From the NCBI RefSeq assembly GCF_005222225.1, contig NZ_CP036536.1:1822001-1886000 (forward strand): a DNA stretch of 64,000 nt. The letters are read 5' to 3'. Made by a program: the position numbers and the translations under genes. The notes beneath the pieces are model-generated. The model had not been told where the DNA came from. It was given only the letters and a program-made list of their open reading frames with translations, and made no database searches. Of this stretch, positions 1-64,000 are shown one piece after another (positions within the stretch are counted from its first letter, which is position 1; each line of letters starts with the position of its first letter). This stretch comes from Salinimonas lutimaris (GTDB lineage: Bacteria; Pseudomonadota; Gammaproteobacteria; Enterobacterales; Alteromonadaceae).

Positions 1-307
1 GGGCGCCGGGCTGGTGTGCAATTCCGGCGTTATTTACCGCAATATCCAGCTGCCCGTAGCTTTCCAAGGCTAGCCTGACCAATGCTTCACTGCTACTTTC
101 TTTTGCCACATCAGCCGCCATGCTTACCACATCTCCTCCGGCGTCGCGGATATCTTTCACTGCCGTGGCCAGCTTTTGTTCATTAATATCTGAAAGCACC
201 AGACGGCAACCACGGTAGGCCAGGGCATCAGCCAGTAAACGTCCGAAACCATCCGCCGCACCAGTGATAATGGCGACCTGACCTTGGAAATTGAGCAACG
301 TATCCAT
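1..307 (-). CDS. SDR family oxidoreductase, N-terminal part (runs off window)
   Basis: Reverse-strand reading frame starting at the ATG at 307 and leaving the window at base 1, so only about 102 residues are visible. The N-terminus carries the Rossmann cofactor motif TGAADGFG near residues 15-22 (the TGxxxGxG pattern of classical short-chain dehydrogenases). A conserved NNAG motif follows near residue 92. This predicts a cytosolic NAD(P)H-dependent oxidoreductase. The catalytic Tyr-Lys pair lies outside the window, so activity and substrate cannot be judged. It diverges from an acyl-CoA dehydrogenase, which fits a role in lipid or beta-hydroxyacyl metabolism, but that link is inference from position only. 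Confidence 0.85.
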   Translation of the reverse strand, partial: MDTLLNFQGQVAIITGAADGFGRLLADALAYRGCRLVLSDINEQKLATAVKDIRDAGGDVVSMAADVAKESSSEALVRLALESYGQLDIAVNNAGIAHQPGA

Positions 308-343
308 AACGGGCATCCTTAAATTTGTAGGTTTATTATCAGG

Positions 344-385
344 TCACTATTTTTGGCAGGCTGGCGTGCCAGCAAAAAATAGTGA
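344..385. other. Long inverted repeat between divergent SDR and acyl-CoA dehydrogenase genes
   Basis: A near-perfect hairpin with outer arms TCACTATTTTT and AAAAAATAGTGA and an inner CTGGC-gt-GCCAG stem. It lies in the shared 254-bp intergenic region, 37 bp upstream of the SDR start. It could act as an operator, as a hairpin in the SDR leader, or as a terminator blocking read-through in both directions (A/T tracts flank the GC core on both strands). The sequence does not decide between these. Confidence 0.6.
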
Positions 386-561
386 CTGTCCTGCTATTTA
401 TATTTGAGTATTCAGCATACCGCTTACGCGGCAAATGAGTATTCAAGTTAGTGATAGTTGGCTATCAACCCAATCAACTTGGCAGCAAGGGGTGGGTTAA
501 CTAGTATCAGAAACATTAAAGAGGATCTTGTCAGACCAGTCATATTAATAAGGCAAAAACT

Positions 562-2358
562 ATGGAAAATTATAAATCTCCTCAACGTGACGCCCAGTTC
601 GTTGCCTATGAACTGTTAGGTTTCCAGAAACATTATGAATCGCTGGGTTACGGTGATGTGTCAGAAGATTTGGTTAAGGCCATTCATACTGAGGCGGCGA
701 AGTTTGCTGATAATGTACTTGCACCGATTAATCAGAGCGGCGATCAACAAGGCTGTCGGTGGGATCAGGGAACGGTGACCACACCCGACGGCTTTAAAGA
801 AGCCTATCAGCAGTATATAGAAGGAGGCTGGCCAGGCATGTCGCATCCTGAAGAATGGGGCGGGCAGGGGCTGCCGTATTCTCTGTCAACCGCCATTGCG
901 GAATATTTTTCTGGCGCCAATCATTCCTGGGCTATGTATCCTGGCCTGAGTCAGGGCTGTATTTCGACAATTCTTGCCCATGGTACCGACGAACAAAAAG
1001 CCCGGTTCCTACCCAAACTGGTTTCCGGTGAGTGGGCCGGTACAATGTGTTTAACAGAAGCGCATTGTGGCTCTGATCTTGGATTGCTGCGCTGCAAAGC
1101 CGATCCCAATGAGGATGGCTCCTATTCAATCAGTGGTACAAAGATCTTTATCTCTGCCGGCGAACACGATTTTACCGACAATATTGTACACATTGTGCTG
1201 GCCAGATTGCCTGATGCGCCAGAAGGCACAAAAGGTATTTCTTTGTTTATCGTGCCCAAGATGAATGTGAGTGAGGACGGTGAGGTAGCTGATCGTAACC
1301 AGGTTCAGTGTGGCAGCATTGAACATAAAATGGGAATCAATGGCAGCGCGACCTGCGTGATTAACTTTGATGGTGCAAAAGGCTATTTGATTGGACAGGC
1401 AAACCGTGGCCTTAACTGTATGTTTACCTTTATGAATGTGGCGAGGATTGGTACGGGCCTGGAAGGCATGGCATCCAGTGAAGCAGCTTTGCAGGGAGCG
1501 CTGGCCTATGCAAAAGACCGTGTACAGTTTCGTTCTGCCACTCAGCGTGACGGTACTGCACCTGCTGATCCGATTATCGTGCATCCGGATGTACGTCGTA
1601 TGTTACTGACGCAAAAAGCCTTTGCCGAAGGCGGTCGCGCTCTGGCGTATTACTGTATGCAGCAGGTAGATATTTCGCAGGCTAACAAAGACAGTAGTGA
1701 TGTTCAGCTTGCGGAAGCCCGGCTAGCGCTGCTAACGCCTATTTTAAAGGCGTTTTTAACTGAAACTGCTCAGGAGTCCACATATTATGGCGTGCAGGTA
1801 TATGGTGGCCACGGCTTTGTGAAAGAATGGGGAATGGAGCAGCTGGCCAGGGATACTCGCATCTGCTCCTTGTACGAAGGTACCACCGGTATTCAGTCAC
1901 TGGACTTACTGGGAAGAAAAGTACTGGGTTCAAAGGGCGAGCTGCTTAAGATCTTCCTGCAGGATGTGGGCGCCTACTGCCAGTCTATGGATGCAGATGA
2001 AACAGAAAGTAAACTGCGTAATACTCTGGTAGATTATGTTCAGCGCTGGCAGGATTTAACCCAGTACGTTGGGCAACACGCGGCCACCAACCCGGATGAG
2101 CTTGGCTCAGCTGCAGTGGATTATCTGATGTTTTCCGGTTATGTGTCGATGGCGTATTTCTGGTTACAGATGGCCCAGACAGCCAGAAAACAGCTGAAAG
2201 ATGGGTCTACCGAGGTTGACTTCTATAAAGGCAAAATAGAAACAGCCAGATTTTTCTTTAGCCGCTTATTGCCGCGCGCCGCAGCGCATGCTGAAGCGGT
2301 TAAGGCTGGCTCCGATACATTAATGAGCATTGGTGAGGGCATGTTTAAAGTCGATTAG
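562..2358 (+). CDS. Acyl-CoA dehydrogenase (long form with extra C-terminal domain)
   Basis: 598 residues, the length of the bacterial acyl-CoA dehydrogenases that carry an additional C-terminal helical domain, not the ~380-residue core enzymes. FAD- and substrate-binding core motifs are present: MCLTEAHCGSDLG near residues 155-170 and GGHGFVKEWG near 415-425. The motif LYEGTTGIQ places the likely catalytic base Glu at residue 439, as in short/medium-chain enzymes. Family knowledge: the enzyme oxidises acyl-CoA to trans-2-enoyl-CoA, passing electrons to ETF in the first step of beta-oxidation. The start ATG follows an AAGG-type ribosome site. A strong terminator directly follows, so the gene looks monocistronic. 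Chain-length preference cannot be read from the sequence. Confidence 0.92.
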   Translation: MENYKSPQRDAQFVAYELLGFQKHYESLGYGDVSEDLVKAIHTEAAKFADNVLAPINQSGDQQGCRWDQGTVTTPDGFKEAYQQYIEGGWPGMSHPEEWGGQGLPYSLSTAIAEYFSGANHSWAMYPGLSQGCISTILAHGTDEQKARFLPKLVSGEWAGTMCLTEAHCGSDLGLLRCKADPNEDGSYSISGTKIFISAGEHDFTDNIVHIVLARLPDAPEGTKGISLFIVPKMNVSEDGEVADRNQVQCGSIEHKMGINGSATCVINFDGAKGYLIGQANRGLNCMFTFMNVARIGTGLEGMASSEAALQGALAYAKDRVQFRSATQRDGTAPADPIIVHPDVRRMLLTQKAFAEGGRALAYYCMQQVDISQANKDSSDVQLAEARLALLTPILKAFLTETAQESTYYGVQVYGGHGFVKEWGMEQLARDTRICSLYEGTTGIQSLDLLGRKVLGSKGELLKIFLQDVGAYCQSMDADETESKLRNTLVDYVQRWQDLTQYVGQHAATNPDELGSAAVDYLMFSGYVSMAYFWLQMAQTARKQLKDGSTEVDFYKGKIETARFFFSRLLPRAAAHAEAVKAGSDTLMSIGEGMFKVD

Positions 2359-2380
2359 GCTTTGAGCTGTTGATACGCAA

Positions 2381-2416
2381 GCCCGCAGGCAATTTATTGT
2401 CTGCGGGCTTTTTTAT
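2381..2416 (+). terminator. Rho-independent terminator after acyl-CoA dehydrogenase
   Basis: Stem GCCCGCAG(G)C / CTGCGGGC with a short AT-rich loop, followed by a run of six T. It begins about 22 bp after the stop codon. Confidence 0.9.
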
Positions 2417-2505
2417 TATGGACAGGCAGTTCATCGTTTTAAAAGCATTGGCATTTGAGTTAATGAAGATAGCAGACAGAAGGGTAACGCGGGGGATAAC
2501 GAAGT

Positions 2506-2525
2506 GCGGCTCCCGAAGGAGCCGC
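2506..2525 (-). terminator. GC-rich hairpin downstream of first DUF3718 gene
   Basis: Perfect 8-bp stem GCGGCTCC / GGAGCCGC around a four-base loop that reads TTCG on the minus strand, a very stable tetraloop. It lies about 55 bp past the stop of the minus-strand DUF3718 gene. No long T tract follows, so terminator function is likely but not certain. Confidence 0.5.
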
Positions 2526-2578
2526 GTGCGAGAATGACCTCGCAACCATGTTGACTGTTACATGGTACACATGTGCAA

Positions 2579-2974
2579 TTAGATACGCTGTTGTAGTTCG
2601 TTGGCAATCGGGCTGGTCTGGAAGCCGTTTTCAGCAATCCATGCCTGTAATGTTTTGCCGTCTGCTTCTGGTGTTTGCAGTTCGCGAGAAGGCATTTTCT
2701 TAACCAGTAGAGTGCCAACATCAACGGCATTATTTTTAATTGCTGTACGAATCAGGCTATCACCGTTGCATGAGATACCGGTGTAATAATCGTGTAGTTT
2801 CAGGCGGTAATCTGACTGAACAGCCCGCATTTTCTTGCGCAGTTCACCTTTGTCATCTGCCTGCACAATAGTACAGATGTTGGCCAGTGAATCTTCAACA
2901 CCTGCAGTGGCAGAACCAGCAAAAACCAAAGATGCAGCAGCGATAGTTAGTGTAGCTTTTACGACTTTCAACAT
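2579..2974 (-). CDS. Secreted DUF3718-domain protein (paralogue 1)
   Basis: 131 residues. The N-terminus is a clear Sec signal peptide (positive start, hydrophobic core, Ala-x-Ala cleavage near residue 24), so the mature protein is periplasmic or exported. The mature part carries the conserved pattern of DUF3718: an N-terminal Cys, the acidic-basic segment DDKGELRKK, then YYTGISCNGDSLIRTA. Two cysteines, one near the mature N-terminus and one in SCNG, could pair as a disulfide. Function of the family is unknown. A second gene of the same family, clearly homologous, lies about 290 bp upstream on the same strand; the two are too far apart to assume co-transcription. Confidence 0.8.
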   Translation of the reverse strand: MLKVVKATLTIAAASLVFAGSATAGVEDSLANICTIVQADDKGELRKKMRAVQSDYRLKLHDYYTGISCNGDSLIRTAIKNNAVDVGTLLVKKMPSRELQTPEADGKTLQAWIAENGFQTSPIANELQQRI

Positions 2975-3264
2975 GGTATTAATCCTTTTGCGTAATATCC
3001 CGAAGGGGTCTTGTTTGTTCGGGATCTATTAAATTCTATTTATCTGTTCAGAAAAACACCACTGGTCAATATTTGGTATGGCTTCAAATACCTTATAGGC
3101 TATTTTTTCTTGGTAGATTCTTCTAAATTGTTGTTTTGTATGTACATTTTCTTGAGGTGGTGATTTCTGATAATTTTGTTTTTTATGGTAAAAAAGTGTT
3201 GGTTTTGGCGGGGGTAAGAATAAATTGTAAAAAAGACAGAATGCTAAAAGGCCAAATCAGCCTT

Positions 3265-3672
3265 CTACATACGCTGTTTCAGGATACGGGCAATTTTATT
3301 TTTATCCAATCCCTGTTCATTCACCCATACTTCTAATGTTTTACCATCATGTTCGGGAGAGGAAAGATCTTTGCGAGGCATCTTCTTAACCATAAGAGTG
3401 CCCACTTTAGTGGCGTTGGCCAGCATGGCAGTGCGAATCAGGCTGTGACCATCGCACGTAATACCTGAATAGTAGTCGTGGAGCTTAAGTCGATAATCGA
3501 TTTCAACCGTTCGAATCTTCTTTCTGAACTCGCTTTTATCATCCTTCACAATAATTTTGCAAATGCTGGAAAGATCTTCATTCAGACCAGCGCTCGCAGG
3601 AAGGATGGCGCACAGAAAAAGTCCGGCCATGCCCGGTATAAATGCTTTTTTGATGCAGCGTCTAAAAGTCAC
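3265..3672 (-). CDS. Secreted DUF3718-domain protein (paralogue 2)
   Basis: Paralogue of the neighbouring gene: segments DDKSEFRKK, DYRLKLHDYY and SLIRTA align without gaps. I place the start at the GTG at 3672 (135 residues) because it opens directly onto a signal peptide (MTFRRCIKK, hydrophobic stretch, cleavage after ASA). An upstream in-frame GTG at 3723 would add 17 residues ahead of the signal and has no better ribosome site. As in paralogue 1, one Cys sits near the mature N-terminus and one in the ITCDG motif. The pair probably arose by local duplication followed by considerable divergence. Function unknown. Confidence 0.72.
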   Translation of the reverse strand: MTFRRCIKKAFIPGMAGLFLCAILPASAGLNEDLSSICKIIVKDDKSEFRKKIRTVEIDYRLKLHDYYSGITCDGHSLIRTAMLANATKVGTLMVKKMPRKDLSSPEHDGKTLEVWVNEQGLDKNKIARILKQRM

Positions 3673-3851
3673 ATTATGCTCATTTGCTTCGATATTGCTT
3701 CCTAAGTAAAGACAAAAAAGCACAATAAGTGAAATGTCAGAACGCTATAAATTTATACCTGAATATATGAATTAATACCTTATGCCGTAGCTTTGTGAAT
3801 GACACAATGTATTTCAGACAGTTAGCTAAAACTAACTGATGTGAAATTTGC

Positions 3852-4781
3852 TTAATGTGGCTGGTAAGCTTTAGCGACTTCCATGATCTGTTCACGCATC
3901 CAGACATGCGCCTGATCATGGTCAGCGCTGACATGCCAGTATAAAAAGTATTCTACGGCCGGCAATTCAAACGGAAGAGGGTATACGGCCAAATCATAGT
4001 GCTTTGCCAGATGATAAGGCATACAGGCAATAAGGTCCGTTTTGACCACTGCACTGGGTACAGTCAGAAAATGCTGGCTACGCATGACGATACGTCTTTT
4101 TTTGCCCAGTTTGTCCAGTGCAATATCAATTGGGCCAGGCCCTGTTTTGCGCTGAGACACATGAATATGCCCTAATCGTAAAAATGCTTCTAGTGTCAGT
4201 CCATCTTTAAGTGCAGGATGGTCGTGGCGGGCCAGCACCACAAACTGGTCTTCTGCGATCTTTTGTTTACAAAGGTGGGGATCGGTAAAGGCTGATGCAT
4301 CAGCAAAAAAATCCAGACTACCATTGGCCATTGCCGAAACAATATCCCGGCGGCTGATTTCGTAATTGGTCAGACTGATGCCCGGAGCATGGTTTTGTAG
4401 CCGTGCCATGAGCCTTGGCATAATACTAACTTCCAGTAGATCGCGACTGGCAAAATTAAATGCTTTTTCCGAAGTTAACGGATTAAATACATGGCTTTCC
4501 TGTACACTGGTTCTTAGCAGTTTCAATGCTTCTCTGGCAGGAACAATAATGTTTTGAGCCACTGGAGTTGGGGTCATGCTGTGGCCAGTTCTGACAAACA
4601 GGGGATCGTTGAGCATATCTCTTAACCGGGCCAGTGAGTTGCTAACAGCGGGCTGGGTAATACACAGAACATCAGCGGCTTTGGTAAGACTGCCAGCAGT
4701 ATAGATGGCATCAAAAACAGCAAAAAGGTTTAAATCGATGCGATTAAGATTGACTGGTAATGGGTTACGAAGCTTTTCCAC
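3852..4781 (-). CDS. LysR-family transcriptional regulator
   Basis: 309 residues with an N-terminal winged helix-turn-helix (residues about 12-70, containing LTKAADVLCITQPAVSNSL) and a C-terminal periplasmic-binding-like effector domain. Start is a GTG at 4781 behind a good AAGGAAGAG ribosome site. LysR proteins usually regulate a divergent or nearby gene in response to a small ligand. Here the upstream neighbour is a small lipoprotein on the same strand, so the target is not obvious. The conserved opening LNRIDLNLFAVFDAIY resembles the NodD/nitroaromatic-type subgroup. The ligand cannot be inferred. Confidence 0.88.
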   Translation of the reverse strand: MEKLRNPLPVNLNRIDLNLFAVFDAIYTAGSLTKAADVLCITQPAVSNSLARLRDMLNDPLFVRTGHSMTPTPVAQNIIVPAREALKLLRTSVQESHVFNPLTSEKAFNFASRDLLEVSIMPRLMARLQNHAPGISLTNYEISRRDIVSAMANGSLDFFADASAFTDPHLCKQKIAEDQFVVLARHDHPALKDGLTLEAFLRLGHIHVSQRKTGPGPIDIALDKLGKKRRIVMRSQHFLTVPSAVVKTDLIACMPYHLAKHYDLAVYPLPFELPAVEYFLYWHVSADHDQAHVWMREQIMEVAKAYQPH

Positions 4782-4903
4782 AAAACTCTTCCTTGGCTAC
4801 TTGTAAATAATAATCTCATTTTATTAAAAAAATGTTGAATCATTCAACATATTAATAGTTCAGCGCCAATTAAATTTCGGTGAGCTTCTGGTTAGGCTGG
4901 TAA

Positions 4904-4926
4904 AAAGCGGGACAAAGTCCCGCTTT
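4904..4926 (-). terminator. Terminator after the entericidin-like gene
   Basis: Perfect inverted repeat AAGCGGGAC / GTCCCGCTT with a three-base loop. Read on the minus strand it is followed by a T run. It lies a few bases beyond the stop of the small lipoprotein gene. Confidence 0.85.
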
Positions 4927-4932
4927 GACTGC

Positions 4933-5100
4933 TTACTGAGAGGCATCCTCGGCAGATTCTTCCACCGCTTCACCTGCTGACTGAATATCTTCTCCTGCGC
5001 CCTCCATGGTGGCGCAACCAGACAACAAAGCACTTAAAAAAGCCAGTACTACTACCACATAGCGCGATTTTGCATTTAACACAGTGTGTTTAGATGTCAT
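4933..5100 (-). CDS. Entericidin-like small lipoprotein
   Basis: 55 residues. The start ATG at 5100 is preceded by an AAGGAATG ribosome site. Residues 14-28 form a hydrophobic signal ending in the lipobox LLSGC, so Cys29 should be lipidated after signal peptidase II cleavage. The mature peptide is short and acidic, starting CATMEGAGEDIQSAGEAVEE, the typical entericidin EcnA/EcnB pattern (amphipathic GxGxDI...AG repeats). Known entericidins are cell-envelope lipoproteins linked to stationary-phase toxicity (EcnB) or its antidote (EcnA). Only one gene is present, so a toxin/antidote pair is not supported. It ends in a strong terminator and lies 34 bp downstream of the MscS gene on the same strand. 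Confidence 0.82.
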   Translation of the reverse strand: MTSKHTVLNAKSRYVVVVLAFLSALLSGCATMEGAGEDIQSAGEAVEESAEDASQ

Positions 5101-5134
5101 AGAAACATTCCTTAAATGTTGTTATCAGTTTTGT

Positions 5135-6124
5135 CTACTCGTCACCGGCTGACTCGCCCTGCTCAGGTGAATCAGCACCCTTGGAGGATGCCGGCTTCAC
5201 TTCCCGGGACTTTTCTGAGTCGGTACGGCTCTGTTTTGACGACATCATGGCATCAAGTTTTTCACCGCCCTTGATTCCAAAATCCAGTGTTCTGATAGGA
5301 AAGGGAATCAAAATGTCGTTGTCGGCCAGTGCCCGCTGTATAGTAACGATGGCATCGTGCCTAACGATCATATAATTTGGTTCGCCTGGATACTTCATAC
5401 AAAACCACACCAGCAAATTAATGCTGCTGTCACCAAATGACTCAGCATAAACATCCGTATTGTCCTTATCGATGACATAATCCCGGCTATTAATCGCTTC
5501 GACAATAACCTGGCGTGCCTTTTCGGGATCATCTGCATAGGAAATTCCTACCGGAATCTCAACCCGACGATAGCCCTGAACGGTGTAATTGGTCAGAATG
5601 TTTCGAAACAGAATTTTATTCGGGACGATTTCCAACTGACCATAAAAGGTTTCAATCAGAGTATTGCGCAGGTTAATCGCTTCAACTGTACCAAATACGC
5701 CGTCGGCTTCGATAATGTCACCAATCTCAAATGGCTTTCTGATCCCCATGGCAATGCCGGCGATAAAGTTTTCGGTTAAATCCTGGAAAGCGAAACCGAC
5801 CGCCAGACCAATGATACCTGCACCAGCCAGCAGCGATGTGACAGCACCTTGTAAACCAACAAAGTCGAGCGCAATAAAAATACCGGCACAGGTAATGAAG
5901 GCTTTAGCTATGGCGGTCAGCAAATCCGCGATTTGCTTCGACTCAAATGCCCGACGAAGTACACGCTGCAACGTAGAGCCGATAACTTTGGCAAGCAGAC
6001 CAAATACAACCGCAATAACAAGTGCAACCACAATGTTGGGTAAATGCTTGATGCCCTGCTCAAGCCAGACCTGCAGCTTCTCGTTAATTAATGTATAGGC
6101 CTCATCTATCTGAGGAAATTCCAT
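5135..6124 (-). CDS. Small-conductance mechanosensitive channel, MscS family
   Basis: 329 residues. Three hydrophobic segments lie in the first ~130 residues. The third is the glycine/alanine-rich pore helix (LLAGAGIIGLAVGFAFQDL), which matches the MscS TM3 signature. A beta domain with the conserved KPFEIGDIIE stretch follows, then the alpha/beta vestibule. The C-terminal ~40 residues are hydrophilic and low in complexity (KSREVKPASSKGADSPEQ). Family role: opens under membrane tension to release solutes after hypo-osmotic shock, important for a marine bacterium. The entericidin-like lipoprotein follows 34 bp downstream and may share its transcript. Confidence 0.92.
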   Translation of the reverse strand: MEFPQIDEAYTLINEKLQVWLEQGIKHLPNIVVALVIAVVFGLLAKVIGSTLQRVLRRAFESKQIADLLTAIAKAFITCAGIFIALDFVGLQGAVTSLLAGAGIIGLAVGFAFQDLTENFIAGIAMGIRKPFEIGDIIEADGVFGTVEAINLRNTLIETFYGQLEIVPNKILFRNILTNYTVQGYRRVEIPVGISYADDPEKARQVIVEAINSRDYVIDKDNTDVYAESFGDSSINLLVWFCMKYPGEPNYMIVRHDAIVTIQRALADNDILIPFPIRTLDFGIKGGEKLDAMMSSKQSRTDSEKSREVKPASSKGADSPEQGESAGDE

Positions 6125-6352
6125 GGGGCTCCTTAAAGTGCCGATTAAATTTAATCAGAAAGCCTACAAAGATCGTTCCGGATGTACAAGGTTGGCTTAA
6201 CTAAAACTAATCAACTGACTATTAAAATCTTTTTATTAGTTTTTTTATGATTTTTTCATAACATCCTGTTTAAACCTGAACTCATGCGTTGCCTGCCGTG
6301 TAGCCCTTTCACTGTCGTTACTGACTCTTAGCGACAAAGCCATCGTTTGCAA

Positions 6353-6740
6353 GACACCCACATTAGATGCTTCGGTCTTTATCAAGACACCCATATTAAT
6401 AAGCCAAACCACGATGAGCATTCAGGCATTGTTTAACAGGACACCCATCGATATTGGTATGGGTGTCCACGTTATCATGGGGGGTTTTAGGTGACTGTCG
6501 ACGGCTGTTTAGCAGGACATCCACATTAAACGTTTCACTCTTTACTGAGACATCCATATTAATAAGCCATACCACGATGAGCATTCAGGCATTGTTTAAC
6601 AGGACACCCATCGATATTCGTATGGATGTCCACGTTGTCGTGAGGGGATTTCAGGTGACTGTCGATGGCTATTTAACAGGACACCCACGTCAAACGTTTC
6701 GCTTTTTACTGCGACACCCACATCAAAACGCATAAAACCA
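6353..6740. repeat. Tandem repeat with ~163-bp unit (two full copies plus partial ends)
   Basis: The unit begins GACAYCCATATTAATAAGCC at 6386 and again at 6549, and a truncated third start is at 6713 (spacings 163 and 164 bp). Each unit holds the same order of landmarks: an AATAAGCC stretch, GATGAGCATTCAGGCATTG, an inverted repeat, a GGTGACTGTCGA stretch, and a short GACAYCCAC motif. The two copies differ by scattered substitutions. The motif GACACCCA or its variant GACATCCA occurs about ten times, counting both strands, across 6353-6796. Confidence 0.85.
6439..6468. repeat. Perfect inverted repeat GGACACCCAT-N10-ATGGGTGTCC
   Basis: Ten-base arms with no mismatch around a ten-base spacer. 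It recurs one repeat unit later at 6602-6631 with a single mismatch in the right arm (ATGGATGTCC). It could form a hairpin in RNA or bind a dimeric protein. Confidence 0.85.
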
Positions 6741-6942
6741 AGAGCTCCCCCCGACGTTGTCTAACCGGGGCCCCATTAATGTGAGTGTGGGTGTCCTGAA
6801 TACATGTAGCAAAGACACCAAAAGACAGTAGGTTTTTCGTAAACTCAGATGTGCACATGTGGCTGTCGATTCTTTATTGAACGATGGATTTTGCTTTTGG
6901 TGGTGATACAGTCGAATAACTGATTAAGAAGAGGGACATGAC

Positions 6943-7242
6943 ATGGAAAAACTGACGCAACAAAAAATAGATGAAGCATTGATAAGGCTGAATGAGCAAG
7001 TAAGTGATGATGTTGTATGGGAACAGGATGGTGATAGCATCACTAAAACATTTAAATTTAAAAGTTTTATTCGTGCGTTTGGGTGGATGTCTCAGATAGC
7101 AATCTGGGCGGAAAAGCTGAATCACCACCCAGAGTGGTTCAATGTTTATAATAAAGTAGAGGTTACGCTAACGACTCATGATGTGGATGGTCTGAGCGAA
7201 AAGGACTTTTCACTGGCTGAAAAGATGGAGAAATTTCATTAA
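6943..7242 (+). CDS. phhB: Pterin-4a-carbinolamine dehydratase
   Basis: 99 residues, full length for the family. The active-site region [17 protein letters not shown], with its His-His-Pro-Glu-Trp pattern, and the later [12 protein letters not shown] are the hallmark of pterin carbinolamine dehydratases. Role: dehydrates 4a-hydroxytetrahydrobiopterin to quinonoid dihydropterin, recycling the cofactor of aromatic amino-acid hydroxylases (usually phenylalanine hydroxylase, PhhA). No phhA lies in the window. The start ATG has an AGAGGGA ribosome site eight bases upstream. The gene appears to stand alone between a repeat block and the tRNA cluster. Confidence 0.9.
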
Positions 7243-7328
7243 TAGGGCCTGGGTTGAGTTCTAATTGAACAAATTGTTCAATATTGCTGCGCTTAGTCAA
7301 AAAAATGAAACATAAAGGGTTTAAGCGC

Positions 7329-7356
7329 TTGCCAAGTTAATCGTGCTATGTATAAT
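7329..7356 (+). promoter_or_regulatory. Promoter of the initiator tRNA cluster
   Basis: TTGCCA (-35) at 7329-7334 and perfect TATAAT (-10) at 7351-7356 with a 16-bp spacer, 53 bp upstream of the first tRNA. No other strong promoter is visible between the four genes, so a single polycistronic precursor is likely. Confidence 0.8.
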
Positions 7357-7409
7357 ACGCACCACTTGAACGGGACAGCCCAACGGGCAGCACTGTTTAA
7401 GTATATTGG

Positions 7410-7486
<77 letters not shown>

Positions 7487-7547
7487 ATTCAAGTTCCCGA
7501 TAGGGGCGTGTTGTTTACTCACGTTAAAAAGTATCCGCTATTTCTGG

Positions 7548-7624
<77 letters not shown>

Positions 7625-7656
7625 CTTCTCAGAAATAGCTAAAAATTGTATTCGGA

Positions 7657-7733
<77 letters not shown>

Positions 7734-7762
7734 CTTTACCGAATACAAACAAAAAATCCGGA

Positions 7763-7839
<77 letters not shown>

Positions 7840-8187
7840 CTTATCCGGTTCATATCTTCCTATTTATTCCAAAAAATATATCATTAATCACTTTTGTAAG
7901 CTGTCTTGCGCGGTCTCTGCTGTCAGTTAATCTGTTCCTGTAACCCTCATATTCTTTGTTAAGCCTGTCTTGCTTCGGTAAAACACTGTGCAATGAAGTT
8001 GGCTATACTTAAGTATAAACAACTACATCCTCTTTCTCTGTCTATAATTAACCAAACTGGTAGTCTGCCTCACTCCATGAAATTACGCGTTTAGTCTTTA
8101 CTGTAGGTGAAGATATGACGCACTGATATAAGTGATGTTTTGTGATTTTTATCATTCAGCAGCAAAACCCTGCCGGGGAGACAGCGG
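7840..8187. other. Gene-free stretch upstream of the MHYT kinase, with a 14-bp palindrome
   Basis: 348 bp with no supportable gene. The one notable element is the perfect palindrome TATACTTAAGTATA at 8004-8017, about 170 bp before the kinase start. It could be an operator or promoter element. Otherwise the stretch is plain AT-rich leader. Confidence 0.5.
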
Positions 8188-11100
8188 ATGTTTAACTGGA
8201 TAATTACGCAGTTTGATATTCCTTCAGCCAGTCAGTTGGTAGAGGGGAGTTTCTCATTTCCCTTGGTGGCGTTTTCTCTTGCTATTGCTATTTTTTCGTC
8301 CTTTATGGCCTTCACGGTTGCCGGGCAGGCTGCCGCAGCATCTCATCGCCTACAGAAAAAAGTACTCCTGATATTGGGTAGCCTGGCTCTAGGCACGGGT
8401 ATATGGGGCATGCATTTTGTTGGAATGCTCGCTTTTGATCTTTGTACCCGCGTTGAATACGATTTGTGGCTGACGGCGTTATCATTGTTACCTGGGGTGT
8501 TGGCTGCCTGGGTGGCGCTGAATATACTCTGCCGCCCGTGGGTGAGTCGCAAGGACATCATTGTTGGTGGCATTCTGGTCGGTGCCGGAATCGGCTGTAT
8601 GCATTACTCGGGAATGGCGGCTATGAATACAGCGCCACTCCTGCGTTATGATGTGACAACATTTGGATTGTCGATTATTGTCGCCGTTGCTTTGGCGATG
8701 CTCTCATTATGGATTCGGTACGGATTGAACCGGGTTCGCTTTTTACGTGGAACCGGTCGCCGGGTCACTGCGGTAGCCAGTGTTGTCATGGGGCTGGCTA
8801 TTTGTACCATGCACTACACTGGCATGGCTGCATCACGGTTTGTCACGCCGCCGGGCGTCACGCTAACAGAGCAGGAAAGCCAGATATCCGTTATGCTGGC
8901 AGCTGCTGTCACTTTTTTAATTACTGTGATCATTACACTGGTACTGGGTGTGAGCCTGCTGATTAAATACCGAAACAGTACCCGCAAAGCCACAGAAAGT
9001 GAGCGTACGTTATTAGCTATGATGGATACGGCGGTGGATGCCGTGGTGACCTTCGATAATCACGGTACTATTATGAATGCTAATACCGCGATATCGCGCA
9101 TCCTGGGTTATGGTGCAGATGAACTGATTGGTAAGAATATTAATATACTGGTCCCCCGGGACCGTCAGCATCTGTATAACCGGGCGTTTTTTAATCAGGC
9201 AGACAACCTGACCGATGATCAAAAAATCATTGGCCAAAACCGAGACGTGGAGGCCATAAACCGAGCCGGGCACCGTGTACCGGTTAGGGTCGGCGTTGGC
9301 CATACTCAGGTGGGCAACAATCATTATTTCGTGGCCTTTATCAGCGATATCCGCGAGCGCATCGCTATGGAAGGTGCCCTGCGCAAAAGTGAGTCAAAAT
9401 TCCGGTCTTTCTTTTCCAATGTTCCAGGCATTGCCTATCGCTGCCTGGAGCAAGACGGCTGGCCAATGGTTTTCATTACCGATGCGGTTGAAGATATTAC
9501 CGGTTATCCGGCCAGCGATTTTACACTGCCGAATCCGAAGCGCAGCTTTGCTGACATTTTTCATCCTGATGACATCCGGCGGGTAGAAGCTGAAATCGCA
9601 GATAAAACCTCATTTGTTGTTGAGTATCGTATTTACCATAAAAACGGGTCAGTGCGCTGGCTGCGCGAACAAGGCATGGTGGTAGAAAATTCCGGAGATC
9701 AGCAGACCTGGCTGGACGGGTTTATATTTGATATTACCCAGCGCCGGGCAATGGAAGAGCAATTAAAAGAAGCTAAGGTAGAGGCAGAGCAGGCAGCCGC
9801 GGCGCGTTCAGCATTTCTTGCCAATATGAGTCATGAAATTCGTACTCCCATGAATGCCATTATTGGCTTTAGCGATCTGATGCTGGATGAGAATCTCACT
9901 CAGACCCAGCGCAAGCATACGGTAACCATCAATCGTTCAGCCCGATCCTTATTGCACTTACTCAACGATATTCTGGACAGCGCCAAGCTGGATAAAGGCA
10001 AGCTGGAGCTGGAGTATCGTGATTTTATCCTGACCGATGAGGTGGACACGGTTGTCAGTACCTTCTGGCTGGAAGCTAAACGTAAAGATCTGGATTTTGA
10101 AATTATCCTTGATGAGTCACTGGAAAAGGCTTACCACGGTGTGCCAGAGCGAATCCGTCAGGTGCTGGGGAATCTGATTGGTAACGCTGTGAAATTTACC
10201 GAAGGTGGAAAAATTACCCTATCGATTGCACCTGCCGACACCCAGGGGGTGGTATTCAGTGTGGCCGACACCGGAATTGGTATGTCTGAAGAGCAGCTTA
10301 GCAAAGTGTTCGATGCATTCGCCCAGGCCGACGCTTCAATGAGCCGCCGCTTTGGCGGGACCGGACTGGGTACCACTATCAGTAAGCAACTGGTTGAACT
10401 GATGAAAGGAAGTATTCAGGTAAGCAGTGAACTAGGTAAGGGCACCACATTCTGGTTTGAGATCCCACTGGCATCGGTGGATGTGGCAAAAATAAAAGCC
10501 AACTCAGTCAATGTGCATGTGCCGCCACAACATATTCTGGTAGTGGACGACATTCAGCAAAATATCGATCTGATTACTTTACTGCTAAAACGGCACAACC
10601 ATACTTTCGATGTTGCCCGAAACGGCATGGAGGCACTGGCAAAAATGAAGGCGCAAACTTTTGACCTGGTGCTGATGGACTTGCAGATGCCGGTCATGGA
10701 CGGGCTCACAGCATCCCGTGAGCGACGTCAGTTTGAACGCAGCACCGGAGCCCGGCATGTACCTATCGTTGCTCTGACAGCCAGTGTACTGGTTCAGGAT
10801 AAAGACGATGCCAGATCTGCCGGTATGGAAGGGTTTGCCAATAAACCGGTGGACTTTATTCAGTTAAATATGGAAATGGCGCGCGTGCTGGGCCTGGATT
10901 TGCCCAAAAATTGCGACGCTGCATCGCGCTACAGCCGGCAGGCATTGCAAAATGAGCTGATCAACTGGGATAAAGGCATTGCATTATGGGGCGATAAACC
11001 AGCCCTGGTACAGGAAGTTCGCCGTTTTTTGACCCAGCTGGATGAAAACGTCATGCAGCTCGCTGACCATGTTTCCCAGCACAGCACGGCTGAAGTACGG

Positions 11101-11526
11101 GCTTTAAGCCACACACTAAAAGGTGTGGCGGGGAATCTGGCGCTGATGTCATTAATGACATTGTTTGCTGATACTGAAAAAGCAGCCGGTGATGTTAAGG
11201 CATCCCATCAGCTGCTTAACCAAATCAGCGAAGAAGTTAAGCGGCTGTCTGCGTTACCCGAACTGACGCCTGACGATGCACCTGTACAGGTGAGTGTTAC
11301 GGACATTAGCGGACTGAAGCAAAAGGTCCGGTTACTTTACCAGAGCGTGGAACAAAACCGGTTAGATGAAGCGGTGCTGGCGGATATTCAGCTGATGAAC
11401 GCAGGTCAGTACCATGCACAGATAGAAGCTATTTGTAGAGAAATCGATGATTTTGAATTCGATAATGCCGCCAGCCGGCTGGTATCACTGATGGATGATC
11501 TGGAGCAGGTAGCAGAGGAAGCATAA
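8188..11526 (+). CDS. MHYT-domain hybrid sensor histidine kinase with REC and Hpt domains
   Basis: 1,112 residues. The N-terminal ~260 residues are a membrane MHYT sensor with three motif copies: MHFVGM at 75, MHYSGM at 138 and MHYTGM at 208. The family is proposed to bind metal and sense diatomic gases. Two PAS domains follow (about 270-385 and 395-515). Next come a HisKA domain with the phospho-acceptor His549 in SHEIRTPMN, an HATPase domain (DTGIGM, GGTGLG), a receiver with phospho-acceptor Asp831 (LMDLQMP), and an Hpt domain with His975 (SHTLKG). This is a complete phosphorelay in one inner-membrane protein. The HD-GYP response regulator gene starts one base after its stop codon and is the natural output partner. 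Confidence 0.93.
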   Translation: MFNWIITQFDIPSASQLVEGSFSFPLVAFSLAIAIFSSFMAFTVAGQAAAASHRLQKKVLLILGSLALGTGIWGMHFVGMLAFDLCTRVEYDLWLTALSLLPGVLAAWVALNILCRPWVSRKDIIVGGILVGAGIGCMHYSGMAAMNTAPLLRYDVTTFGLSIIVAVALAMLSLWIRYGLNRVRFLRGTGRRVTAVASVVMGLAICTMHYTGMAASRFVTPPGVTLTEQESQISVMLAAAVTFLITVIITLVLGVSLLIKYRNSTRKATESERTLLAMMDTAVDAVVTFDNHGTIMNANTAISRILGYGADELIGKNINILVPRDRQHLYNRAFFNQADNLTDDQKIIGQNRDVEAINRAGHRVPVRVGVGHTQVGNNHYFVAFISDIRERIAMEGALRKSESKFRSFFSNVPGIAYRCLEQDGWPMVFITDAVEDITGYPASDFTLPNPKRSFADIFHPDDIRRVEAEIADKTSFVVEYRIYHKNGSVRWLREQGMVVENSGDQQTWLDGFIFDITQRRAMEEQLKEAKVEAEQAAAARSAFLANMSHEIRTPMNAIIGFSDLMLDENLTQTQRKHTVTINRSARSLLHLLNDILDSAKLDKGKLELEYRDFILTDEVDTVVSTFWLEAKRKDLDFEIILDESLEKAYHGVPERIRQVLGNLIGNAVKFTEGGKITLSIAPADTQGVVFSVADTGIGMSEEQLSKVFDAFAQADASMSRRFGGTGLGTTISKQLVELMKGSIQVSSELGKGTTFWFEIPLASVDVAKIKANSVNVHVPPQHILVVDDIQQNIDLITLLLKRHNHTFDVARNGMEALAKMKAQTFDLVLMDLQMPVMDGLTASRERRQFERSTGARHVPIVALTASVLVQDKDDARSAGMEGFANKPVDFIQLNMEMARVLGLDLPKNCDAASRYSRQALQNELINWDKGIALWGDKPALVQEVRRFLTQLDENVMQLADHVSQHSTAEVRALSHTLKGVAGNLALMSLMTLFADTEKAAGDVKASHQLLNQISEEVKRLSALPELTPDDAPVQVSVTDISGLKQKVRLLYQSVEQNRLDEAVLADIQLMNAGQYHAQIEAICREIDDFEFDNAASRLVSLMDDLEQVAEEA

Positions 11527-11527
11527 T

Positions 11528-12517
11528 ATGGCAGTAAATGTATTACCGACTTTGTTGCTGGTCGATGATGAACCGGCCAATTTAAGAGTGTTAAAGCAAC
11601 TGCTGACACCTTACTACAATCTGGTTTTTGCCAAAAATGGCGAAGAGGCTATTCGGCTGGCCTGTGAACAGCAACCAGACCTTATCCTGACCGATGTCAT
11701 GATGCCGGGGATGACCGGATTTGATGTTTGTAAAGCATTAAAAAAACGACCGGAAACCACCAGAATTCCGGTTATTTTTGTCACTGCGCTTAATGATGAA
11801 CAGGACGAAGCTTTTGGCTTTGAAGTGGGTGGTGTGGACTATATCACCAAGCCGATATCGCCCTCCGTGGTGCTGGCCCGGGTAAAAACTCACCTGTCTC
11901 TGGTGCAGGCGGACGAACTTCGGCGAACCCGCCTTCAGGTTGTACAGCGTCTGGGCCGGGCTGCTGAATATAAAGACAATGAAACCGGTATGCATGTCAT
12001 GCGTATGAGCCATTATTCCAAAGTGTTGGCGCTGGCCTATGGCTTTCATGAATCGCGGGCCGATACCTTGTTACATGCTGCACCCATGCATGATATTGGC
12101 AAAATAGGTATTGCTGATAGCATCATGCTTAAACCCGGTAAACTCACCGACGAAGAGTTTGAGGTGATGAAAACACATCCGCAGATTGGCGCAGAAATTT
12201 TAGGTGATGCAGACTCAGAGCTTTTAATAATGGCCAAATCAGTAGCCCTGACCCACCACGAAAAATGGGATGGCAGTGGCTATCCGGCAGGCTTACGCGA
12301 AAACGATATTCCGGTAGAAGGGCGTATTGTGGCGGTGGCAGATGTGTTTGATGCGCTAACCAGTAAGCGTCCTTACAAAGACGCCTGGAGCGTAGAAAAA
12401 ACTCTTGAGGTCATGCGGGAACAAAAAGGACGTCACTTTGAACCACGTCTGGTAGATTTACTGGAAGAAAATCTCGATGAAATATTACAAATCAAAGCCA
12501 GATGGCGAGATGATTAG
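11528..12517 (+). CDS. HD-GYP response regulator, predicted c-di-GMP phosphodiesterase
   Basis: 329 residues. An N-terminal receiver (phospho-acceptor Asp56 in LTDVMMPG, conserved Lys in YITKP) is joined to an HD-GYP domain. The metal-binding HD pair is His188-Asp189 in HDIGKIG, and HHEKWDGSGYP is the GYP signature. The family hydrolyses cyclic di-GMP, usually to GMP. It is translationally coupled to the upstream MHYT hybrid kinase (one base between stop and start), so phosphotransfer from that kinase's Hpt domain to Asp56 is the likely input. Expected effect of activation: lower c-di-GMP, favouring motility over attachment (inference). Confidence 0.93.
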   Translation: MAVNVLPTLLLVDDEPANLRVLKQLLTPYYNLVFAKNGEEAIRLACEQQPDLILTDVMMPGMTGFDVCKALKKRPETTRIPVIFVTALNDEQDEAFGFEVGGVDYITKPISPSVVLARVKTHLSLVQADELRRTRLQVVQRLGRAAEYKDNETGMHVMRMSHYSKVLALAYGFHESRADTLLHAAPMHDIGKIGIADSIMLKPGKLTDEEFEVMKTHPQIGAEILGDADSELLIMAKSVALTHHEKWDGSGYPAGLRENDIPVEGRIVAVADVFDALTSKRPYKDAWSVEKTLEVMREQKGRHFEPRLVDLLEENLDEILQIKARWRDD

Positions 12518-12679
12518 CCCTTGGCGGTTGCTAAGGGCAGGCTGAATCAGTATACTATGCGCCATATCCAGCTGGAACGAGTCGAATTCTTTCGATGGAC
12601 AACTCCAGCCATTTATCAAATCGTTTGATAAATGTGTGCAACTGCCGGTCTGGTAGTTAGGGTTCAGTTTTATTTTGCA

Positions 12680-12709
12680 TAAAGCCCCGCTGGTCCGGGG
12701 CTTTTTGTT
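12680..12709 (+). terminator. Terminator in the leader of the rimP operon
   Basis: AAAGCCCCG / CGGGGCTTT stem with a short loop and a following T run. It lies between the HD-GYP gene and rimP, and either ends the upstream transcript or attenuates the rimP leader. Confidence 0.8.
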
Positions 12710-12758
12710 GTATCAAAGTTGAGCCTTTGACGCTCAGACAGGACGTATTTTTTCAGTT

Positions 12759-12783
12759 GGGCTTTAGGCCCTTTTTTTGTTTT
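12759..12783 (+). terminator. Second hairpin plus T run directly before rimP
   Basis: GGGC-tttag-GCCC stem followed by seven T, ending about 12 bp before the rimP start. A terminator this close to a start codon suggests attenuation of the operon. In enterics the rimP-nusA leader is a known site of NusA-dependent control. Confidence 0.6.
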
Positions 12784-12795
12784 TGGAGGTTAGGA

Positions 12796-13254
12796 TTGGC
12801 AAAGCTTGAAGAAAAGCTGACCGAAATGCTTGAGCCGGCAGTTGAGGCATTAGGCTTCGAACTGGTTGGTATTGAGTTTGTTCGTGCCGGTAAACACTCA
12901 ATTTTGCGGGTTTTTATTGATCATGAAAACGGCATTTCCGTAGATGATTGTGCAGACGTCAGTTATCAAGTTAGCGCCGTTCTTGACGTTGAAGACCCAA
13001 TCAGCACTGAGTACAACCTGGAAGTATCCTCACCGGGTATGGAAAGACCGCTTTTTAAAGAGAAGCATTTTGCTGATGCTATCGGAGAAGTGGCGCAAAT
13101 TCGTCTGACAATGCCAATGGATAACAGACGTAACTTTAAAGGACAAATACTGGCGGTAGAAAATGGCACGGTCAGTATTGAAGTTGATGGCCAGCAGTTC
13201 CAGTTAGCTGTGGCGAATATCGATAAAGCTAACGTTGTTCCCACTTTCGACTAA
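12796..13254 (+). CDS. rimP: Ribosome maturation factor RimP
   Basis: 152 residues from a TTG start at 12796 preceded by the ribosome site TTGGAGG. A farther upstream in-frame ATG at 12727 is rejected because translation from it would run through a terminator hairpin and add 23 residues that do not resemble RimP. From the TTG the protein opens [20 protein letters not shown], then [15 protein letters not shown], the conserved RimP N-terminus. RimP binds the 30S subunit and aids late assembly near helix 44 and S12. First gene of the rimP-nusA-infB-rbfA-truB operon. Confidence 0.95.
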
Positions 13255-13298
13255 CGGAACAGCACACGCTTTCATAAAGGAAGCAGAGTGAGGCGAGA

Positions 13299-14792
13299 AT
13301 GAATAAAGAAATTTTGTTAGTGGCGGAAGCCGTTTCAAATGAAAAACAAGTGCCCCGTGAAAAAATCTTCGAGGCATTGGAATTTGCAATTGCCAGCGCC
13401 ACTAAAAAGAAAAACGAAGGCGAAATTGAAGTGCGTGTCAGCATCGACCAGACAAGTGGCGATTTCGACACATTCCGTCGCTGGCTGGTTATTCCTGATG
13501 ATCAGGAACAGGCTAACCCGTATGCCGAACTGACCCTGTCGGCGGCGCAAATCGACGAGCCAGAAATTCAGCCGGGCGATTATGTAGAAGAGCAGATTGA
13601 ATCTATTAAGTTCGACCGCATTACTACACAGACTGCCAAGCAAGTGATTGTGCAAAAGGTGCGTGAAGCAGAACGTGCTCAGATGATCGCTGAATATGAA
13701 GATAAAGTGGGTGAACTGGTAACCGGTACGGTTAAAAAAGTGAACCGCGATAATATCATCATTGATCTGGGTAACAACGCTGAAGGCGTGATTTACCGTG
13801 ATGACATGCTGCCACGCGAAACATTCCGTCCGGGTGACCGGGTGCGTGGTCTGTTATATGTGATTCGCCCTGAAGCTCGTGGTGCACAGCTGTTTGTCAG
13901 CCGTACTCACCCCGATATGCTGGTTGAGCTGTTCCGTCTGGAAGTGCCTGAAATTGCCGAGGAAACGCTGGAGATTAAATCGGCAGCACGAGATCCTGGT
14001 TCACGGGCTAAAATTGCGGTGAAGACCAATGATAAGCGTCTTGATCCAGTTGGAGCATGCGTAGGTATGCGTGGTTCACGGGTACAGGCAGTGTCAGGTG
14101 AACTGGGCGGTGAACGGGTTGATATCGTACTGTGGGATGAAAATCCGGCACAGTTTGTTATTAATGCGATGGCACCGGCAGAAGTTGCTTCTATCGTGGT
14201 TGACGAAGACAGTAACATGATGGACGTGGCAGTAGAGGCAGATAATCTTGCTCAGGCCATCGGCCGTAGTGGTCAGAACGTCCGTTTAGCCAGCCAGCTT
14301 ACTGGCTGGGAGCTAAACGTGATGACCATTGACGATCTGAACGCCAAGCACGAAGAGGAAAACTCAAAAGTGCTTAAACTGTTCACCGAGTATCTGGATA
14401 TTGATGCAGAATTTGCTGGTGTACTGGTAGATGAAGGCTTCAGCACGCTGGAAGAAGTGGCGTACGTTCCGGCAAGTGAAATGCTGGCCATTGATGGGAT
14501 GGACGAAGATATCGTTGAAGAGCTGCGTAACCGCGCTCGCGCCGTGCTGACAACCAAAGCGTTGGCAACTGAGGAGTCGCTGGAAGGTGCCGAGCCAACC
14601 GAAGCACTACTTAACCTTGAAGGGATGAGCAAACATATTGCTTACACTCTGGCAGCCCGTGGTATCAAAGACCTGGAGGAACTGGCTGAACAAGGTACTG
14701 ATGATATCAGCGACATTGATGAACTGGACGAAGAAAGTGCCGGCAAGCTTATTATGGCTGCCCGTAACATTGTCTGGTTTAGTGAAGAATAA
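13299..14792 (+). CDS. nusA: Transcription termination/antitermination factor NusA
   Basis: 497 residues, close to the 495 of E. coli. Domain order is normal: N-terminal RNA-polymerase-binding domain, S1 domain (about residues 135-200), two KH domains ([15 protein letters not shown] and [15 protein letters not shown] motifs), and two acidic C-terminal repeats after residue ~360. NusA controls pausing, intrinsic termination and antitermination. It sits 44 bp after rimP and 24 bp before infB, as in most gammaproteobacteria, and the hairpins in the operon leader may serve its own feedback control. Confidence 0.98.
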
Positions 14793-14816
14793 GGTCAACA
14801 AGGGGATTAACGCGTA

Positions 14817-17432
14817 ATGGCAGAAGTATCTGTAGAAAAACTCGCCAGTGACATCGGAACGACCGTTGACCGTCTGGTTAGTCAGTTCGAAGACGCTGGT
14901 ATCAGCAAACAAGCCGGCCAGCAAGTGACTGAAGACGAAAAGCGCGTGCTGCTTGACCATTTGAGCAAGCAGCATGGCAATGAAGGCGGCAATAATGAGC
15001 CGACCCGTATGACACTGAAGCGTAAAACTACCAGCACATTAAGTGTAGGTAAGTCTAAGTCAGTGAAAGTTGAAGTACGTAAAAAGCGTACTTATGTGAA
15101 GCGCAGTGAAGTTGACGATCAAAAGCGCAAAGAAGAGGAAGAAGCTCGCTTGCAGAAAGAAGCGGAAGAAAAAGCAGTAGCCGAAGCTGCTGAAGCGAAG
15201 CGCCTGGCGGAAGAAAAAGCCCGTCAGGAAGCCGAAGCGAAACAGGCCGCCGAAGCGGCAGCCAAAGCCGAGCAGGAAAAAGCCGCTCAGCAGCAGACTG
15301 CCAGCACAGAAGCTGAGCCTGAACCAGAGCGTGAACTGACTGAGGAAGAAAAAGCGGAAGCGGAAGCAGCTCGTCAGGAAGAAGAACGTCTTCGTCAGGC
15401 GCAGGAGAAAGAAGCGCAGAAGAAGTACGAAGAAGAAGCTAAGCGTGCGGCCGAAGAAGCCCGCAAGCTGGCCGAAGAAAACGAGCGTCGCTGGAAGGAA
15501 GAAGAAGAGCGCCGTAAACGCGAAGAAGCCGAAGAAGTTCATTTGCACTCTAATCGCTACGCGCAGGAAGCTGAAGACGAAGAAGATATGCAGGTAGAGC
15601 GTTCTACCCGTCGTCGTAAGAAGCCGAAGAAAAACGCAGGAGAACATTTGAAGCAAAGCTTTAAAAAACCAGCCCAGCCGGTTGAACGTGTTGTTAAACT
15701 GGGCGCCACCATTAGTGTGGGCGAACTGGCCAGCCGCCTGGCGGTCAAATCTAATGTCGTTATCAAAGCCATGATGAAAATGGGTGAAATGGCGACCATT
15801 AATCAGGTCCTGGATCAGGATACTGCCACACTGGTCATCGAAGAGATGGGCCACAAGTATGAACTGGTTAATGACAATGCCCTGGAAGATGAACTGTTAG
15901 CTGATGGCACGGGTGGTGAGAAATCTCACCGTGCACCGGTTGTGACCATTATGGGTCACGTTGACCATGGTAAAACATCACTGCTTGACCACATTCGTCG
16001 TGCGAAAGTAGCTGCTGGCGAAGCCGGTGGTATTACACAGCATATCGGTGCTTATAAAGTGGCAACCGAAACAGGCGACATCTGCTTCCTGGATACTCCA
16101 GGACACGCCGCCTTTACCGCGATGCGTGCCCGTGGTGCGACAGCAACAGATATCGTTATTCTGGTTGTTGCCGCCGATGACGGTGTTATGCCGCAAACCA
16201 AAGAAGCTATCCAGCATAGCCGCGCAGCGGGTGTACCGCTGATTGTTGCGGTCAACAAAATGGATAAAGAAACTGCCGATCCTGATCGGGTGAAAAACGA
16301 ACTGTCTCAGATGGAAGTTATTTCTGAAGAGTGGGGCGGTGAGCACCAGTTTGTAAACGTATCGGCAAAAACCGGTATGGGTATCGATTCACTGCTTGAA
16401 GCGATTAACCTGCAAGCTGAGCTACTGGATCTGCAAGCTGTTCCAACTGGCCCGGGTCGCGGTATTGTTATTGAATCACGTCTGGACAAAGGTCGTGGTC
16501 CGGTAGCGTCTGTACTGGTACAGGAAGGTGAGCTGCGTGCCGGGGACATTCTGCTGTGTGGTGAAGAATACGGTCGTGTTCGTGCCATGCGCGATGAAAA
16601 CGGCGTCGAAATCAAATTAGCTGGTCCTTCTACTCCGGTAGAAATTCTGGGGCTATCTGGCGTACCGATCGCCGGTGAAGATGCCGCTGTGGTTAAAGAC
16701 GAGCGTAAAGCCCGTGAAGTAGCCTCTAAGCGCCACCAGAAAAAGCGTGAGCTTAAACTGGCTCGTCAGCAGAAAGCCAAGCTGGAAAACATGTTTGCCA
16801 ACATGGCATCTGGTGAAGTCAGCGAGCTGAACATCGTACTTAAAGCCGACGTTCAGGGCTCAGTGGAAGCCATTGCAGAGTCACTGGCTAAACTGTCTAC
16901 TGATGAAGTAAAAGTTAACATCGTAGGTAGTGGTGTTGGTGGTATCACCGAGACTGATGCGACGCTGGCAGCTGCATCTGGCGCCATCGTGCTGGGCTTT
17001 AACGTGCGTGCTGATGCGTCTGCGCGTCGCGTACTGGAAGCAGAAGAAATTGACCTGCGTTATTACAGCGTTATCTATGACCTGATTGATGAAGTGAAAG
17101 CGGCCATGAGTGGTATGCTGGCTCCAGAATTCAAACAGGAAATCATTGGTCTGGCTGAAGTTCGTGATGTGTTCAAGTCTCCGAAACTTGGTGCAATTGC
17201 CGGTTGTATGGTGACCGAAGGTATCGTGAAGCGTAGTGCGCCAATCCGTGTACTGCGTGATAACGTGGTTATCTATGAAGGTGAGCTTGAATCACTGCGT
17301 CGCTTTAAAGACGATATGCAGGAAGTTCGTAACGGTATGGAATGTGGTATCGGCGTTAAGAACTACAATGACGTTAAAGTAGGCGACCAAATCGAAGTAT
17401 TCGAAGTGGTTGAAATTGCCCGTCAGATCTAA
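14817..17432 (+). CDS. infB: Translation initiation factor IF-2
   Basis: 871 residues. The N-terminal ~270 residues include an IF2_N module and a long Lys/Glu/Ala-rich charged helix (residues ~95-250), whose codon bias creates long open frames on the other strand that are not genes. A second IF2_N module precedes the G domain. GTPase motifs are intact: G1 [10 protein letters not shown]3 DTPGHAAF, G4 NKMD. C-terminal domains that bind fMet-tRNA follow. The protein places initiator tRNA on the 30S subunit; four initiator tRNA genes lie 7 kb upstream. Internal starts giving shorter IF2 forms are possible but not assigned. Confidence 0.98.
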
Positions 17433-17460
17433 ATCTGTCAAAGGTATCTACTAATAAAAG

Positions 17461-17484
17461 CGGGGGCCAGGCGCCCCCGTTTTT
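17461..17484 (+). terminator. Hairpin with T run between infB and rbfA
   Basis: CGGGGGC / GCCCCCG stem, five-base loop, then five T, in the 79-bp infB-rbfA gap. It probably acts as a partial terminator lowering rbfA-truB expression relative to infB. Confidence 0.8.
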
Positions 17485-17511
17485 GTCTGTGAATGATAAC
17501 AGGAGTACATT

Positions 17512-17907
17512 ATGGCCCGGGAATTTTCTCGCACCGAACGGGTAGGTCAGCAGGTCCATAAAGAAGTGGCCAGCATTATCCAGAACGAATATAAGCATCG
17601 TGTGGGTGACCTGCCATTAATTACTGTGTCAGACGTGGAAGTATCCCGCGATCTGTCCTATGCAAAAATTTATGTCACGATTTACGGCGAAGACGTAGAT
17701 GGTAAAGCGCAAATCAAGCAACTGGATGAAGCCAAAGGCTTTATTCGCAGTCTGCTGGCCAAGCGTATTCGTATGCGCGCGGTACCTCAGCTGGCATTTT
17801 ATGAAGATAAATCTATTACCGAAGGGATGCGCATTTCTAATCTGGTGTCTGAAGTTGTCGCCAAAGACGAAGCGCGTCACCAGGACGACGAGGACGAGCA
17901 GCAGTAA
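17512..17907 (+). CDS. rbfA: 30S ribosome-binding factor RbfA
   Basis: 131 residues. It opens with the conserved RTERVGQQVHKEVASIIQ helix and continues with the KH-like fold containing DVEVSRDLSYAKIYVT, a strong RbfA signature. The C-terminal ~20 residues are very acidic and histidine-rich. RbfA binds free 30S subunits and helps process and fold the 5' end of 16S rRNA, notably in the cold. Its stop codon abuts the start of truB with no spacer, so the two genes are translationally linked. Confidence 0.97.
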   Translation: MAREFSRTERVGQQVHKEVASIIQNEYKHRVGDLPLITVSDVEVSRDLSYAKIYVTIYGEDVDGKAQIKQLDEAKGFIRSLLAKRIRMRAVPQLAFYEDKSITEGMRISNLVSEVVAKDEARHQDDEDEQQ

Positions 17908-18870
17908 ATGGCAAGGCGTCGTAAAGGCCGTGCAGTAAACGGCATTGTATTACTGGATAAACCTTTAGGTGGGTCGTCTAATCAGCTGTTACAAAAAGTG
18001 CGCTGGTTGTTTCAGGCGCAAAAAGCCGGACATACCGGTGCGCTTGATCCACTGGCCAGTGGCATGTTGCCCATTTGTCTGGGCGAGGCAACCAAGTTTT
18101 CACAGTTTTTGCTGGATGCCGAGAAAGCCTATGAAGTGACGGCCAGACTGGGTATTCGTACCACCACGTCTGATGCCGACGGCGAAGTGGTGGAGCAAAA
18201 CCCGGTGACGGTCAGTGAAGCGCAGGTGCGTGAAGCTTGCCTCAGTTTCCTGGGGGCCAGCAAGCAAATTCCCTCTATGTTTTCAGCATTAAAACATCAG
18301 GGTAAGCCACTGTATTACTATGCTAGGCAGGGCATCACTATTGAGCGTGAAGCCCGGGATATCACGATTTACGAACTGGATATTGTAAATATTAGTTTGC
18401 CGGATGTCACCATGCGGGTTAAGTGCAGCAAAGGCACCTATATTCGCTCCCTGGTAGATGATATTGGTCAGCTGCTGGGGTGTGGTGCTTATGTAACACG
18501 CCTGCACCGGACCGAAGTGGCAGATTACCCGACTGACAAGATGGTCACGATTGAACAGCTTGAAGCATTACGCGGTGCCGACGACGCACCTGACTTTGCT
18601 GCAATGGATGGGTTACTTTTGTCCATGGATACTGCGGTGCACCGGCTTGAATCTGTTGAGATCTCCGCAGCGGCGCGCCAGCGTTTTGACAATGGTCAGA
18701 GTGTTCAGGGCACCAGCGAACAGCACCCCGTGGCAGGACAACCATACCGGGTCTATTGCGATAGCGTATTTTTAGGCGTGGGTGAAGGTGTGATTGCGCC
18801 GAAGGATCAACCCGCTGCTGCCGGTACGGACACGGTATTTATTAACCCCAAGCGTCGGGTGGTATGGTAA
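17908..18870 (+). CDS. truB: tRNA pseudouridine-55 synthase TruB
   Basis: 320 residues. The catalytic Asp is at residue 47 in the conserved [14 protein letters not shown] motif. Other family motifs are [10 protein letters not shown] and [21 protein letters not shown]-terminal PUA-like RNA-binding region is present (about residues 250-315). The enzyme converts U55 to pseudouridine in the T-loop of tRNAs and also acts as a tRNA folding chaperone. The start ATG directly follows the rbfA stop. Confidence 0.97.
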
Positions 18871-18899
18871 GTCACGTCACAGAAATTTTCTGTGAGGGC

Positions 18900-18927
18900 T
18901 TGATAAACCGTGTGCCATCTTTATAAT
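18900..18927 (+). promoter_or_regulatory. rpsO promoter
   Basis: TTGATA at 18900-18905 and TATAAT at 18922-18927 with a 16-bp spacer, between truB and rpsO. This gives rpsO its own start in addition to any read-through from truB. Confidence 0.75.
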
Positions 18928-18941
18928 ACGCGCTCTTATCT

Positions 18942-18969
18942 GACTGGCTGAATTAGTGATCGGCCAGTC
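18942..18969 (+). promoter_or_regulatory. Hairpin in the rpsO leader, candidate S15 autoregulatory site
   Basis: GACTGGC and GCCAGTC arms (7 bp, perfect) around a 14-base loop, 24 bp upstream of the rpsO ATG. In E. coli S15 binds a leader pseudoknot to block its own translation. The position fits a similar role, but I cannot confirm the pseudoknot here. Confidence 0.45.
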
Positions 18970-18993
18970 TTCATTTCCTAACTGGAGAATATT

Positions 18994-19263
18994 ATGTCAC
19001 TAACTAAAGCAGAAACCGCGCAAATCATTGCTGATTACGGCGTAAAAGAAGGCGATACAGGTTCTCCTGAAGTACAAATCGCTCTGTTGACTCACAACAT
19101 TGCTAAGCTTCAGGGTCACTTTGCAAGCCACAAGCAAGATCACCACTCACGTCGTGGTCTGCTGCGCATGGTTAGCCAGCGTCGTAAGCTTCTTGATTAC
19201 CTGAAAGGCAAGAACGCACAGCGTTACCTTGACCTGATCAAGCGTCTGGGCATCCGTCGCTAA
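18994..19263 (+). CDS. rpsO: 30S ribosomal protein S15
   Basis: 89 residues, the exact usual length. The sequence [14 protein letters not shown], the [20 protein letters not shown] block and the ending IKRLGIRR are invariant S15 features. S15 binds the central domain of 16S rRNA early in 30S assembly. A strong ribosome site (CTGGAGAAT) precedes the ATG. The gene has its own promoter, leader hairpin and terminator. Confidence 0.99.
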
Positions 19264-19280
19264 GCATAGGTTTCATCATG

Positions 19281-19307
19281 AAAAGCGCTCTTATGAGCGC
19301 TTTTTTT
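19281..19307 (+). terminator. rpsO terminator
   Basis: AAAGCGCTC / GAGCGCTTT stem, four-base loop and a run of seven T, 18 bp after the rpsO stop. Confidence 0.93.
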
Positions 19308-19387
19308 GTTTATAGCACACCATACTGCTTTTGCTTTAGCCGGCAGGTATAATTCAACGACTCTATTTCTTTCAAAAGGCATTCAGT

Positions 19388-20284
19388 TTGACAGCAGATA
19401 ACGCAAAACGTCTGAATAAATATATCAGTGACACCGGGCTTTGCTCACGCCGTGAGGCCGATAAACTGATAGAAGAACAGCGCGTGACGATTAATGACAA
19501 AAAACCTGAGCTTGGTACCAAAGTGGGGCCGGGTGATCGGGTAAAAGTTGATGGCCGCCTGATTGGCGCTGTTGCCAAAGACAAGTCTGATCGTATTTAT
19601 CTGATGTACAACAAACCAATAGGCATTACCTGTACGACCGAGCGCCATGTGAAAGGCAATATTGTGGATGCAATAGGCCACAAGCAACGGATTTTTCCCA
19701 TCGGACGACTGGACAAGCCCTCTGAGGGCCTGATCCTGCTGACCAGTGATGGTGATATTGTGAATAAAATACTGCGTGCAGAAAACGTGCACGACAAAGA
19801 ATATGAAGTGACGGTTGATCAGCCTGTCAGTGAAAAATTTATCAGAAAAATGGCATCCGGTGTGCCTGTTCTGGGTACGGTAACCAAGCCATGTACGGTG
19901 AAACCTACCGGCAAATTTACGTTTACCATCATTCTAACCCAGGGATTGAATCGTCAAATCCGGCGCATGTGCGAGTTTTTGGGATATAACGTTACCAAGC
20001 TTAAGCGTAACCGCATTATGCATATGGAGCTGGGCAACCTGAAGCCGGGTCAGTGGCGTAATCTGTCCGAGCGTGAACTTACCGAGCTTAATAAAGCCGT
20101 GAAAGGCTCCAGCAAAACCGCCCGGGATGGCCACAGCGCCGAGGTGAAAAAAAACACTGTGAAGCGGGTTGAAGTGAAAGCACCGGCGCGAAAAGACACT
20201 GCTAGTAAGCCGGGCAAAGGAAGAACACTGTCGCTGGGCCGTAAACAAGAGTCAGGTCCAAAAAAGTCCACGGGTCGCCGTTAA
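19388..20284 (+). CDS. rluF: 23S rRNA pseudouridine synthase, RluF type
   Basis: 298 residues from a TTG start at 19388. An S4 RNA-binding domain (RLNKYISDTGLCSRREADKL) is followed by the RsuA/RluB/E/F-type catalytic domain with Asp109 in GRLDKPSEGL. The C-terminal motif GLNRQIRRMCEFLGY also fits. The overall match, including the VLGTVTKPC and RIMHMELGNL segments, is best to RluF, which modifies U2604 of E. coli 23S rRNA (and position 35 of tRNA-Tyr). The last ~50 residues are a basic Lys/Arg/Gly tail not found in E. coli RluF, likely aiding rRNA binding. No ribosome site is evident, which is common for weakly expressed TTG starts. Confidence 0.88.
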   Translation: MTADNAKRLNKYISDTGLCSRREADKLIEEQRVTINDKKPELGTKVGPGDRVKVDGRLIGAVAKDKSDRIYLMYNKPIGITCTTERHVKGNIVDAIGHKQRIFPIGRLDKPSEGLILLTSDGDIVNKILRAENVHDKEYEVTVDQPVSEKFIRKMASGVPVLGTVTKPCTVKPTGKFTFTIILTQGLNRQIRRMCEFLGYNVTKLKRNRIMHMELGNLKPGQWRNLSERELTELNKAVKGSSKTARDGHSAEVKKNTVKRVEVKAPARKDTASKPGKGRTLSLGRKQESGPKKSTGRR

Positions 20285-20337
20285 CCAGCGGACTTGATTG
20301 AAGCAATTCAGAAGATGACGGGTTGACCGGTCACTTA

Positions 20338-22743
20338 TTACAGCGTTATTGAAAAGGCGGTTGGCTGTGTGTTGGAAACCGTTGTGGTGATGCTCAGCAG
20401 CCTGTTTGTCTCATTCCATTCCCAATTTTTTTGTGTGCTTACTGGCGGGGCGCTTTGCAGCCCGTGTATGTGCCACGTGATAGTGCGTGTACCGGGCATG
20501 TCAGGGTAGTGACCCTCAGGGGTAACCGACAGTTCCAGTGATTTGGCGGACTGCACCGCGCTAAAATCGACGCGCAGCAATTTCCCCTGCTGCAGGCTGT
20601 CAGCCGCCTTACCATCATCTTCATACCAGGTATAACCGGACTGCCCGACCGAGCCATCGGCCCAGTAGTGCATGGTCATCGTATCAGCCTGGTAATCAGC
20701 GGTGCGTGACAAACCAGATTGCATAGGCATAAATGCGCCGGCTTTAACATATACCGGAAGTGTTTCGGGTGTGGTTGCTGCCTGAATTACCCGCCCGCCG
20801 GTGAGTCTGGTATCGTCAAAAAAATCAAACCAGATACCGTCAGGCAGGGTGACATCCACCTGTTTGACATCTGGCTCTGCGATCGGTCTCACCAGCAGCG
20901 CATCGCCCCACATAAACTGACTGGCATTATCAAAATACCGGGCAGGCTCAGTAAAAGACATTGGGCGCATCAAAGGCATGCCGGTCAGACTGTTTTCAAT
21001 GCTCAGACTGTAATTATAAGGCAACATGGCGTAGCGCAGCTTGATAAACCGGCGGGCAATTGCCTTAGTGTGTTCATCATGAAAAACCGGTTCTGGTGCG
21101 ATACCTTCGTGCGCATGAGGACGGAATACCGGAAAGAATGTGCCGGCCTGTAACCAGCGGGTATATAACTGAGCGTCGAACTTATCGCCACCGGCAAAAC
21201 CACCTAAATCAGAATGAGTATAGGCCAGTCCGAACAGACTCATTTGCAGCGACAGTTCGATTTGCGCATTCAGACCGCCCCAGGTGCGTGACACATCGCC
21301 GGTCCAGGGCATCATGCCATAGCGCTGACTGCCCAGAAAACCTGAACGCATCAGCAGAAAAGGACGTTGCTCAGGGCGGGCGTTCAGAGTATTGGTGTAT
21401 ACCATTTCAGCCCATTTATGCCCGTAGCCGTTGTGTACCTCGTCAGCCGACCAGGTGTGTTCCTGCCAGTTGTGTAACAGGGTGCCAGGATGTACTTCCG
21501 GCTCGCCAAGGTCTCCCCACCATCCATCTATTCCCTGATTCAGCAGGCGCTCATAGTACTGCCAGAACCACTGCTGTGCTTTGGGGCTGAATATATCGAC
21601 CAGGCCGGTGTTACCAAAGTAGAAGTCAAACAGGTGTGGCTTACCATTGATATTTTTGGCCAGGATGCCGGCATCCCTGGCACTGCTGTATTCACTGGAG
21701 CCGGATAAAATAAAGGGCTCTGTGATCACCACGGTGTGGATGTCCTGTTGTTTAAAGTCGCGAATCATGGCAACCGGATCCGGAAAAGCATTGGTATCCC
21801 AGTTCAGGTTACCCATATGCCCCTGAATGGTATTGCCAAACCAGTATAAATCCAGCACCACGGCATCCAGCGGAATGTCATCCTGATTAAATTTATCTAC
21901 CACATCACGGGTTTCCTGCTCAGTGCGATAGCCAAACCGGGAGGCAAAATTTCCCAGAGCCCAGCGCGGAGGCAGAGGCTGCTTTCCGGTAACCGTGGTA
22001 ATTTGTTTAACCAGTTCGGGCAACGACGCTGCCATAGATACGATATACGCCAGTCTTCCTCCGGCTATTTCAAACTGTAGCTTATCAGGTTGTGTATGGC
22101 CGATATCCAGATAGCCGCTGGCCGGGCTATCCAACATGATGGCATAACGGCTGGATGACATAATAGCCGGCAGGCCAAAATACATCTGATCCACCGGCTC
22201 ATCAGAATACCCATACGCTGCTTTATTGTATAACGGCATACGGTGCCCGCGCCGGTTCATACCCAGCACGCGCTCGCCGCCGCCCATGATTTTTTCATCC
22301 GGCGCTAGAGCAAACTGTATACCGCGAAAGGTGTTATAGAAAAATCCGCCGGCTGCTTCACTGACCTTGGTGCCATCCGCATAAATAAAAGAGAGCCGGA
22401 GCGGGGAGCGATCCACCTGAAGTTTGATGCTTCCCTGGCTGAATGTGAGTGTTTGCGGGCTTTTTATGGTCAGTGAAAACGGTGTTTCAGCGCGCATCAG
22501 GTGCGGATTGATGGCCAGCGATGGCATCAGTGGCTCACCACTTTTTTCATAGATGACTTCAAGGCTCTGACTGGTGAGCGGCTTTACCGTCACGGTAACA
22601 TTGTCAGCCCGCTGCAACCGCAGACTGTCACCGGTTACTTCATAGCTGACTAAATCAGCCCCGCAAGTTACCGCGGAAAAAACAACAAAAAATATAAACA
22701 GGCAGCGGCGCATAATGGCCGCAATAAACAACGATGAGTGCAT
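20338..22743 (-). CDS. Exported GH31 glycoside hydrolase (alpha-glucosidase / transglucosidase type)
   Basis: 801 residues with an N-terminal signal peptide (from Met1 or Met11, hydrophobic run, cleavage near CGA), so it acts in the periplasm or at the surface. Domains: N-terminal beta-sandwich, GH31 barrel, C-terminal beta domains. The predicted nucleophile is Asp411 in WWGDLGEPE and the acid/base is Asp483 in WTGDVSRTW. WGDLGEPE replaces the WxDMNE pattern of ordinary alpha-glucosidases. It is shared with the Cellvibrio oligosaccharide 4-alpha-glucosyltransferase group, so transfer of glucosyl units between malto-oligosaccharides is as likely as hydrolysis. No other carbohydrate genes are adjacent. 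Confidence 0.9.
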   Translation of the reverse strand: MHSSLFIAAIMRRCLFIFFVVFSAVTCGADLVSYEVTGDSLRLQRADNVTVTVKPLTSQSLEVIYEKSGEPLMPSLAINPHLMRAETPFSLTIKSPQTLTFSQGSIKLQVDRSPLRLSFIYADGTKVSEAAGGFFYNTFRGIQFALAPDEKIMGGGERVLGMNRRGHRMPLYNKAAYGYSDEPVDQMYFGLPAIMSSSRYAIMLDSPASGYLDIGHTQPDKLQFEIAGGRLAYIVSMAASLPELVKQITTVTGKQPLPPRWALGNFASRFGYRTEQETRDVVDKFNQDDIPLDAVVLDLYWFGNTIQGHMGNLNWDTNAFPDPVAMIRDFKQQDIHTVVITEPFILSGSSEYSSARDAGILAKNINGKPHLFDFYFGNTGLVDIFSPKAQQWFWQYYERLLNQGIDGWWGDLGEPEVHPGTLLHNWQEHTWSADEVHNGYGHKWAEMVYTNTLNARPEQRPFLLMRSGFLGSQRYGMMPWTGDVSRTWGGLNAQIELSLQMSLFGLAYTHSDLGGFAGGDKFDAQLYTRWLQAGTFFPVFRPHAHEGIAPEPVFHDEHTKAIARRFIKLRYAMLPYNYSLSIENSLTGMPLMRPMSFTEPARYFDNASQFMWGDALLVRPIAEPDVKQVDVTLPDGIWFDFFDDTRLTGGRVIQAATTPETLPVYVKAGAFMPMQSGLSRTADYQADTMTMHYWADGSVGQSGYTWYEDDGKAADSLQQGKLLRVDFSAVQSAKSLELSVTPEGHYPDMPGTRTITWHIHGLQSAPPVSTQKNWEWNETNRLLSITTTVSNTQPTAFSITL

Positions 22744-23288
22744 GGTTTTTATGGAGCAGCACGGTTGATAACCGTGGCTGCTGTGTCAGCAATTTATCAG
22801 GACAGGCACAATAACGGTTAATGCCGTGTTAATAAATGCGCTGCATACGTATTCAGGCTGAACGCTATATTACTGGACCCGGACCGAACGACCACTTTTG
22901 TTTGGCAAATTGGAGTGGGTGTCCAAATAAATAACGCTATGGGTGTCCAATTAAATAGCGCTATGGGTGTCAGGTTAACGGTCGCGGCAGTAACAGGGCA
23001 TTGTGTTATGGGTGTCAGATTAACGGTTGCGGCAGTAACAGGGCATTGTGTTATGGGTGTCTGGTTAACGAGCGCGGCAGTAACAGGGCATTGTGTTATG
23101 GGTGTCTGGTTAACGAGCGCGTCAGTGACAGGGCATTTTGCGATGGGTGTCCGATTAACGGTTGCGGCAGTGACAGGACATTTTGCTGTGGGTGTCTGGT
23201 TAGAGAGTAATATTAATTTTGGGGTGGTTAAAATCTGGACAGCATAGTTAGCCTGCTGGTAGTCTGACTAAAAACAAAGGGACTTATT
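22744..23288. other. 545-bp gene-free region containing the 45-bp repeat block
   Basis: Lies between the divergent GH31 and unknown-protein genes. The first ~170 bp hold the GH31 upstream region. The repeat block (separate entry) fills 22915-23200. The last ~60 bp lead to the 23289 gene with its ribosome site AAAGGGAC. The block is open in more than one frame only because 45 is a multiple of three. Confidence 0.75.
22915..23200 (+). repeat. Tandem repeats: 24-bp units then 45-bp units, each headed by RTGGGTGTC
   Basis: Heads occur at 22915, 22939 and 22963 (24-bp steps) and then at 23008, 23053, 23098, 23143 and 23188 (45-bp steps). A 45-bp unit reads ATGGGTGTCNGRTTAACGR, then a GCGGCAGTAACAGGGCATT stretch and a TGTGTT end. 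Units differ by a few substitutions and no indels. The head motif is the same core that occurs in the repeat block at 6.4 kb. Confidence 0.9.
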
Positions 23289-24644
23289 ATGAAATTATGG
23301 ACTATGGCAGGGGTCGCCCTGTGCTCGTCGGTAGCTGGCATGTCGATGTCGCATGCGAACGAGATAGCTGTGCTGAATTACTATCCGGCATGTGATTACA
23401 GCGTGGTGGGGGAAGATACTGCGGTTAAGTATATCGATATTCAGGGTAAGCTGGTACAGGCAAAGGACGTTCAGCCCGTATTGCCGCAACTTATTAAAAC
23501 ATTAAAGACAAAAGCAAAAGAGTCCGGTGCAGAAGCGCTGGCACTGACCAAAAGAAATGTGCACAAGCGCGAGTCCGGAAAAGCATCAGTGAGTCTGACC
23601 GGCCAGTTTATCGGTGCCTGTAAAAATCACAGCAAGCTAAAGGCAAAGGCGACCCCTTTGAATGCCAGCGGTAGTCCACAGGAGTTAGTGGAAATGTCCA
23701 CTGTATCAATCAAATATGCGCATACAATCGAGCTTACCGACACGATCAAAACGCCTGAACTGGGCGACAATCATCTGATAGCGCCCCACGGCAGTCTTTA
23801 TGGTCTGAAGCTAAGCAGTAGTTATGAGGATGTGGTTGAGCGATTCGGCACACCGGTGTTTGAATTTGCCCCTGCATCTGGCATACGTGTGCTGGCTTAT
23901 GGCAGAAGTCACTGGTTGTGGTTTAAAAACGAGCGTTTTGTACGTGCGGCCAGTTATAGCGATACCTTTAAAAACGAGTTTATTAATCATTTGGAATTTG
24001 ATGAACGTTTTGATGATCGTAACTGGGAGCTGCCGGGCCAGGTGCATAAGGGCGACATCATCACACCTGAACAAATTGAACAATTTAATCTTCTGGCTGC
24101 CGGCGGTGACGCGCGATTGTCGCTGGTCACCGAGCAATTACTTAAAAATAATCAGCAATACACCCGCACTGAAGTGACAGGTTTTACACTTCAAAGCACA
24201 GCAAATCCTGTTAAATCCCAATGGGATTTTACGTCGATTGAGAATGAAGCCCTGCGAGAGTTTGCCAGTTTGCTGAAACAAAAACACGAAGATGAATTGA
24301 TTGATATCCGTCACGTAAAAGCACAGGCCATTGGGCAGAGCCGTAAAAACAGCGGCCGTTATCTGTATTTGTATGATGCCAATACACTGGTTGAAGCCAT
24401 TGGCTCGTCGGTAGCTGAAATTTCTGTAAGTCCTGATTTACTGAAAAGTGCCGGTAAACAGTGGAAATTTGACCAGTTTTACTTTGGTCAGCCATTGCAG
24501 GAAGTGATGAATATCGCACCGGATAATGTTTTCCACTATCGCGATACCGTTGAGCTGGAACAAAATGGCTATTTTGCTACGTTGTTTTTAAACGACAATA
24601 ATGGTGAGCAAACCGTGTATGCAATGAAGATATCCGTGATGTAG
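23289..24644 (+). CDS. Periplasmic protein of unknown function
   Basis: 451 residues, not recognised. A signal peptide is clear (MKLWTMAGVALCSSVAGM, cleavage near SHA-N at ~24). Two regions can be told apart. Residues ~25-115 are compact with a Cys at each end (PACDYS and GACKNH) and a GAEALAL stretch. Residues ~160-450 hold two similar stretches: SSYEDVVERFGTPVFEF, then FGQPLQEVMNIAP near the C-terminus. Each is a short helix followed by a Gly-x-Pro turn, as in small repeat domains that read a ligand or partner. The gene has a good ribosome site, lies directly after the 45-bp repeat block, and is followed by a LysE-type exporter gene 72 bp downstream. Confidence 0.75.
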   Translation: MKLWTMAGVALCSSVAGMSMSHANEIAVLNYYPACDYSVVGEDTAVKYIDIQGKLVQAKDVQPVLPQLIKTLKTKAKESGAEALALTKRNVHKRESGKASVSLTGQFIGACKNHSKLKAKATPLNASGSPQELVEMSTVSIKYAHTIELTDTIKTPELGDNHLIAPHGSLYGLKLSSSYEDVVERFGTPVFEFAPASGIRVLAYGRSHWLWFKNERFVRAASYSDTFKNEFINHLEFDERFDDRNWELPGQVHKGDIITPEQIEQFNLLAAGGDARLSLVTEQLLKNNQQYTRTEVTGFTLQSTANPVKSQWDFTSIENEALREFASLLKQKHEDELIDIRHVKAQAIGQSRKNSGRYLYLYDANTLVEAIGSSVAEISVSPDLLKSAGKQWKFDQFYFGQPLQEVMNIAPDNVFHYRDTVELEQNGYFATLFLNDNNGEQTVYAMKISVM

Positions 24645-24716
24645 CGATATCAGCTTGAATCGCCGGGTTGCTGGATGCATGATGCAGCAACCCCAATTCC
24701 TTGTAAGCGATTTTTG

Positions 24717-25337
24717 ATGTCTCTGTCACTGCTCAGTGTTTTTATTCCCACTTTCTTTTTTGTTTCAATTACGCCGGGTATGTGTATGACGCTGGCATTA
24801 TCTCTGGGCATGCAGTTCGGATATCGGCGCACAGTCTGGATGATGCTTGGCGAAGTGATTGGCGTGGGACTGGTTGCTTTGTCTGCTGTGCTGGGCGTAG
24901 CGGCTATCATGCTTAAGCTGCCGTGGCTGTTTACCCTGATGAAAATCGCCGGAGCGGCCTATCTTTTTTATATCGGTTTGAGTATGTGGCAATCCAAAGG
25001 CCGTCTGGCTTTGCAAGCCGATGAGGTATCTCTGCCAGCCCGCTCCCGGTTGCAGCTAATCGCGCAGGGTTTTACAACCGCAGTCGCTAACCCAAAAGGC
25101 TGGGCCTTTATGATTGCACTGCTGCCTCCTTTTATTGAACCACAGCAATCACTGACCTATCAGCTCCCTTGGCTGATTGCCATTATTATGTGTTCTGAGT
25201 TTATTTGTATGTCAATTTATGCCACAGGCGGCAAGGGCCTGAAAAAGCTGCTGGCTCAGTCCGGGCATGTACAACGCATGAATCGTATATCAGGTAGCTT
25301 AATGCTCGGCGTAAGCATCTGGTTGCTACTCAGTTGA
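24717..25337 (+). CDS. LysE/RhtB-family amino-acid exporter
   Basis: 206 residues from the ATG at 24717. An upstream ATG at 24675 would add a polar 14-residue leader unlike the family. It opens MSLSLLSVFIPTFFFVSITP with the SITPGMCMTLALSLG motif of the LysE/RhtB superfamily and has about six hydrophobic segments, as expected for this inner-membrane family. Members export lysine, homoserine, threonine or related compounds. The substrate is not readable from sequence. It follows the unknown periplasmic protein on the same strand, but a shared transcript is not certain. Confidence 0.88.
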   Translation: MSLSLLSVFIPTFFFVSITPGMCMTLALSLGMQFGYRRTVWMMLGEVIGVGLVALSAVLGVAAIMLKLPWLFTLMKIAGAAYLFYIGLSMWQSKGRLALQADEVSLPARSRLQLIAQGFTTAVANPKGWAFMIALLPPFIEPQQSLTYQLPWLIAIIMCSEFICMSIYATGGKGLKKLLAQSGHVQRMNRISGSLMLGVSIWLLLS

Positions 25338-25596
25338 ATCAGCTGTCAGATAGTTTTAGCAGGTCGGTCCACTGATTTAAATCAACATTTTTCGTCTATG
25401 CACATTGTTCGTCTGTCGGTTTCTGTGGTTAACTATGGACAGCAAAGCACCTATTAATAACAACATTGCAGGACTTATCGCTGCGCTTTGCGCACCTTCA
25501 ACGACAGAAGGGCTTCACGGGTCGTATTCCAATAACAAAGCATGCCCTCAGCATGCGCAGGCTCGTGATTCGAATTTTATTATCCGGGAAATCACT

Positions 25597-28152
25597 ATGT
25601 ACAAAGGAAACTTCAGTCGTTCCGCTTTTTCGTTGTCGGTTATCGCTGCTGCGCTGGCAGGTATACCTGTTACAGCCTCTGCACAAACACAAGACGGCGC
25701 TCAGGAGCAGGATGTAGAGCAAATTCAGATTGTTGGCTCAAGACGGGCCGGGCGTACTATCAATGACTCGCCAGTACCTATTGATATTATTGATGCCTCA
25801 TCCATAGAAGCAACCGGGCTGACAGAGACCAATATGGTCTTAAACTCCCTGCTGCCCAGTTTCAACTTTCCCCAGCCATCGATTACAGACGGTACTGATC
25901 ATGTCCGTCCGGCTCAGCTTCGTGGGTTGGCCCCTGACCACACGCTGGTTCTGGTCAACGGTAAACGTCGTCACACATCCGCTTTGCTGAATCTGAATGG
26001 CTCTGTAGGCCGAGGCTCTTCTGCGGTCGACTTAAACGCAATACCTGCCAATGCCATCAAACGTATTGAAGTACTACGTGATGGCGCCGCCGCACAATAC
26101 GGTTCAGATGCCATCGCCGGTGTGATCAATATTGTTCTTAAAGATGCCAGTGAAGGGGGTGATGTTTCAGCCACCTATGGCGCCAATGTGACATCCATGG
26201 ACGGTATTCCGGATTTAAACAGTGTCAGCGTAGGCGATGATGGCAATCTGTTATTTAATACCGGCTCTGAGCGTGAATTGACCGATGGCCAGACGTTTAC
26301 CCTGCGCGGTAACATGGGTTTTGAGTGGGGCGATGACGGCTTTGTTAATGTTTCGGCCGAATATCGAGACCGTGGTCAGGCAAACCGGGCAGATTTTGAC
26401 CCGCGGGAAAACTATGCCCGCAATGAAGATGGTAGCGTCGATGAGCGTGAGTTAACGGTAAACCGTTACAATCATGTGTATGGCAACGGTGAAGTAGAAG
26501 ACTATGCTTTATTTGTTAATGCAGGAAAAGCATTAACTGACTCCATGGAATTTTATGCCACAGCCGGGGCCAGTTCACGGGACTCCACCGGTGGCGGTTT
26601 TTACCGCAGAGCGCAGGACAGCCGCAATATCACCGCTATTTACCCCGATGGTTTTTTACCGTCTATTCAAACCGATATCAGTGACATGTCGCTGCTTGCC
26701 GGTATTAAAGGCTATGCCGAAATCTGGAACTATGATTTTTCGGTCACCCATGGCACCAACGAGCTTCAGTACAGTGTCATTAATAGCCTGAACACCTCGC
26801 TGGGCCCGGGTTCTCAAACCGAGTTTGATGCCGGTACGCTGACCTACGATACCACCATCATTAATGCGGATGTATCGCGTTTACTGGACACCCAGCTATT
26901 TTTCAGTGAAATGAATTTTGCCATGGGGGCAGAATATCGTCATGAAGGCTATGACATTGAGGCTGGTGAAGAAAACTCCTATGTACAGGGGGCATTTGGT
27001 CCCGGCGGTGTGACCACCGATCCGGTTGCGGGTCCATTTGGCGCCGCAGGCGCACAGGTCTTTCCCGGGTTTACGCCGGAGTCTGCCGGAGACAACAGCC
27101 GCCATAACTACAGCTTTTATGTCGATCTGGAAGCCGATGTCCTGGAAAACTGGAATGTGGCCGTAGCCGGTCGCTTTGAAGATTACTCCGACTTTGGCAG
27201 TACCTTTAACTGGAAAATGTCGCACCGGGTCACGGTAACCGACGCACTGGCACTGCGTGCGTCAGTGTCTACCGGTTTCAGAGCTCCTTCTTTACAGCAG
27301 CAGTATTTTACCTCCATCGCGACGGTATTTGTGGATGGAGAACCCACTGAAACCGGCACATTTGCTCCGTCAAGTGACGTGGCTCAGGCTCTGGGTAGCC
27401 CGGGGCTGGATGCGGAGGAGTCAGATAACTTCAGTGCTGGCTTTACGTATTCTCCCAGTGCAGATTTTAATCTGACGGTCGATTTTTATCGCATCGATAT
27501 TGATGACCGCATCGTGCTGTCTAACAATCTGTCGGGTGAGGCCATAGAGGCCCTGCTGGCCGGAACCGGCGCTAACCGTGCCCGGTTCTTTTTAAATGCT
27601 ATCAACTCGCGTACAGAAGGGGTGGATATTGTTTCCACCTATACCCTGAATACCGACTCGTATGGTGATTACTACTTCAATGCCGGTATCAACTTTAATG
27701 ACAATGAAGTGACAGATGTGCTGGCAGCGCCACAGGTGTTACAAAATGCCGGCTTTGATCAGGGCAATCTGTTTGATGACGTTGAACTGCGCCGATTTGA
27801 GACGAGCTCACCAGATAGCAAAATAAATCTGGGCGTCACCTGGACTTACGATCGCTACGCTGCGACTTTACGCACAACACGATACGGTGAGGTAGAAGAT
27901 CCTTCTTCTATTGAAGCACGCAACGAGATTATTCCGTCTGAGTGGATTACGGATCTGGATGTACGGGTGGCTATCACCGATGATTTGTCGGTGTCGGTAG
28001 GGGCCAACAATCTGTTTGATGTGTACCCCGAAGCCAGCCGCAACCTGGTGGATGAGGTCACCACCTTTACCAACATCTTCCCATATTCTGGCTTTTCACC
28101 CTATGGATTCACAGGCCGTTATGTGTATGGGAAAGTCGCTTATACTTTCTGA
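25597..28152 (+). CDS. TonB-dependent outer-membrane receptor
   Basis: 851 residues from the ATG at 25597, chosen because it opens a signal peptide (MYKGNFSRSAFSLSV, cleavage at ASA-Q near 33) with a GGGAA ribosome site. In-frame upstream starts lack a signal. The plug domain carries IQIVGSRRAGRT (TonB-box region), LRGLAPDHTLVLVNGKRRH and a RIEVLRDGAAAQYGSDAIAG motif. The rest is a beta-barrel ending in aromatic Tyr-Thr-Phe. The subtype resembles marine receptors for oligosaccharides or peptides more than classical siderophore receptors, but the ligand is unknown. A terminator follows immediately. No partner transporter is adjacent. Confidence 0.92.
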   Translation: MYKGNFSRSAFSLSVIAAALAGIPVTASAQTQDGAQEQDVEQIQIVGSRRAGRTINDSPVPIDIIDASSIEATGLTETNMVLNSLLPSFNFPQPSITDGTDHVRPAQLRGLAPDHTLVLVNGKRRHTSALLNLNGSVGRGSSAVDLNAIPANAIKRIEVLRDGAAAQYGSDAIAGVINIVLKDASEGGDVSATYGANVTSMDGIPDLNSVSVGDDGNLLFNTGSERELTDGQTFTLRGNMGFEWGDDGFVNVSAEYRDRGQANRADFDPRENYARNEDGSVDERELTVNRYNHVYGNGEVEDYALFVNAGKALTDSMEFYATAGASSRDSTGGGFYRRAQDSRNITAIYPDGFLPSIQTDISDMSLLAGIKGYAEIWNYDFSVTHGTNELQYSVINSLNTSLGPGSQTEFDAGTLTYDTTIINADVSRLLDTQLFFSEMNFAMGAEYRHEGYDIEAGEENSYVQGAFGPGGVTTDPVAGPFGAAGAQVFPGFTPESAGDNSRHNYSFYVDLEADVLENWNVAVAGRFEDYSDFGSTFNWKMSHRVTVTDALALRASVSTGFRAPSLQQQYFTSIATVFVDGEPTETGTFAPSSDVAQALGSPGLDAEESDNFSAGFTYSPSADFNLTVDFYRIDIDDRIVLSNNLSGEAIEALLAGTGANRARFFLNAINSRTEGVDIVSTYTLNTDSYGDYYFNAGINFNDNEVTDVLAAPQVLQNAGFDQGNLFDDVELRRFETSSPDSKINLGVTWTYDRYAATLRTTRYGEVEDPSSIEARNEIIPSEWITDLDVRVAITDDLSVSVGANNLFDVYPEASRNLVDEVTTFTNIFPYSGFSPYGFTGRYVYGKVAYTF

Positions 28153-28185
28153 TTTTCAGCCGTGTAAATAGCACCCCAATACTGA

Positions 28186-28217
28186 GCCGGTCTGAGTTTA
28201 CTCAGCCGGCTTTTCTT
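28186..28217 (+). terminator. Terminator after the TonB-dependent receptor
   Basis: Interrupted 10-bp stem GCCGG-t-CTGAG / CTCAG-CCGGC with a four-base loop and TTTTCTTT after it. It overlaps the last codons of the convergent kinase gene. Confidence 0.8.
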
Positions 28218-30007
28218 TGTGCTTTCCACTGGTTCAGCCGGGCATACAACACGTCCAGTTCAACCGGTTTACTCAGGTAAGCATCAAATCCACTGTTCAG
28301 GTAGGTCTGTACATCGTCAGTGATGGCATTTGCCGTAAACGCGTAGATACAGGCATCAGGGTTGTGCTGCTTAATCATGTTGCACGCCTGCGCCCCATCC
28401 ATTAACGGCATCTGAATGTCCATTAATACTATATCTGGTTGATGCTGTTGATAGTGGGCTACAGCCTGCTTCCCGTCACCGGCAATAATGATTCTGGCGC
28501 CGGTTGGCTCAAGCATAGACTGTATGACCAGTTGATTAATGTCGTTATCTTCGGCAACCAGAATGCACAGGCCGTCGAGAACCGGCAACGTGACAGGCAG
28601 ATCATCACTGGCCTGACTTTTTTGGTTAGCGCTCACAACATCAAGAGGTAAAAAGACTTTGATGGTGGTGCCTTCACCTTCTTTACTCCTTACCTCAATC
28701 ATACCTTTCATTATATCAATCAAATTACGGGTAATAGACATGCCTAATCCGGTACCTCCGAATCGGCGCGTCACAGTTGAGTCAGCTTGTGTAAAGCGTT
28801 CAAATAAGCCTTGCAGAGCGTTTTCGCTCATGCCGATACCGGAATCTTTAACAACAAATAGCACGCCTTGTGTACCATGACATTCGGCCTGACTGGCCTC
28901 AAGCTGAACCTGACCATGAGGGGTAAACTTAACCGCATTAGCAGTAAGATTCAGTAGTATTTGCCTTAAGCGTACCGGGTCGCCCATGCGTGCCGGGTTA
29001 AACGGCGCCGGGGTGTGAGATACCAGTGCTATACCTTTTTCTCTGGCCACCGGTCCCAGATCAGAAATCACCGACTCCATCACCGTACTGACGGAAAATT
29101 CAATATGCTCCAGGGTCAGCTGATTAGCTTCAATTTTTGAAAAGTCGAGAATGTCGTTGATGATAGTTAACAGTGCCTTACCGGAAAAAAGCGCCCGATC
29201 CAGCAATACATTATCCTGATGATCGGCGCTGTCGCGCTTGAGTAGTTGCAATACACCAAGAATGCCGTTTAGCGGGGTGCGGACCTCGTGACTCATATTA
29301 GCCAGAAATGCTGACTTGGCTCTGGCACCGGCAAATGCCTGACTGGCGTGTTGATGCTCCTTTTTACTGGCCACGGTCAGACTGCGAAAATACACCATCA
29401 GCAGCCCCACAAAAATACCGATGGAAATAATATGCACGCCCAGAGCCAGCAAAAAACTTTGTGAAAGCGTCTCCTGCCTCTCGGAAAGGCTGGCTTTCAC
29501 CGACAGACTGAACTGGCGCAGCGCCTGTAGCGCGGGTGCGTCGTCTACTTTGACCTGACGATCAATAAATTCACTGCTTTTTCCCTCACCAATGAGTTTT
29601 TCAACTTCATTTAGCTTCTGATTGTATTCGGCAACCGTGTGTTCAATAGTGACAATCGCGTTATGGTCGTACTGACTGAGCTGTTTAAGCTGGCCAATCG
29701 CCTGATAAACAGTCGCCAGAGAACGATGCGCTGCCACGCCATAGGTCTCAATATCCTTGCGTAATACCAGGTTTTTGAAATTATGGATAAACCCCCCATA
29801 GCCTAACTGCTGAACAAGTTGATCATGAACAATATAGGTGGTGGTATTCTGCGCGGAGTAATGGTGCCACTGCCGGTTAACCTGCAGATAAAAATACACA
29901 GATAAAGCCGTTAGCAGGCAACCGGCGCCGATAATAATAATAGCGTTGAGCCGAAGGCGGTTGCGGTACTGGTAACTGTCTGGTTCAGCGTCCTGCACAA
30001 AACTCAA
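28202..30007 (-). CDS. Membrane hybrid sensor histidine kinase with receiver domain
   Basis: 601 residues. Two membrane helices (about 25-45 and 190-210) flank a ~145-residue periplasmic helical sensor region. A HisKA domain (His240 in SHEVRTPLNG), an HATPase domain (DSGIGM, GGTGLGM) and a C-terminal receiver with phospho-acceptor Asp530 (LMDIQMP) follow. There is no Hpt domain, so phosphate must pass to a separate Hpt protein. The start is a TTG at 30007 or a GTG a few codons on; neither has a perfect ribosome site. It diverges from the PLP decarboxylase gene and has no obvious cognate regulator next to it. Signal unknown. Confidence 0.9.
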   Translation of the reverse strand: MSFVQDAEPDSYQYRNRLRLNAIIIIGAGCLLTALSVYFYLQVNRQWHHYSAQNTTTYIVHDQLVQQLGYGGFIHNFKNLVLRKDIETYGVAAHRSLATVYQAIGQLKQLSQYDHNAIVTIEHTVAEYNQKLNEVEKLIGEGKSSEFIDRQVKVDDAPALQALRQFSLSVKASLSERQETLSQSFLLALGVHIISIGIFVGLLMVYFRSLTVASKKEHQHASQAFAGARAKSAFLANMSHEVRTPLNGILGVLQLLKRDSADHQDNVLLDRALFSGKALLTIINDILDFSKIEANQLTLEHIEFSVSTVMESVISDLGPVAREKGIALVSHTPAPFNPARMGDPVRLRQILLNLTANAVKFTPHGQVQLEASQAECHGTQGVLFVVKDSGIGMSENALQGLFERFTQADSTVTRRFGGTGLGMSITRNLIDIMKGMIEVRSKEGEGTTIKVFLPLDVVSANQKSQASDDLPVTLPVLDGLCILVAEDNDINQLVIQSMLEPTGARIIIAGDGKQAVAHYQQHQPDIVLMDIQMPLMDGAQACNMIKQHNPDACIYAFTANAITDDVQTYLNSGFDAYLSKPVELDVLYARLNQWKAQRKAG

Positions 30008-30226
30008 TTCCGTTTAACTGTATAACCACAAGATTAGCCTATTTAAGGGTATCACCCCCCTGATACGGTTAATTAAATTTTTGTAAGCTGCTCATTTGAT
30101 GTGCTGGTTCCTGACAGCATTGATAGTCTCTGTGGGTTGGCAATCTATCCGGTTATCATGACAAGACTGCATGACACAGGTAGACTGAGGTTACATTGTC
30201 TTACCACGCAGCATTGTTTAAGTCTT

Positions 30227-32164
30227 ATGCAACCACAGCTGAAAATTTTAATTGTTGAAGATGCCCCGGATTTACTGGAGCAGTTATGTACCAGTATTCG
30301 CTCTACTATTGAGTTGTTTGAACGCCCTGATGTCACTATCAGTGTGGTGGAGGCCAGCTCTGTGCAATCTGCACTGGAGCAGGTCACTAACGATGGTGAC
30401 ATTCAGGCTGTGGTCTTTAGCTGGGATACCGAAGCCAGGGAAAGTGAGATTTTTGGTGAAGGAAAGGGCAAGATTGCCAATAACGCAGTAGTGATAGATG
30501 CCATCAAAGCCATTCGGCGTGAATTGCCGGTGTATGTCTTAGGTGATGCCATCCGGGGCCTGGACATTGTGAATCAGTCCAGCTCAATGGAGTCGTTTTT
30601 TTATCGAAATGATATTATTTCCGATCCTGAGTCTATTCTGGGCTACATCATCAATGACTTTGATGATCGAAACGAGACACCATTCTGGACCGCCTATAAA
30701 GAATATGTGCTGGAGGCTAACGACTCCTGGCATACGCCAGGCCACAGCGGTGGCGCCAGCTTTAGAAACTCACCCTATATCAGCGATTTTTACCGCTTCT
30801 TTGGTCGCAATGTATTTGTCAGTGACCTGTCAGTCAGCGTTGACTCACTGGGCTCGTTATCTGATGGCACGCACGCGATAGGCCGTGCACAGGCCAACGT
30901 AGCCAGTACATTTGAGGTTCGCCAGTCTTATTTTGTTACCAATGGTTCATCGACCTCCAATAAAATCATATTGCAAACCTTACTGCGCGAGGGCGATAAA
31001 GTCATTGCAGATCGCAATTGTCATAAGTCGGTGCACTACGGGATTGTGCAGGCTCGTGCCATGCCGGTATATCTGGACAGTGTATTTAATCCTGACTACG
31101 GTATTTTTTCACCGCCCAGGCTGGACCAGCTCACAGAGGTGATTGAAGCTAATCAGGATGCCAAACTTATTGTGCTGACCGGCTGTACTTATGATGGACT
31201 GCTGACAGATTTGAAACAGGTGGTAAAGCTGGGGCATCAGTACGGTATTAAGGTCTTCATTGATGAGGCCTGGTTTGCTTATTCCTTTTTCCATCCCCGC
31301 TTCCGGGATTATTCTGCAGTGCATGCCGGCGCTGATTATGTCACGCACTCAGCACATAAGGTAGTGTCAGCGTTTTCGCAGGCATCGTTTATTCATGTTA
31401 ACGACCCGGATTTTGATAAAGACTTTTTTAAGGAAATTTACAGTATCCACACCAGTACGTCGCCTAAATACCAGCTGATCGCCTCGTTGGATGTGTGTCG
31501 TCAACAGCTGGAAATGGAAGGCTACAAAATTCTGAATGAACTGCTGGCCAATGTTGCAGAGCTTAAGCAGCAAGTGGCGCGGTTTAAGCGTCTCAGAATT
31601 CTGGATACTGAAGACTTTGCCCGGGTTTTCAGTCATTTTACCAGTGATAACATGGGCCACGATCCGCTGAAAATTTTGATTGATATCTCTGCACTGGAAT
31701 ATTCAAATCATGAAATTCACCGGTTCCTGATGGACGAGGTGGGTCTGGAAATCGAAAAGTTCACCCACAGTACCATTTTAGTTCTGCTGACATTAGGCGG
31801 TATGCGCTCCAAGATTGTCCGGCTGTACAATGCACTGAAAAAGCTGGATGAAGGTAAAGTGACGCTGAACAAAAGTAAAAACCGCAGTCCGCTACCAGAA
31901 TCGATTCCGGCAATTAATCTGGTTCAGCTTCCTTCTGCGGCATTTTTCAGTCAGCGTGAATCGATTGCCTGGGAGCAAAGTGCCGGGCGCATTGCCGCCG
32001 GGCTGGTTACACCGTACCCGCCGGGTATTCCATTGATTGTGCCGGGCCAGCTGATTGAAGAGGCGCATATTAATTATCTGCGCTCGCTGGCCAGTCAGAA
32101 ACTGACCATACAGGGTGTGTATGACGGTGAAATCTACGTAATGCAGCAAACGCCGCAAGGATGA
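30227..32164 (+). CDS. Orn/Lys/Arg-type PLP decarboxylase, compact form
   Basis: 645 residues from the ATG at 30227, shorter than the ~715 of enteric inducible lysine decarboxylase. The N-terminal ~125 residues form the flavodoxin-like wing domain (AVVFSWD corresponds to the GVIFDWD segment of E. coli LdcI). The fold-I core follows: HTPGHSGG, SDLSVSVDSLGSL, FVTNGSSTSNKI, DRNCHKSVHYG, and the PLP-binding Lys378 in SAHKVVSAFSQAS. The C-terminus keeps TPYPPGIPLIVPG. The reaction is removal of CO2 from lysine, arginine or ornithine; which one cannot be decided. A GNAT-nitrilase fusion 1.3 kb away suits amine metabolism. Confidence 0.85.
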   Translation: MQPQLKILIVEDAPDLLEQLCTSIRSTIELFERPDVTISVVEASSVQSALEQVTNDGDIQAVVFSWDTEARESEIFGEGKGKIANNAVVIDAIKAIRRELPVYVLGDAIRGLDIVNQSSSMESFFYRNDIISDPESILGYIINDFDDRNETPFWTAYKEYVLEANDSWHTPGHSGGASFRNSPYISDFYRFFGRNVFVSDLSVSVDSLGSLSDGTHAIGRAQANVASTFEVRQSYFVTNGSSTSNKIILQTLLREGDKVIADRNCHKSVHYGIVQARAMPVYLDSVFNPDYGIFSPPRLDQLTEVIEANQDAKLIVLTGCTYDGLLTDLKQVVKLGHQYGIKVFIDEAWFAYSFFHPRFRDYSAVHAGADYVTHSAHKVVSAFSQASFIHVNDPDFDKDFFKEIYSIHTSTSPKYQLIASLDVCRQQLEMEGYKILNELLANVAELKQQVARFKRLRILDTEDFARVFSHFTSDNMGHDPLKILIDISALEYSNHEIHRFLMDEVGLEIEKFTHSTILVLLTLGGMRSKIVRLYNALKKLDEGKVTLNKSKNRSPLPESIPAINLVQLPSAAFFSQRESIAWEQSAGRIAAGLVTPYPPGIPLIVPGQLIEEAHINYLRSLASQKLTIQGVYDGEIYVMQQTPQG

Positions 32165-32170
32165 TAAAAC

Positions 32171-32195
32171 AAAACCCCGGGCAAGCCCGGGGTTT
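32171..32195. terminator. Bidirectional terminator between convergent genes
   Basis: Perfect 11-bp inverted repeat AAACCCCGGGC / GCCCGGGGTTT with a two-base loop, between the decarboxylase stop and the convergent 32226 gene. Confidence 0.85.
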
Positions 32196-32225
32196 ATCAT
32201 TATTACCACATCATCAGCAAACGGG

Positions 32226-33050
32226 TTACTCGGCTGAGCCGCCTCCGGTGCTACCACCATTATTTTGCGGCCCGCTAACCACTTTGGTCGCAATATCCCG
32301 CAGGTCATTTTCCAGTGCACTGATACGACTGTTAAGCGTATTGTTGCGCTTTTCCAGCACACTGAGTTTGTCATTTACATTTCGTACTGATTGCTGCTGA
32401 CTTTGCTTATCGTTGTTAATCTGTTCCAGCGACACATTAAACGCCAGTACTTCATCAGCCAGCGATGCCAGTTGATTTTTAATCGACGTCAGACGACTCT
32501 GATGAGTCGATACATCTTCAGATACTCTGGACACAGAAGCGGTCAGCTCTTTTTGCATGCTGCTGACTTTATCGCTCAGCTCGGTGATTTCTTTTTGATT
32601 ACGACGCCAAGCCGATGCCCACAGCTTATCAACCTGCTCCCAGGTTTCCTTGCTCTTTTCTGACAGCTCATTGACCTTTACCTGCAAGGCCACGGTTGAC
32701 TCACCCATTTCCTCATCGGTCGCCGACAGTTTTCTTTCCAGCTCGGCAAGCCGGCCCTCGGCTTCCTGTGCCACAGCCTGTTGCTGCTGCAACAGTGTAT
32801 ATAAATAGTAACAGCCGCCAAGGCCACCTAATGCCAATAGAAACACCAATATGACCAGCACTGTACTGGCACCACCGCGCTTTTCGTCCTCGTCGTCATC
32901 ATCGACCACGGTTTGTGCAGCCGCATTACCAGACGGAATAGTGTGAGAAGCCGTGTGTCCGGCGCGACGTTTGTTTTGCTGGTAATCACGACGATCTTCA
33001 TCATCCAGACGAATAGTCGGAAAATCATCGTTTTTTGAATCGTTAGCCAT
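32226..33050 (-). CDS. Single-span membrane protein with long coiled coil
   Basis: 274 residues, not assigned to a named family. The cytosolic N-terminus is highly charged (FPTIRLDDEDRRDYQQNKRR). One membrane helix follows at about residues 62-86 (STVLVILVFLLALGGLGG). Residues ~88-255 are almost entirely heptad-like coiled coil with many Gln, Glu and Lys, and the last ~20 are Gly/Ser-rich. The predicted topology is N-in with a periplasmic coiled coil. Envelope organisation or a scaffold role is possible. It converges with the decarboxylase, and nothing nearby fixes its job. Confidence 0.75.
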   Translation of the reverse strand: MANDSKNDDFPTIRLDDEDRRDYQQNKRRAGHTASHTIPSGNAAAQTVVDDDDEDEKRGGASTVLVILVFLLALGGLGGCYYLYTLLQQQQAVAQEAEGRLAELERKLSATDEEMGESTVALQVKVNELSEKSKETWEQVDKLWASAWRRNQKEITELSDKVSSMQKELTASVSRVSEDVSTHQSRLTSIKNQLASLADEVLAFNVSLEQINNDKQSQQQSVRNVNDKLSVLEKRNNTLNSRISALENDLRDIATKVVSGPQNNGGSTGGGSAE

Positions 33051-33473
33051 ACTCTCTCTTAACTTTGTGTTTTAGCAGGTTATTTGACTGGAAATTAAGC
33101 GCAATTCGTTCATGTTAGCGTGATTTTAGTTGTAATACTATCCCTGTACCCACTGCACTTGCAGATGATTTTTTGCTAGCGCTTAACCTTTTGGAGCGTT
33201 ACCGACCCGTGTCAGCGTTACACTGGGTAAATGTATCAGCTGTGTAGTATGTGACCAGAAAATCTGCTTTACGTTCATTAGAATCTCCATATTCGAAAGG
33301 CTGCGTAATCAGACATTCGGCAGCACAGATGCCCTTTTGCCTGAGCAATAACGTATCTGTAGCGCTCATTTCATTAAAAATATGCAAAGCGTGTTCCAGC
33401 AGCTTGCCAATGTAAAAAAAAGGCTGCATACATCACAGCCTTTTTTTCAATTGTTCAGGGTTGCTTTATCTGA
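33051..33473. other. 423-bp intergenic region with one doubtful small frame
   Basis: Between two minus-strand genes. It contains the terminator of the 33474 gene (separate entry) and a 76-codon minus-strand frame at 33199-33429. That frame's first ATG lies inside the terminator hairpin, an internal ATG at its codon 21 would give only 56 residues (CAAECLITQPFEYG near the middle), and I recognise no family. The rest is upstream DNA of the coiled-coil gene. Confidence 0.5.
33414..33449 (-). terminator. Terminator after the GNAT-nitrilase gene
   Basis: AAAAAAAGGCTG / CAGCCTTTTTTT stem flanked by A and T runs, 25 bp beyond the stop on the minus strand. Confidence 0.9.
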
Positions 33474-35027
33474 CTAGCGGTTGCCAATCCAGTCTACCCG
33501 GTACAGATCACGTCGACGGTCCAGATAATTTCGTACTGAGCCTTCATTTTGCAGCCGGGTCAGTTTATCCAGATCCAAATCAACAATCAGGGTCATTTCA
33601 GTATTAGGCGTTGTTTCCGACACTATAGCATCGTGCGGGAAAGCAAAGTCTGACGGAGAGAATACCGCAGTCTGGCCATACTGAATATCGACGTTATCGA
33701 CTTTTGGCAGGTTACCCACACTGCCGGCAATCGCCACATAGCATTCATTTTCAATGGCCCGGGCCTGGGCGCAACGGCGCACTCGCAGGTAACCATTTTT
33801 AGTATCGGTCCAAAATGGTACAAACAGAATCTGCATTTCCTGCTCAGACAAAACCCTTGCCAGTTCAGGAAACTCTACGTCATAACAAATCAGCACGCCA
33901 ATTTTGCCAAAGTCTGTATCAAAGGTTTTCAGGCTATCGCCACCTTTCATAATCCAGTCTTTCTTTTCATGGGGAGTAGGGTGCAGTTTGTACTGACTTT
34001 CAATCGTGCCGTCGCGTTTGCACACATAAGCCACATTGTATAACTCCTCATCTTCAACCACCGGCATGGAGCCGGCAATGATTGTGATGTTATACGACAC
34101 CGCCAGATGTGACACTGCACTGAGTATTTCATCAGTGTAGGTGGCAAGGTGATAAATCGCATCTATGGAAGAGTCACTTGGGCTCAGGCCCATCAGTGGT
34201 GCATTGAAAAACTCCGGAAACAGCGCCACGTCGCAACCGTAATCAGACAACGCATCAACAAAATATTCAACCTGCTGAAGCAGCTCCTCGACATTATTGA
34301 AATAGCGCATTTGCCACTGTATACAGCCAATTCGCGCGCTGGATTTTTTGCCGCCTATTAATGACGGATTGCCCGGCTCATAATAAATGTTATGCCACTG
34401 CAACAGGGTCGCATAGCCACTGGAGTCTTTGTCCTCGGGCAAGTACGCGGTCATGACCTGCTTAACTTCAAATCCGTTGGAAATCTGAAAGGTCAGGATA
34501 GGATCGTAAATGTCTTTACTTTTTACCTGTTCAATATACTCATACGGCGACATTTCACTGGAGTAGTTGCGGTAATTCGGAATTCGTCCACCGGCCATGA
34601 TGGATTTCAGATTAAGATTACGACACAACTCTTTGCGCGCTTCATAAAGTCGCCGGCCCAGACGCAGGCCCCGGTAGCTCGGGCACACAATGACTTCCAC
34701 ACCGTATAGCACATCACCGTTGGGATCATGGGTGGTAAGATAGGCATCGCCGGTAATTTCATCGTAACTGTGTTTGTCACCAAACTGTTCATAATCCACG
34801 ATGACCGAGATAGCAAAGGCGACAACCTTGCCTTTGTCTTCAATACAAATCTGTCCTTCAGGGAACGTGTTCACCTGAGCTTTAAAGTTTTTATAGGGCC
34901 AGGCGCCGCCAACATTGACGTAAACCTTGTCCATCAGTTCTTTGATATCACCGTAGTCATCTAAACGCAGGTTGCGCAATTCCAGATGATGCTCTGTACC
35001 TTCTACAGTGGTTTGATCCTGACTCAT
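33474..35027 (-). CDS. Bifunctional GNAT acetyltransferase / carbon-nitrogen hydrolase
   Basis: 517 residues. The N-terminal ~210 residues are a GNAT domain with the acetyl-CoA pyrophosphate loop region RGLRLGRRLYEARKEL. The C-terminal ~290 residues are a nitrilase-superfamily amidase with the expected Glu-Lys-Cys triad: Glu272 (LFPEFFN), Lys in KLHPTPHEKKDW, and Cys381 (LICYDVEFPE). The fusion is a known but poorly characterised bacterial family. The hydrolase half would cleave a C-N bond in an amide; related enzymes act on N-carbamoylputrescine or omega-amides. Proximity to an Orn/Lys/Arg-type decarboxylase suggests amine catabolism, which is inference. Cytosolic; no signal peptide. Confidence 0.9.
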   Translation of the reverse strand: MSQDQTTVEGTEHHLELRNLRLDDYGDIKELMDKVYVNVGGAWPYKNFKAQVNTFPEGQICIEDKGKVVAFAISVIVDYEQFGDKHSYDEITGDAYLTTHDPNGDVLYGVEVIVCPSYRGLRLGRRLYEARKELCRNLNLKSIMAGGRIPNYRNYSSEMSPYEYIEQVKSKDIYDPILTFQISNGFEVKQVMTAYLPEDKDSSGYATLLQWHNIYYEPGNPSLIGGKKSSARIGCIQWQMRYFNNVEELLQQVEYFVDALSDYGCDVALFPEFFNAPLMGLSPSDSSIDAIYHLATYTDEILSAVSHLAVSYNITIIAGSMPVVEDEELYNVAYVCKRDGTIESQYKLHPTPHEKKDWIMKGGDSLKTFDTDFGKIGVLICYDVEFPELARVLSEQEMQILFVPFWTDTKNGYLRVRRCAQARAIENECYVAIAGSVGNLPKVDNVDIQYGQTAVFSPSDFAFPHDAIVSETTPNTEMTLIVDLDLDKLTRLQNEGSVRNYLDRRRDLYRVDWIGNR

Positions 35028-35249
35028 TCATACCGCCTTTTACTAAAAATAATGCGTTGTAATACTGCTAACCGGGCAGGGCTACAAATGCTATATGTTG
35101 TTGTTAATACAGGCCCTGAAAGGGTTTGGATTGGTCGGTGCACAAACCTGCACACTAATTCGTCTACTGTGACAAAAAAGCCCTTGCCAGGCAAACCACA
35201 TTTACGTATAACGCAGGCCCACGGTTTACTTACAGGACAGACAAATTTT

Positions 35250-35927
35250 ATGGCAACAGCGCTGACATTTGCTGAGCTCCAGCAATGTGATGACTCTGGT
35301 GACTCGGCTTTGCTCGACCGGATTGCTGACGATTTGTATCGGGACGGCTACTGCATTATGGATAACGCGTTACCGGAACCGATGACCCAGGCTTTATCTG
35401 CCTATCAAAAAGCCCTTAGTGAACAACAATTCAGTGAGGCAGGTATTGGTCGCAAAAGTCTGTTTCACAAAAATGAATCGGTACGTACCGACAAAGTCTG
35501 CTGGATTGACGGGTCCAGCCAGGTAGGAGCACAGTGGCTGGAATGGTGTCATTCGTTAAAAGCTCATTTAAATAAACGTTTGTTCATGGGGCTGTTTTCG
35601 TTTGAAAGCCATTTTGCCCATTATCGCCCCGGTGATTTTTATAAGCGCCATTATGATGCATTCAAAGGCGCCTCAAACCGTGTGTTGTCGCTGGTGACCT
35701 ATCTGAACAAAGAATGGGACGCTCTGGATGGGGGCGAGTTGGTACTGTACAAAGACGATGCCGATACCGCCGGCGTGCGCGTGACACCGAAGCTGGGTAC
35801 CGTGGTGTTGTTTTTAAGTGAGGAATTTCCCCACGAGGTCCGCCCGGCCACCCGCGACCGTTATTCTATTGCCGGCTGGTTCCGGGTTAATACCACATCG
35901 GGTAACCGCATCGATCCTCCCCGTTAA
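35250..35927 (+). CDS. 2-oxoglutarate/Fe(II)-dependent oxygenase (prolyl-hydroxylase-like)
   Basis: 225 residues from the ATG at 35250. Earlier in-frame codons lack a ribosome site and read through non-conserved DNA. The iron facial triad is His134 and Asp136 (HYDAF) plus His195 (EFPHEV). Arg204 in RYSIAGWFR binds the 2-oxoglutarate carboxylate. This is the P4Hc/EGL-9 type of small oxygenase found in gammaproteobacteria, whose members hydroxylate prolyl residues on proteins such as EF-Tu in some species. The target here is unknown. It is divergent from the GNAT-nitrilase gene and convergent with the ethylene-receptor-like kinase gene, with a gap of only two bases. Confidence 0.87.
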   Translation: MATALTFAELQQCDDSGDSALLDRIADDLYRDGYCIMDNALPEPMTQALSAYQKALSEQQFSEAGIGRKSLFHKNESVRTDKVCWIDGSSQVGAQWLEWCHSLKAHLNKRLFMGLFSFESHFAHYRPGDFYKRHYDAFKGASNRVLSLVTYLNKEWDALDGGELVLYKDDADTAGVRVTPKLGTVVLFLSEEFPHEVRPATRDRYSIAGWFRVNTTSGNRIDPPR

Positions 35928-35929
35928 TG

Positions 35930-38900
35930 TTAATCCATCAATGTCAGTGCTTCGGCGTACTTAAGCTGACCGATTAGCCCCACAATCTGCGCGGTTTTTT
36001 GCTCTCCGTACTGGCGGGTAAGGGCATCCCGCCATGCCTCGGTGTCACTTTCACGCAGGTAACTGTGGGCAATCAGGCGACTGCGCAGCATATCTAAATC
36101 GTCACTGGCATGTTCCCCTGCCTGCTCATAGATAGCAGGCAGGCAGGCCAGACACTGGTTGACAGATTTCAGAACCATTGTAAGTTCACTAAGCAAATCA
36201 CTGTGAGATGGAATAATACCATCCTGTTCTGAGCGTTCGGCCTCGGCTGCCAGAATGTGCAGGCGGGTGGCACCAATGGCTTTGGCCAGACCCTTAAGCG
36301 TGTGAACAAAGCGCAGGCGCTCGGTGTCTGCCATGCCCAAAGTCTGCTGATTGCGGGCGTAGTCCTGATACTCTCTGCTGAAGTTGCTCAGCAACTGTTG
36401 ATACGCGCTGACACTACCGCCGAGCCGGGCCAGAGCAGGCTGGGTTTCAAAACCCGGCAGACTGATGGCCAGTTTTTGTTTAATTTCTGTTTGCTGCTCA
36501 ATATATTCAGGGTCCGGCCGGCTGGATGAATAGTCGTGCAGAGCTTTACTGCTTAAAAATTTGCCAAGTGTTTGCTGCAATTGCGCCCGGTCAACTGGCT
36601 TAGGAATATGGGCATCCATCCCAGATTCCATGACCCGTTGTTTATCCTGAGCGGTTACTGCGGCAGACATGGCAATGATGGGAACGCTATCGCCACCAGG
36701 CAGCCCACGGATGGCAGCCGATGCTGTGTAGCCGTCCATCACCGGCATCTGTAAATCCATTAATACCAAATCAAAAACTTCAGCCTTGAATACGTCCATT
36801 GCTTCTCGTCCGTTTTCAGCAATATGGACGATAAAGCCCAGCTTACTGAGTAGTTCCGAGGCAACGTACTGATTGGTTTTGTTGTCTTCTACAACCAGTG
36901 CATGACAGGAAGGGAAATACAACGTCTGCTGATGCGACTGTGAGCTGATAGTCTGGGCTTTACGTGCTTTAAGCTCCTGAATACTGGTTTCAATGTCGCA
37001 CGGTAAAAAGGGGGCAAATACCCATAATGAGGGAACATTGAGAATGACCTCACTGCCACTGCTGTCAAAGCCAGCCCGGGATCCGATAAACAACACGCCA
37101 ACACGAATATCCTCGCTGTGCTGTGTTGCCAGTAAATGTCTAAGCAGCTGGCTGCGCTGGCCGTTATCCAGACCGGTAATGTCAATAATAAGAAGATCGC
37201 AGGCCGGGGGGCGGGCGTCCATTAGCTCGTCCATCGACACCGTAGTCACCGAACGGGCCTTACTGCTGGTGAGAATCTCATTCAGGCAGAATGAATTTTG
37301 GCTGTTTTCACTGCTTATCAGGCAGGTCAGTCCATCGGCACTGTCATCAGGTTTAGCGTGACGGTCAGGATCCAGTGGTATCGACAGTGTAAAACAGCTG
37401 CCTTTTCCAGGTTCACTGGTAGCGGTCAGCGCTCCTTCCAGCAACTGGGCCAGCTTGCGGCATATCGACAGACCTAGCCCGGTGCCACCAAAGCGGCGAC
37501 TGATTGAGCTGTCTGCCTGCGAGAAGGCCGAAAACAGATTGTTTAACTGCGCCTCTTCGATGCCTATGCCTGTATCACTAACCGCAAACTCGTATAGCGC
37601 AATAGAGTCGTCCTGCTGCCGGGATAAACTGACCGTAACGGTGATTTCACCGGTTTCGGTAAACTTAAGTGCATTGCCTAGCAGGTTAGACAGTATCTGC
37701 CGAATACGTACACTGTCGCCAACCACATACCTGGGGACCTGATGAAGAACCTGGCAGGATAATGTCATGCCTTTTTGCTCGGCTGTGGCGCTGAATAAAG
37801 CCAGAATATCTGACAGGACCCGGAACAAGTCAAAGGGTTCTCTGGCAATAGTAAGCTTGCCGGCTTCCAGTTTTGAGTAGTCCAGCACGTCGTTGAGAAT
37901 TTGCAGCAGTGAACGGGAGGAGGCATGTACTTTACTTAAGTACTCACGTTGTTTTTTCCCCATTTCCATGTCCAGCAACATTTCGGTGAGCGCCAGCACA
38001 GCATTCATCGGCGTGCGGATTTCATGACTCATGTTGGCCAGAAATTCGGATTTGGTACGGCTTGCCTGTTCCGCCTCATCCCGGGTTTTCATCAGATTTT
38101 CCTGCATACTTCGCAATGGTGTTATATCCAGAAAACTGCCCATATAATCGGTGACCCGGCCATCTTTGTCCCGTTCAAAAATCGCATCCTGGGCCATGAT
38201 CCATATCCACCGGTGAGAGGCATGGCGAATTCGGTACTGTACGTGAAAGCTGCCGGTCTGACTGGCTTCCTGTCTCAGTAAATGACGGATATGCTTAACC
38301 AGACGCGGCCGGTCTTCCGGATGAATCAACGTCAACAGACCTTTGAAGCCCAGACTGTGGATATAAGCAGGGGAATAGCCACTGATGCTGGTGCATCGCT
38401 TGTTGATGTAAAGGGCACGTTGTTGTTTAAGATTGAACACATAAACGCCGGCAATCGAATAATTAATCGTGCGCTCCAGCAGCTTCTGCTGCTTGTGTAG
38501 TGCCTGCTTGGCCTGCTCGCGTTCGCTGACATCATTAAACATGACAATAAGCTGACCGACCGTACTCTGAAATACCGTGGTATCAAACCAGTGTGTGGTC
38601 TGGGAATCACCGTGCCACTTTACAATTTGCTGCCAGGGCTTACCGCCTTGTTCCGCTATATCGATACACCGGGGTATGGCCAGCCCGCCAGGGAAAAAAG
38701 GAAAGGCCTGATACGGTTCATCTGAGTCGGTGTGACTGATGAGTTTGTCAGCTGCCGGATTAGTACCGGTCAGGCAAAGTTGCCGGTTATCAAGGTTAAA
38801 GATATGCACCCCGGCCGGCATCGCATCAATAATATTTTGGGTGATCTGTTCGCTGCGGGCTGACTGCTGTTCAGCGGCTACTCTGGCCGAAATATCCTGT

Positions 38901-39670
38901 ACCGACATCACTGCTCCGGGAATCGCTTCATCGGGCTGATTACGCAGCACAATTTCAACGGGTACAGAGCTGCCTGTTGCACTGTGGCTGTTAAGGCGCA
39001 GCGGGCCCAGGCTCGCGCCAGGCTTACTGTCGGCTAAAAAGGAGGCAACATCGGGCAGGGCAACGTCCTGGTCTGCAAATAACTGATGTACCGGGTATTG
39101 TCTGAGCGTATCTGCGTCATACCCGAAAATGCGGCAGGCCGCCGGATTGCTCAGCTCGATACAGGCGCTTTTATCAAGCACCAACACCCCGATATGGATG
39201 CTATTGGTGGACTCTCGTAAAATGGCTTCCTGTTTCCTCAGGCTGTCCAGATGCAGGCGCTTGAGCTTTTCGTCGGCGGCTTTTTGCAGGGCGATTCTTA
39301 CACTTTCTGTGCTGGGTAATTGCAGAGCGACCGGAATCGTTCTATATACTACATATGCAGTAATGCATGAAACGATGGCCGTGAATAATTTGGCAAGTCC
39401 GTGGATACCATAGGCGCCGTGCCAGATAACAAAAATACTGATGACATGGGTAATACCGCACAACAGTATAAACAGGGAAAAAAGGGTGAAAATCCCTTTA
39501 AACTTTAAGTCAGTTCTGCGCTTAACAAAGTAGAACAACGCAAAAGGAATTGAAAAGTAGGCCAGCGCGATAAAAATGTCTGAAATAACATTGAGCCAGA
39601 GAATTTCCGGTTTCCACAGGTAGCAGTGCCCGTGGGGCATAAAGTCGGTTCGAAGCAGAGACGCTAACAT
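35930..39670 (-). CDS. Hybrid histidine kinase with ethylene-receptor-like sensor domain
   Basis: 1,246 residues. The first ~115 form a three-helix membrane domain closely resembling plant ETR1: SDIFIALAYFSIP, then FILLCGITH, then KLFTAIVSCITA. Asp31, Tyr38, Ile41, Pro42, Ile68, Cys71 and His75 match ETR1 Asp25, Tyr32, Ile35, Pro36, Ile62, Cys65 and His69 with a constant offset of six. Cys65 and His69 hold the copper that binds ethylene. Next come a coiled linker, three PAS domains (about 155-530), HisKA with His549 (SHEIRTPMN), HATPase (DTGIGIE, GGTGLGLS), a receiver with Asp972 (LMDLQMP) and Hpt with His1123 (HTLKG). A divergent REC-GGDEF gene is the likely output partner. Confidence 0.93.
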   Translation of the reverse strand: MLASLLRTDFMPHGHCYLWKPEILWLNVISDIFIALAYFSIPFALFYFVKRRTDLKFKGIFTLFSLFILLCGITHVISIFVIWHGAYGIHGLAKLFTAIVSCITAYVVYRTIPVALQLPSTESVRIALQKAADEKLKRLHLDSLRKQEAILRESTNSIHIGVLVLDKSACIELSNPAACRIFGYDADTLRQYPVHQLFADQDVALPDVASFLADSKPGASLGPLRLNSHSATGSSVPVEIVLRNQPDEAIPGAVMSVQDISARVAAEQQSARSEQITQNIIDAMPAGVHIFNLDNRQLCLTGTNPAADKLISHTDSDEPYQAFPFFPGGLAIPRCIDIAEQGGKPWQQIVKWHGDSQTTHWFDTTVFQSTVGQLIVMFNDVSEREQAKQALHKQQKLLERTINYSIAGVYVFNLKQQRALYINKRCTSISGYSPAYIHSLGFKGLLTLIHPEDRPRLVKHIRHLLRQEASQTGSFHVQYRIRHASHRWIWIMAQDAIFERDKDGRVTDYMGSFLDITPLRSMQENLMKTRDEAEQASRTKSEFLANMSHEIRTPMNAVLALTEMLLDMEMGKKQREYLSKVHASSRSLLQILNDVLDYSKLEAGKLTIAREPFDLFRVLSDILALFSATAEQKGMTLSCQVLHQVPRYVVGDSVRIRQILSNLLGNALKFTETGEITVTVSLSRQQDDSIALYEFAVSDTGIGIEEAQLNNLFSAFSQADSSISRRFGGTGLGLSICRKLAQLLEGALTATSEPGKGSCFTLSIPLDPDRHAKPDDSADGLTCLISSENSQNSFCLNEILTSSKARSVTTVSMDELMDARPPACDLLIIDITGLDNGQRSQLLRHLLATQHSEDIRVGVLFIGSRAGFDSSGSEVILNVPSLWVFAPFLPCDIETSIQELKARKAQTISSQSHQQTLYFPSCHALVVEDNKTNQYVASELLSKLGFIVHIAENGREAMDVFKAEVFDLVLMDLQMPVMDGYTASAAIRGLPGGDSVPIIAMSAAVTAQDKQRVMESGMDAHIPKPVDRAQLQQTLGKFLSSKALHDYSSSRPDPEYIEQQTEIKQKLAISLPGFETQPALARLGGSVSAYQQLLSNFSREYQDYARNQQTLGMADTERLRFVHTLKGLAKAIGATRLHILAAEAERSEQDGIIPSHSDLLSELTMVLKSVNQCLACLPAIYEQAGEHASDDLDMLRSRLIAHSYLRESDTEAWRDALTRQYGEQKTAQIVGLIGQLKYAEALTLMD

Positions 39671-39767
39671 AGTTGTCCTTTGCGCATTTCCTTATGGCTT
39701 AGTTAAGAGCATACATTCAAAAAACGCGTCTTGCCTTCTTTTCGTTGGTAATTAACTAGGAATTTGT

Positions 39768-40718
39768 ATGTTGTCGCACCGAGCTAAAGTGTTAATTATT
39801 GATGATGATGTGACCACAATCAGAATGATGGCTGACTCACTGTCGCCAGACTACGAAGTTATTGTGGCCACCGCTGCTGAAGAGGGGTTACGTCAAGCCC
39901 GGACTGCACAACCCGATCTGATTTTACTGGACGTAATCATGCCGCAGATAAACGGCTATGATGTGTGCCGGCGCCTCAAAGCAGACGACCTGACCCTGAA
40001 AATTCCGGTTATTTTTGTGACTGCGCTGGATGCGGTTGACCAGCAAACCAAGGGCTTTGAATTAGGAGCGGTGGACTACATTACCAAGCCCATTGAGGTC
40101 GCGTTACTTCACGCCCGGGTACGAAGCCATACCCGCCTGTATCAGCAAACACTGCAACTGGAGTCTCTGGCTGCAACCGATCCGCTGACCGGACTGGCCA
40201 ACCGGCGTAAATTTGATGAGTCGATTAATCATGAAATTGAGCGTAGCCACCGTTTGCAAACCACCTTATCCCTGTTAATTGTTGATATTGACGACTTTAA
40301 GGCCTACAACGACCACTATGGCCATGGCAAGGGTGATGATTGTCTGGTGTCGGTGGCCCGGCTGTTAAAAAAAGCTGCGTTGCGCGGTACTGATTTGGTC
40401 AGCCGGCTGGGCGGGGAGGAGTTTGGTATCATTCTGACTGATACTGACCGAAATGGCGCACAAGTGATTGCCCGGCATATTCTGGACCTGTTTGCCGAAG
40501 CCGCTTACCCGCACATCAAAGCCTCTATGCACCCATACCTGACCGTCAGTATGGGGTTTGTATCGATTGATTTTGCCAATCTTACCGACAACCTCCCTGA
40601 CGAACGGGCCTTGATCGATGCGGCAGATAAAGCCCTGTACCGGGCAAAAAATGGCGGGCGCAACCGGTTTTGTTATGAACCCTGGCCGGGCGACACTGAC
40701 ATCGAAAAATGGGCCTGA
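39768..40718 (+). CDS. Response regulator with GGDEF domain, predicted diguanylate cyclase
   Basis: 316 residues. The N-terminal receiver has phospho-acceptor Asp55 (LLDVIMPQ) and conserved Lys in YITKP. The GGDEF domain has an intact active-site GGEEF at residues 215-219 and an intact inhibitory I-site RxxD at 206-209 (RGTD, five residues before GGEEF). It should make c-di-GMP from GTP and be product-inhibited. An AGGA ribosome site precedes the ATG. The gene starts 97 bp from the divergent ethylene-receptor-like hybrid kinase, so phosphotransfer from that kinase's Hpt domain to Asp55 is a reasonable prediction. Confidence 0.93.
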   Translation: MLSHRAKVLIIDDDVTTIRMMADSLSPDYEVIVATAAEEGLRQARTAQPDLILLDVIMPQINGYDVCRRLKADDLTLKIPVIFVTALDAVDQQTKGFELGAVDYITKPIEVALLHARVRSHTRLYQQTLQLESLAATDPLTGLANRRKFDESINHEIERSHRLQTTLSLLIVDIDDFKAYNDHYGHGKGDDCLVSVARLLKKAALRGTDLVSRLGGEEFGIILTDTDRNGAQVIARHILDLFAEAAYPHIKASMHPYLTVSMGFVSIDFANLTDNLPDERALIDAADKALYRAKNGGRNRFCYEPWPGDTDIEKWA

Positions 40719-40876
40719 GTAAATATGCCTGTGCAGAAAATTTCATACCTAAAAAACGTCAGTAAGCTGGTATGGTAGAGCCTGATAACAATGTAAACCG
40801 CGCTGCTCGGCGTACTGCTATAAACAGTAAGTCATTGCATAGCAGTGATAAAAAATCATAGTTTGCGAAATCTAAG

Positions 40877-42547
40877 ATGGATAAATTTCCTGCGCCGGTA
40901 TCACCGGAAGAACTCAAGGTACTGATTATTGACAATCAGGGGCTGGTTCATGATCAAATCATCAGTGCACTGCGTGACAGTGGCGTTAAGCACATTAGCA
41001 GCGCATTTAACGCTTTTCATGCGCTGCGTCTGTGTAAGCAGCACACCTTTGATATAGTCATGCTCGCATTTAACGTCAGCAACGACAAAGACGGCTTTCA
41101 TCTGTTTGAAGAGCTCCGCCAGCACCAGTTTATTACTGACCGTACATCGGTGATTTTTCTGAGCGCCGAAACCAGTCATGAACTGGTTAACTGCATTGTA
41201 GAGCTGCAGCCGGACGACTTCTGGGTGAAGCCGCTGGACAGCCGCCGGATTGCTGCCCGCCTGGACTATTTGCTGACGGTGCGTAAAAAGCTGAATAAAC
41301 TCCTGCATTGTCTTTATCAGCGCGATTATGCCGCAGCGATGTATCATGCCCAGCGTCAACTTAACGATGACACCATCAGTGAGCTTCATCCCAGATTGCG
41401 TCGGATTGTCGGCGAATGTCTGCTTCACCTGCGAGACTACCCGGAAGCCGAGCGTTATTTTACCGGGCTGCTGAGTAGCCTGAATCATGCCTGGGTACAT
41501 ATTAATCTGGTCAAATCGCTGTTAAGACAAAATAAGCAGGAAGAAGCCCAGTTACGGATTGAGGATTTGCTGGAGCGCCGCGACACCCGCTTTTTGACGT
41601 TGGATCTGTTGGCTCAGTTTCATCTGGAGCATGAACAGTACGCCGAAGCCTATGACAAAATAAAACAGGCCAGTTCACTGGCACCACGAAATATCGAGCG
41701 ACACAAGCGGTTGTGGGATCTGGCGCGGCTCAACCATGATAAAACCGGCCAGCTTATCGCGGTGCAGAATATGGCCCGGTATGCCAAAAACAGTATTCAC
41801 GATTCGCCGGAGCTACAGATGAATGTGATTCGCTCTACACTGGATTTGGCGACCAGTGTCAGTCAGACAGAAGCAGAAAAGCTGTTACAGCGGGCAGAAC
41901 TGGATCTGGTCAGGCTGAGCGAGACAAAAGGTGTGGCTGGTCAGCTCGATGAACAGGTTCGCATTACCCGGGCTCGCATCCTGTGTCTGCAAAGCCGTAA
42001 AAAAGAAGCCGAAGTGATCATGAAAGAAGAAAAGCCTGAGATCAGCAGTGCGTCGATGGAAGACAATCTGGATAAAATGAAGGCGTTTCATGAACTGGGG
42101 ATGAAAGAACATTGTCTGGCGGTGCTCGATAAACTTCGTCAGCAGATTGAGGGTGACACATTTTCCTCGCAGGTGGTGGATGAATATCTGAAGCAGGAGG
42201 AAATCGAGCGTCGTGAAATTCAGTTTACCACCAAAGAACTTAAAGAAATGGCGGCTGTCAACTACCGGGAAAACCGAATGCTGCCGGCTTACAACAATTT
42301 GCGTCAGGCACTGCGGTTATCCCCGGATAACCGGCAAATAGCCCTGAGCCTGCTAAAAGTGATGGCGCAGCTTATCAGAAAACAGCCGCTTAACCATGAA
42401 CAGGAGCAAACCCTGGACAGCGCCGCCAGACTGTTGCTGCAAAGTGACTTGCCTGCTGCGCAGCGCGAAAAGCGCAATCATTATTTTGCGCTTTTGCAAA
42501 TTGATGTCGCAGCGCTTGGCGAGGCGCCGGATTTACAGGCCGGCTAA
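40877..42547 (+). CDS. TPR protein with degenerate receiver domain
   Basis: 556 residues. Residues ~13-135 have the receiver fold, but the phospho-acceptor is missing: the beta-3 motif reads FDIVMLAFNVSND with Ala64 where Asp is normal, and the acidic pair near residue 19 is Asp-Asn. The signalling Lys in FWVKPLD is kept. The rest, ~140-540, is all-helical TPR-like (YPEAERYFTGLL and MLPAYNNLRQALRLSPDNRQ segments), a protein-interaction scaffold. A pseudo-receiver cannot be switched by phosphorylation, so it may bind another partner constitutively. It follows the GGDEF regulator by 158 bp on the same strand and may belong to the same signalling group. Confidence 0.85.
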   Translation: MDKFPAPVSPEELKVLIIDNQGLVHDQIISALRDSGVKHISSAFNAFHALRLCKQHTFDIVMLAFNVSNDKDGFHLFEELRQHQFITDRTSVIFLSAETSHELVNCIVELQPDDFWVKPLDSRRIAARLDYLLTVRKKLNKLLHCLYQRDYAAAMYHAQRQLNDDTISELHPRLRRIVGECLLHLRDYPEAERYFTGLLSSLNHAWVHINLVKSLLRQNKQEEAQLRIEDLLERRDTRFLTLDLLAQFHLEHEQYAEAYDKIKQASSLAPRNIERHKRLWDLARLNHDKTGQLIAVQNMARYAKNSIHDSPELQMNVIRSTLDLATSVSQTEAEKLLQRAELDLVRLSETKGVAGQLDEQVRITRARILCLQSRKKEAEVIMKEEKPEISSASMEDNLDKMKAFHELGMKEHCLAVLDKLRQQIEGDTFSSQVVDEYLKQEEIERREIQFTTKELKEMAAVNYRENRMLPAYNNLRQALRLSPDNRQIALSLLKVMAQLIRKQPLNHEQEQTLDSAARLLLQSDLPAAQREKRNHYFALLQIDVAALGEAPDLQAG

Positions 42548-42583
42548 TCCGGCTCGATACACGTTGATCTGTCAAAGAGTGAA

Positions 42584-43963
42584 TTAGTTAGTCTCTGTTT
42601 CACCGGCCAGGTCTTTGACGAACCAAGTAAAGTCCTGCTCAACCTGATCCGCATACTGTCGGGCAGCGTGAGTCAGGGCCTGGGCATGTTGTGGCAATAT
42701 CGCACTGGCCTGCTGCTCAAACACTTGTGAGCGTCTATCGCCTCTGGCATGGGCCAGCGCCAGCACCTGTCCGCACAGCTGCGCATATTCTTCAAATCCG
42801 CCATTGACACTTTTGTTGCCCAGCGTCACATCTTCGGGGGCGATACCCACCCGTGCATGGTGGCGCGAACGAATCAGATAATGCCGTTTTTGCCAGTAAG
42901 CTTCATCCAGCAGTAAGTCAGCTTTACGCTGCATCTTACGCTGACAGCGTGCGGTAAGGTGGGCGGGATTTAACCTGTTAATGGGTGAAATATCCGGGAA
43001 ATAAAACAGCGGGGCGGCCTCGCGCTGTTGTTTTACCTCAACAATATGGCAGCGGGCAAAACTATCCTCATTATGCGGCCGGGCCGGACCTACCAGAAAG
43101 TAAAAGCGATTAAGATTCACTGAGCCGGTACCGGCATTATTACGCTGCACAATATCGATCACGCTGTCATCCATATAAGGGGCAAACGCATGTTCGAGCT
43201 CAGCGTAGTAGTGTGTGGCCAGATGGGTAAACTTGTCGGTTTTGCGAATAAAGCTTAAACCCGTATCGCGCATATACACCGCTTTGGCCAGCGCACTTTT
43301 GGTCACAAACTCATCCCCGCCGGCGGCCCGCCGGCAGGCTTTATCAAACTGCTTGCGAATACGGGAGCGAGCCGGTACCGATTCCACGGCATAATGACGG
43401 TGGCCCGGATCACTGAGCAATTTGCTGCACGTCTGGGCATAGCTGCGTAAAAACGCGTGCATGGCGACCTCGGTGTCGGCGTGGCTCACCGCAGGCTTGG
43501 CGGTACCGTTTTTTTCATGCGTGTAAGTACCGTCAACCACGCCTCTGGCAAACCGGCCGGCCAGTTCCAGCGACGTCATAAAGCGCAGAAGATCCCAGTG
43601 GGCATAGCCAACACAGGCATCATCAAAATCGTTAGGTGCAAAAATCACCGTGTCACCATGAGAGCCTTCTTCAGTCATAAAGCCGAAATTGGATAAATGA
43701 CAATCGCCGATAACGCTGGTCTGGGGTAAATCGAGCAGTTGTTCGGGCACCTCGATATTACCCGCCTGTAAATCAGCGTAAAACAGCTGCGCAGTCCCCC
43801 GGTAAAATGCATAGGGGCTGGTCGCCATTTTGATATGTTTGGTTGACATCGGGCTGGGCACACAGCCATCAACACGCTTTATCTGACCGGCGAGTAATTC
43901 TGGCCGTGTCATTGGCGTGTCATGGACTTCTGATGAGCTGTCACTCGGGCGCTGGTCTGTCAT
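42584..43963 (-). CDS. DUF2252 family protein
   Basis: 459 residues, normal length for DUF2252. The conserved motifs are SVIGDCHLSNFGF near residue 84 and the acidic NDFDDACVGYAHWDLLRF near 111. Both resemble the catalytic and metal-binding loops of protein-kinase-like (aminoglycoside phosphotransferase-type) folds, so ATP-dependent phosphotransfer is plausible but unproven. A basic segment (CQRKMQRKADLLLDEAYW) is also typical. No signal peptide; cytosolic. It converges with the TPR gene (gap 36 bp) and diverges from ahpC. Confidence 0.85.
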   Translation of the reverse strand: MTDQRPSDSSSEVHDTPMTRPELLAGQIKRVDGCVPSPMSTKHIKMATSPYAFYRGTAQLFYADLQAGNIEVPEQLLDLPQTSVIGDCHLSNFGFMTEEGSHGDTVIFAPNDFDDACVGYAHWDLLRFMTSLELAGRFARGVVDGTYTHEKNGTAKPAVSHADTEVAMHAFLRSYAQTCSKLLSDPGHRHYAVESVPARSRIRKQFDKACRRAAGGDEFVTKSALAKAVYMRDTGLSFIRKTDKFTHLATHYYAELEHAFAPYMDDSVIDIVQRNNAGTGSVNLNRFYFLVGPARPHNEDSFARCHIVEVKQQREAAPLFYFPDISPINRLNPAHLTARCQRKMQRKADLLLDEAYWQKRHYLIRSRHHARVGIAPEDVTLGNKSVNGGFEEYAQLCGQVLALAHARGDRRSQVFEQQASAILPQHAQALTHAARQYADQVEQDFTWFVKDLAGETETN

Positions 43964-44232
43964 TCGCTCTCCTTACTTGCAAGCGTTCACGGCTTCTGGC
44001 ACTATTCACTTGTTCAATAAATCCGTACAAAAAATAGATTTGCAATCAGTTTTATTGAATTAAGCGTTCAAATTTACCAATTATCATATTGAAATTTCGT
44101 GCGCTAATCTTATAACCAGTTGAGCGGGACGAGCAGTTAACAAAACCGCTGGTTCCACTAAATCGTACTGAACGTGATTTCATTCATTAAGAATGATACG
44201 TCACTTATATATTAACTAGATGGAGATTAACA

Positions 44233-44796
44233 ATGGCATTGATTAACACTGCTATCAAACCTTTCAAAGCAAACGCGTTTAAAGATGGCGAGTTTGTTGA
44301 AGTAAGCAGCGAAGATATCAAAGGTAAGTGGTCTGTTTTTGTATTTTACCCAGCTGACTTCACTTTCGTATGCCCAACTGAACTAGGCGACGTAGCTGAC
44401 AAGTACGAAGAACTGCAATCTCGCGGCGTTGAAGTTTTCTCTGTATCTACTGATACACATTTCACTCACGCAGCATGGCACCAGTCTTCAGAGACTATTG
44501 GCAAAATCAAGTTTGCGATGATTGGCGACCCAACTGGTGAAATCACGCGTAACTTCGATTGCATGCGTGAAAACATGGGTCTGGCTGACCGTGCAACATT
44601 TGTTGTTGACCCTGAAGGTATCGTGCAAGCGATGGAAATCACTTCAGAAGGTATTGGCCGTGATGCAGATGACCTGGTACGCAAAGTGAAAGCTGCCCAG
44701 TATGTTGCTTCTCACCCAGGCGAAGTTTGTCCGGCAAAATGGAAAGAAGGTGAAGAAACGCTAGCACCTTCTCTTGATCTGGTAGGCAAAATCTAA
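44233..44796 (+). CDS. ahpC: Alkyl hydroperoxide reductase subunit C (peroxiredoxin)
   Basis: 187 residues, the exact length of enteric AhpC. Peroxidatic Cys47 lies in FTFVCPTEL and resolving Cys166 in GEVCPAKW, the two-cysteine typical peroxiredoxin arrangement. The enzyme reduces hydrogen peroxide and organic peroxides and is recycled by AhpF, whose gene follows 78 bp later. Codon use is more biased than in neighbours, as expected for an abundant protein. The ribosome site ATGGAG lies eight bases before the ATG. I looked for an OxyR-like operator upstream and did not find a convincing one. Confidence 0.97.
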
Positions 44797-44821
44797 GCAT
44801 TCGCTTAACCAGTCTAATAAA

Positions 44822-44842
44822 GTGCGGGCGTTTTGCCCGCAC
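44822..44842 (+). terminator. Hairpin between ahpC and ahpF
   Basis: Perfect 8-bp stem GTGCGGGC / GCCCGCAC with a five-base loop, followed by ATTTCA, a weak T tract. Likely a partial terminator or RNA-processing stem giving more ahpC than ahpF message. Confidence 0.65.
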
Positions 44843-44874
44843 ATTTCACTCACTCAATGAAGAGGCAGTCTAAC

Positions 44875-46470
44875 GTGTTAACGAAAGAAATATTGCAAGC
44901 GCTGAAAAGCTATGCTGAGTCAATGAAAAAAGAGGTAACGTTCGTTCTTCAGACCGGCGAACACAGCAAGCGTGACGAGCTCGTGACGTTTCTGTCTGAC
45001 ATTGCAGGTGTGAGCGAAAACATCAAGTTGGAACAACGTGACACTGATGGTGTTCTGCGCAGTTCACTGAGCTTCATGCTGGAAGCTGACGGTGAAGATA
45101 CAGGTATTCGCTTTTCTGGTATTCCTGGCGGTCACGAGTTCAACTCGCTGATTCTGGCCATGCTGCATGCATCAGGCACCGACCTGAAAGTCGATGAAAG
45201 CCTACAAGGTATTGTTAAAGGTGTTTCTGACGAACTGAATTTTGAAGTATTTATCAGCCTTAGCTGCCACAACTGTCCTGATGTTGTACAGGCGTTGAAT
45301 CAGTTTGCGCTGTTAAATCCGAATATTAAAACCGAAATGATCGATGGTGGTCTGTATCCTGACCTGGTTGAGCAGCGCGATATTCAGGGGGTACCTTCTG
45401 TGTACCTGAATGGCGAGTTGTTTGCCAATGGTAAAGTGGAAGCCGCTACGCTTATCGACAAGCTGATCGAACGTGATCCATCGCTCAAAGATGCAAACAA
45501 AGGGCAAAGCCTGCCATTACAGGATGTGACTGTGATTGGTGCTGGTCCGGCGGGTGTAAGTTCTGCTATCTACAGTGCCCGTAAAGGGTTGAGCGTAACC
45601 ATTGTGGCAGATCGTTTCGGTGGTCAGGTAAAAGATACTATGGGTATCGAAAACCTGATTTCTGTGCCCAAGACCACAGGCCCTGAGCTGGTGGGTAACT
45701 TGATGGAGCACATGAAAGACTACGACATTACGCTAAAAGAGCATGTTCGGGTCGACAGTATTGAAAAAGGTAATGTGAAGACCATCACATTGTCATCGGG
45801 TGAGGTGATTAAGACCCGCTCGGTTATCGTGGCAACCGGAGCCCGCTGGAGAGAACTGGGTGTGCCAGGTGAGCGTGAAAACGTAGGTAACGGCGTAGCA
45901 TACTGCCCGCACTGTGACGGTCCTTTCTTTAAAGGTAAAGATGTGGCGGTTATCGGTGGAGGTAACTCCGGTATTGAAGCGGCGCTGGATTTGGCCGGTA
46001 TTGTAAAATCAGTGACGGTGTTTGAGTTTATGCCTGACCTGAAGGCTGACCAGGTGCTGATTAAGCAGGCTGAAAAACGTGACAATGTCACTATTATCCG
46101 TAACGCAGCAACGAAGCAGATTATTGCTGAAAACGGCAAAGTGACAGCGATTGAATATCAGGATCGCGCCACCGAAGAAGTACGTACGGTTGATCTGGCA
46201 GGTGTGTTTGTACAGATTGGTCTGGTGCCAAACAGTCAGTTCCTTAAAGATACATTGGATCTGACACAGCACGGTGAGGTTATTATTGACGAGAAGTGTA
46301 ATACATCGGAGCCGGGCATTTATGCAGCAGGTGACGTGACTACTGTGCCGTACAAGCAAATTGTGGTTTCCATGGGCGAGGGTGCCAAAGCCTCTCTGGC
46401 AGCATTTGAATATCTGCTGACACATGAAACCAAAGAAGAAATCATAGCTGAAGAAGAGCAGGTTGCCTGA
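44875..46470 (+). CDS. ahpF: Alkyl hydroperoxide reductase subunit F
   Basis: 531 residues from the GTG at 44875, chosen because AGAGG at 44861-44865 is well spaced and the protein then opens [12 protein letters not shown] like known AhpF. ATG codons at 44833 and 44857 lack a ribosome site, and 44833 lies within the hairpin. The N-terminal ~200 residues are two thioredoxin-like folds with the redox pair CHNC. The rest is a thioredoxin-reductase-like flavoprotein with [12 protein letters not shown] (FAD), CPHC (redox pair) and [15 protein letters not shown] (NADH). It passes electrons from NADH to AhpC. A clear terminator follows. Confidence 0.95.
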
Positions 46471-46497
46471 ATAACAGAGTAACTACCTTCTTAATAC

Positions 46498-46523
46498 AAA
46501 CCGGCCTTCATGGCCGGTTTTTT
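46498..46523 (+). terminator. Terminator after ahpF
   Basis: AAACCGGCC / GGCCGGTTT stem with a five-base loop and six T, 28 bp after the stop codon. Confidence 0.92.
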
Positions 46524-46560
46524 ATTGCCTGCCATTTGCTGAGAGCTCTGTGCAGCAGAA

Positions 46561-47016
46561 CGTGGACAGTCACCCATATCGTGGACAGGCACTCATATCG
46601 TGGACAGTCACTCATATCGTGGACAGACACCCATATCGTGGACAGGCACCTATATCGTGGACAGGCTCCCATATCGTGGACAGGCACTCATATCGTGGAC
46701 AGTCACTCATATCGTGGACAGGCACCCATATCGTGGACAGGCACCCATATCGCGGACAGGCACCCATCTCGTGGACAGTCACTCATATCGTGGACAGTCA
46801 TCCATATCGTAGATAGGTACCCATATCGTAGACAGGCACCCATATCGCGGACAGGCACCCATATCGCGCACAGACACCCATATCGCGCACAGACACCCAT
46901 ATCGTGGACAGTCATCCATATCGTGGACAGTCACCCATATCGTAGACAGGCACCCATATCGTGGACAGGCACCCATATCGTGGACAGTCACTCATATCGT
47001 AGACAGATACCCAGGT
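46561..47016 (+). repeat. 19-bp tandem repeat array A (24 units)
   Basis: Twenty-three full units and a terminal variant unit of CGTGGACAGKCACYCATAT, every one exactly 19 bp with no spacer and no indel. Variation is confined to a few positions: TGG/TAG/CGG/CGC at bases 3-5, GTC/GGC/GAC around bases 9-11, and C/T near base 14. The last unit ends in AGATACCCAGGT. Because three units are 57 bp, the array is open in all frames and yields false protein frames. No CRISPR-type spacers exist. It sits between the ahpF terminator and the upstream region of tetR. Confidence 0.95.
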
Positions 47017-47117
47017 CATAGCTAGACATAATCCACCGGGCCCTGCCGGCCGTATCTCATACTTAAGTTTTATCCATTAAGCGTCTTGTGATTGACAATA
47101 CCGGACTAATCCTTTAA

Positions 47118-47135
47118 AAACCGACCGGACGGTTT
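47118..47135 (+). promoter_or_regulatory. Candidate TetR operator, copy A
   Basis: Inverted repeat AAACCG-ACCGGA-CGGTTT, 16 bp upstream of the tetR start. It resembles the ACCGnCCGGnCGGT palindromes bound by several TetR-family efflux repressors, so autorepression of tetR and the efflux genes is likely. Confidence 0.7.
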
Positions 47136-47151
47136 GTAAAAGAGCAGGCAG

Positions 47152-47715
47152 ATGCCAAGAGATAAAAGTTTATCGCGCCAGAAAATCATCGACGCTGCTG
47201 TCGATATCGCTGTTAATCAGGGGCCACGCACGCTCACGCTGGATAATGTTGCTGTGAAATGCAACATGAGCAAGGGCGGCGTGATGCATCATTTCAAATC
47301 CAAGGAAGCCTTACTGGAAGCCCTGCTGAGTAATCTCATGGACACGTTTAAATGTTATGAAACGGAAATCTGTGAAGAAAATCAGCAGCAGTTGCCGGTG
47401 AGTCGGTTATTGCGTACGCGTCAGCGTATTCATGAGCAGGTCGATCTGGATTACGCCAGATTATTTCTGGTCGCGGCCAACGAAAACCCTGAGCTGCTGG
47501 GAATCTTTTCCCAGCACATGAGCGAATTTGTGCAGGAATTGCGTGAGCAGCCAGAGAATTACTGGGACAGCATTATCCTGTGGCTGGCAATAGATGGTCT
47601 AAGCTTTCAGGAGTTAATGTCTGTCAGCCCTTTTACCGAAACCGAACGCAACACGATTCGAGAAAAACTGGTCAGCATGGCTGAATCTTTAGGAGAAAAC
47701 ACCGGTGAAAAATAA
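47152..47715 (+). CDS. TetR-family efflux regulator, copy A
   Basis: 187 residues, identical in protein sequence to copy B at 48568. The N-terminal DNA-binding domain (residues ~8-55) includes LTLDNVAVKCNMSKGGVMHH, a standard TetR helix-turn-helix. The C-terminal ligand domain is of the AcrR-like/TetR_C type. It is the first gene of the copy A fragment of the efflux operon and overlaps the start of the truncated adaptor gene by 11 bp. A palindromic operator lies just upstream. Being full length and unchanged, this copy should still make a functional repressor, doubling regulator dose relative to the pump. Confidence 0.93.
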   Translation: MPRDKSLSRQKIIDAAVDIAVNQGPRTLTLDNVAVKCNMSKGGVMHHFKSKEALLEALLSNLMDTFKCYETEICEENQQQLPVSRLLRTRQRIHEQVDLDYARLFLVAANENPELLGIFSQHMSEFVQELREQPENYWDSIILWLAIDGLSFQELMSVSPFTETERNTIREKLVSMAESLGENTGEK

Positions 47716-48190
47716 CCTGTTCCGCGTTGCAGTACTGGCACTATCCAGTCTGATCTTCGTTATCGGCTGCTCTGATGATAAACAGGAGCAAACCAGCAAA
47801 GCCCCGCCTATGGTCCAAGTGTATCAGGTTGGCAAGGACACCCAGCCCGGTGTACGCAGATTTGTTGCTAAAGTCGATGCACTCAGTACAGTAGACATGG
47901 CATTTCAGGTATCGGGCCGTATCAATAAGCTAGTGGACCGCCAGGGCGTTGTGATTCCTCAGGGCGACTTGCTGGCTGCGCTTGAGCCTCAGGATTATCA
48001 GCTTGCGCTGCGTCAGGCGCAATCCAGTTTGCGCAAGGCTGAGTCCGACTTTGAGCGTGGCAAAGAGCTGAAAAAAGAAAACTACATCAGCGAGTCTGAT
48101 TTTGATTCACTGGAAACGGCCTATGAAAATGCTGAAATCACTCATATCGTGGACAGTCACCCATATCGTGGACAGGCACTCATATCGTAG
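47705..48190 (+). pseudogene. Truncated efflux adaptor (MFP) fused to repeat-encoded tail
   Basis: The first 144-145 codons match the intact adaptor gene at 49121: signal peptide with lipobox VIGC, then the biotinyl-lipoyl-like and coiled-coil start. After codon ~145 (position 48138) the frame enters the 19-bp array and adds about 16 residues of repeat translation (HIVDSHPYRGQALIS) before a stop. The beta-barrel and membrane-proximal domains needed to contact the RND pump are absent, so it cannot act as a normal adaptor. All three differences from the intact copy in this stretch are synonymous. Confidence 0.9.
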
Positions 48191-48432
48191 ACAGGCACCC
48201 ATACCGCGGACAGTCACTCATATCGTGGACAGTCACTCATATCGTAGACAGGCACCCATATCGTGGACAGTCACTCATATCGTAGACAGGCACCCATATC
48301 GTGGACAGGCACCTATATCGTGGACAGTCATCCATATCGTAGACAGGCACACATATCGTGGACAGTCACCCATATCGTAGACAGGCACCCATATCGTGGA
48401 CAGGCACTCATATCGTAGACAGATACCCAGGT
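48139..48432 (+). repeat. 19-bp tandem repeat array B (partial + 14 units + terminal unit)
   Basis: Starts with a partial unit CACTCATAT at 48139, then 14 exact 19-bp units from 48148 and the same terminal variant unit as array A (CGTAGACAGATACCCAGGT, 48414-48432). The order of unit variants does not match the equivalent end of array A, although the flanking DNA is nearly identical. The array therefore changes much faster than its surroundings. Confidence 0.95.
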
Positions 48433-48533
48433 CATAGCTAGACATAATCCACCGGGCCCTGCCGGCCGTATCTCATACTTAAGTTTTATCCATTAAGCGT
48501 CTTGTGATTGACAATACCGGACTAATCCTTTAA

Positions 48534-48551
48534 AAACCGACCGGACGGTTT
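48534..48551 (+). promoter_or_regulatory. Candidate TetR operator, copy B
   Basis: Same AAACCG-ACCGGA-CGGTTT inverted repeat as at 47118, exactly 1,416 bp later, 16 bp before the second tetR. This copy controls the complete pump operon. Confidence 0.7.
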
Positions 48552-48567
48552 GTAAAAGAGCAGGCAG

Positions 48568-49131
48568 ATGCCAAGAGATAAAAGTTTATCGCGCCAGAAA
48601 ATCATCGACGCTGCTGTCGATATCGCTGTTAATCAGGGGCCACGCACGCTCACGCTGGATAATGTTGCTGTGAAATGCAACATGAGCAAGGGCGGCGTGA
48701 TGCATCATTTCAAATCCAAGGAAGCCTTACTGGAAGCCCTGCTGAGTAATCTCATGGACACGTTTAAATGTTACGAAACGGAAATCTGTGAAGAAAATCA
48801 GCAGCAGTTGCCGGTGAGTCGGTTATTGCGTACGCGTCAGCGTATTCATGAGCAGGTCGATCTGGATTACGCCAGATTATTTCTGGTCGCGGCCAACGAA
48901 AACCCTGAGCTGCTGGGAATCTTTTCCCAGCACATGAGCGAATTTGTGCAGGAATTGCGTGAGCAGCCAGAGAATTACTGGGACAGCATTATCCTTTGGC
49001 TGGCAATAGATGGTCTAAGCTTTCAGGAGTTAATGTCTGTCAGCCCTTTTACCGAAACCGAACGCAACACGATTCGAGAAAAACTCGTCAGCATGGCTGA
49101 ATCTTTAGGAGAAAACACCGGTGAAAAATAA
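48568..49131 (+). CDS. TetR-family efflux regulator, copy B
   Basis: 187 residues, same protein as copy A (three synonymous base differences: TAT/TAC, CTG/CTT, CTG/CTC). Domain structure as in copy A: N-terminal helix-turn-helix, C-terminal ligand-binding helices. This copy heads the intact tetR-adaptor-RND operon and overlaps the adaptor start by 11 bp, so the regulator is the first cistron of the operon it is expected to repress. The inducing ligand is probably a pump substrate, by family analogy. Confidence 0.95.
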   Translation: MPRDKSLSRQKIIDAAVDIAVNQGPRTLTLDNVAVKCNMSKGGVMHHFKSKEALLEALLSNLMDTFKCYETEICEENQQQLPVSRLLRTRQRIHEQVDLDYARLFLVAANENPELLGIFSQHMSEFVQELREQPENYWDSIILWLAIDGLSFQELMSVSPFTETERNTIREKLVSMAESLGENTGEK

Positions 49132-50218
49132 CCTGTTCCGCGTTGCAGTACTGGCACTATCCAGTCTGATCTTCGTTATCGGCTGCTCTGATGATAAACA
49201 GGAGCAAACCAGCAAAGCCCCGCCTATGGTCCAAGTGTATCAGGTTGGCAAGGACACCCAGCCCGGTGTACGCAGATTTGTTGCTAAAGTCGATGCACTC
49301 AGTACAGTAGACATGGCATTTCAGGTATCGGGCCGTATCAATAAGCTAGTGGACCGCCAGGGCGTTGTGATTCCGCAGGGCGACTTGCTGGCTGCGCTTG
49401 AGCCTCAGGATTATCAGCTTGCGCTGCGTCAGGCGCAATCCAGTTTACGCAAGGCTGAGTCCGACTTTGAGCGTGGCAAAGAGCTGAAAAAAGAAAACTA
49501 CATCAGTGAGTCTGATTTTGATTCACTGGAAACGGCCTATGAAAATGCTGAAATTGCCGTGGAAAATGCAGAGCTGAATGTAGAGTATGCTGAATTGCAT
49601 GCCCCGTTTGATGCACTGATTACCAATCGGCTGGTGGAAAAGTTCTCGTTTGTTCAGCCGAACCAGCCGGTATTACGGGTACAGAATATAAATTATCTGC
49701 GGGTGCATGTGAATATTCCCGAGCAGCTGATGCGTATGGCAGTAGAAGAAGCGCCTCACTACACCGTGTATCTGGAAGATAAAAAAGGCAACAAAATTCT
49801 GGATAAACAGGGTAAGCCGGTCGAGCTGGCCTATCTGGAGCATAAAACCGAAGTGAACTCAGCTACCCAGACCTATCAGGTGACCTTCAAACTGCCGCGT
49901 ATGGAAGGTGTTGAGCTGCTACCGGGTATGGTTCTGACTGCCAGAATCGAGATTGACCGTCAGCCTAATCAGGCCGGCTGGTGGGTGCCCATGAGCGCAG
50001 TAGACACTTCTGGTAAAGAAGAATTTGCGGTCTGGCTTTATGACAAGCAGGCTGGCACCGTGAGTTACCATCCGGTTGAGCTGGGTGTGATTCGCGACGA
50101 AAATGCGCAGATTGTGAAAGGCATTGAAGCCGGGCAGTTTATTGTTTCTGCAGGCATCCGTCAGTTACAGGACGGCATGCAGGTCCGACAGTTTGACAGT
50201 GAGAAGCCGGTACTATGA
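49121..50218 (+). CDS. RND efflux periplasmic adaptor lipoprotein (MFP/HlyD type)
   Basis: 365 residues from a GTG start behind AGGAG. The signal peptide ends in lipobox VIGC (Cys22), so the adaptor is lipid-anchored in the inner membrane. The domains are lipoyl-like (GRINKLVDRQGVVIPQGDLL), an alpha-hairpin coiled coil (LRQAQSSLRKAESDFERGKE), a second lipoyl half (LHAPFDALITNRLVEKFSF), a beta-barrel and a membrane-proximal domain. It links the inner-membrane RND pump to an outer-membrane TolC-type channel, which is not in the window. Its stop overlaps the RND start by four bases (ATGA). Confidence 0.95.
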   Translation: MKNNLFRVAVLALSSLIFVIGCSDDKQEQTSKAPPMVQVYQVGKDTQPGVRRFVAKVDALSTVDMAFQVSGRINKLVDRQGVVIPQGDLLAALEPQDYQLALRQAQSSLRKAESDFERGKELKKENYISESDFDSLETAYENAEIAVENAELNVEYAELHAPFDALITNRLVEKFSFVQPNQPVLRVQNINYLRVHVNIPEQLMRMAVEEAPHYTVYLEDKKGNKILDKQGKPVELAYLEHKTEVNSATQTYQVTFKLPRMEGVELLPGMVLTARIEIDRQPNQAGWWVPMSAVDTSGKEEFAVWLYDKQAGTVSYHPVELGVIRDENAQIVKGIEAGQFIVSAGIRQLQDGMQVRQFDSEKPVL

Positions 50219-53200
50219 AAATCGCCACCTATTCAATCAAAAACCAGTTAACAATCTGGCTGTTGATGGTGATTTTCCTGGTCGGCGGGATCAACGCTAT
50301 TGTGCAGATAGGTAAGCTGGAAGATCCTGCATTTGCCATCAAAAAAGCCATCGTTACTACCTACTATCCCGGTGCTACCGCCGAGGAAGTGGAGCAGGAG
50401 GTCACCGAGCCTCTTGAATCAACCATTCAGCAATTATCCCAGCTGGGCGATATTACCTCGCGCTCCTTACCGGGTCAGTCCCAGATCACCATTGAATTGC
50501 GGGATGATTTCAGCGGAGAAAATCTGCCTCAGGCCTGGGATGAGCTGCGCCGTAAAGTTGATGCCGGCGCACGTTCACTGCCTTCAGGGGCCGGTAGCCC
50601 TATCGTAAATGACGATTTTGGGGATGTATATGGTCTTTACTATGCCATCACGGCAGAAGGGTTTTCAAATCGTCAGAAGCGTGAGCTGGCCACCAAATTA
50701 CGTCGTGAGGTGCTCACCGTTCCCGGCGTAACCCGGGCGCAGCTGGCCGGTACACCCGAAGAAACTATCTATGTTGAGATTTCCCAGCAAAAGCTGGCCA
50801 GCCTGGGTATTTCACTGAATCAGATTGCCAGTGTGTTTCAAACCGAAAGTGCCATTGCTGATGCTGGCAGCGTTCGGGTTGAAGACCGTCGTATTCGCCT
50901 GGTGATTCCGGCCGGCGACGACTCCGCCGAAACCATTCGTAATCTGAAATTTGGTGTTCCCGGCACGACCGAGCAGCTATATATCGGTGATATTGCCAAT
51001 GTTTATCGTACCGAGTCAGAAGCACCAAGTCAGGTTACCCGCAACAATGGCAAGTCAGCGTTTACACTGGCCATTGCCGGACGCAGTGATCTGAACATTG
51101 TGGAAATCGGTCATCAGGTTGAGCAGCATCTGGATATGCTGCGTGAAAAACTGCCGCTGGGGGTAGCCATTCAGCCGATTTACGAGCAGCACAAAGTGGT
51201 TGATGAAGCCATCAGCGACTTTCTGATCAACCTGGCCGCGTCGGTCGGCATTGTGGTAGCTGTACTGCTGTTTGTGATGGGCTGGCGGGTTGGTGTTGTT
51301 GTAGGCGGTACCTTGCTGCTCACTGTGCTTGGCACGGTGCTGTTTATGTGGATCTTCTCCATTCAGATGGAGCGTATTTCGCTGGGAGCCCTGATCATTG
51401 CCATGGGCATGCTGGTCGATAATGCCATTGTTATTGCCGAGTCTATGTTGCTTAACATGCAAAAAGGCAAGCAGTCGGTAGAAGCGGCCGAGGAAGCGGC
51501 ACAGCAAACTCAGTACCCGCTGCTGGCTGCAACCGTCATTGGTATTCTTGCTTTTGCCGGTATCGGGCTGTCTCAGGATACGACTGGCGATTTCATGTTC
51601 TCGCTGTTTGCCGTTATTCTGATTTCCCTGCTGTTAAGCTGGCTGCTGGCGGTGACCGTGACACCACTGCTGGGCCATTATCTGTTTAAAACCGAGACGC
51701 AGTCTGACGGTGAGCAGGATATTTACAACAGCCGCGGTTTTCGTGCCTATAAAGGTTTGCTGGGTCTGGCATTACGTTATCGCGGCACCACGCTGGTGGC
51801 GCTGTTCCTGTTAACGGTAGTAAGCGTGTGGGGCTTTGGCATGGTGAAGCAGTCGTTCTTCCCGCCATCAAATACGCCGCTTTTCTATGTGGATTACTAT
51901 CTGCCACAGGGCAGCGATATTCGCGCTACCGAGCAGGATATGACGGAAATTGAGAAGTCCATCATGGAAAAAGACGGTGTGGTGAATGTCACCAGCACCA
52001 TCGGGATGGGGGGCAGTCGGTTTATGCTGACTTATGCACCGGAATTACCGAATCCGGCCTATGGGCAGTTTATTATCCGCACGCAGACCCGCGAGCAAAT
52101 CCCGGCTATCATGCAGCAGATCCGTGAAAAGGCCAAGCAGGCTCATCCGCAGGCTCAGGTGTATACTAAGCGCATTTTCTTTGGGCCCGGTGGCGGGGCA
52201 AAAATTGAAGCGCGCTTTATGGGCAACGATCCTGAAGTGCTGCGTGAATTGGGCGAGTCTGCGCAAAAGATTATGTATGACTCAAGCCTGGTGACCGATA
52301 TTCGTCAGAACTGGCGGCAACGGGAAATGATTGTACGCCCGGTGATTGACGAGGAAAAAGCACGTATTGCCGGTCTGTCCCGCACCCAGATTGCCGAAGC
52401 GCTGGACTTTGCCAGTGAAGGTAAACAGGTGGGCGTGTATCGTGAAGAAGACCGTCAGATTCCGGTTACTATCCGGCCCCCGGCCGAAGAGCGCCGCAGC
52501 ATGTCATGGCTGGAAGACCGGCTGATTTATTCAGATACCGAACAAAGTTTTATTCCGGTTACTCAGGTTGTCAAAGACTTTGAGCTACATTCGGAAAACG
52601 GCATTATTCACCGGCGTAACCGGGTCAGAACCCTGACCGTACAGGCTGAGCCGGCAGGCGACCATACGGCGGCGACCGCCCGGGCTGATATTGTGGATGC
52701 CATCGAGGCGATGGAGCTGCCAGCCGGTTACACGCTGGAGTGGGGCGGTGAGTTTGAAAGCTCCCGGGATGCTCAGGCCAGTCTGGGGACTAAGTTGCCG
52801 ATAAGCTTCCTGTCGATGATTCTGATCACTATTTTATTGTTCAACGCGCTGCGTCAGGCAACGCTTATCTGGATTATTGTGCCCATGTGTATCTGCGGGG
52901 TGACTGCGGGTCTGCTGATTACCGGCTTCCCGTTCAGCTTTACCGCCTTACTGGGTTTACTGAGTCTGTCGGGCATGCTGATTAAAAATGCCATTGTACT
53001 GGTGGATGAAGCAGACTTGCGCAGACGTACCGCTAAAAATCTGAATGATGCTATTACCGGGGCAAGTATCAGCCGGGTACGGCCGGTCATGCTGGCAGTA
53101 CTGACGACGGTGCTGGGCATGCTGCCCCTGTTGTGGGATGCATTCTTTAACAGTATGGCGGTAACCATCATGGCTGGTTTGTCGTTTGCCACTCTGCTGA

Positions 53201-53271
53201 CGCTGGTGGCAGTTCCGGTGCTCTATTCACTGTTTTTCAGTGAAAAAGACATGCACCCGCAGGACCAGTAA
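50215..53271 (+). CDS. RND-family efflux permease (AcrB/HAE1-like)
   Basis: 1,018 residues with the twelve-helix, two-repeat layout of RND pumps. One helix is at the N-terminus, a large periplasmic porter domain spans ~35-330, helices ~335-545 include the proton-relay region (GALIIAMGMLVDNAIVIAES, with conserved Asp), a second porter domain follows to ~860, and the last helices come after (LLSLSGMLIKNAIVLVDEAD). It exports drugs or other amphiphiles using the proton gradient. It belongs to the shorter subgroup (about 1,020 residues) often paired with a TetR regulator and lipoprotein adaptor. A terminator follows at once. Substrate unknown. Confidence 0.95.
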   Translation: MKIATYSIKNQLTIWLLMVIFLVGGINAIVQIGKLEDPAFAIKKAIVTTYYPGATAEEVEQEVTEPLESTIQQLSQLGDITSRSLPGQSQITIELRDDFSGENLPQAWDELRRKVDAGARSLPSGAGSPIVNDDFGDVYGLYYAITAEGFSNRQKRELATKLRREVLTVPGVTRAQLAGTPEETIYVEISQQKLASLGISLNQIASVFQTESAIADAGSVRVEDRRIRLVIPAGDDSAETIRNLKFGVPGTTEQLYIGDIANVYRTESEAPSQVTRNNGKSAFTLAIAGRSDLNIVEIGHQVEQHLDMLREKLPLGVAIQPIYEQHKVVDEAISDFLINLAASVGIVVAVLLFVMGWRVGVVVGGTLLLTVLGTVLFMWIFSIQMERISLGALIIAMGMLVDNAIVIAESMLLNMQKGKQSVEAAEEAAQQTQYPLLAATVIGILAFAGIGLSQDTTGDFMFSLFAVILISLLLSWLLAVTVTPLLGHYLFKTETQSDGEQDIYNSRGFRAYKGLLGLALRYRGTTLVALFLLTVVSVWGFGMVKQSFFPPSNTPLFYVDYYLPQGSDIRATEQDMTEIEKSIMEKDGVVNVTSTIGMGGSRFMLTYAPELPNPAYGQFIIRTQTREQIPAIMQQIREKAKQAHPQAQVYTKRIFFGPGGGAKIEARFMGNDPEVLRELGESAQKIMYDSSLVTDIRQNWRQREMIVRPVIDEEKARIAGLSRTQIAEALDFASEGKQVGVYREEDRQIPVTIRPPAEERRSMSWLEDRLIYSDTEQSFIPVTQVVKDFELHSENGIIHRRNRVRTLTVQAEPAGDHTAATARADIVDAIEAMELPAGYTLEWGGEFESSRDAQASLGTKLPISFLSMILITILLFNALRQATLIWIIVPMCICGVTAGLLITGFPFSFTALLGLLSLSGMLIKNAIVLVDEADLRRRTAKNLNDAITGASISRVRPVMLAVLTTVLGMLPLLWDAFFNSMAVTIMAGLSFATLLTLVAVPVLYSLFFSEKDMHPQDQ

Positions 53272-53296
53272 CTCTGCATGTACCCGTTGTACTGAG

Positions 53297-53325
53297 AAAA
53301 CCGGCTTACGAGCCGGTTTTTTATT
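53297..53325 (+). terminator. Terminator after the RND gene
   Basis: AAAACCGGCT / AGCCGGTTTT stem with a four-base loop and a T run, 25 bp after the stop. Confidence 0.92.
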
Positions 53326-53428
53326 GGCTGTTATTCCCGGCTGAAAAAGCAGCAAACAGACTACCAATTTGATCCGGGACGGGGTAATGTTTCTTACTGA
53401 TTGTTTAACCTCATAAAAAGGACGTATT

Positions 53429-54208
53429 GTGAAAAAAGTATTGACCGTCTTGCTGGTACTGATTGTGCTCATCATTGGTGCCATCTGGTATTTCATGAGC
53501 AGCGCGGGTGATTTTATCCGTCAGGAAATAGAGAAGCAGGGTACAGCCTACCTGGGCACGCCGGTGGCAGTGTCGGCGGTGGATGTATCTTACAGTGATG
53601 CCCGTATGGATATTACCGGCACTACAGTAAAAAACCCGCAGGGCTTTGCTGAGGACAATGCGTTCAGCTTAGGTAAAGTCACACTGGATCTGGGTGGAGC
53701 CACCAGTGAACCTTATGTGATTGACAATGTAACAGTGGATGCGCCGGATATTTTGTATGAAGTGAACGCCAGTGCGCAGAGCAACCTGCTGGTATTAAAA
53801 GATAACCTGCAAAGCAACTTGCCTAAGCAGAAAAGCGAGCCAAAAACCACAGAGTCTGGCCAGCCTATGCCCCGGGTTATCATTGAAAATGTCACGGTCA
53901 GCAATGCCCGGTTACGGCTTAACTTTGAACAGATGGACACCAGTCAGTTACAGCTGGACATAGACGAGAAAGCCTATGAAGTTACGCTCCCGACGTTCAA
54001 CGCCGGGTCAATTGGTAAGCCTGACGGGCTGCCGGCTGATCAGGTGGGGGCAGCTATCATGAATGCGATGCTCGACAATGTCATCAAGCAGGCTAAATCT
54101 GAAGCAAAAGATAAGCTGAAAGATAAAGCCCGTGAGCGCATTGAACAGGAAAAAGACAAGCTGATGGAAAAAGCCGAAGACAAACTTAAAGGTTTGTTCA
54201 ACAAATAG
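53429..54208 (+). CDS. AsmA-like inner-membrane-anchored periplasmic protein
   Basis: 259 residues from a GTG start with an AAAAGGA ribosome site. A single N-terminal membrane helix (VLTVLLVLIVLIIGAIWYF) anchors a periplasmic domain. Its opening, VAVSAVDVSYSDARMDITGTTVKNPQGF, resembles the start of AsmA-type beta-rich domains, which take part in lipid transport or envelope assembly in larger relatives. This protein is much shorter than AsmA, so it may only share the first module. The C-terminal ~50 residues are a highly charged Lys/Glu/Asp helix (KSEAKDKLKDKARERIEQEK). Monocistronic, with its own terminator. Confidence 0.7.
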   Translation: MKKVLTVLLVLIVLIIGAIWYFMSSAGDFIRQEIEKQGTAYLGTPVAVSAVDVSYSDARMDITGTTVKNPQGFAEDNAFSLGKVTLDLGGATSEPYVIDNVTVDAPDILYEVNASAQSNLLVLKDNLQSNLPKQKSEPKTTESGQPMPRVIIENVTVSNARLRLNFEQMDTSQLQLDIDEKAYEVTLPTFNAGSIGKPDGLPADQVGAAIMNAMLDNVIKQAKSEAKDKLKDKARERIEQEKDKLMEKAEDKLKGLFNK

Positions 54209-54225
54209 TCATAATGTAACTACAG

Positions 54226-54255
54226 AGCGCTGGCAGGTTGTCAGCGCTTTTTTGT
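54226..54255 (+). terminator. Terminator after the AsmA-like gene
   Basis: AGCGCTG / CAGCGCT stem, nine-base loop and a run of six T. Confidence 0.88.
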
Positions 54256-54270
54256 TTATACGTGCAACTA

Positions 54271-54624
54271 TTACCCCTGCCAGCGGGACAAGCGCTGTTG
54301 CCAGTTACCCTCATCAGCTCGCAAACAACTTTCTTCGCTATCCAGCCGCACATGCCGGCGAATATCTTTAACCTTTATTCCCACTTTCAACAGATTAGTC
54401 TGAATAACCTGGCGCATTTTGCGCGCGATTTCAGTATCTTCAGCCCGGGCTATCTCAGCATCAAGCTCAAATACACAGGTGATCATAAGGCTTCCGGGAA
54501 ACGCATTGTAGCGGGCTGTATGGGTCAGCCACTCAAACCCGCAATCCCATTGCTTAAAAGTTTCACAAGCCTGAGTCAGTGCCTTAATCACATTATCATC
54601 CAGCTTTTTAATCGTTTTTTTCAT
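54271..54624 (-). CDS. Small cytosolic protein of unknown function
   Basis: 117 residues from the ATG at 54624; an upstream in-frame start at 54645 adds only seven residues (MYECCNV). It is a small alpha/beta protein with a conserved-looking middle, CGFEWLTHTARYNAFPGSLM, then ITCVFELDAEIARA. Relatives in Alteromonadales are sometimes labelled 'Fis family', but no Fis helix-turn-helix is visible, so I do not use that name. It is convergent with the AsmA-like gene and has no clear operon partner. Confidence 0.65.
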   Translation of the reverse strand: MKKTIKKLDDNVIKALTQACETFKQWDCGFEWLTHTARYNAFPGSLMITCVFELDAEIARAEDTEIARKMRQVIQTNLLKVGIKVKDIRRHVRLDSEESCLRADEGNWQQRLSRWQG

Positions 54625-54707
54625 TACATTACAACACTCATACACAATGGCATAAATGGTATCACAGCAGCGCTATATCAACGCCACCCCGTTTATGTTC
54701 AGGCATT

Positions 54708-54731
54708 AAAAAAGGGCGCGGATGCGCCCTT
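54708..54731 (-). terminator. Terminator after the GlcG-like gene
   Basis: GGGCGC / GCGCCC stem with a four-base loop. On the minus strand it is followed by six T, about 55 bp past the stop of the 54785 gene. Confidence 0.85.
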
Positions 54732-54784
54732 AACTTTTGGTGAATCACCACACCAGCAACAGACATTGGCCTGGCCAAAATGTC

Positions 54785-55177
54785 TTACTGGTCTATAGCC
54801 TGATAAGCCAGCGCCTCATCATCTTCTTCTGACAAGCCCGATATGCCGATGCCGCCGGCCACCTGATCATTAACAAGCACAGGCACACCGCCCATAAAAC
54901 CAGTTATTTTCGGGTCGCTCCAGTAGCTGATATCCTTACCGGTTGAGCGCGCCCATGCGCCTAGCTGTCCGCTAGGCTGACGGTCCCGCGCGCTGGTATA
55001 GGCTTTAGTCTGCGCCAGTACGCCTGAATGCAGGCTGGCGCCATCCATTCGGGCAAAAGCCAGCAGCTCGCCGTGTGCATCGCACACGGCAACAGAGATA
55101 CTGACCTGCTTTTCAGTGGCAATCGCCACGGCGTTGTCGACCAGCTCACGGGCCTGCGTATAGCTCATTGATGTCAT
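54785..55177 (-). CDS. GlcG/HbpS-type heme-binding-domain protein
   Basis: 130 residues spanning one complete GlcG/HbpS domain: SISVAVCDAHGELLAFARMD near the N-terminus, AQTKAYTSAR in the middle and the GGVPVLVNDQVAGGIGISG motif near the C-terminus. Members bind heme or small cofactors, and some are encoded with oxidoreductases. Here the gene starts two bases after the stop of the aldo/keto reductase on the same strand, so the two are almost certainly co-transcribed. Cytosolic, no signal peptide. Confidence 0.87.
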   Translation of the reverse strand: MTSMSYTQARELVDNAVAIATEKQVSISVAVCDAHGELLAFARMDGASLHSGVLAQTKAYTSARDRQPSGQLGAWARSTGKDISYWSDPKITGFMGGVPVLVNDQVAGGIGISGLSEEDDEALAYQAIDQ

Positions 55178-55179
55178 GC

Positions 55180-56154
55180 TTAAGGTAGCTCCTGCCCGCG
55201 GGAATAGACATACAGGTTATACCACTGCTCGCGGGTAAGCTGAATGCGGGTTGCCTGACCGCAGGCGGCAATTCGCTTAAGGTTTGTAGTGCCGATAACC
55301 GGCTGAATGCCCGCCGGATGACGCAGTAAAAAGGCCAGTACAATCGCTTCACAGGGCACATTGTAGTGTTCGGCCAGTTGCATGACATATTCGGTGGTTT
55401 TGCGCACCGCCGCATCGTCTGCTGTCAGACCGGCCTGTGAGAATTTACCCTGAGCCAGACAGCCCCATGCCTGCAGCTGAATATTATGAGTACGGCAATA
55501 TTCCAGCGTCCCGCTGGTAAAACCTGTGGTCGCCGCTTCGCCCGTATTGACTACCACGCCGTCATTCAGCCAGTCCATGTGAGCCAGGCTCATCTCCAGC
55601 TGGTTTGCCACAATTGGCATGCTCAGGCCTGACTGCAGATACGCAATCTGATGCTGATTCATGTTAGAAACGCCCACATGGGCAATCTTGCCACTGTGAT
55701 GCAGGGCATTCAGGGTTTCACCCATTTCGTCCAGTTCCATCAGAGGATCAGGGCGGTGCAGCAACAATACATCAAGCTGTTCGGTGTTAAGACGCTTGAG
55801 CGACCCTTCCACCGAGGAGGTAACCCAGTCGGCAGCAAAGTCATAGCGTTTCACGCCCTGCTCATCATCAAACCGGATACCGCACTTTGATTGCAAATAC
55901 ATGTTGTCACGCAGTGCAGGGGCTTGCTTCAGTACCTCACCAAACGCAGCTTCTGCTTTGTTGAAGGTATAAATATCGGCATGATCAAAAACATTCATGC
56001 CAGCTTCCAGTGCGGCATCGATAACCTGGTGTGCCTGACTAATGTCATCCTGGGATAACGGATTATTGTTCCAGCCGCCGCCCAGGCCCATGCAGCCATA
56101 AGCGATTGTGCCAGCCTGTGCGAGGTGGCCGCGTAAGGGGAGTGTTGAGGACAT
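55180..56154 (-). CDS. Aldo/keto reductase (YdhF-like)
   Basis: 324 residues, one complete aldo/keto reductase barrel. Asp and Tyr of the catalytic tetrad appear in FDHADIYTF, Lys in LQSKCGI, and His in the LLLHRPDPL strand. The cofactor end has VIGTTNLKRI, matching NADPH-binding members. The overall match is to the YdhF-type subgroup of broad-range carbonyl reductases. First gene of a two-gene unit with the GlcG-like protein, transcribed away from a LysR regulator that probably controls it. Confidence 0.92.
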   Translation of the reverse strand: MSSTLPLRGHLAQAGTIAYGCMGLGGGWNNNPLSQDDISQAHQVIDAALEAGMNVFDHADIYTFNKAEAAFGEVLKQAPALRDNMYLQSKCGIRFDDEQGVKRYDFAADWVTSSVEGSLKRLNTEQLDVLLLHRPDPLMELDEMGETLNALHHSGKIAHVGVSNMNQHQIAYLQSGLSMPIVANQLEMSLAHMDWLNDGVVVNTGEAATTGFTSGTLEYCRTHNIQLQAWGCLAQGKFSQAGLTADDAAVRKTTEYVMQLAEHYNVPCEAIVLAFLLRHPAGIQPVIGTTNLKRIAACGQATRIQLTREQWYNLYVYSRGQELP

Positions 56155-56192
56155 AAAATCTCGGTGTTCAGTAAAAATGAGACCTCATTGTA

Positions 56193-56251
56193 TTGTTTTT
56201 TATATAAAACAAAATGACATACTGATAAACACTTCGTTTAATATAGTAAAC
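56193..56251. promoter_or_regulatory. Two AT-rich palindromes between divergent reductase and LysR genes
   Basis: TTGTTTT-n6-AAAACAA at 56193-56212 and GTTTA-atatag-TAAAC at 56236-56251, centred about 41 bp apart in the 120-bp divergent region. The spacing of roughly four helical turns suits LysR tetramer binding to two sites. Confidence 0.65.
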
Positions 56252-56274
56252 AATAAAGCAATACGGTGTACGGT

Positions 56275-57153
56275 ATGAATGAACACAAACGTGTTGAACG
56301 GCTAATGCTGTTTGTTGAACTGGCTAAACAGCTTAATTTTACCCGGGCTGCGGCAACCCTGGGGATTTCCAAGGGTTATTTGTCTGGTCAGGTGAAAAAG
56401 CTGGAGCAGGAATTACAGTGTCCGCTACTGATAAGAACTACCCGCAGTGTTCGGCTAACCCGTGAAGGAGAGCGCCTGTACGGTCAGGGGTTGCAGATAC
56501 GCAGCCAGTTGTACCAGCTGGAGCAAAGCGTACATGAAGAACATGAAACCCTGACCGGGCTATTACGGATCACCGCGCCTAAAATGTTTGCCGAGCGCTA
56601 TTTATTTGGTCTGTGCGAGGCATTCAGTCGCCAGCATCCGGGGATCCAGTTTGAAATCAACTGCAGTTACACCACGTTTAACCTGAATTTGCAGGATATT
56701 GATGTGGGTTTCAGAGCCACTAATACACCGCCGGATAACATGGTGGCAAGCAGAATTCTGGGTTACCACCATTTGCTGGTGGCTGCCCCACAGTATTTGT
56801 CACAGCGCGGCGTGCCGCAGACTGTCAGTGATTTAGCAAATCATGATTGCCTGGCCACATTGCATCAGCGACACTGGCCGCTGAAATCTGAAGAGGTGCG
56901 AATCAACGGCTGGTTATCAACCAACGAAAATCACCTGCTTAAACAACAGGCACTCAACGGGCAGGGCATTATCCGGATTGCCAGCTATTATGTGCAGGAC
57001 GAGCTGGAAAGTGGCCGGTTACAACAGGTGCTGCCGGACGAAGTCATTGAAGCAGGAAACAGTATCTATCTGTTTTACCCGCAGCTGGTTTACCCATCGG
57101 TAAAACTGCGAACGTTTATCACATTTGTTAAAACTTCATTTGTGCAGGATTAG
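56275..57153 (+). CDS. LysR-family regulator of the aldo/keto reductase unit
   Basis: 292 residues from the ATG at 56275 (a GTG three codons upstream is an alternative). The N-terminal helix-turn-helix contains LNFTRAAATLGISKGYLSGQ, followed by the LysR effector domain. Residue usage (EHETLTGLLRITAPKMF) is typical of the subgroup that controls divergent oxidoreductases. Divergent position and paired palindromes in the shared promoter region make the aldo/keto reductase-GlcG-like pair the probable target. The inducer is unknown. Confidence 0.92.
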   Translation: MNEHKRVERLMLFVELAKQLNFTRAAATLGISKGYLSGQVKKLEQELQCPLLIRTTRSVRLTREGERLYGQGLQIRSQLYQLEQSVHEEHETLTGLLRITAPKMFAERYLFGLCEAFSRQHPGIQFEINCSYTTFNLNLQDIDVGFRATNTPPDNMVASRILGYHHLLVAAPQYLSQRGVPQTVSDLANHDCLATLHQRHWPLKSEEVRINGWLSTNENHLLKQQALNGQGIIRIASYYVQDELESGRLQQVLPDEVIEAGNSIYLFYPQLVYPSVKLRTFITFVKTSFVQD

Positions 57154-57295
57154 CCGGTATCAGCTACGCTTTAACGGCATAATCAGATATTAAGGATAAT
57201 ATGTGTGTGTCAGTGTTTATAACTATACAGAGTCTTATTTGTGCGATAAATGACGTAATAAAAAAGTTGTATCTTTAAGTTACCGGCAGAACAAC

Positions 57296-57514
57296 ATGAA
57301 AACATATTCTGAGACCACGGACTGGTGCTGTATTCAGTGCTACGATTCAAATGAACTGAATGCCCAGTTTTGCAGGCATTGTGGTGCGCCGTCCCCCGAT
57401 CTGATAAATTACGCCGACAGTGACGAATTGATCCCGGTCACCCGTAAAATTGCGCTGGGCGGTGCCGTGGTATGCGCGCTGACTGCTGCTGCCGTGATGT
57501 GGAAAGCCAGCTAG
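57296..57514 (+). CDS. Small zinc-ribbon membrane protein
   Basis: 72 residues. The N-terminal half has a four-cysteine zinc ribbon: C12-x2-C15 and C26-x2-C29 (CCIQC and FCRHCGAP). A C-terminal hydrophobic helix (IALGGAVVCALTAAAVMW) follows, so the ribbon is probably held at the inner membrane. No specific family recognised. Its stop overlaps the end of the convergent DUF4174 gene by four bases. Confidence 0.75.
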   Translation: MKTYSETTDWCCIQCYDSNELNAQFCRHCGAPSPDLINYADSDELIPVTRKIALGGAVVCALTAAAVMWKAS

Positions 57515-57906
57515 GGTTGTTGTTCAGCGCGCCGCATTGGCATGCGATCTACCTGCGCCAGCAGGGTGTCTAAATCCCATTGCTGCTGACGGGATTTAAT
57601 GCCGCCGTCCTTACCAATCAGTATGGCCAGAGCGTTCATATTACTGGCATACCTGCGGACCGAGTCTGCCTGTTTTTGTTCAAAAGAACCGGGCAGATTT
57701 GTCATGACGGTTTCTTTATCATAATAAAACCAGACAATATCCCGCTCTTCAATAGCCTCCCGGTTTGCCTGCAGCTGTGCCAGGATCTCAGGCTGAGACT
57801 CACCGATCACAATAATACGGTACTGCCATTGCCAGCGCTCAAAGGGGGCCTGGGCTGCACTGACGGCAGCCGACACCAGCAACAGTATAAATCCCACGTA
57901 ACGCAT
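57511..57906 (-). CDS. Exported DUF4174-domain protein
   Basis: 131 residues with a short signal peptide (MRYVGFILLLVSAAVSA, cleavage near residue 18). The mature part follows the DUF4174 pattern, a thioredoxin-like fold without active cysteines: a WQWQYRIIVIG strand, an EERDIVWFYYD strand and a final ALAILIGKDGGIKSR. Function unknown in the family. It lies downstream of a lipoprotein gene on the same strand with a 65-bp gap. Confidence 0.82.
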   Translation of the reverse strand: MRYVGFILLLVSAAVSAAQAPFERWQWQYRIIVIGESQPEILAQLQANREAIEERDIVWFYYDKETVMTNLPGSFEQKQADSVRRYASNMNALAILIGKDGGIKSRQQQWDLDTLLAQVDRMPMRRAEQQP

Positions 57907-57971
57907 TGCCTTTTTCCTGTTTATCCAAGCACAGAAATATTTACGTGGTCAGTTAAAAAAAGATTGTTTAG

Positions 57972-58682
57972 TCAGGTTGGTTGAAGCAGGCGCTCGGCAT
58001 ACATCATCTCACAATGTGGAGCCTGCCTGATGCCTTGCAGCGGGGTTAGCCGGATCACCTGCATGGCACTGACGATATCCGACTCGCTGCGTTTATAAAT
58101 CTGGTAATAGCTGAAATCACGACCATTCGCTGCTCGTAACTCAAGATAGGGAGGCTGACGGTAATACCAGGTGCCGTGGCGGCTATCCGGCATATCCCTG
58201 TTCTGATGATAAGGGCCTGTCTGATGAACATCAAAAGTGCCGTTGCTATGCAGGGTCAGGGCGAGGGTTTGCGGGCATTTATCGCTGATAAAACGGTGGT
58301 GCAGGTCGACTTTAAGCACGCCGGTAAAGTTCTCGGGTAACACAAACAACGCCAGACTGTCTTTGGTATACCAGTGATTGCCCTCAGTCAGGCTGCGAAC
58401 ATGCGCTACGGTGATGCCCAGTCTGCCGGCAATCTTTGTTACATGATCGATATCCTGGCTGTTTTTGAGCAGCAGCGAATATAGCAGGGTAGAGGCCTCA
58501 ATACTGGCTGGAAAGCCCAGCGTATTAAGCGTTACATCAAAGCCGTTTTGTTCCAGCGATTGCTGCAGGCGCTGCTGTTCCTGCTCGTTCATATACCGGG
58601 CATACACATGGACACTGGTCCGGGTTGCACAACCGGCCAGCATCCCTATCAGTAATGCCACAACAAGGGTTTTTGTTGTCAT
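57972..58682 (-). CDS. Lipoprotein of unknown function
   Basis: 236 residues. The signal peptide ends in lipobox MLAGC (Cys18), so it is lipid-anchored. Residues ~25-115 look like a small alpha/beta module (VHVYARYMNEQEQQRLQQSL, then FDVTLNTLG) similar in shape to SPOR- or LytR_C-type domains, but without a clear match. The C-terminal half is beta-rich (HGTWYYRQPPYLELRAANGR). It lies 28 bp downstream of ygiQ on the same strand and may share its transcript. Confidence 0.75.
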   Translation of the reverse strand: MTTKTLVVALLIGMLAGCATRTSVHVYARYMNEQEQQRLQQSLEQNGFDVTLNTLGFPASIEASTLLYSLLLKNSQDIDHVTKIAGRLGITVAHVRSLTEGNHWYTKDSLALFVLPENFTGVLKVDLHHRFISDKCPQTLALTLHSNGTFDVHQTGPYHQNRDMPDSRHGTWYYRQPPYLELRAANGRDFSYYQIYKRSESDIVSAMQVIRLTPLQGIRQAPHCEMMYAERLLQPT

Positions 58683-58709
58683 TGACTCCTCCTTGAGTCA
58701 GGGGTGACA

Positions 58710-60938
58710 TCAGCGGGGTGATGAGCCCGGTTTATGGCTCTTTCGCTGGGCGGGTTTGCTGCCTGCTTTGGCTGGCCGCTTACGGCTGTCTTTAAAGCCT
58801 TTGGGCGGCAACCCGGTGTGCTTGGTCAGTGCGCGTTCTCCGCCTCTGGCTTTAGGCGCTTTGGCCCGTTTCTCATCTTTGCTTTCCGGTGGCACCAGGT
58901 GCTGCGGTCCGCGACCTATCAGATCCTCGCGACCCATTTTACGCAAGGCCTGGCGAATCTGGGCAAAGTTTTTCGGATCATGATAGCGCAGCATGGCTTT
59001 ATGCAAGCGGCGGTGTATTTCACCTTTAGCTGACGGTACTTCCTCGCTGTCTTTTTTGACCTTGCGCAGACTGTTCACTTCGGTGTGATACATGGTTGTG
59101 GCCGTAGCCATCGGCGACGGGTAAAAATTCTGCACCTGATCCAGCTTGAAGCGGTTTTCTTTCAGCCAGATGGCCAGCGCCAGCATGTCCTCATCGGTTG
59201 TGCCCGGATGTGAAGCGATAAAATACGGGATCAGATACTGCTTTTTACCCGCTTCTTCGCTGTATTTGTCAAACAGTTCCTTAAAGCGGTAATAGCTGCC
59301 CATGCCCGGCTTCATCATTTTCGACAGCGGACCTTCTTCGGTATGCTCTGGTGCAATTTTCAGATAGCCACCGGTGTGATGCAGTGCCAGCTCTTTCACA
59401 TAGCGGGGGTCTTCCACTGCCAGATCATAACGGACACCGGAGGCAATCAGAATCTTCTTGATGCCGGGTAACTCACGGGCGCGCTTGTACAAATCAATGG
59501 TGGGCGTGTGGTCGGTGTCCATGTGGGCACAGATGCTGGGATACACACAGGATGGGCGACGACAGGTTGCCTCGGCTTTGGCACTTTTACAGCGCAACCG
59601 GTACATGTTGGCGGTCGGGCCGCCTAAATCAGAAATGACCCCGGTAAAGCCTGGTACGGTATCCCGAATAGTTTCAATCTCGCGGATAATAGAGTCTTCT
59701 GAACGGCTTTGAATAATGCGTCCTTCATGCTCGGTAATCGAGCAAAAAGTACAGCCCCCGTAACAGCCCCGCATAATATTGATACTAAAACGAATCATAT
59801 CGTAGGCCGGAATTTTAGCCTCGCCATACACCGGGTGTGGTACCCGCTGGTAAGGCAGGTCAAAAACCGCATCCATCTCTTCGGTCTCCAGCGGCATGGC
59901 CGGCGGGTTTATCCAGATATGACGGTCACCGTGACGCTGCATCAGCGCCCGGGCGCAGCCGGGATTCACTTCCTGATGCAAAATACGTGATGCGTGGGCA
60001 TACAATACCTTATTGTCGCGCACGGTTTCAAAAGCCGGCAGCTTTACGTATACATTTTCCCATGGTTTACGCCGGGTAGCCGGCTGTACCACGATGGGTT
60101 TGGCCGCATCACTGGGCTGGGTTGCGTCGGCCGGGCTGTCAGCTTTGTCGCAGTCAGGCTCTACCTGATAAGGGCTGGTAATGGGATCAATTTTGCCCGG
60201 CCGGTCCAGCGAGGTAGAGTCTACTCCCTGCCATTCTGGCAGGGCTTCTTTTACAATAATGGCGGTGCCACGCACATCGCGCATGTCGCTGATGGACTCA
60301 CCGGCGGCCATCCGGTGGGTAATTTCAACCAGCGGACGCTCAGCATTACCAAACAACAGCATGTCGGCTTTGCTGTCAAACAGCACCGAACGGCGTACCT
60401 TTTCCGACCAGTAATCATAATGCGCAATACGACGCAGACTGGCTTCAATGCCACCAATGACCACCGGAACACCCTTAAATGCTTCGCGGCAGCGCTGTGA
60501 ATACACAGTGACCGCACGGTCCGGGCGCTTACCCCCCACATTACCGGGGGTGTAGGCATCGTCATGACGCATTTTCTTATCCGCGGTATAGCGGTTAATC
60601 ATCGAGTCCATGTTGCCGGCAGTCACCCCAAAGTACAGATTGGGCTTACCCAGTTTCATAAAGTCTTCTTTGCTGGTCCAGTCCGGCTGGGCAATAATGC
60701 CAACCCGAAATCCGTGCGCTTCGAGTGTACGGCCAATAACGGCCATACCAAAGCTGGGATGATCAACATAGGCATCCCCGGTAATCAGAATAACATCACA
60801 ACTGTCCCAGCCCAGCTCGTCCATCTCTGCTTTGCTCATTGGCAGAAACGGTGCGGTGCCCAGACAGTGTGGCCAGTATTTAGGGTATGAAAACAGGCCT
60901 CGGTCGGCCTTAATGGTGGCTTGCATAGTGAACAACAT
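58710..60938 (-). CDS. YgiQ-family radical SAM protein
   Basis: 742 residues. It opens with the family-specific [20 protein letters not shown] and [17 protein letters not shown] (cobalamin-binding-like N-terminal domain). The radical SAM cluster is C392-x3-C396-x2-C399 in [20 protein letters not shown] basic Lys/Arg/Pro-rich tail of about 60 residues ends the protein. YgiQ proteins bind a 4Fe-4S cluster and S-adenosylmethionine; their substrate is not established. The start at 60938 is kept, but the ATG at 60926 is equally plausible; neither has a strong ribosome site. Confidence 0.93.
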
Positions 60939-61043
60939 AAAATCAAAAACAGCGGTTATTGTACCACCTTGTACCGATAAACCCCCATTAACATTTCGCC
61001 GAATATGCTAAGGTGCACATTTTTATGAAGCACAGGTGACAAT

Positions 61044-61514
61044 ATGGCGTACTGGTTGTTTAAAAGTGAACCGGATGTGTTTGGTATCAGGCACCTCAGA
61101 GCCCGGCCGGAGCAGACCGAACCCTGGGACGGAGTCAGAAATTACCAGGCGCGAAATTTTTTGCGCGATGAGGTGAGTGCTGGAGATAAGCTGTTTTTTT
61201 ATCACTCGAGCTGTAAACAGGTAGGGATTGCCGGCGTGGCTGAAGTGGTGCGCGCTGCCTATCCGGATCCCAGCCAGTTTAACCCTGAGTCAGACTATTA
61301 CGACCCGAAAGCCACCACAGCGTCGCCACGCTGGTATTGTGTGGACGTGCGCTTTTGCGAGCAGTTTAAGCAGGTGTTGTCGCTGGCCAGAATTAAAGCC
61401 ATGCCACAAATTACCGAGTTAGGACTGGTAAAAAAGGGTCACCGGTTATCAGTGATGCCGGTGACCATTGATGAGTGGCAGCACCTGTATACGGCTGCCG
61501 GGGAAACCCTTTAG
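61044..61514 (+). CDS. EVE-domain protein
   Basis: 156 residues, one complete EVE domain. It opens AYWLFKSEPDVFGI and has WDGVRNYQARNFLRDEV and FYHSSCKQVGIAGVAEV, the core of the family (thymocyte nuclear protein 1-like, PUA-related fold). EVE domains bind modified bases, such as modified cytosines, in nucleic acids. In bacteria they often stand alone near housekeeping genes, as here. Its stop codon overlaps that of the convergent nuclease gene by four bases. Confidence 0.93.
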   Translation: MAYWLFKSEPDVFGIRHLRARPEQTEPWDGVRNYQARNFLRDEVSAGDKLFFYHSSCKQVGIAGVAEVVRAAYPDPSQFNPESDYYDPKATTASPRWYCVDVRFCEQFKQVLSLARIKAMPQITELGLVKKGHRLSVMPVTIDEWQHLYTAAGETL

Positions 61515-62275
61515 CGCGGACAGCCCAGTGCCGCAGACAGTCCGCCCAGCGCGGTTTCCACCGCTTGTTCCTTGTAGCTGGCCAGCTGCGGCATAATATT
61601 GAGCCCGGTGCGCAGTTCCACTTCATCAACAGTGACTTCGGTGGCGCAGTAATCATCACTGCGGGCTGCATTTTGATTAAGCACATATGCGGAGGCTTCA
61701 ATCCAGCCATTATTGCTTGTCATAACAACCTTGAAAAAACCACTGGGCAGGTTATGGCTTTCATCCGCCCGGGGCAGCGCGCCAAAGTAGCTTTCAAACA
61801 GCGGGCCGGACACCACAAACACATCCTGGCCAGTACGCACCAAATTGCGTACCGCACTTTCCAGACGTACCCACGGCCCCTGATTTAAATCTGAGTCCTG
61901 TGGCGTGATATTGGATAGATAGTTAAGCTCACGCCAGTCATTGGTATTGCTAAACGAAGCCAGCGGCACCTGATGGCCACGATCGGTGCCCAGTACTGCA
62001 TGGGCGTCGGTATAATCGTCCGGCTCCAGTGTGGCGCTGTCCGGCAGGTCGGGGTCGGCTTTCCAGTAACGGCTGCGGCTTGGCCCGTCGATAGTCTGCG
62101 GGGTAACATGGTAGGCCACCCAGTTGGCAAACTTGGTCTGTGCGTTGTTATTGAGAGTGTAGATAGAGCGGGTTAGGGTAGTGCCGTCAATACCGGTGGG
62201 ACAACCCAGTACACAATTCGCCGCGGACACCAGCGGACTCAGGCTGGCCAGAACAGTAAAAATTAGCGCTTTCAT
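61511..62275 (-). CDS. Secreted DNA/RNA non-specific endonuclease (NUC1 type)
   Basis: 254 residues from the ATG at 62275, which opens a signal peptide (MKALIFTVLASLSPLVSA). An upstream in-frame start would place 16 polar residues before it. The catalytic motif is DRGHQVP with His101 as general base, followed by NYLSNITPQDSDLNQGPW, the conserved metal-binding Asn region of beta-beta-alpha-metal nucleases such as Serratia nuclease. It is predicted to digest extracellular DNA and RNA, supplying nucleotides or phosphate. Two cysteines at the mature N-terminus (NCVLGCP) could form a disulfide. Confidence 0.93.
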   Translation of the reverse strand: MKALIFTVLASLSPLVSAANCVLGCPTGIDGTTLTRSIYTLNNNAQTKFANWVAYHVTPQTIDGPSRSRYWKADPDLPDSATLEPDDYTDAHAVLGTDRGHQVPLASFSNTNDWRELNYLSNITPQDSDLNQGPWVRLESAVRNLVRTGQDVFVVSGPLFESYFGALPRADESHNLPSGFFKVVMTSNNGWIEASAYVLNQNAARSDDYCATEVTVDEVELRTGLNIMPQLASYKEQAVETALGGLSAALGCPR

Positions 62276-62359
62276 TTGTTTTTCCTGATTTTTTTGAATA
62301 AATGTAGTGAAAACCTGTCCCAAAGTACAGGCGCTGGATGAAAGCGGGATGAAAGTGAT

Positions 62360-63004
62360 ATGAAAGGCGGTGACAATAGCGGTGACAATTTAGTGACAGC
62401 GGCAGCAAAAAAGCCCGTAACGATGACCTTACCTGAGTGCGGGGCGAGCGCACACAACAGGTTGTGTGACATGACCGCCAGGCTCATTGCAAACAGTGAC
62501 TTTCATATGCAGTGTTTGTATGCTGCCGATAAGCTAGGCTTGCATGACTGGATGATTGGTACAGGGTTTGTGCGTAACCTGATTTGGGATCATACTCATG
62601 GCAAGGCGTCAGCCACATCGTTAAATGATATCGATTTGATTTACTTTGACCGGCAGCACGCCGATAAACCGCATGATATGATGCTGGAAAAACAGCTTAA
62701 TCACGGGGCTGCAAACCCTGTGTGGGAAGTCAGAAACCAGGCCCGTATGCATCTGAAAAAAGGGCACCAGCCCTATCAGAACAGTACCCAGGCCATCAGT
62801 TATTGGGTAGAAACCGCCACCTGTGTTGGCGTGCGGCTGGAACAGGGTATGATCAAAATAATAGCGCCGCTGGGGCTGGCGAACAACTGGGCCGGTATAG
62901 TGCGCCGTAATCCGGCGTTTAGTGATTCTGCGGTGTTTTTGCAGCGTGTTGCACAAAAGCAATGGCTGAGCACATGGCCACAGCTGAGATTGGATAAGGA
63001 GTAA
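62360..63004 (+). CDS. DUF925-type nucleotidyltransferase
   Basis: 214 residues. Core motifs DWMIGTGFVRNLIWDHTHG and LNDIDLIYFD (a polymerase-beta-like Asp-x-Asp metal site) match the DUF925 / COG3575 nucleotidyltransferase family. HPYQNSTQAISYWVETATCVGV is also characteristic when allowing for the Gln-Pro-Tyr variant seen here (HQPYQNSTQAISYW). Substrate of the family is unknown. The first ~38 residues are weakly conserved, so the start may lie later (ATG at 62423 or 62471). It precedes the small gene at 63007 by two bases, so the two are probably co-transcribed. Confidence 0.85.
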   Translation: MKGGDNSGDNLVTAAAKKPVTMTLPECGASAHNRLCDMTARLIANSDFHMQCLYAADKLGLHDWMIGTGFVRNLIWDHTHGKASATSLNDIDLIYFDRQHADKPHDMMLEKQLNHGAANPVWEVRNQARMHLKKGHQPYQNSTQAISYWVETATCVGVRLEQGMIKIIAPLGLANNWAGIVRRNPAFSDSAVFLQRVAQKQWLSTWPQLRLDKE

Positions 63005-63006
63005 CG

Positions 63007-63306
63007 ATGGACGCTGAAAAATTTTTAAATGAATGCGAAGGGCGGATTCGTCTTGTTTATGAAGCGCAGCATCAGGGACGGGGCAAGCCGGAAGACAAAG
63101 CCCGGGTTGAAGGGTTTGTGCATGCCGGGGTGGTGATGAAACTGGTCAGTCGTGAGCAGATTCAGGTGCTGGTCGACAAAGTTCACCTTGAGGTATTCGA
63201 CGAATCCCGGCAAGCCCGGGACGCCCGGCTTGAGCGGCTCAATACCCTGCGCACCACAGACCCGGATAAGTATTTTGACGAGCCGGCTATTAACCGGCGG
63301 CGCTAA
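63007..63306 (+). CDS. Small charged protein of unknown function
   Basis: 99 residues, not recognised. It is mostly helical and strongly charged: RIRLVYEAQHQGRGKPEDKA in the first half, FDESRQARDARLERLNTLRT in the second. No signal peptide or membrane segment. It starts two bases after the DUF925 gene, which is the main evidence that it is real, and ends by overlapping the convergent exoD-like gene by four bases. Confidence 0.65.
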   Translation: MDAEKFLNECEGRIRLVYEAQHQGRGKPEDKARVEGFVHAGVVMKLVSREQIQVLVDKVHLEVFDESRQARDARLERLNTLRTTDPDKYFDEPAINRRR

Positions 63307-63887
63307 CCCATCATCTGCATAGCATAATATAACAGCACGCCGGTCCCTGCCTGCAATAATACCCCGACAATGACCGCAGCGCCGTCTTTATAAGTCAGCC
63401 CCAGCGCAGTGACTGTAATGGCCAAAGCAGGCATGGCAGCAGCAAAGGGCATCAGTTCAAGAGGAATCATTGCCAGCGCCATCAGACCACTGAACAGTGC
63501 AAGAAACCGGCGGGAGACCGGGCCGGTAACAGCGTCGAGCCGATGACAGAAAAACTTTTCAAGTCTTTCACACCACGGTCTGGCCTTCTTGACTGCGCGA
63601 TTGAGTTTGTGCTGACTGACCGCCCGGTTTTTCAGCCAGGCGGGTAACCAGGGGGAGTCCCGGCCCGCTACAAGCTGGCTGCAAATTAAAAACAAGGTAA
63701 CGCCACACAGCGAGGGAACCCCGGGAATCGCCCCGGTGGGTAATAATGCTAACAGCGCCGGTATCAGCAACAATGGCCCAAAACCGCGATCTTCAAAGCT
63801 TGCCACTACATCGCCCAGTGACACATCCTGCGCGCTGTTATCATCGGTGAGCACGTCAAGCATGCCGGTGAGTGTTTGATCAGTCAT
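63303..63887 (-). CDS. ExoD-family exopolysaccharide-related membrane protein
   Basis: 194 residues. Residues ~25-70 carry the ExoD signature (SLGDVVASFEDRGFGPLLLI followed by ALLPTGAIPGVPSLCG), and there are three to four membrane helices in the remainder. ExoD was first linked to exopolysaccharide production in Sinorhizobium; its biochemical role is not known. No polysaccharide genes are visible next to it. It is convergent with the 63007 gene, and its upstream region runs to the window edge. Confidence 0.88.
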   Translation of the reverse strand: MTDQTLTGMLDVLTDDNSAQDVSLGDVVASFEDRGFGPLLLIPALLALLPTGAIPGVPSLCGVTLFLICSQLVAGRDSPWLPAWLKNRAVSQHKLNRAVKKARPWCERLEKFFCHRLDAVTGPVSRRFLALFSGLMALAMIPLELMPFAAAMPALAITVTALGLTYKDGAAVIVGVLLQAGTGVLLYYAMQMMG

Positions 63888-64000
63888 AAATTCTCCATCG
63901 CACTATTTACGTGCCGCACAGCAAACGGATTAACATGCTGGCAAGACTGAAAAAAACTCACACGCTGGTAGGGGTGGAAAAGCCACGGATATCACGATAA

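Follow-up and report, generated by a model that had tools for sequence, protein, structure and literature searches.

The window analysed here, 64,000 nucleotides of contig NZ_CP036536.1 of Salinimonas lutimaris, encodes on its minus strand a hybrid sensor histidine kinase of 1,246 amino acids with an ATG start (35930..39670), as read from the list of open reading frames, the translation and Pfam. Its divergent neighbour on the plus strand is a gene for a response regulator-GGDEF diguanylate cyclase (RR-GGDEF; 39768..40718), the predicted partner of the kinase, recognized by Pfam and by a receiver Asp55, an RGTD I-site and a GGEEF motif. Two further neighbours on the plus strand were assigned by Pfam: a REC-TPR protein (40877..42547) and, converging on the kinase from the other side, a 2OG-Fe(II) oxygenase (PF13640; 34986..35927). 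Beyond the oxygenase lies a fusion of a GNAT acetyltransferase to a carbon-nitrogen hydrolase (33474-35027), found in 57 of 59 Alteromonas genomes, 89-95% identical in the other 56 that have the gene and conserved far above most of its neighbours. Elsewhere in the window, tandem arrays of a 19-base repeat at 46561-47006 (23.5 copies) and 48139-48429 (14.9 copies) stand beside two TetR-type genes (47152-47715 and 48568-49131) whose Pfam scores are identical; after these come 161-aa and 365-aa (HlyD-like) frames. The arrangement looks like a tandem duplication.

The domains of the kinase follow the order ETR1_N, PAS, a PAS-like stretch, PAS, HisKA, HATPase, REC and Hpt. Pfam gives clear matches for HisKA (residues 540-604), HATPase (651-767) and REC (925-1034), and with phospho-accepting H549 and D972 in place the protein is a hybrid histidine kinase. 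A first-pass annotation of this DNA had credited it with a complete phosphorelay, which holds for these three domains; the Hpt region has its histidine motif (HTLKG, at H1123) but reaches only 22.3 bits, below the Pfam cut-off of 24.6. Four related hybrid kinases scanned in the same way scored 26.3 (L033), 31.4 (L143), 45.7 (L144) and 23.3 bits (L146), three of them above the cut-off. Pfam also places two of the three PAS domains that had been counted (about 156-261 and 420-511); the middle one, at 270-400, is not among the Pfam matches for the kinase and shows no more than similarity to the corresponding region of some relatives. Pfam reports no GAF domain in this protein.

The first ~115 residues (window 39326-39670) had been likened to the Arabidopsis ethylene receptor ETR1, and Pfam bears this out: ETR1_N (PF25487) matches residues 23-118 with E = 3.6e-35 and 120.6 bits against a cut-off of 27, the sole match at E <= 0.1 in the 4.12-Mb genome (one contig). 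This domain proper, delimited by Pfam and an AlphaFold2 model, spans 39317..39604 on the minus strand. The counterparts of Arabidopsis ETR1 positions 25, 32, 35, 36, 62, 65 and 69, namely Asp31, Tyr38, Ile41, Pro42, Ile68, Cys71 and His75, are all present in the translation, seven of seven, at the exact offset of +6 that had been proposed. When residues 1-119 were shuffled 200,000 times and the best of 68 offsets was taken, no shuffle reached seven matches and three reached six; the Pfam match is nevertheless the stronger test of membership. The seven residues are described as required for ethylene binding in ETR1 (PMC11819568). Among 109 relatives in a first collection (80 from a pattern search and 29 from the Pfam profile), Tyr38, Ile68, Cys71 and His75 are present in all 109, Asp31 in 107, Ile41 in 105 and Pro42 in 103. 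Replacements of Asp31 by Asn occur in L080, L217, L251, L253, L254 and others, and by Glu in L029, L126 and L156; Asn at this affinity-setting Asp is reported to lower ethylene affinity about 100-fold in a plant receptor (PMC13012798).

An AlphaFold2 model, built on 65 of 113 prepared alignment rows (the window and related loci only, with near copies, fragments and degenerate domains removed), has the three long helices anticipated by the annotation, at residues 21-51, 58-84 and 87-117 (mean pLDDT 91.4, pTM 0.77), an additional helix at 121-139, and lower confidence for residues 1-20 (mean pLDDT 67-69). Cys71 and His75, the predicted Cu(I) ligands (39446..39460, minus strand), both lie on the second helix. 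They had been expected to face each other; they are one turn apart (i, i+4) and therefore on the same face, but of a single helix and not of two opposed helices. Translation and residue alignment put Asp31, Tyr38, Ile41 and Pro42 (39545..39580, minus strand) on the first helix; on an ideal helix, Asp31, Tyr38 and Pro42 would point within 40 degrees of each other and Ile41 would be turned by about 80 degrees relative to Asp31. Helices 1 and 2 are joined by a KRRTDLKFK loop, which fits a cytoplasmic location. Neither a sequence search nor Foldseek at E <= 0.001 returned a solved structure related to the sensor. By its sequence, the sensor is a well-supported member of the known bacterial ethylene-receptor family. 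The annotation's remark that similar domains occur in other bacteria agrees with the published ethylene-binding domains of AzoEtr1 and SynEtr1/UirS, and the kind of sensor is already known, since many proteobacteria are described as having such domains with a wide range of outputs (PMC7700396).

At E <= 0.001, ETR1_N was found in 38 of 146 near relatives (the window's genome counted in) and in 28 of 398 genomes across the phylum; samples around L043, L052 and L038 gave 18/296, 13/297 and 13/188 with the centres counted in. Matches at G103, G088 and G049 (at a contig edge) and a 48-aa frame of G060 were kept outside the analysis, and six of 18 plasmid records with a domain match were examined. 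The 59 Alteromonas genomes include 25 with a match: four intact and four degenerate kinases of the window kind, two kinases of 897 aa, one fragment and 14 frames of 317-351 aa.

Ahead of the first helix, outside the Pfam model and within the low-confidence part of the structure model, residues 12-19 read PHGHCYLW (39614..39637, minus strand), a segment predicted to be extracytoplasmic. We counted the motif PHGxCxxW in two sets of domains. In set 1 (67 domains, from profile, synteny or tblastn) it occurs in all 56 domains that keep six or seven of the site residues and in none of the other 11; in set 2 (45 further domains, from the samples around the genomes of L043, L052 and L038) it occurs in 21 of 32 and in 4 of 13, respectively. 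Cys71 and His75 are present in all 56 and all 32 of these site-bearing domains. The residue sets exclude L001, L134, L147-L155 and L157, which repeat loci already included, and L210, L228 and L243, which repeat pattern-search loci; L135 and L255 have no match to the sensor profile, and L005 and L032 are the same gene. Eight of the 32 site-bearing domains in set 2 have (P/A)RWxCxxW instead (L211, L213, L217, L219, L248, L250, L252 and L256), six of them with all seven site residues and two with six, and would constitute a second type of bacterial ethylene-binding domain. Cys16 and Trp19 are the more widely kept residues of the segment: among site-bearing domains Cys16 is kept in 56/56 (set 1) and 31/32 (set 2) and Trp19 in 29/32 (set 2), as against 6/13 and 9/13, respectively, in the rest of set 2.

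We rejected PHGxCxxW as a universal hallmark of the family, as it is present in only 21 of 32 site-bearing domains of set 2 and yet in 4 of the 13 others. A second copper site formed by His13 and Cys16 was rejected on the same counts, because they show that His13 is not a universal ligand and that the motif does not strictly track the site. The presence of PHGHC at 80 of 80 pattern-search loci is no test of the motif, because DFMPHGHC was among the search patterns. In plant ETR1 the corresponding segment reads CNCIEPQW. A disulfide would be the plainer reading of Cys16, because Cys4 and Cys6 of plant ETR1, at the same place, form interchain disulfides in a published model of the ETR1 dimer (PMC6586836). 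The string PHGHC is absent from the main texts of the literature searched, a search that covered text and not figures.

To ask how the locus varies, we used the carbon-nitrogen hydrolase gene as an anchor, which located it in 57 of 59 Alteromonas genomes, with about 11-12 kb per locus at nearly all of them (17 kb at G000, 5.3 kb at L176, 8.5 kb at L200 and 9.1 kb at L201). The kinase is present at 11 of the 57 loci, and a second, independent search that used the last 466 residues of the kinase (only 27 candidates scored per genome) returned the same 11 genomes at E <= 1e-40. RR-GGDEF lies beside the kinase in 11 of 11 cases and occupies the same slot at 3 of the 46 loci without it (G030, G047 and, at 41% identity, G006), a co-occurrence with Fisher p = 2e-9 in which relatedness is ignored and the counts are not independent events. 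GGDEF proteins beyond AhpF at L194, L198 and L206, where the kinase is absent, sit in another slot and are outside these three. By contrast, the REC-TPR gene is present at 9/11 loci with the kinase and 45/46 without it, and the oxygenase gene at 10/11 and 42/46, so neither conserved neighbour is tied to the kinase. Because RR-GGDEF follows the kinase (11/11 versus 3/46) and REC-TPR does not, kinase and RR-GGDEF have been gained or lost largely as a pair. The two genes also adjoin in Paraglaciecola, Planctobacterium, Catenovulum and G060, with RR-GGDEF downstream on the same strand as the kinase in Planctobacterium and Catenovulum. RR-GGDEF, which the annotation did not name, is the likely output of the kinase, and the gene neighbourhood suggests that the kinase controls cyclic di-GMP (c-di-GMP), the biofilm messenger. 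We also considered the oxygenase as an ethylene-forming enzyme and rejected it: it belongs to PF13640, its sole NCBIfam match is weak, at 20.4 bits where the cut-off is 240, and it is found at loci with and without the kinase alike.

The copper site is intact in 4 of the 11 Alteromonas kinases (G000, which is the window, G003, G054 and G057) and lost in the other seven, all of which keep the kinase core. Cys is replaced by Phe in G013 and by Leu in G010, and His by Gln in G004 and G021; in G025, G031 and G053 Cys is replaced, His has become Arg and the outer segment is absent. The sensor alignment is remote for the last five of these genomes. In the kinase core, all ten orthologues are 60-65% identical to the window protein. 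Sensor and kinase-core identities are 79/65, 78/60 and 72/62% for the three other intact orthologues and 48/63, 28/64 and 32/63% for the three degenerate ones that could be aligned; the four further degenerate orthologues have no sensor match at threshold and kinase cores of 61-63% identity. Where the site is intact, the sensor is thus more strongly constrained than the kinase. A tree of the kinase region has intact sites in all four outgroups, and its starred branches require a minimum of two changes of state; its long branches leave finer placing unsure. Because 7 of 11 orthologues keep the kinase with a broken copper site, some function of the kinase seems to be independent of ethylene, and its PAS modules may carry other signals.

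The same sensor is also fused directly to a GGDEF domain. All 14 short Alteromonas frames (317-351 aa) have this fusion with a GGEEF motif, and Pfam confirms the GGDEF domain in the one fusion scanned, the 317-aa protein of G007 (L154). The 80 pattern-search loci include 20 such fusions, 16 short and four longer (Methylobacter and Methylococcaceae genomes). A GGDEF gene lies within 1.5 kb at 10 of the 60 loci without a fusion (168 kb searched); beyond 1.5 kb, two of those 10 and no other locus of the 60 have one (379 kb searched). All 10 are from gammaproteobacteria or Methylophilus, and most pattern-search kinases elsewhere have no GGDEF gene nearby, so that a nearby GGDEF gene is a trait of some lineages and not of the whole family. 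In Bowmanella (L036 and L037), sensor proteins adjoin long GGDEF proteins, and the L036 kinase is of the HisKA_2/HWE type by Pfam. Among the literature matches listed, no title or abstract opening mentions a sensor-GGDEF fusion, which is not a claim of absence, and none of those matches concerns an ethylene receptor of this kind in Alteromonas.

Among characterized systems, the closest comparison is with AzoEtr1, which we matched to a 525-aa plasmid protein of Azospirillum brasilense Sp7 whose D35, C75, H79 and K98 agree with the published length and numbering (PMC11819568). An ungapped alignment of 120 aa gives 44% identity between it and the window sensor, and the two have in common the membrane domain, the seven site residues, the PHGxC stretch, a histidine kinase output and a lysine (Lys98 in AzoEtr1, Lys94 in the window). 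AzoEtr1 has one PAS domain, its kinase lacks both REC and Hpt, and a separate gene downstream encodes a stand-alone receiver; the window kinase, at 1,246 residues, includes REC and Hpt and has RR-GGDEF as its divergent neighbour. Residues 1-130 of AzoEtr1 produced in yeast are reported to bind ethylene saturably, and in A. brasilense ethylene lowers c-di-GMP by a path described as not known (PMC11819568). SynEtr1/UirS of Synechocystis PCC 6803 resembles the window kinase by description only, as a bacterial kinase with an ethylene-binding N-terminus; it differs in also responding to UV-A and in signalling to slr1213 and the small RNA CsiR1 (PMC6682694, PMC5812497). With Arabidopsis ETR1 the window sensor shares the three-helix copper site; the alignment suggested by the annotation gave 39% identity over 98 aligned columns. 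ETR1 differs in having a GAF domain where the window kinase has PAS, and in its location in the ER. The EBD-GGDEF proteins of other Alteromonas, Rheinheimera and Arsukibacterium carry this sensor domain as well and seem to be linked to c-di-GMP, but are direct fusions of about 320-350 aa without kinase or relay.

Domain membership, the site residues, the relay residues and the genomic tie to the RR-GGDEF gene all support a reading that we consider probable as a whole, namely that a copper/ethylene sensor drives a phosphorelay to c-di-GMP. The first ~118 residues would be a bacterial ethylene-binding domain of the ETR1/SynEtr1/AzoEtr1 kind, with three membrane helices and the N-terminus outside, in which Cys71 and His75 would hold one Cu(I), positioned by Asp31, to which ethylene would bind. 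The signal would pass through the PAS-type modules to HisKA and then, as phosphoryl transfer, from His549 to Asp972, to His1123 and finally to Asp55 of RR-GGDEF, the product of the divergent gene; this would set the level of c-di-GMP and hence attachment. Under the published inverse-agonist model (PMC11819568), ethylene would switch the kinase off and c-di-GMP would fall. Copper, ethylene, the relay, the direction of the response, the specificity of the partner and the effect on biofilm are the parts of this scheme that we infer. As a counterpoint, the genome has 44 HisKA and 45 GGDEF matches, so cross-talk is possible.

Other readings share parts of this scheme. The domain could bind Cu(I) without ethylene being its natural signal, which might be the metal itself, some other small olefin, carbon monoxide or the redox state. 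We think this unlikely, and as it overlaps the preferred reading the probabilities do not sum to one: Cys16 is conserved nearly to the same degree as the ligands (56/56 and 31/32), which would suit such a signal, but Asp31, Tyr38, Ile41, Pro42 and Ile68 are kept too, beyond Cys and His, and the relative AzoEtr1 is reported to bind ethylene (PMC11819568). Somewhat unlikely, too, is an ethylene sensor, the part common to both readings, whose main output is not c-di-GMP but the REC-TPR protein or other regulators. The REC-TPR protein, as a neighbour, is a possible alternative target, and the genome is rich in kinases and cyclases. Through an Hpt domain, a hybrid kinase can also act on distant regulators. 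Against this, REC-TPR is independent of the kinase (9/11 and 45/46), whereas RR-GGDEF tracks it (11/11 and 3/46).

The sensor might instead be a relic, serving only as membrane anchor and dimeriser for a kinase that responds through its PAS modules. Loss of the site with retention of the kinase in 7 of 11 orthologues, over at least two changes of state in the tree, gives this reading some footing, but the window sensor retains every site residue and is 72-79% identical to those of the three other intact orthologues, compared with 60-65% for the kinase core, and we consider a relic improbable here. We give very little credence to a light or UV receptor with ethylene as a secondary signal: SynEtr1/UirS does answer both ethylene and UV-A (PMC6682694, PMC5812497), but UirS is described as a cyanobacteriochrome (PMC5812497) and the window kinase has no GAF domain among its Pfam matches.

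More broadly, and only tentatively, at what we judge to be a little short of an even chance, ethylene (or another dissolved alkene) held on copper may serve marine Alteromonadales as a c-di-GMP switch in two architectures, one in which a phosphorelay kinase is paired with an RR-diguanylate cyclase and one in which sensor and diguanylate cyclase form a single protein, with repeated loss of the copper site at a single fixed locus. Few microbes are described as both binding ethylene and responding to it physiologically, namely Synechocystis, a mycorrhizal fungus and Azospirillum (PMC11819568). The link of such a receptor to c-di-GMP is plausible, and the Alteromonas loci allow a direct test of it: an assay of the one-piece sensor-cyclase needs no relay, and the orthologues that have lost the site are natural site-dead controls. 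If the link is real, it would be a candidate for the missing step between ethylene and the drop in c-di-GMP seen in Azospirillum. Algae make ethylene. It is also reported to be made by sunlight acting on dissolved organic matter (PMC6682694). If our reading is true, ethylene from sunlit organic matter and algae would be tied to the attachment of marine heterotrophs.
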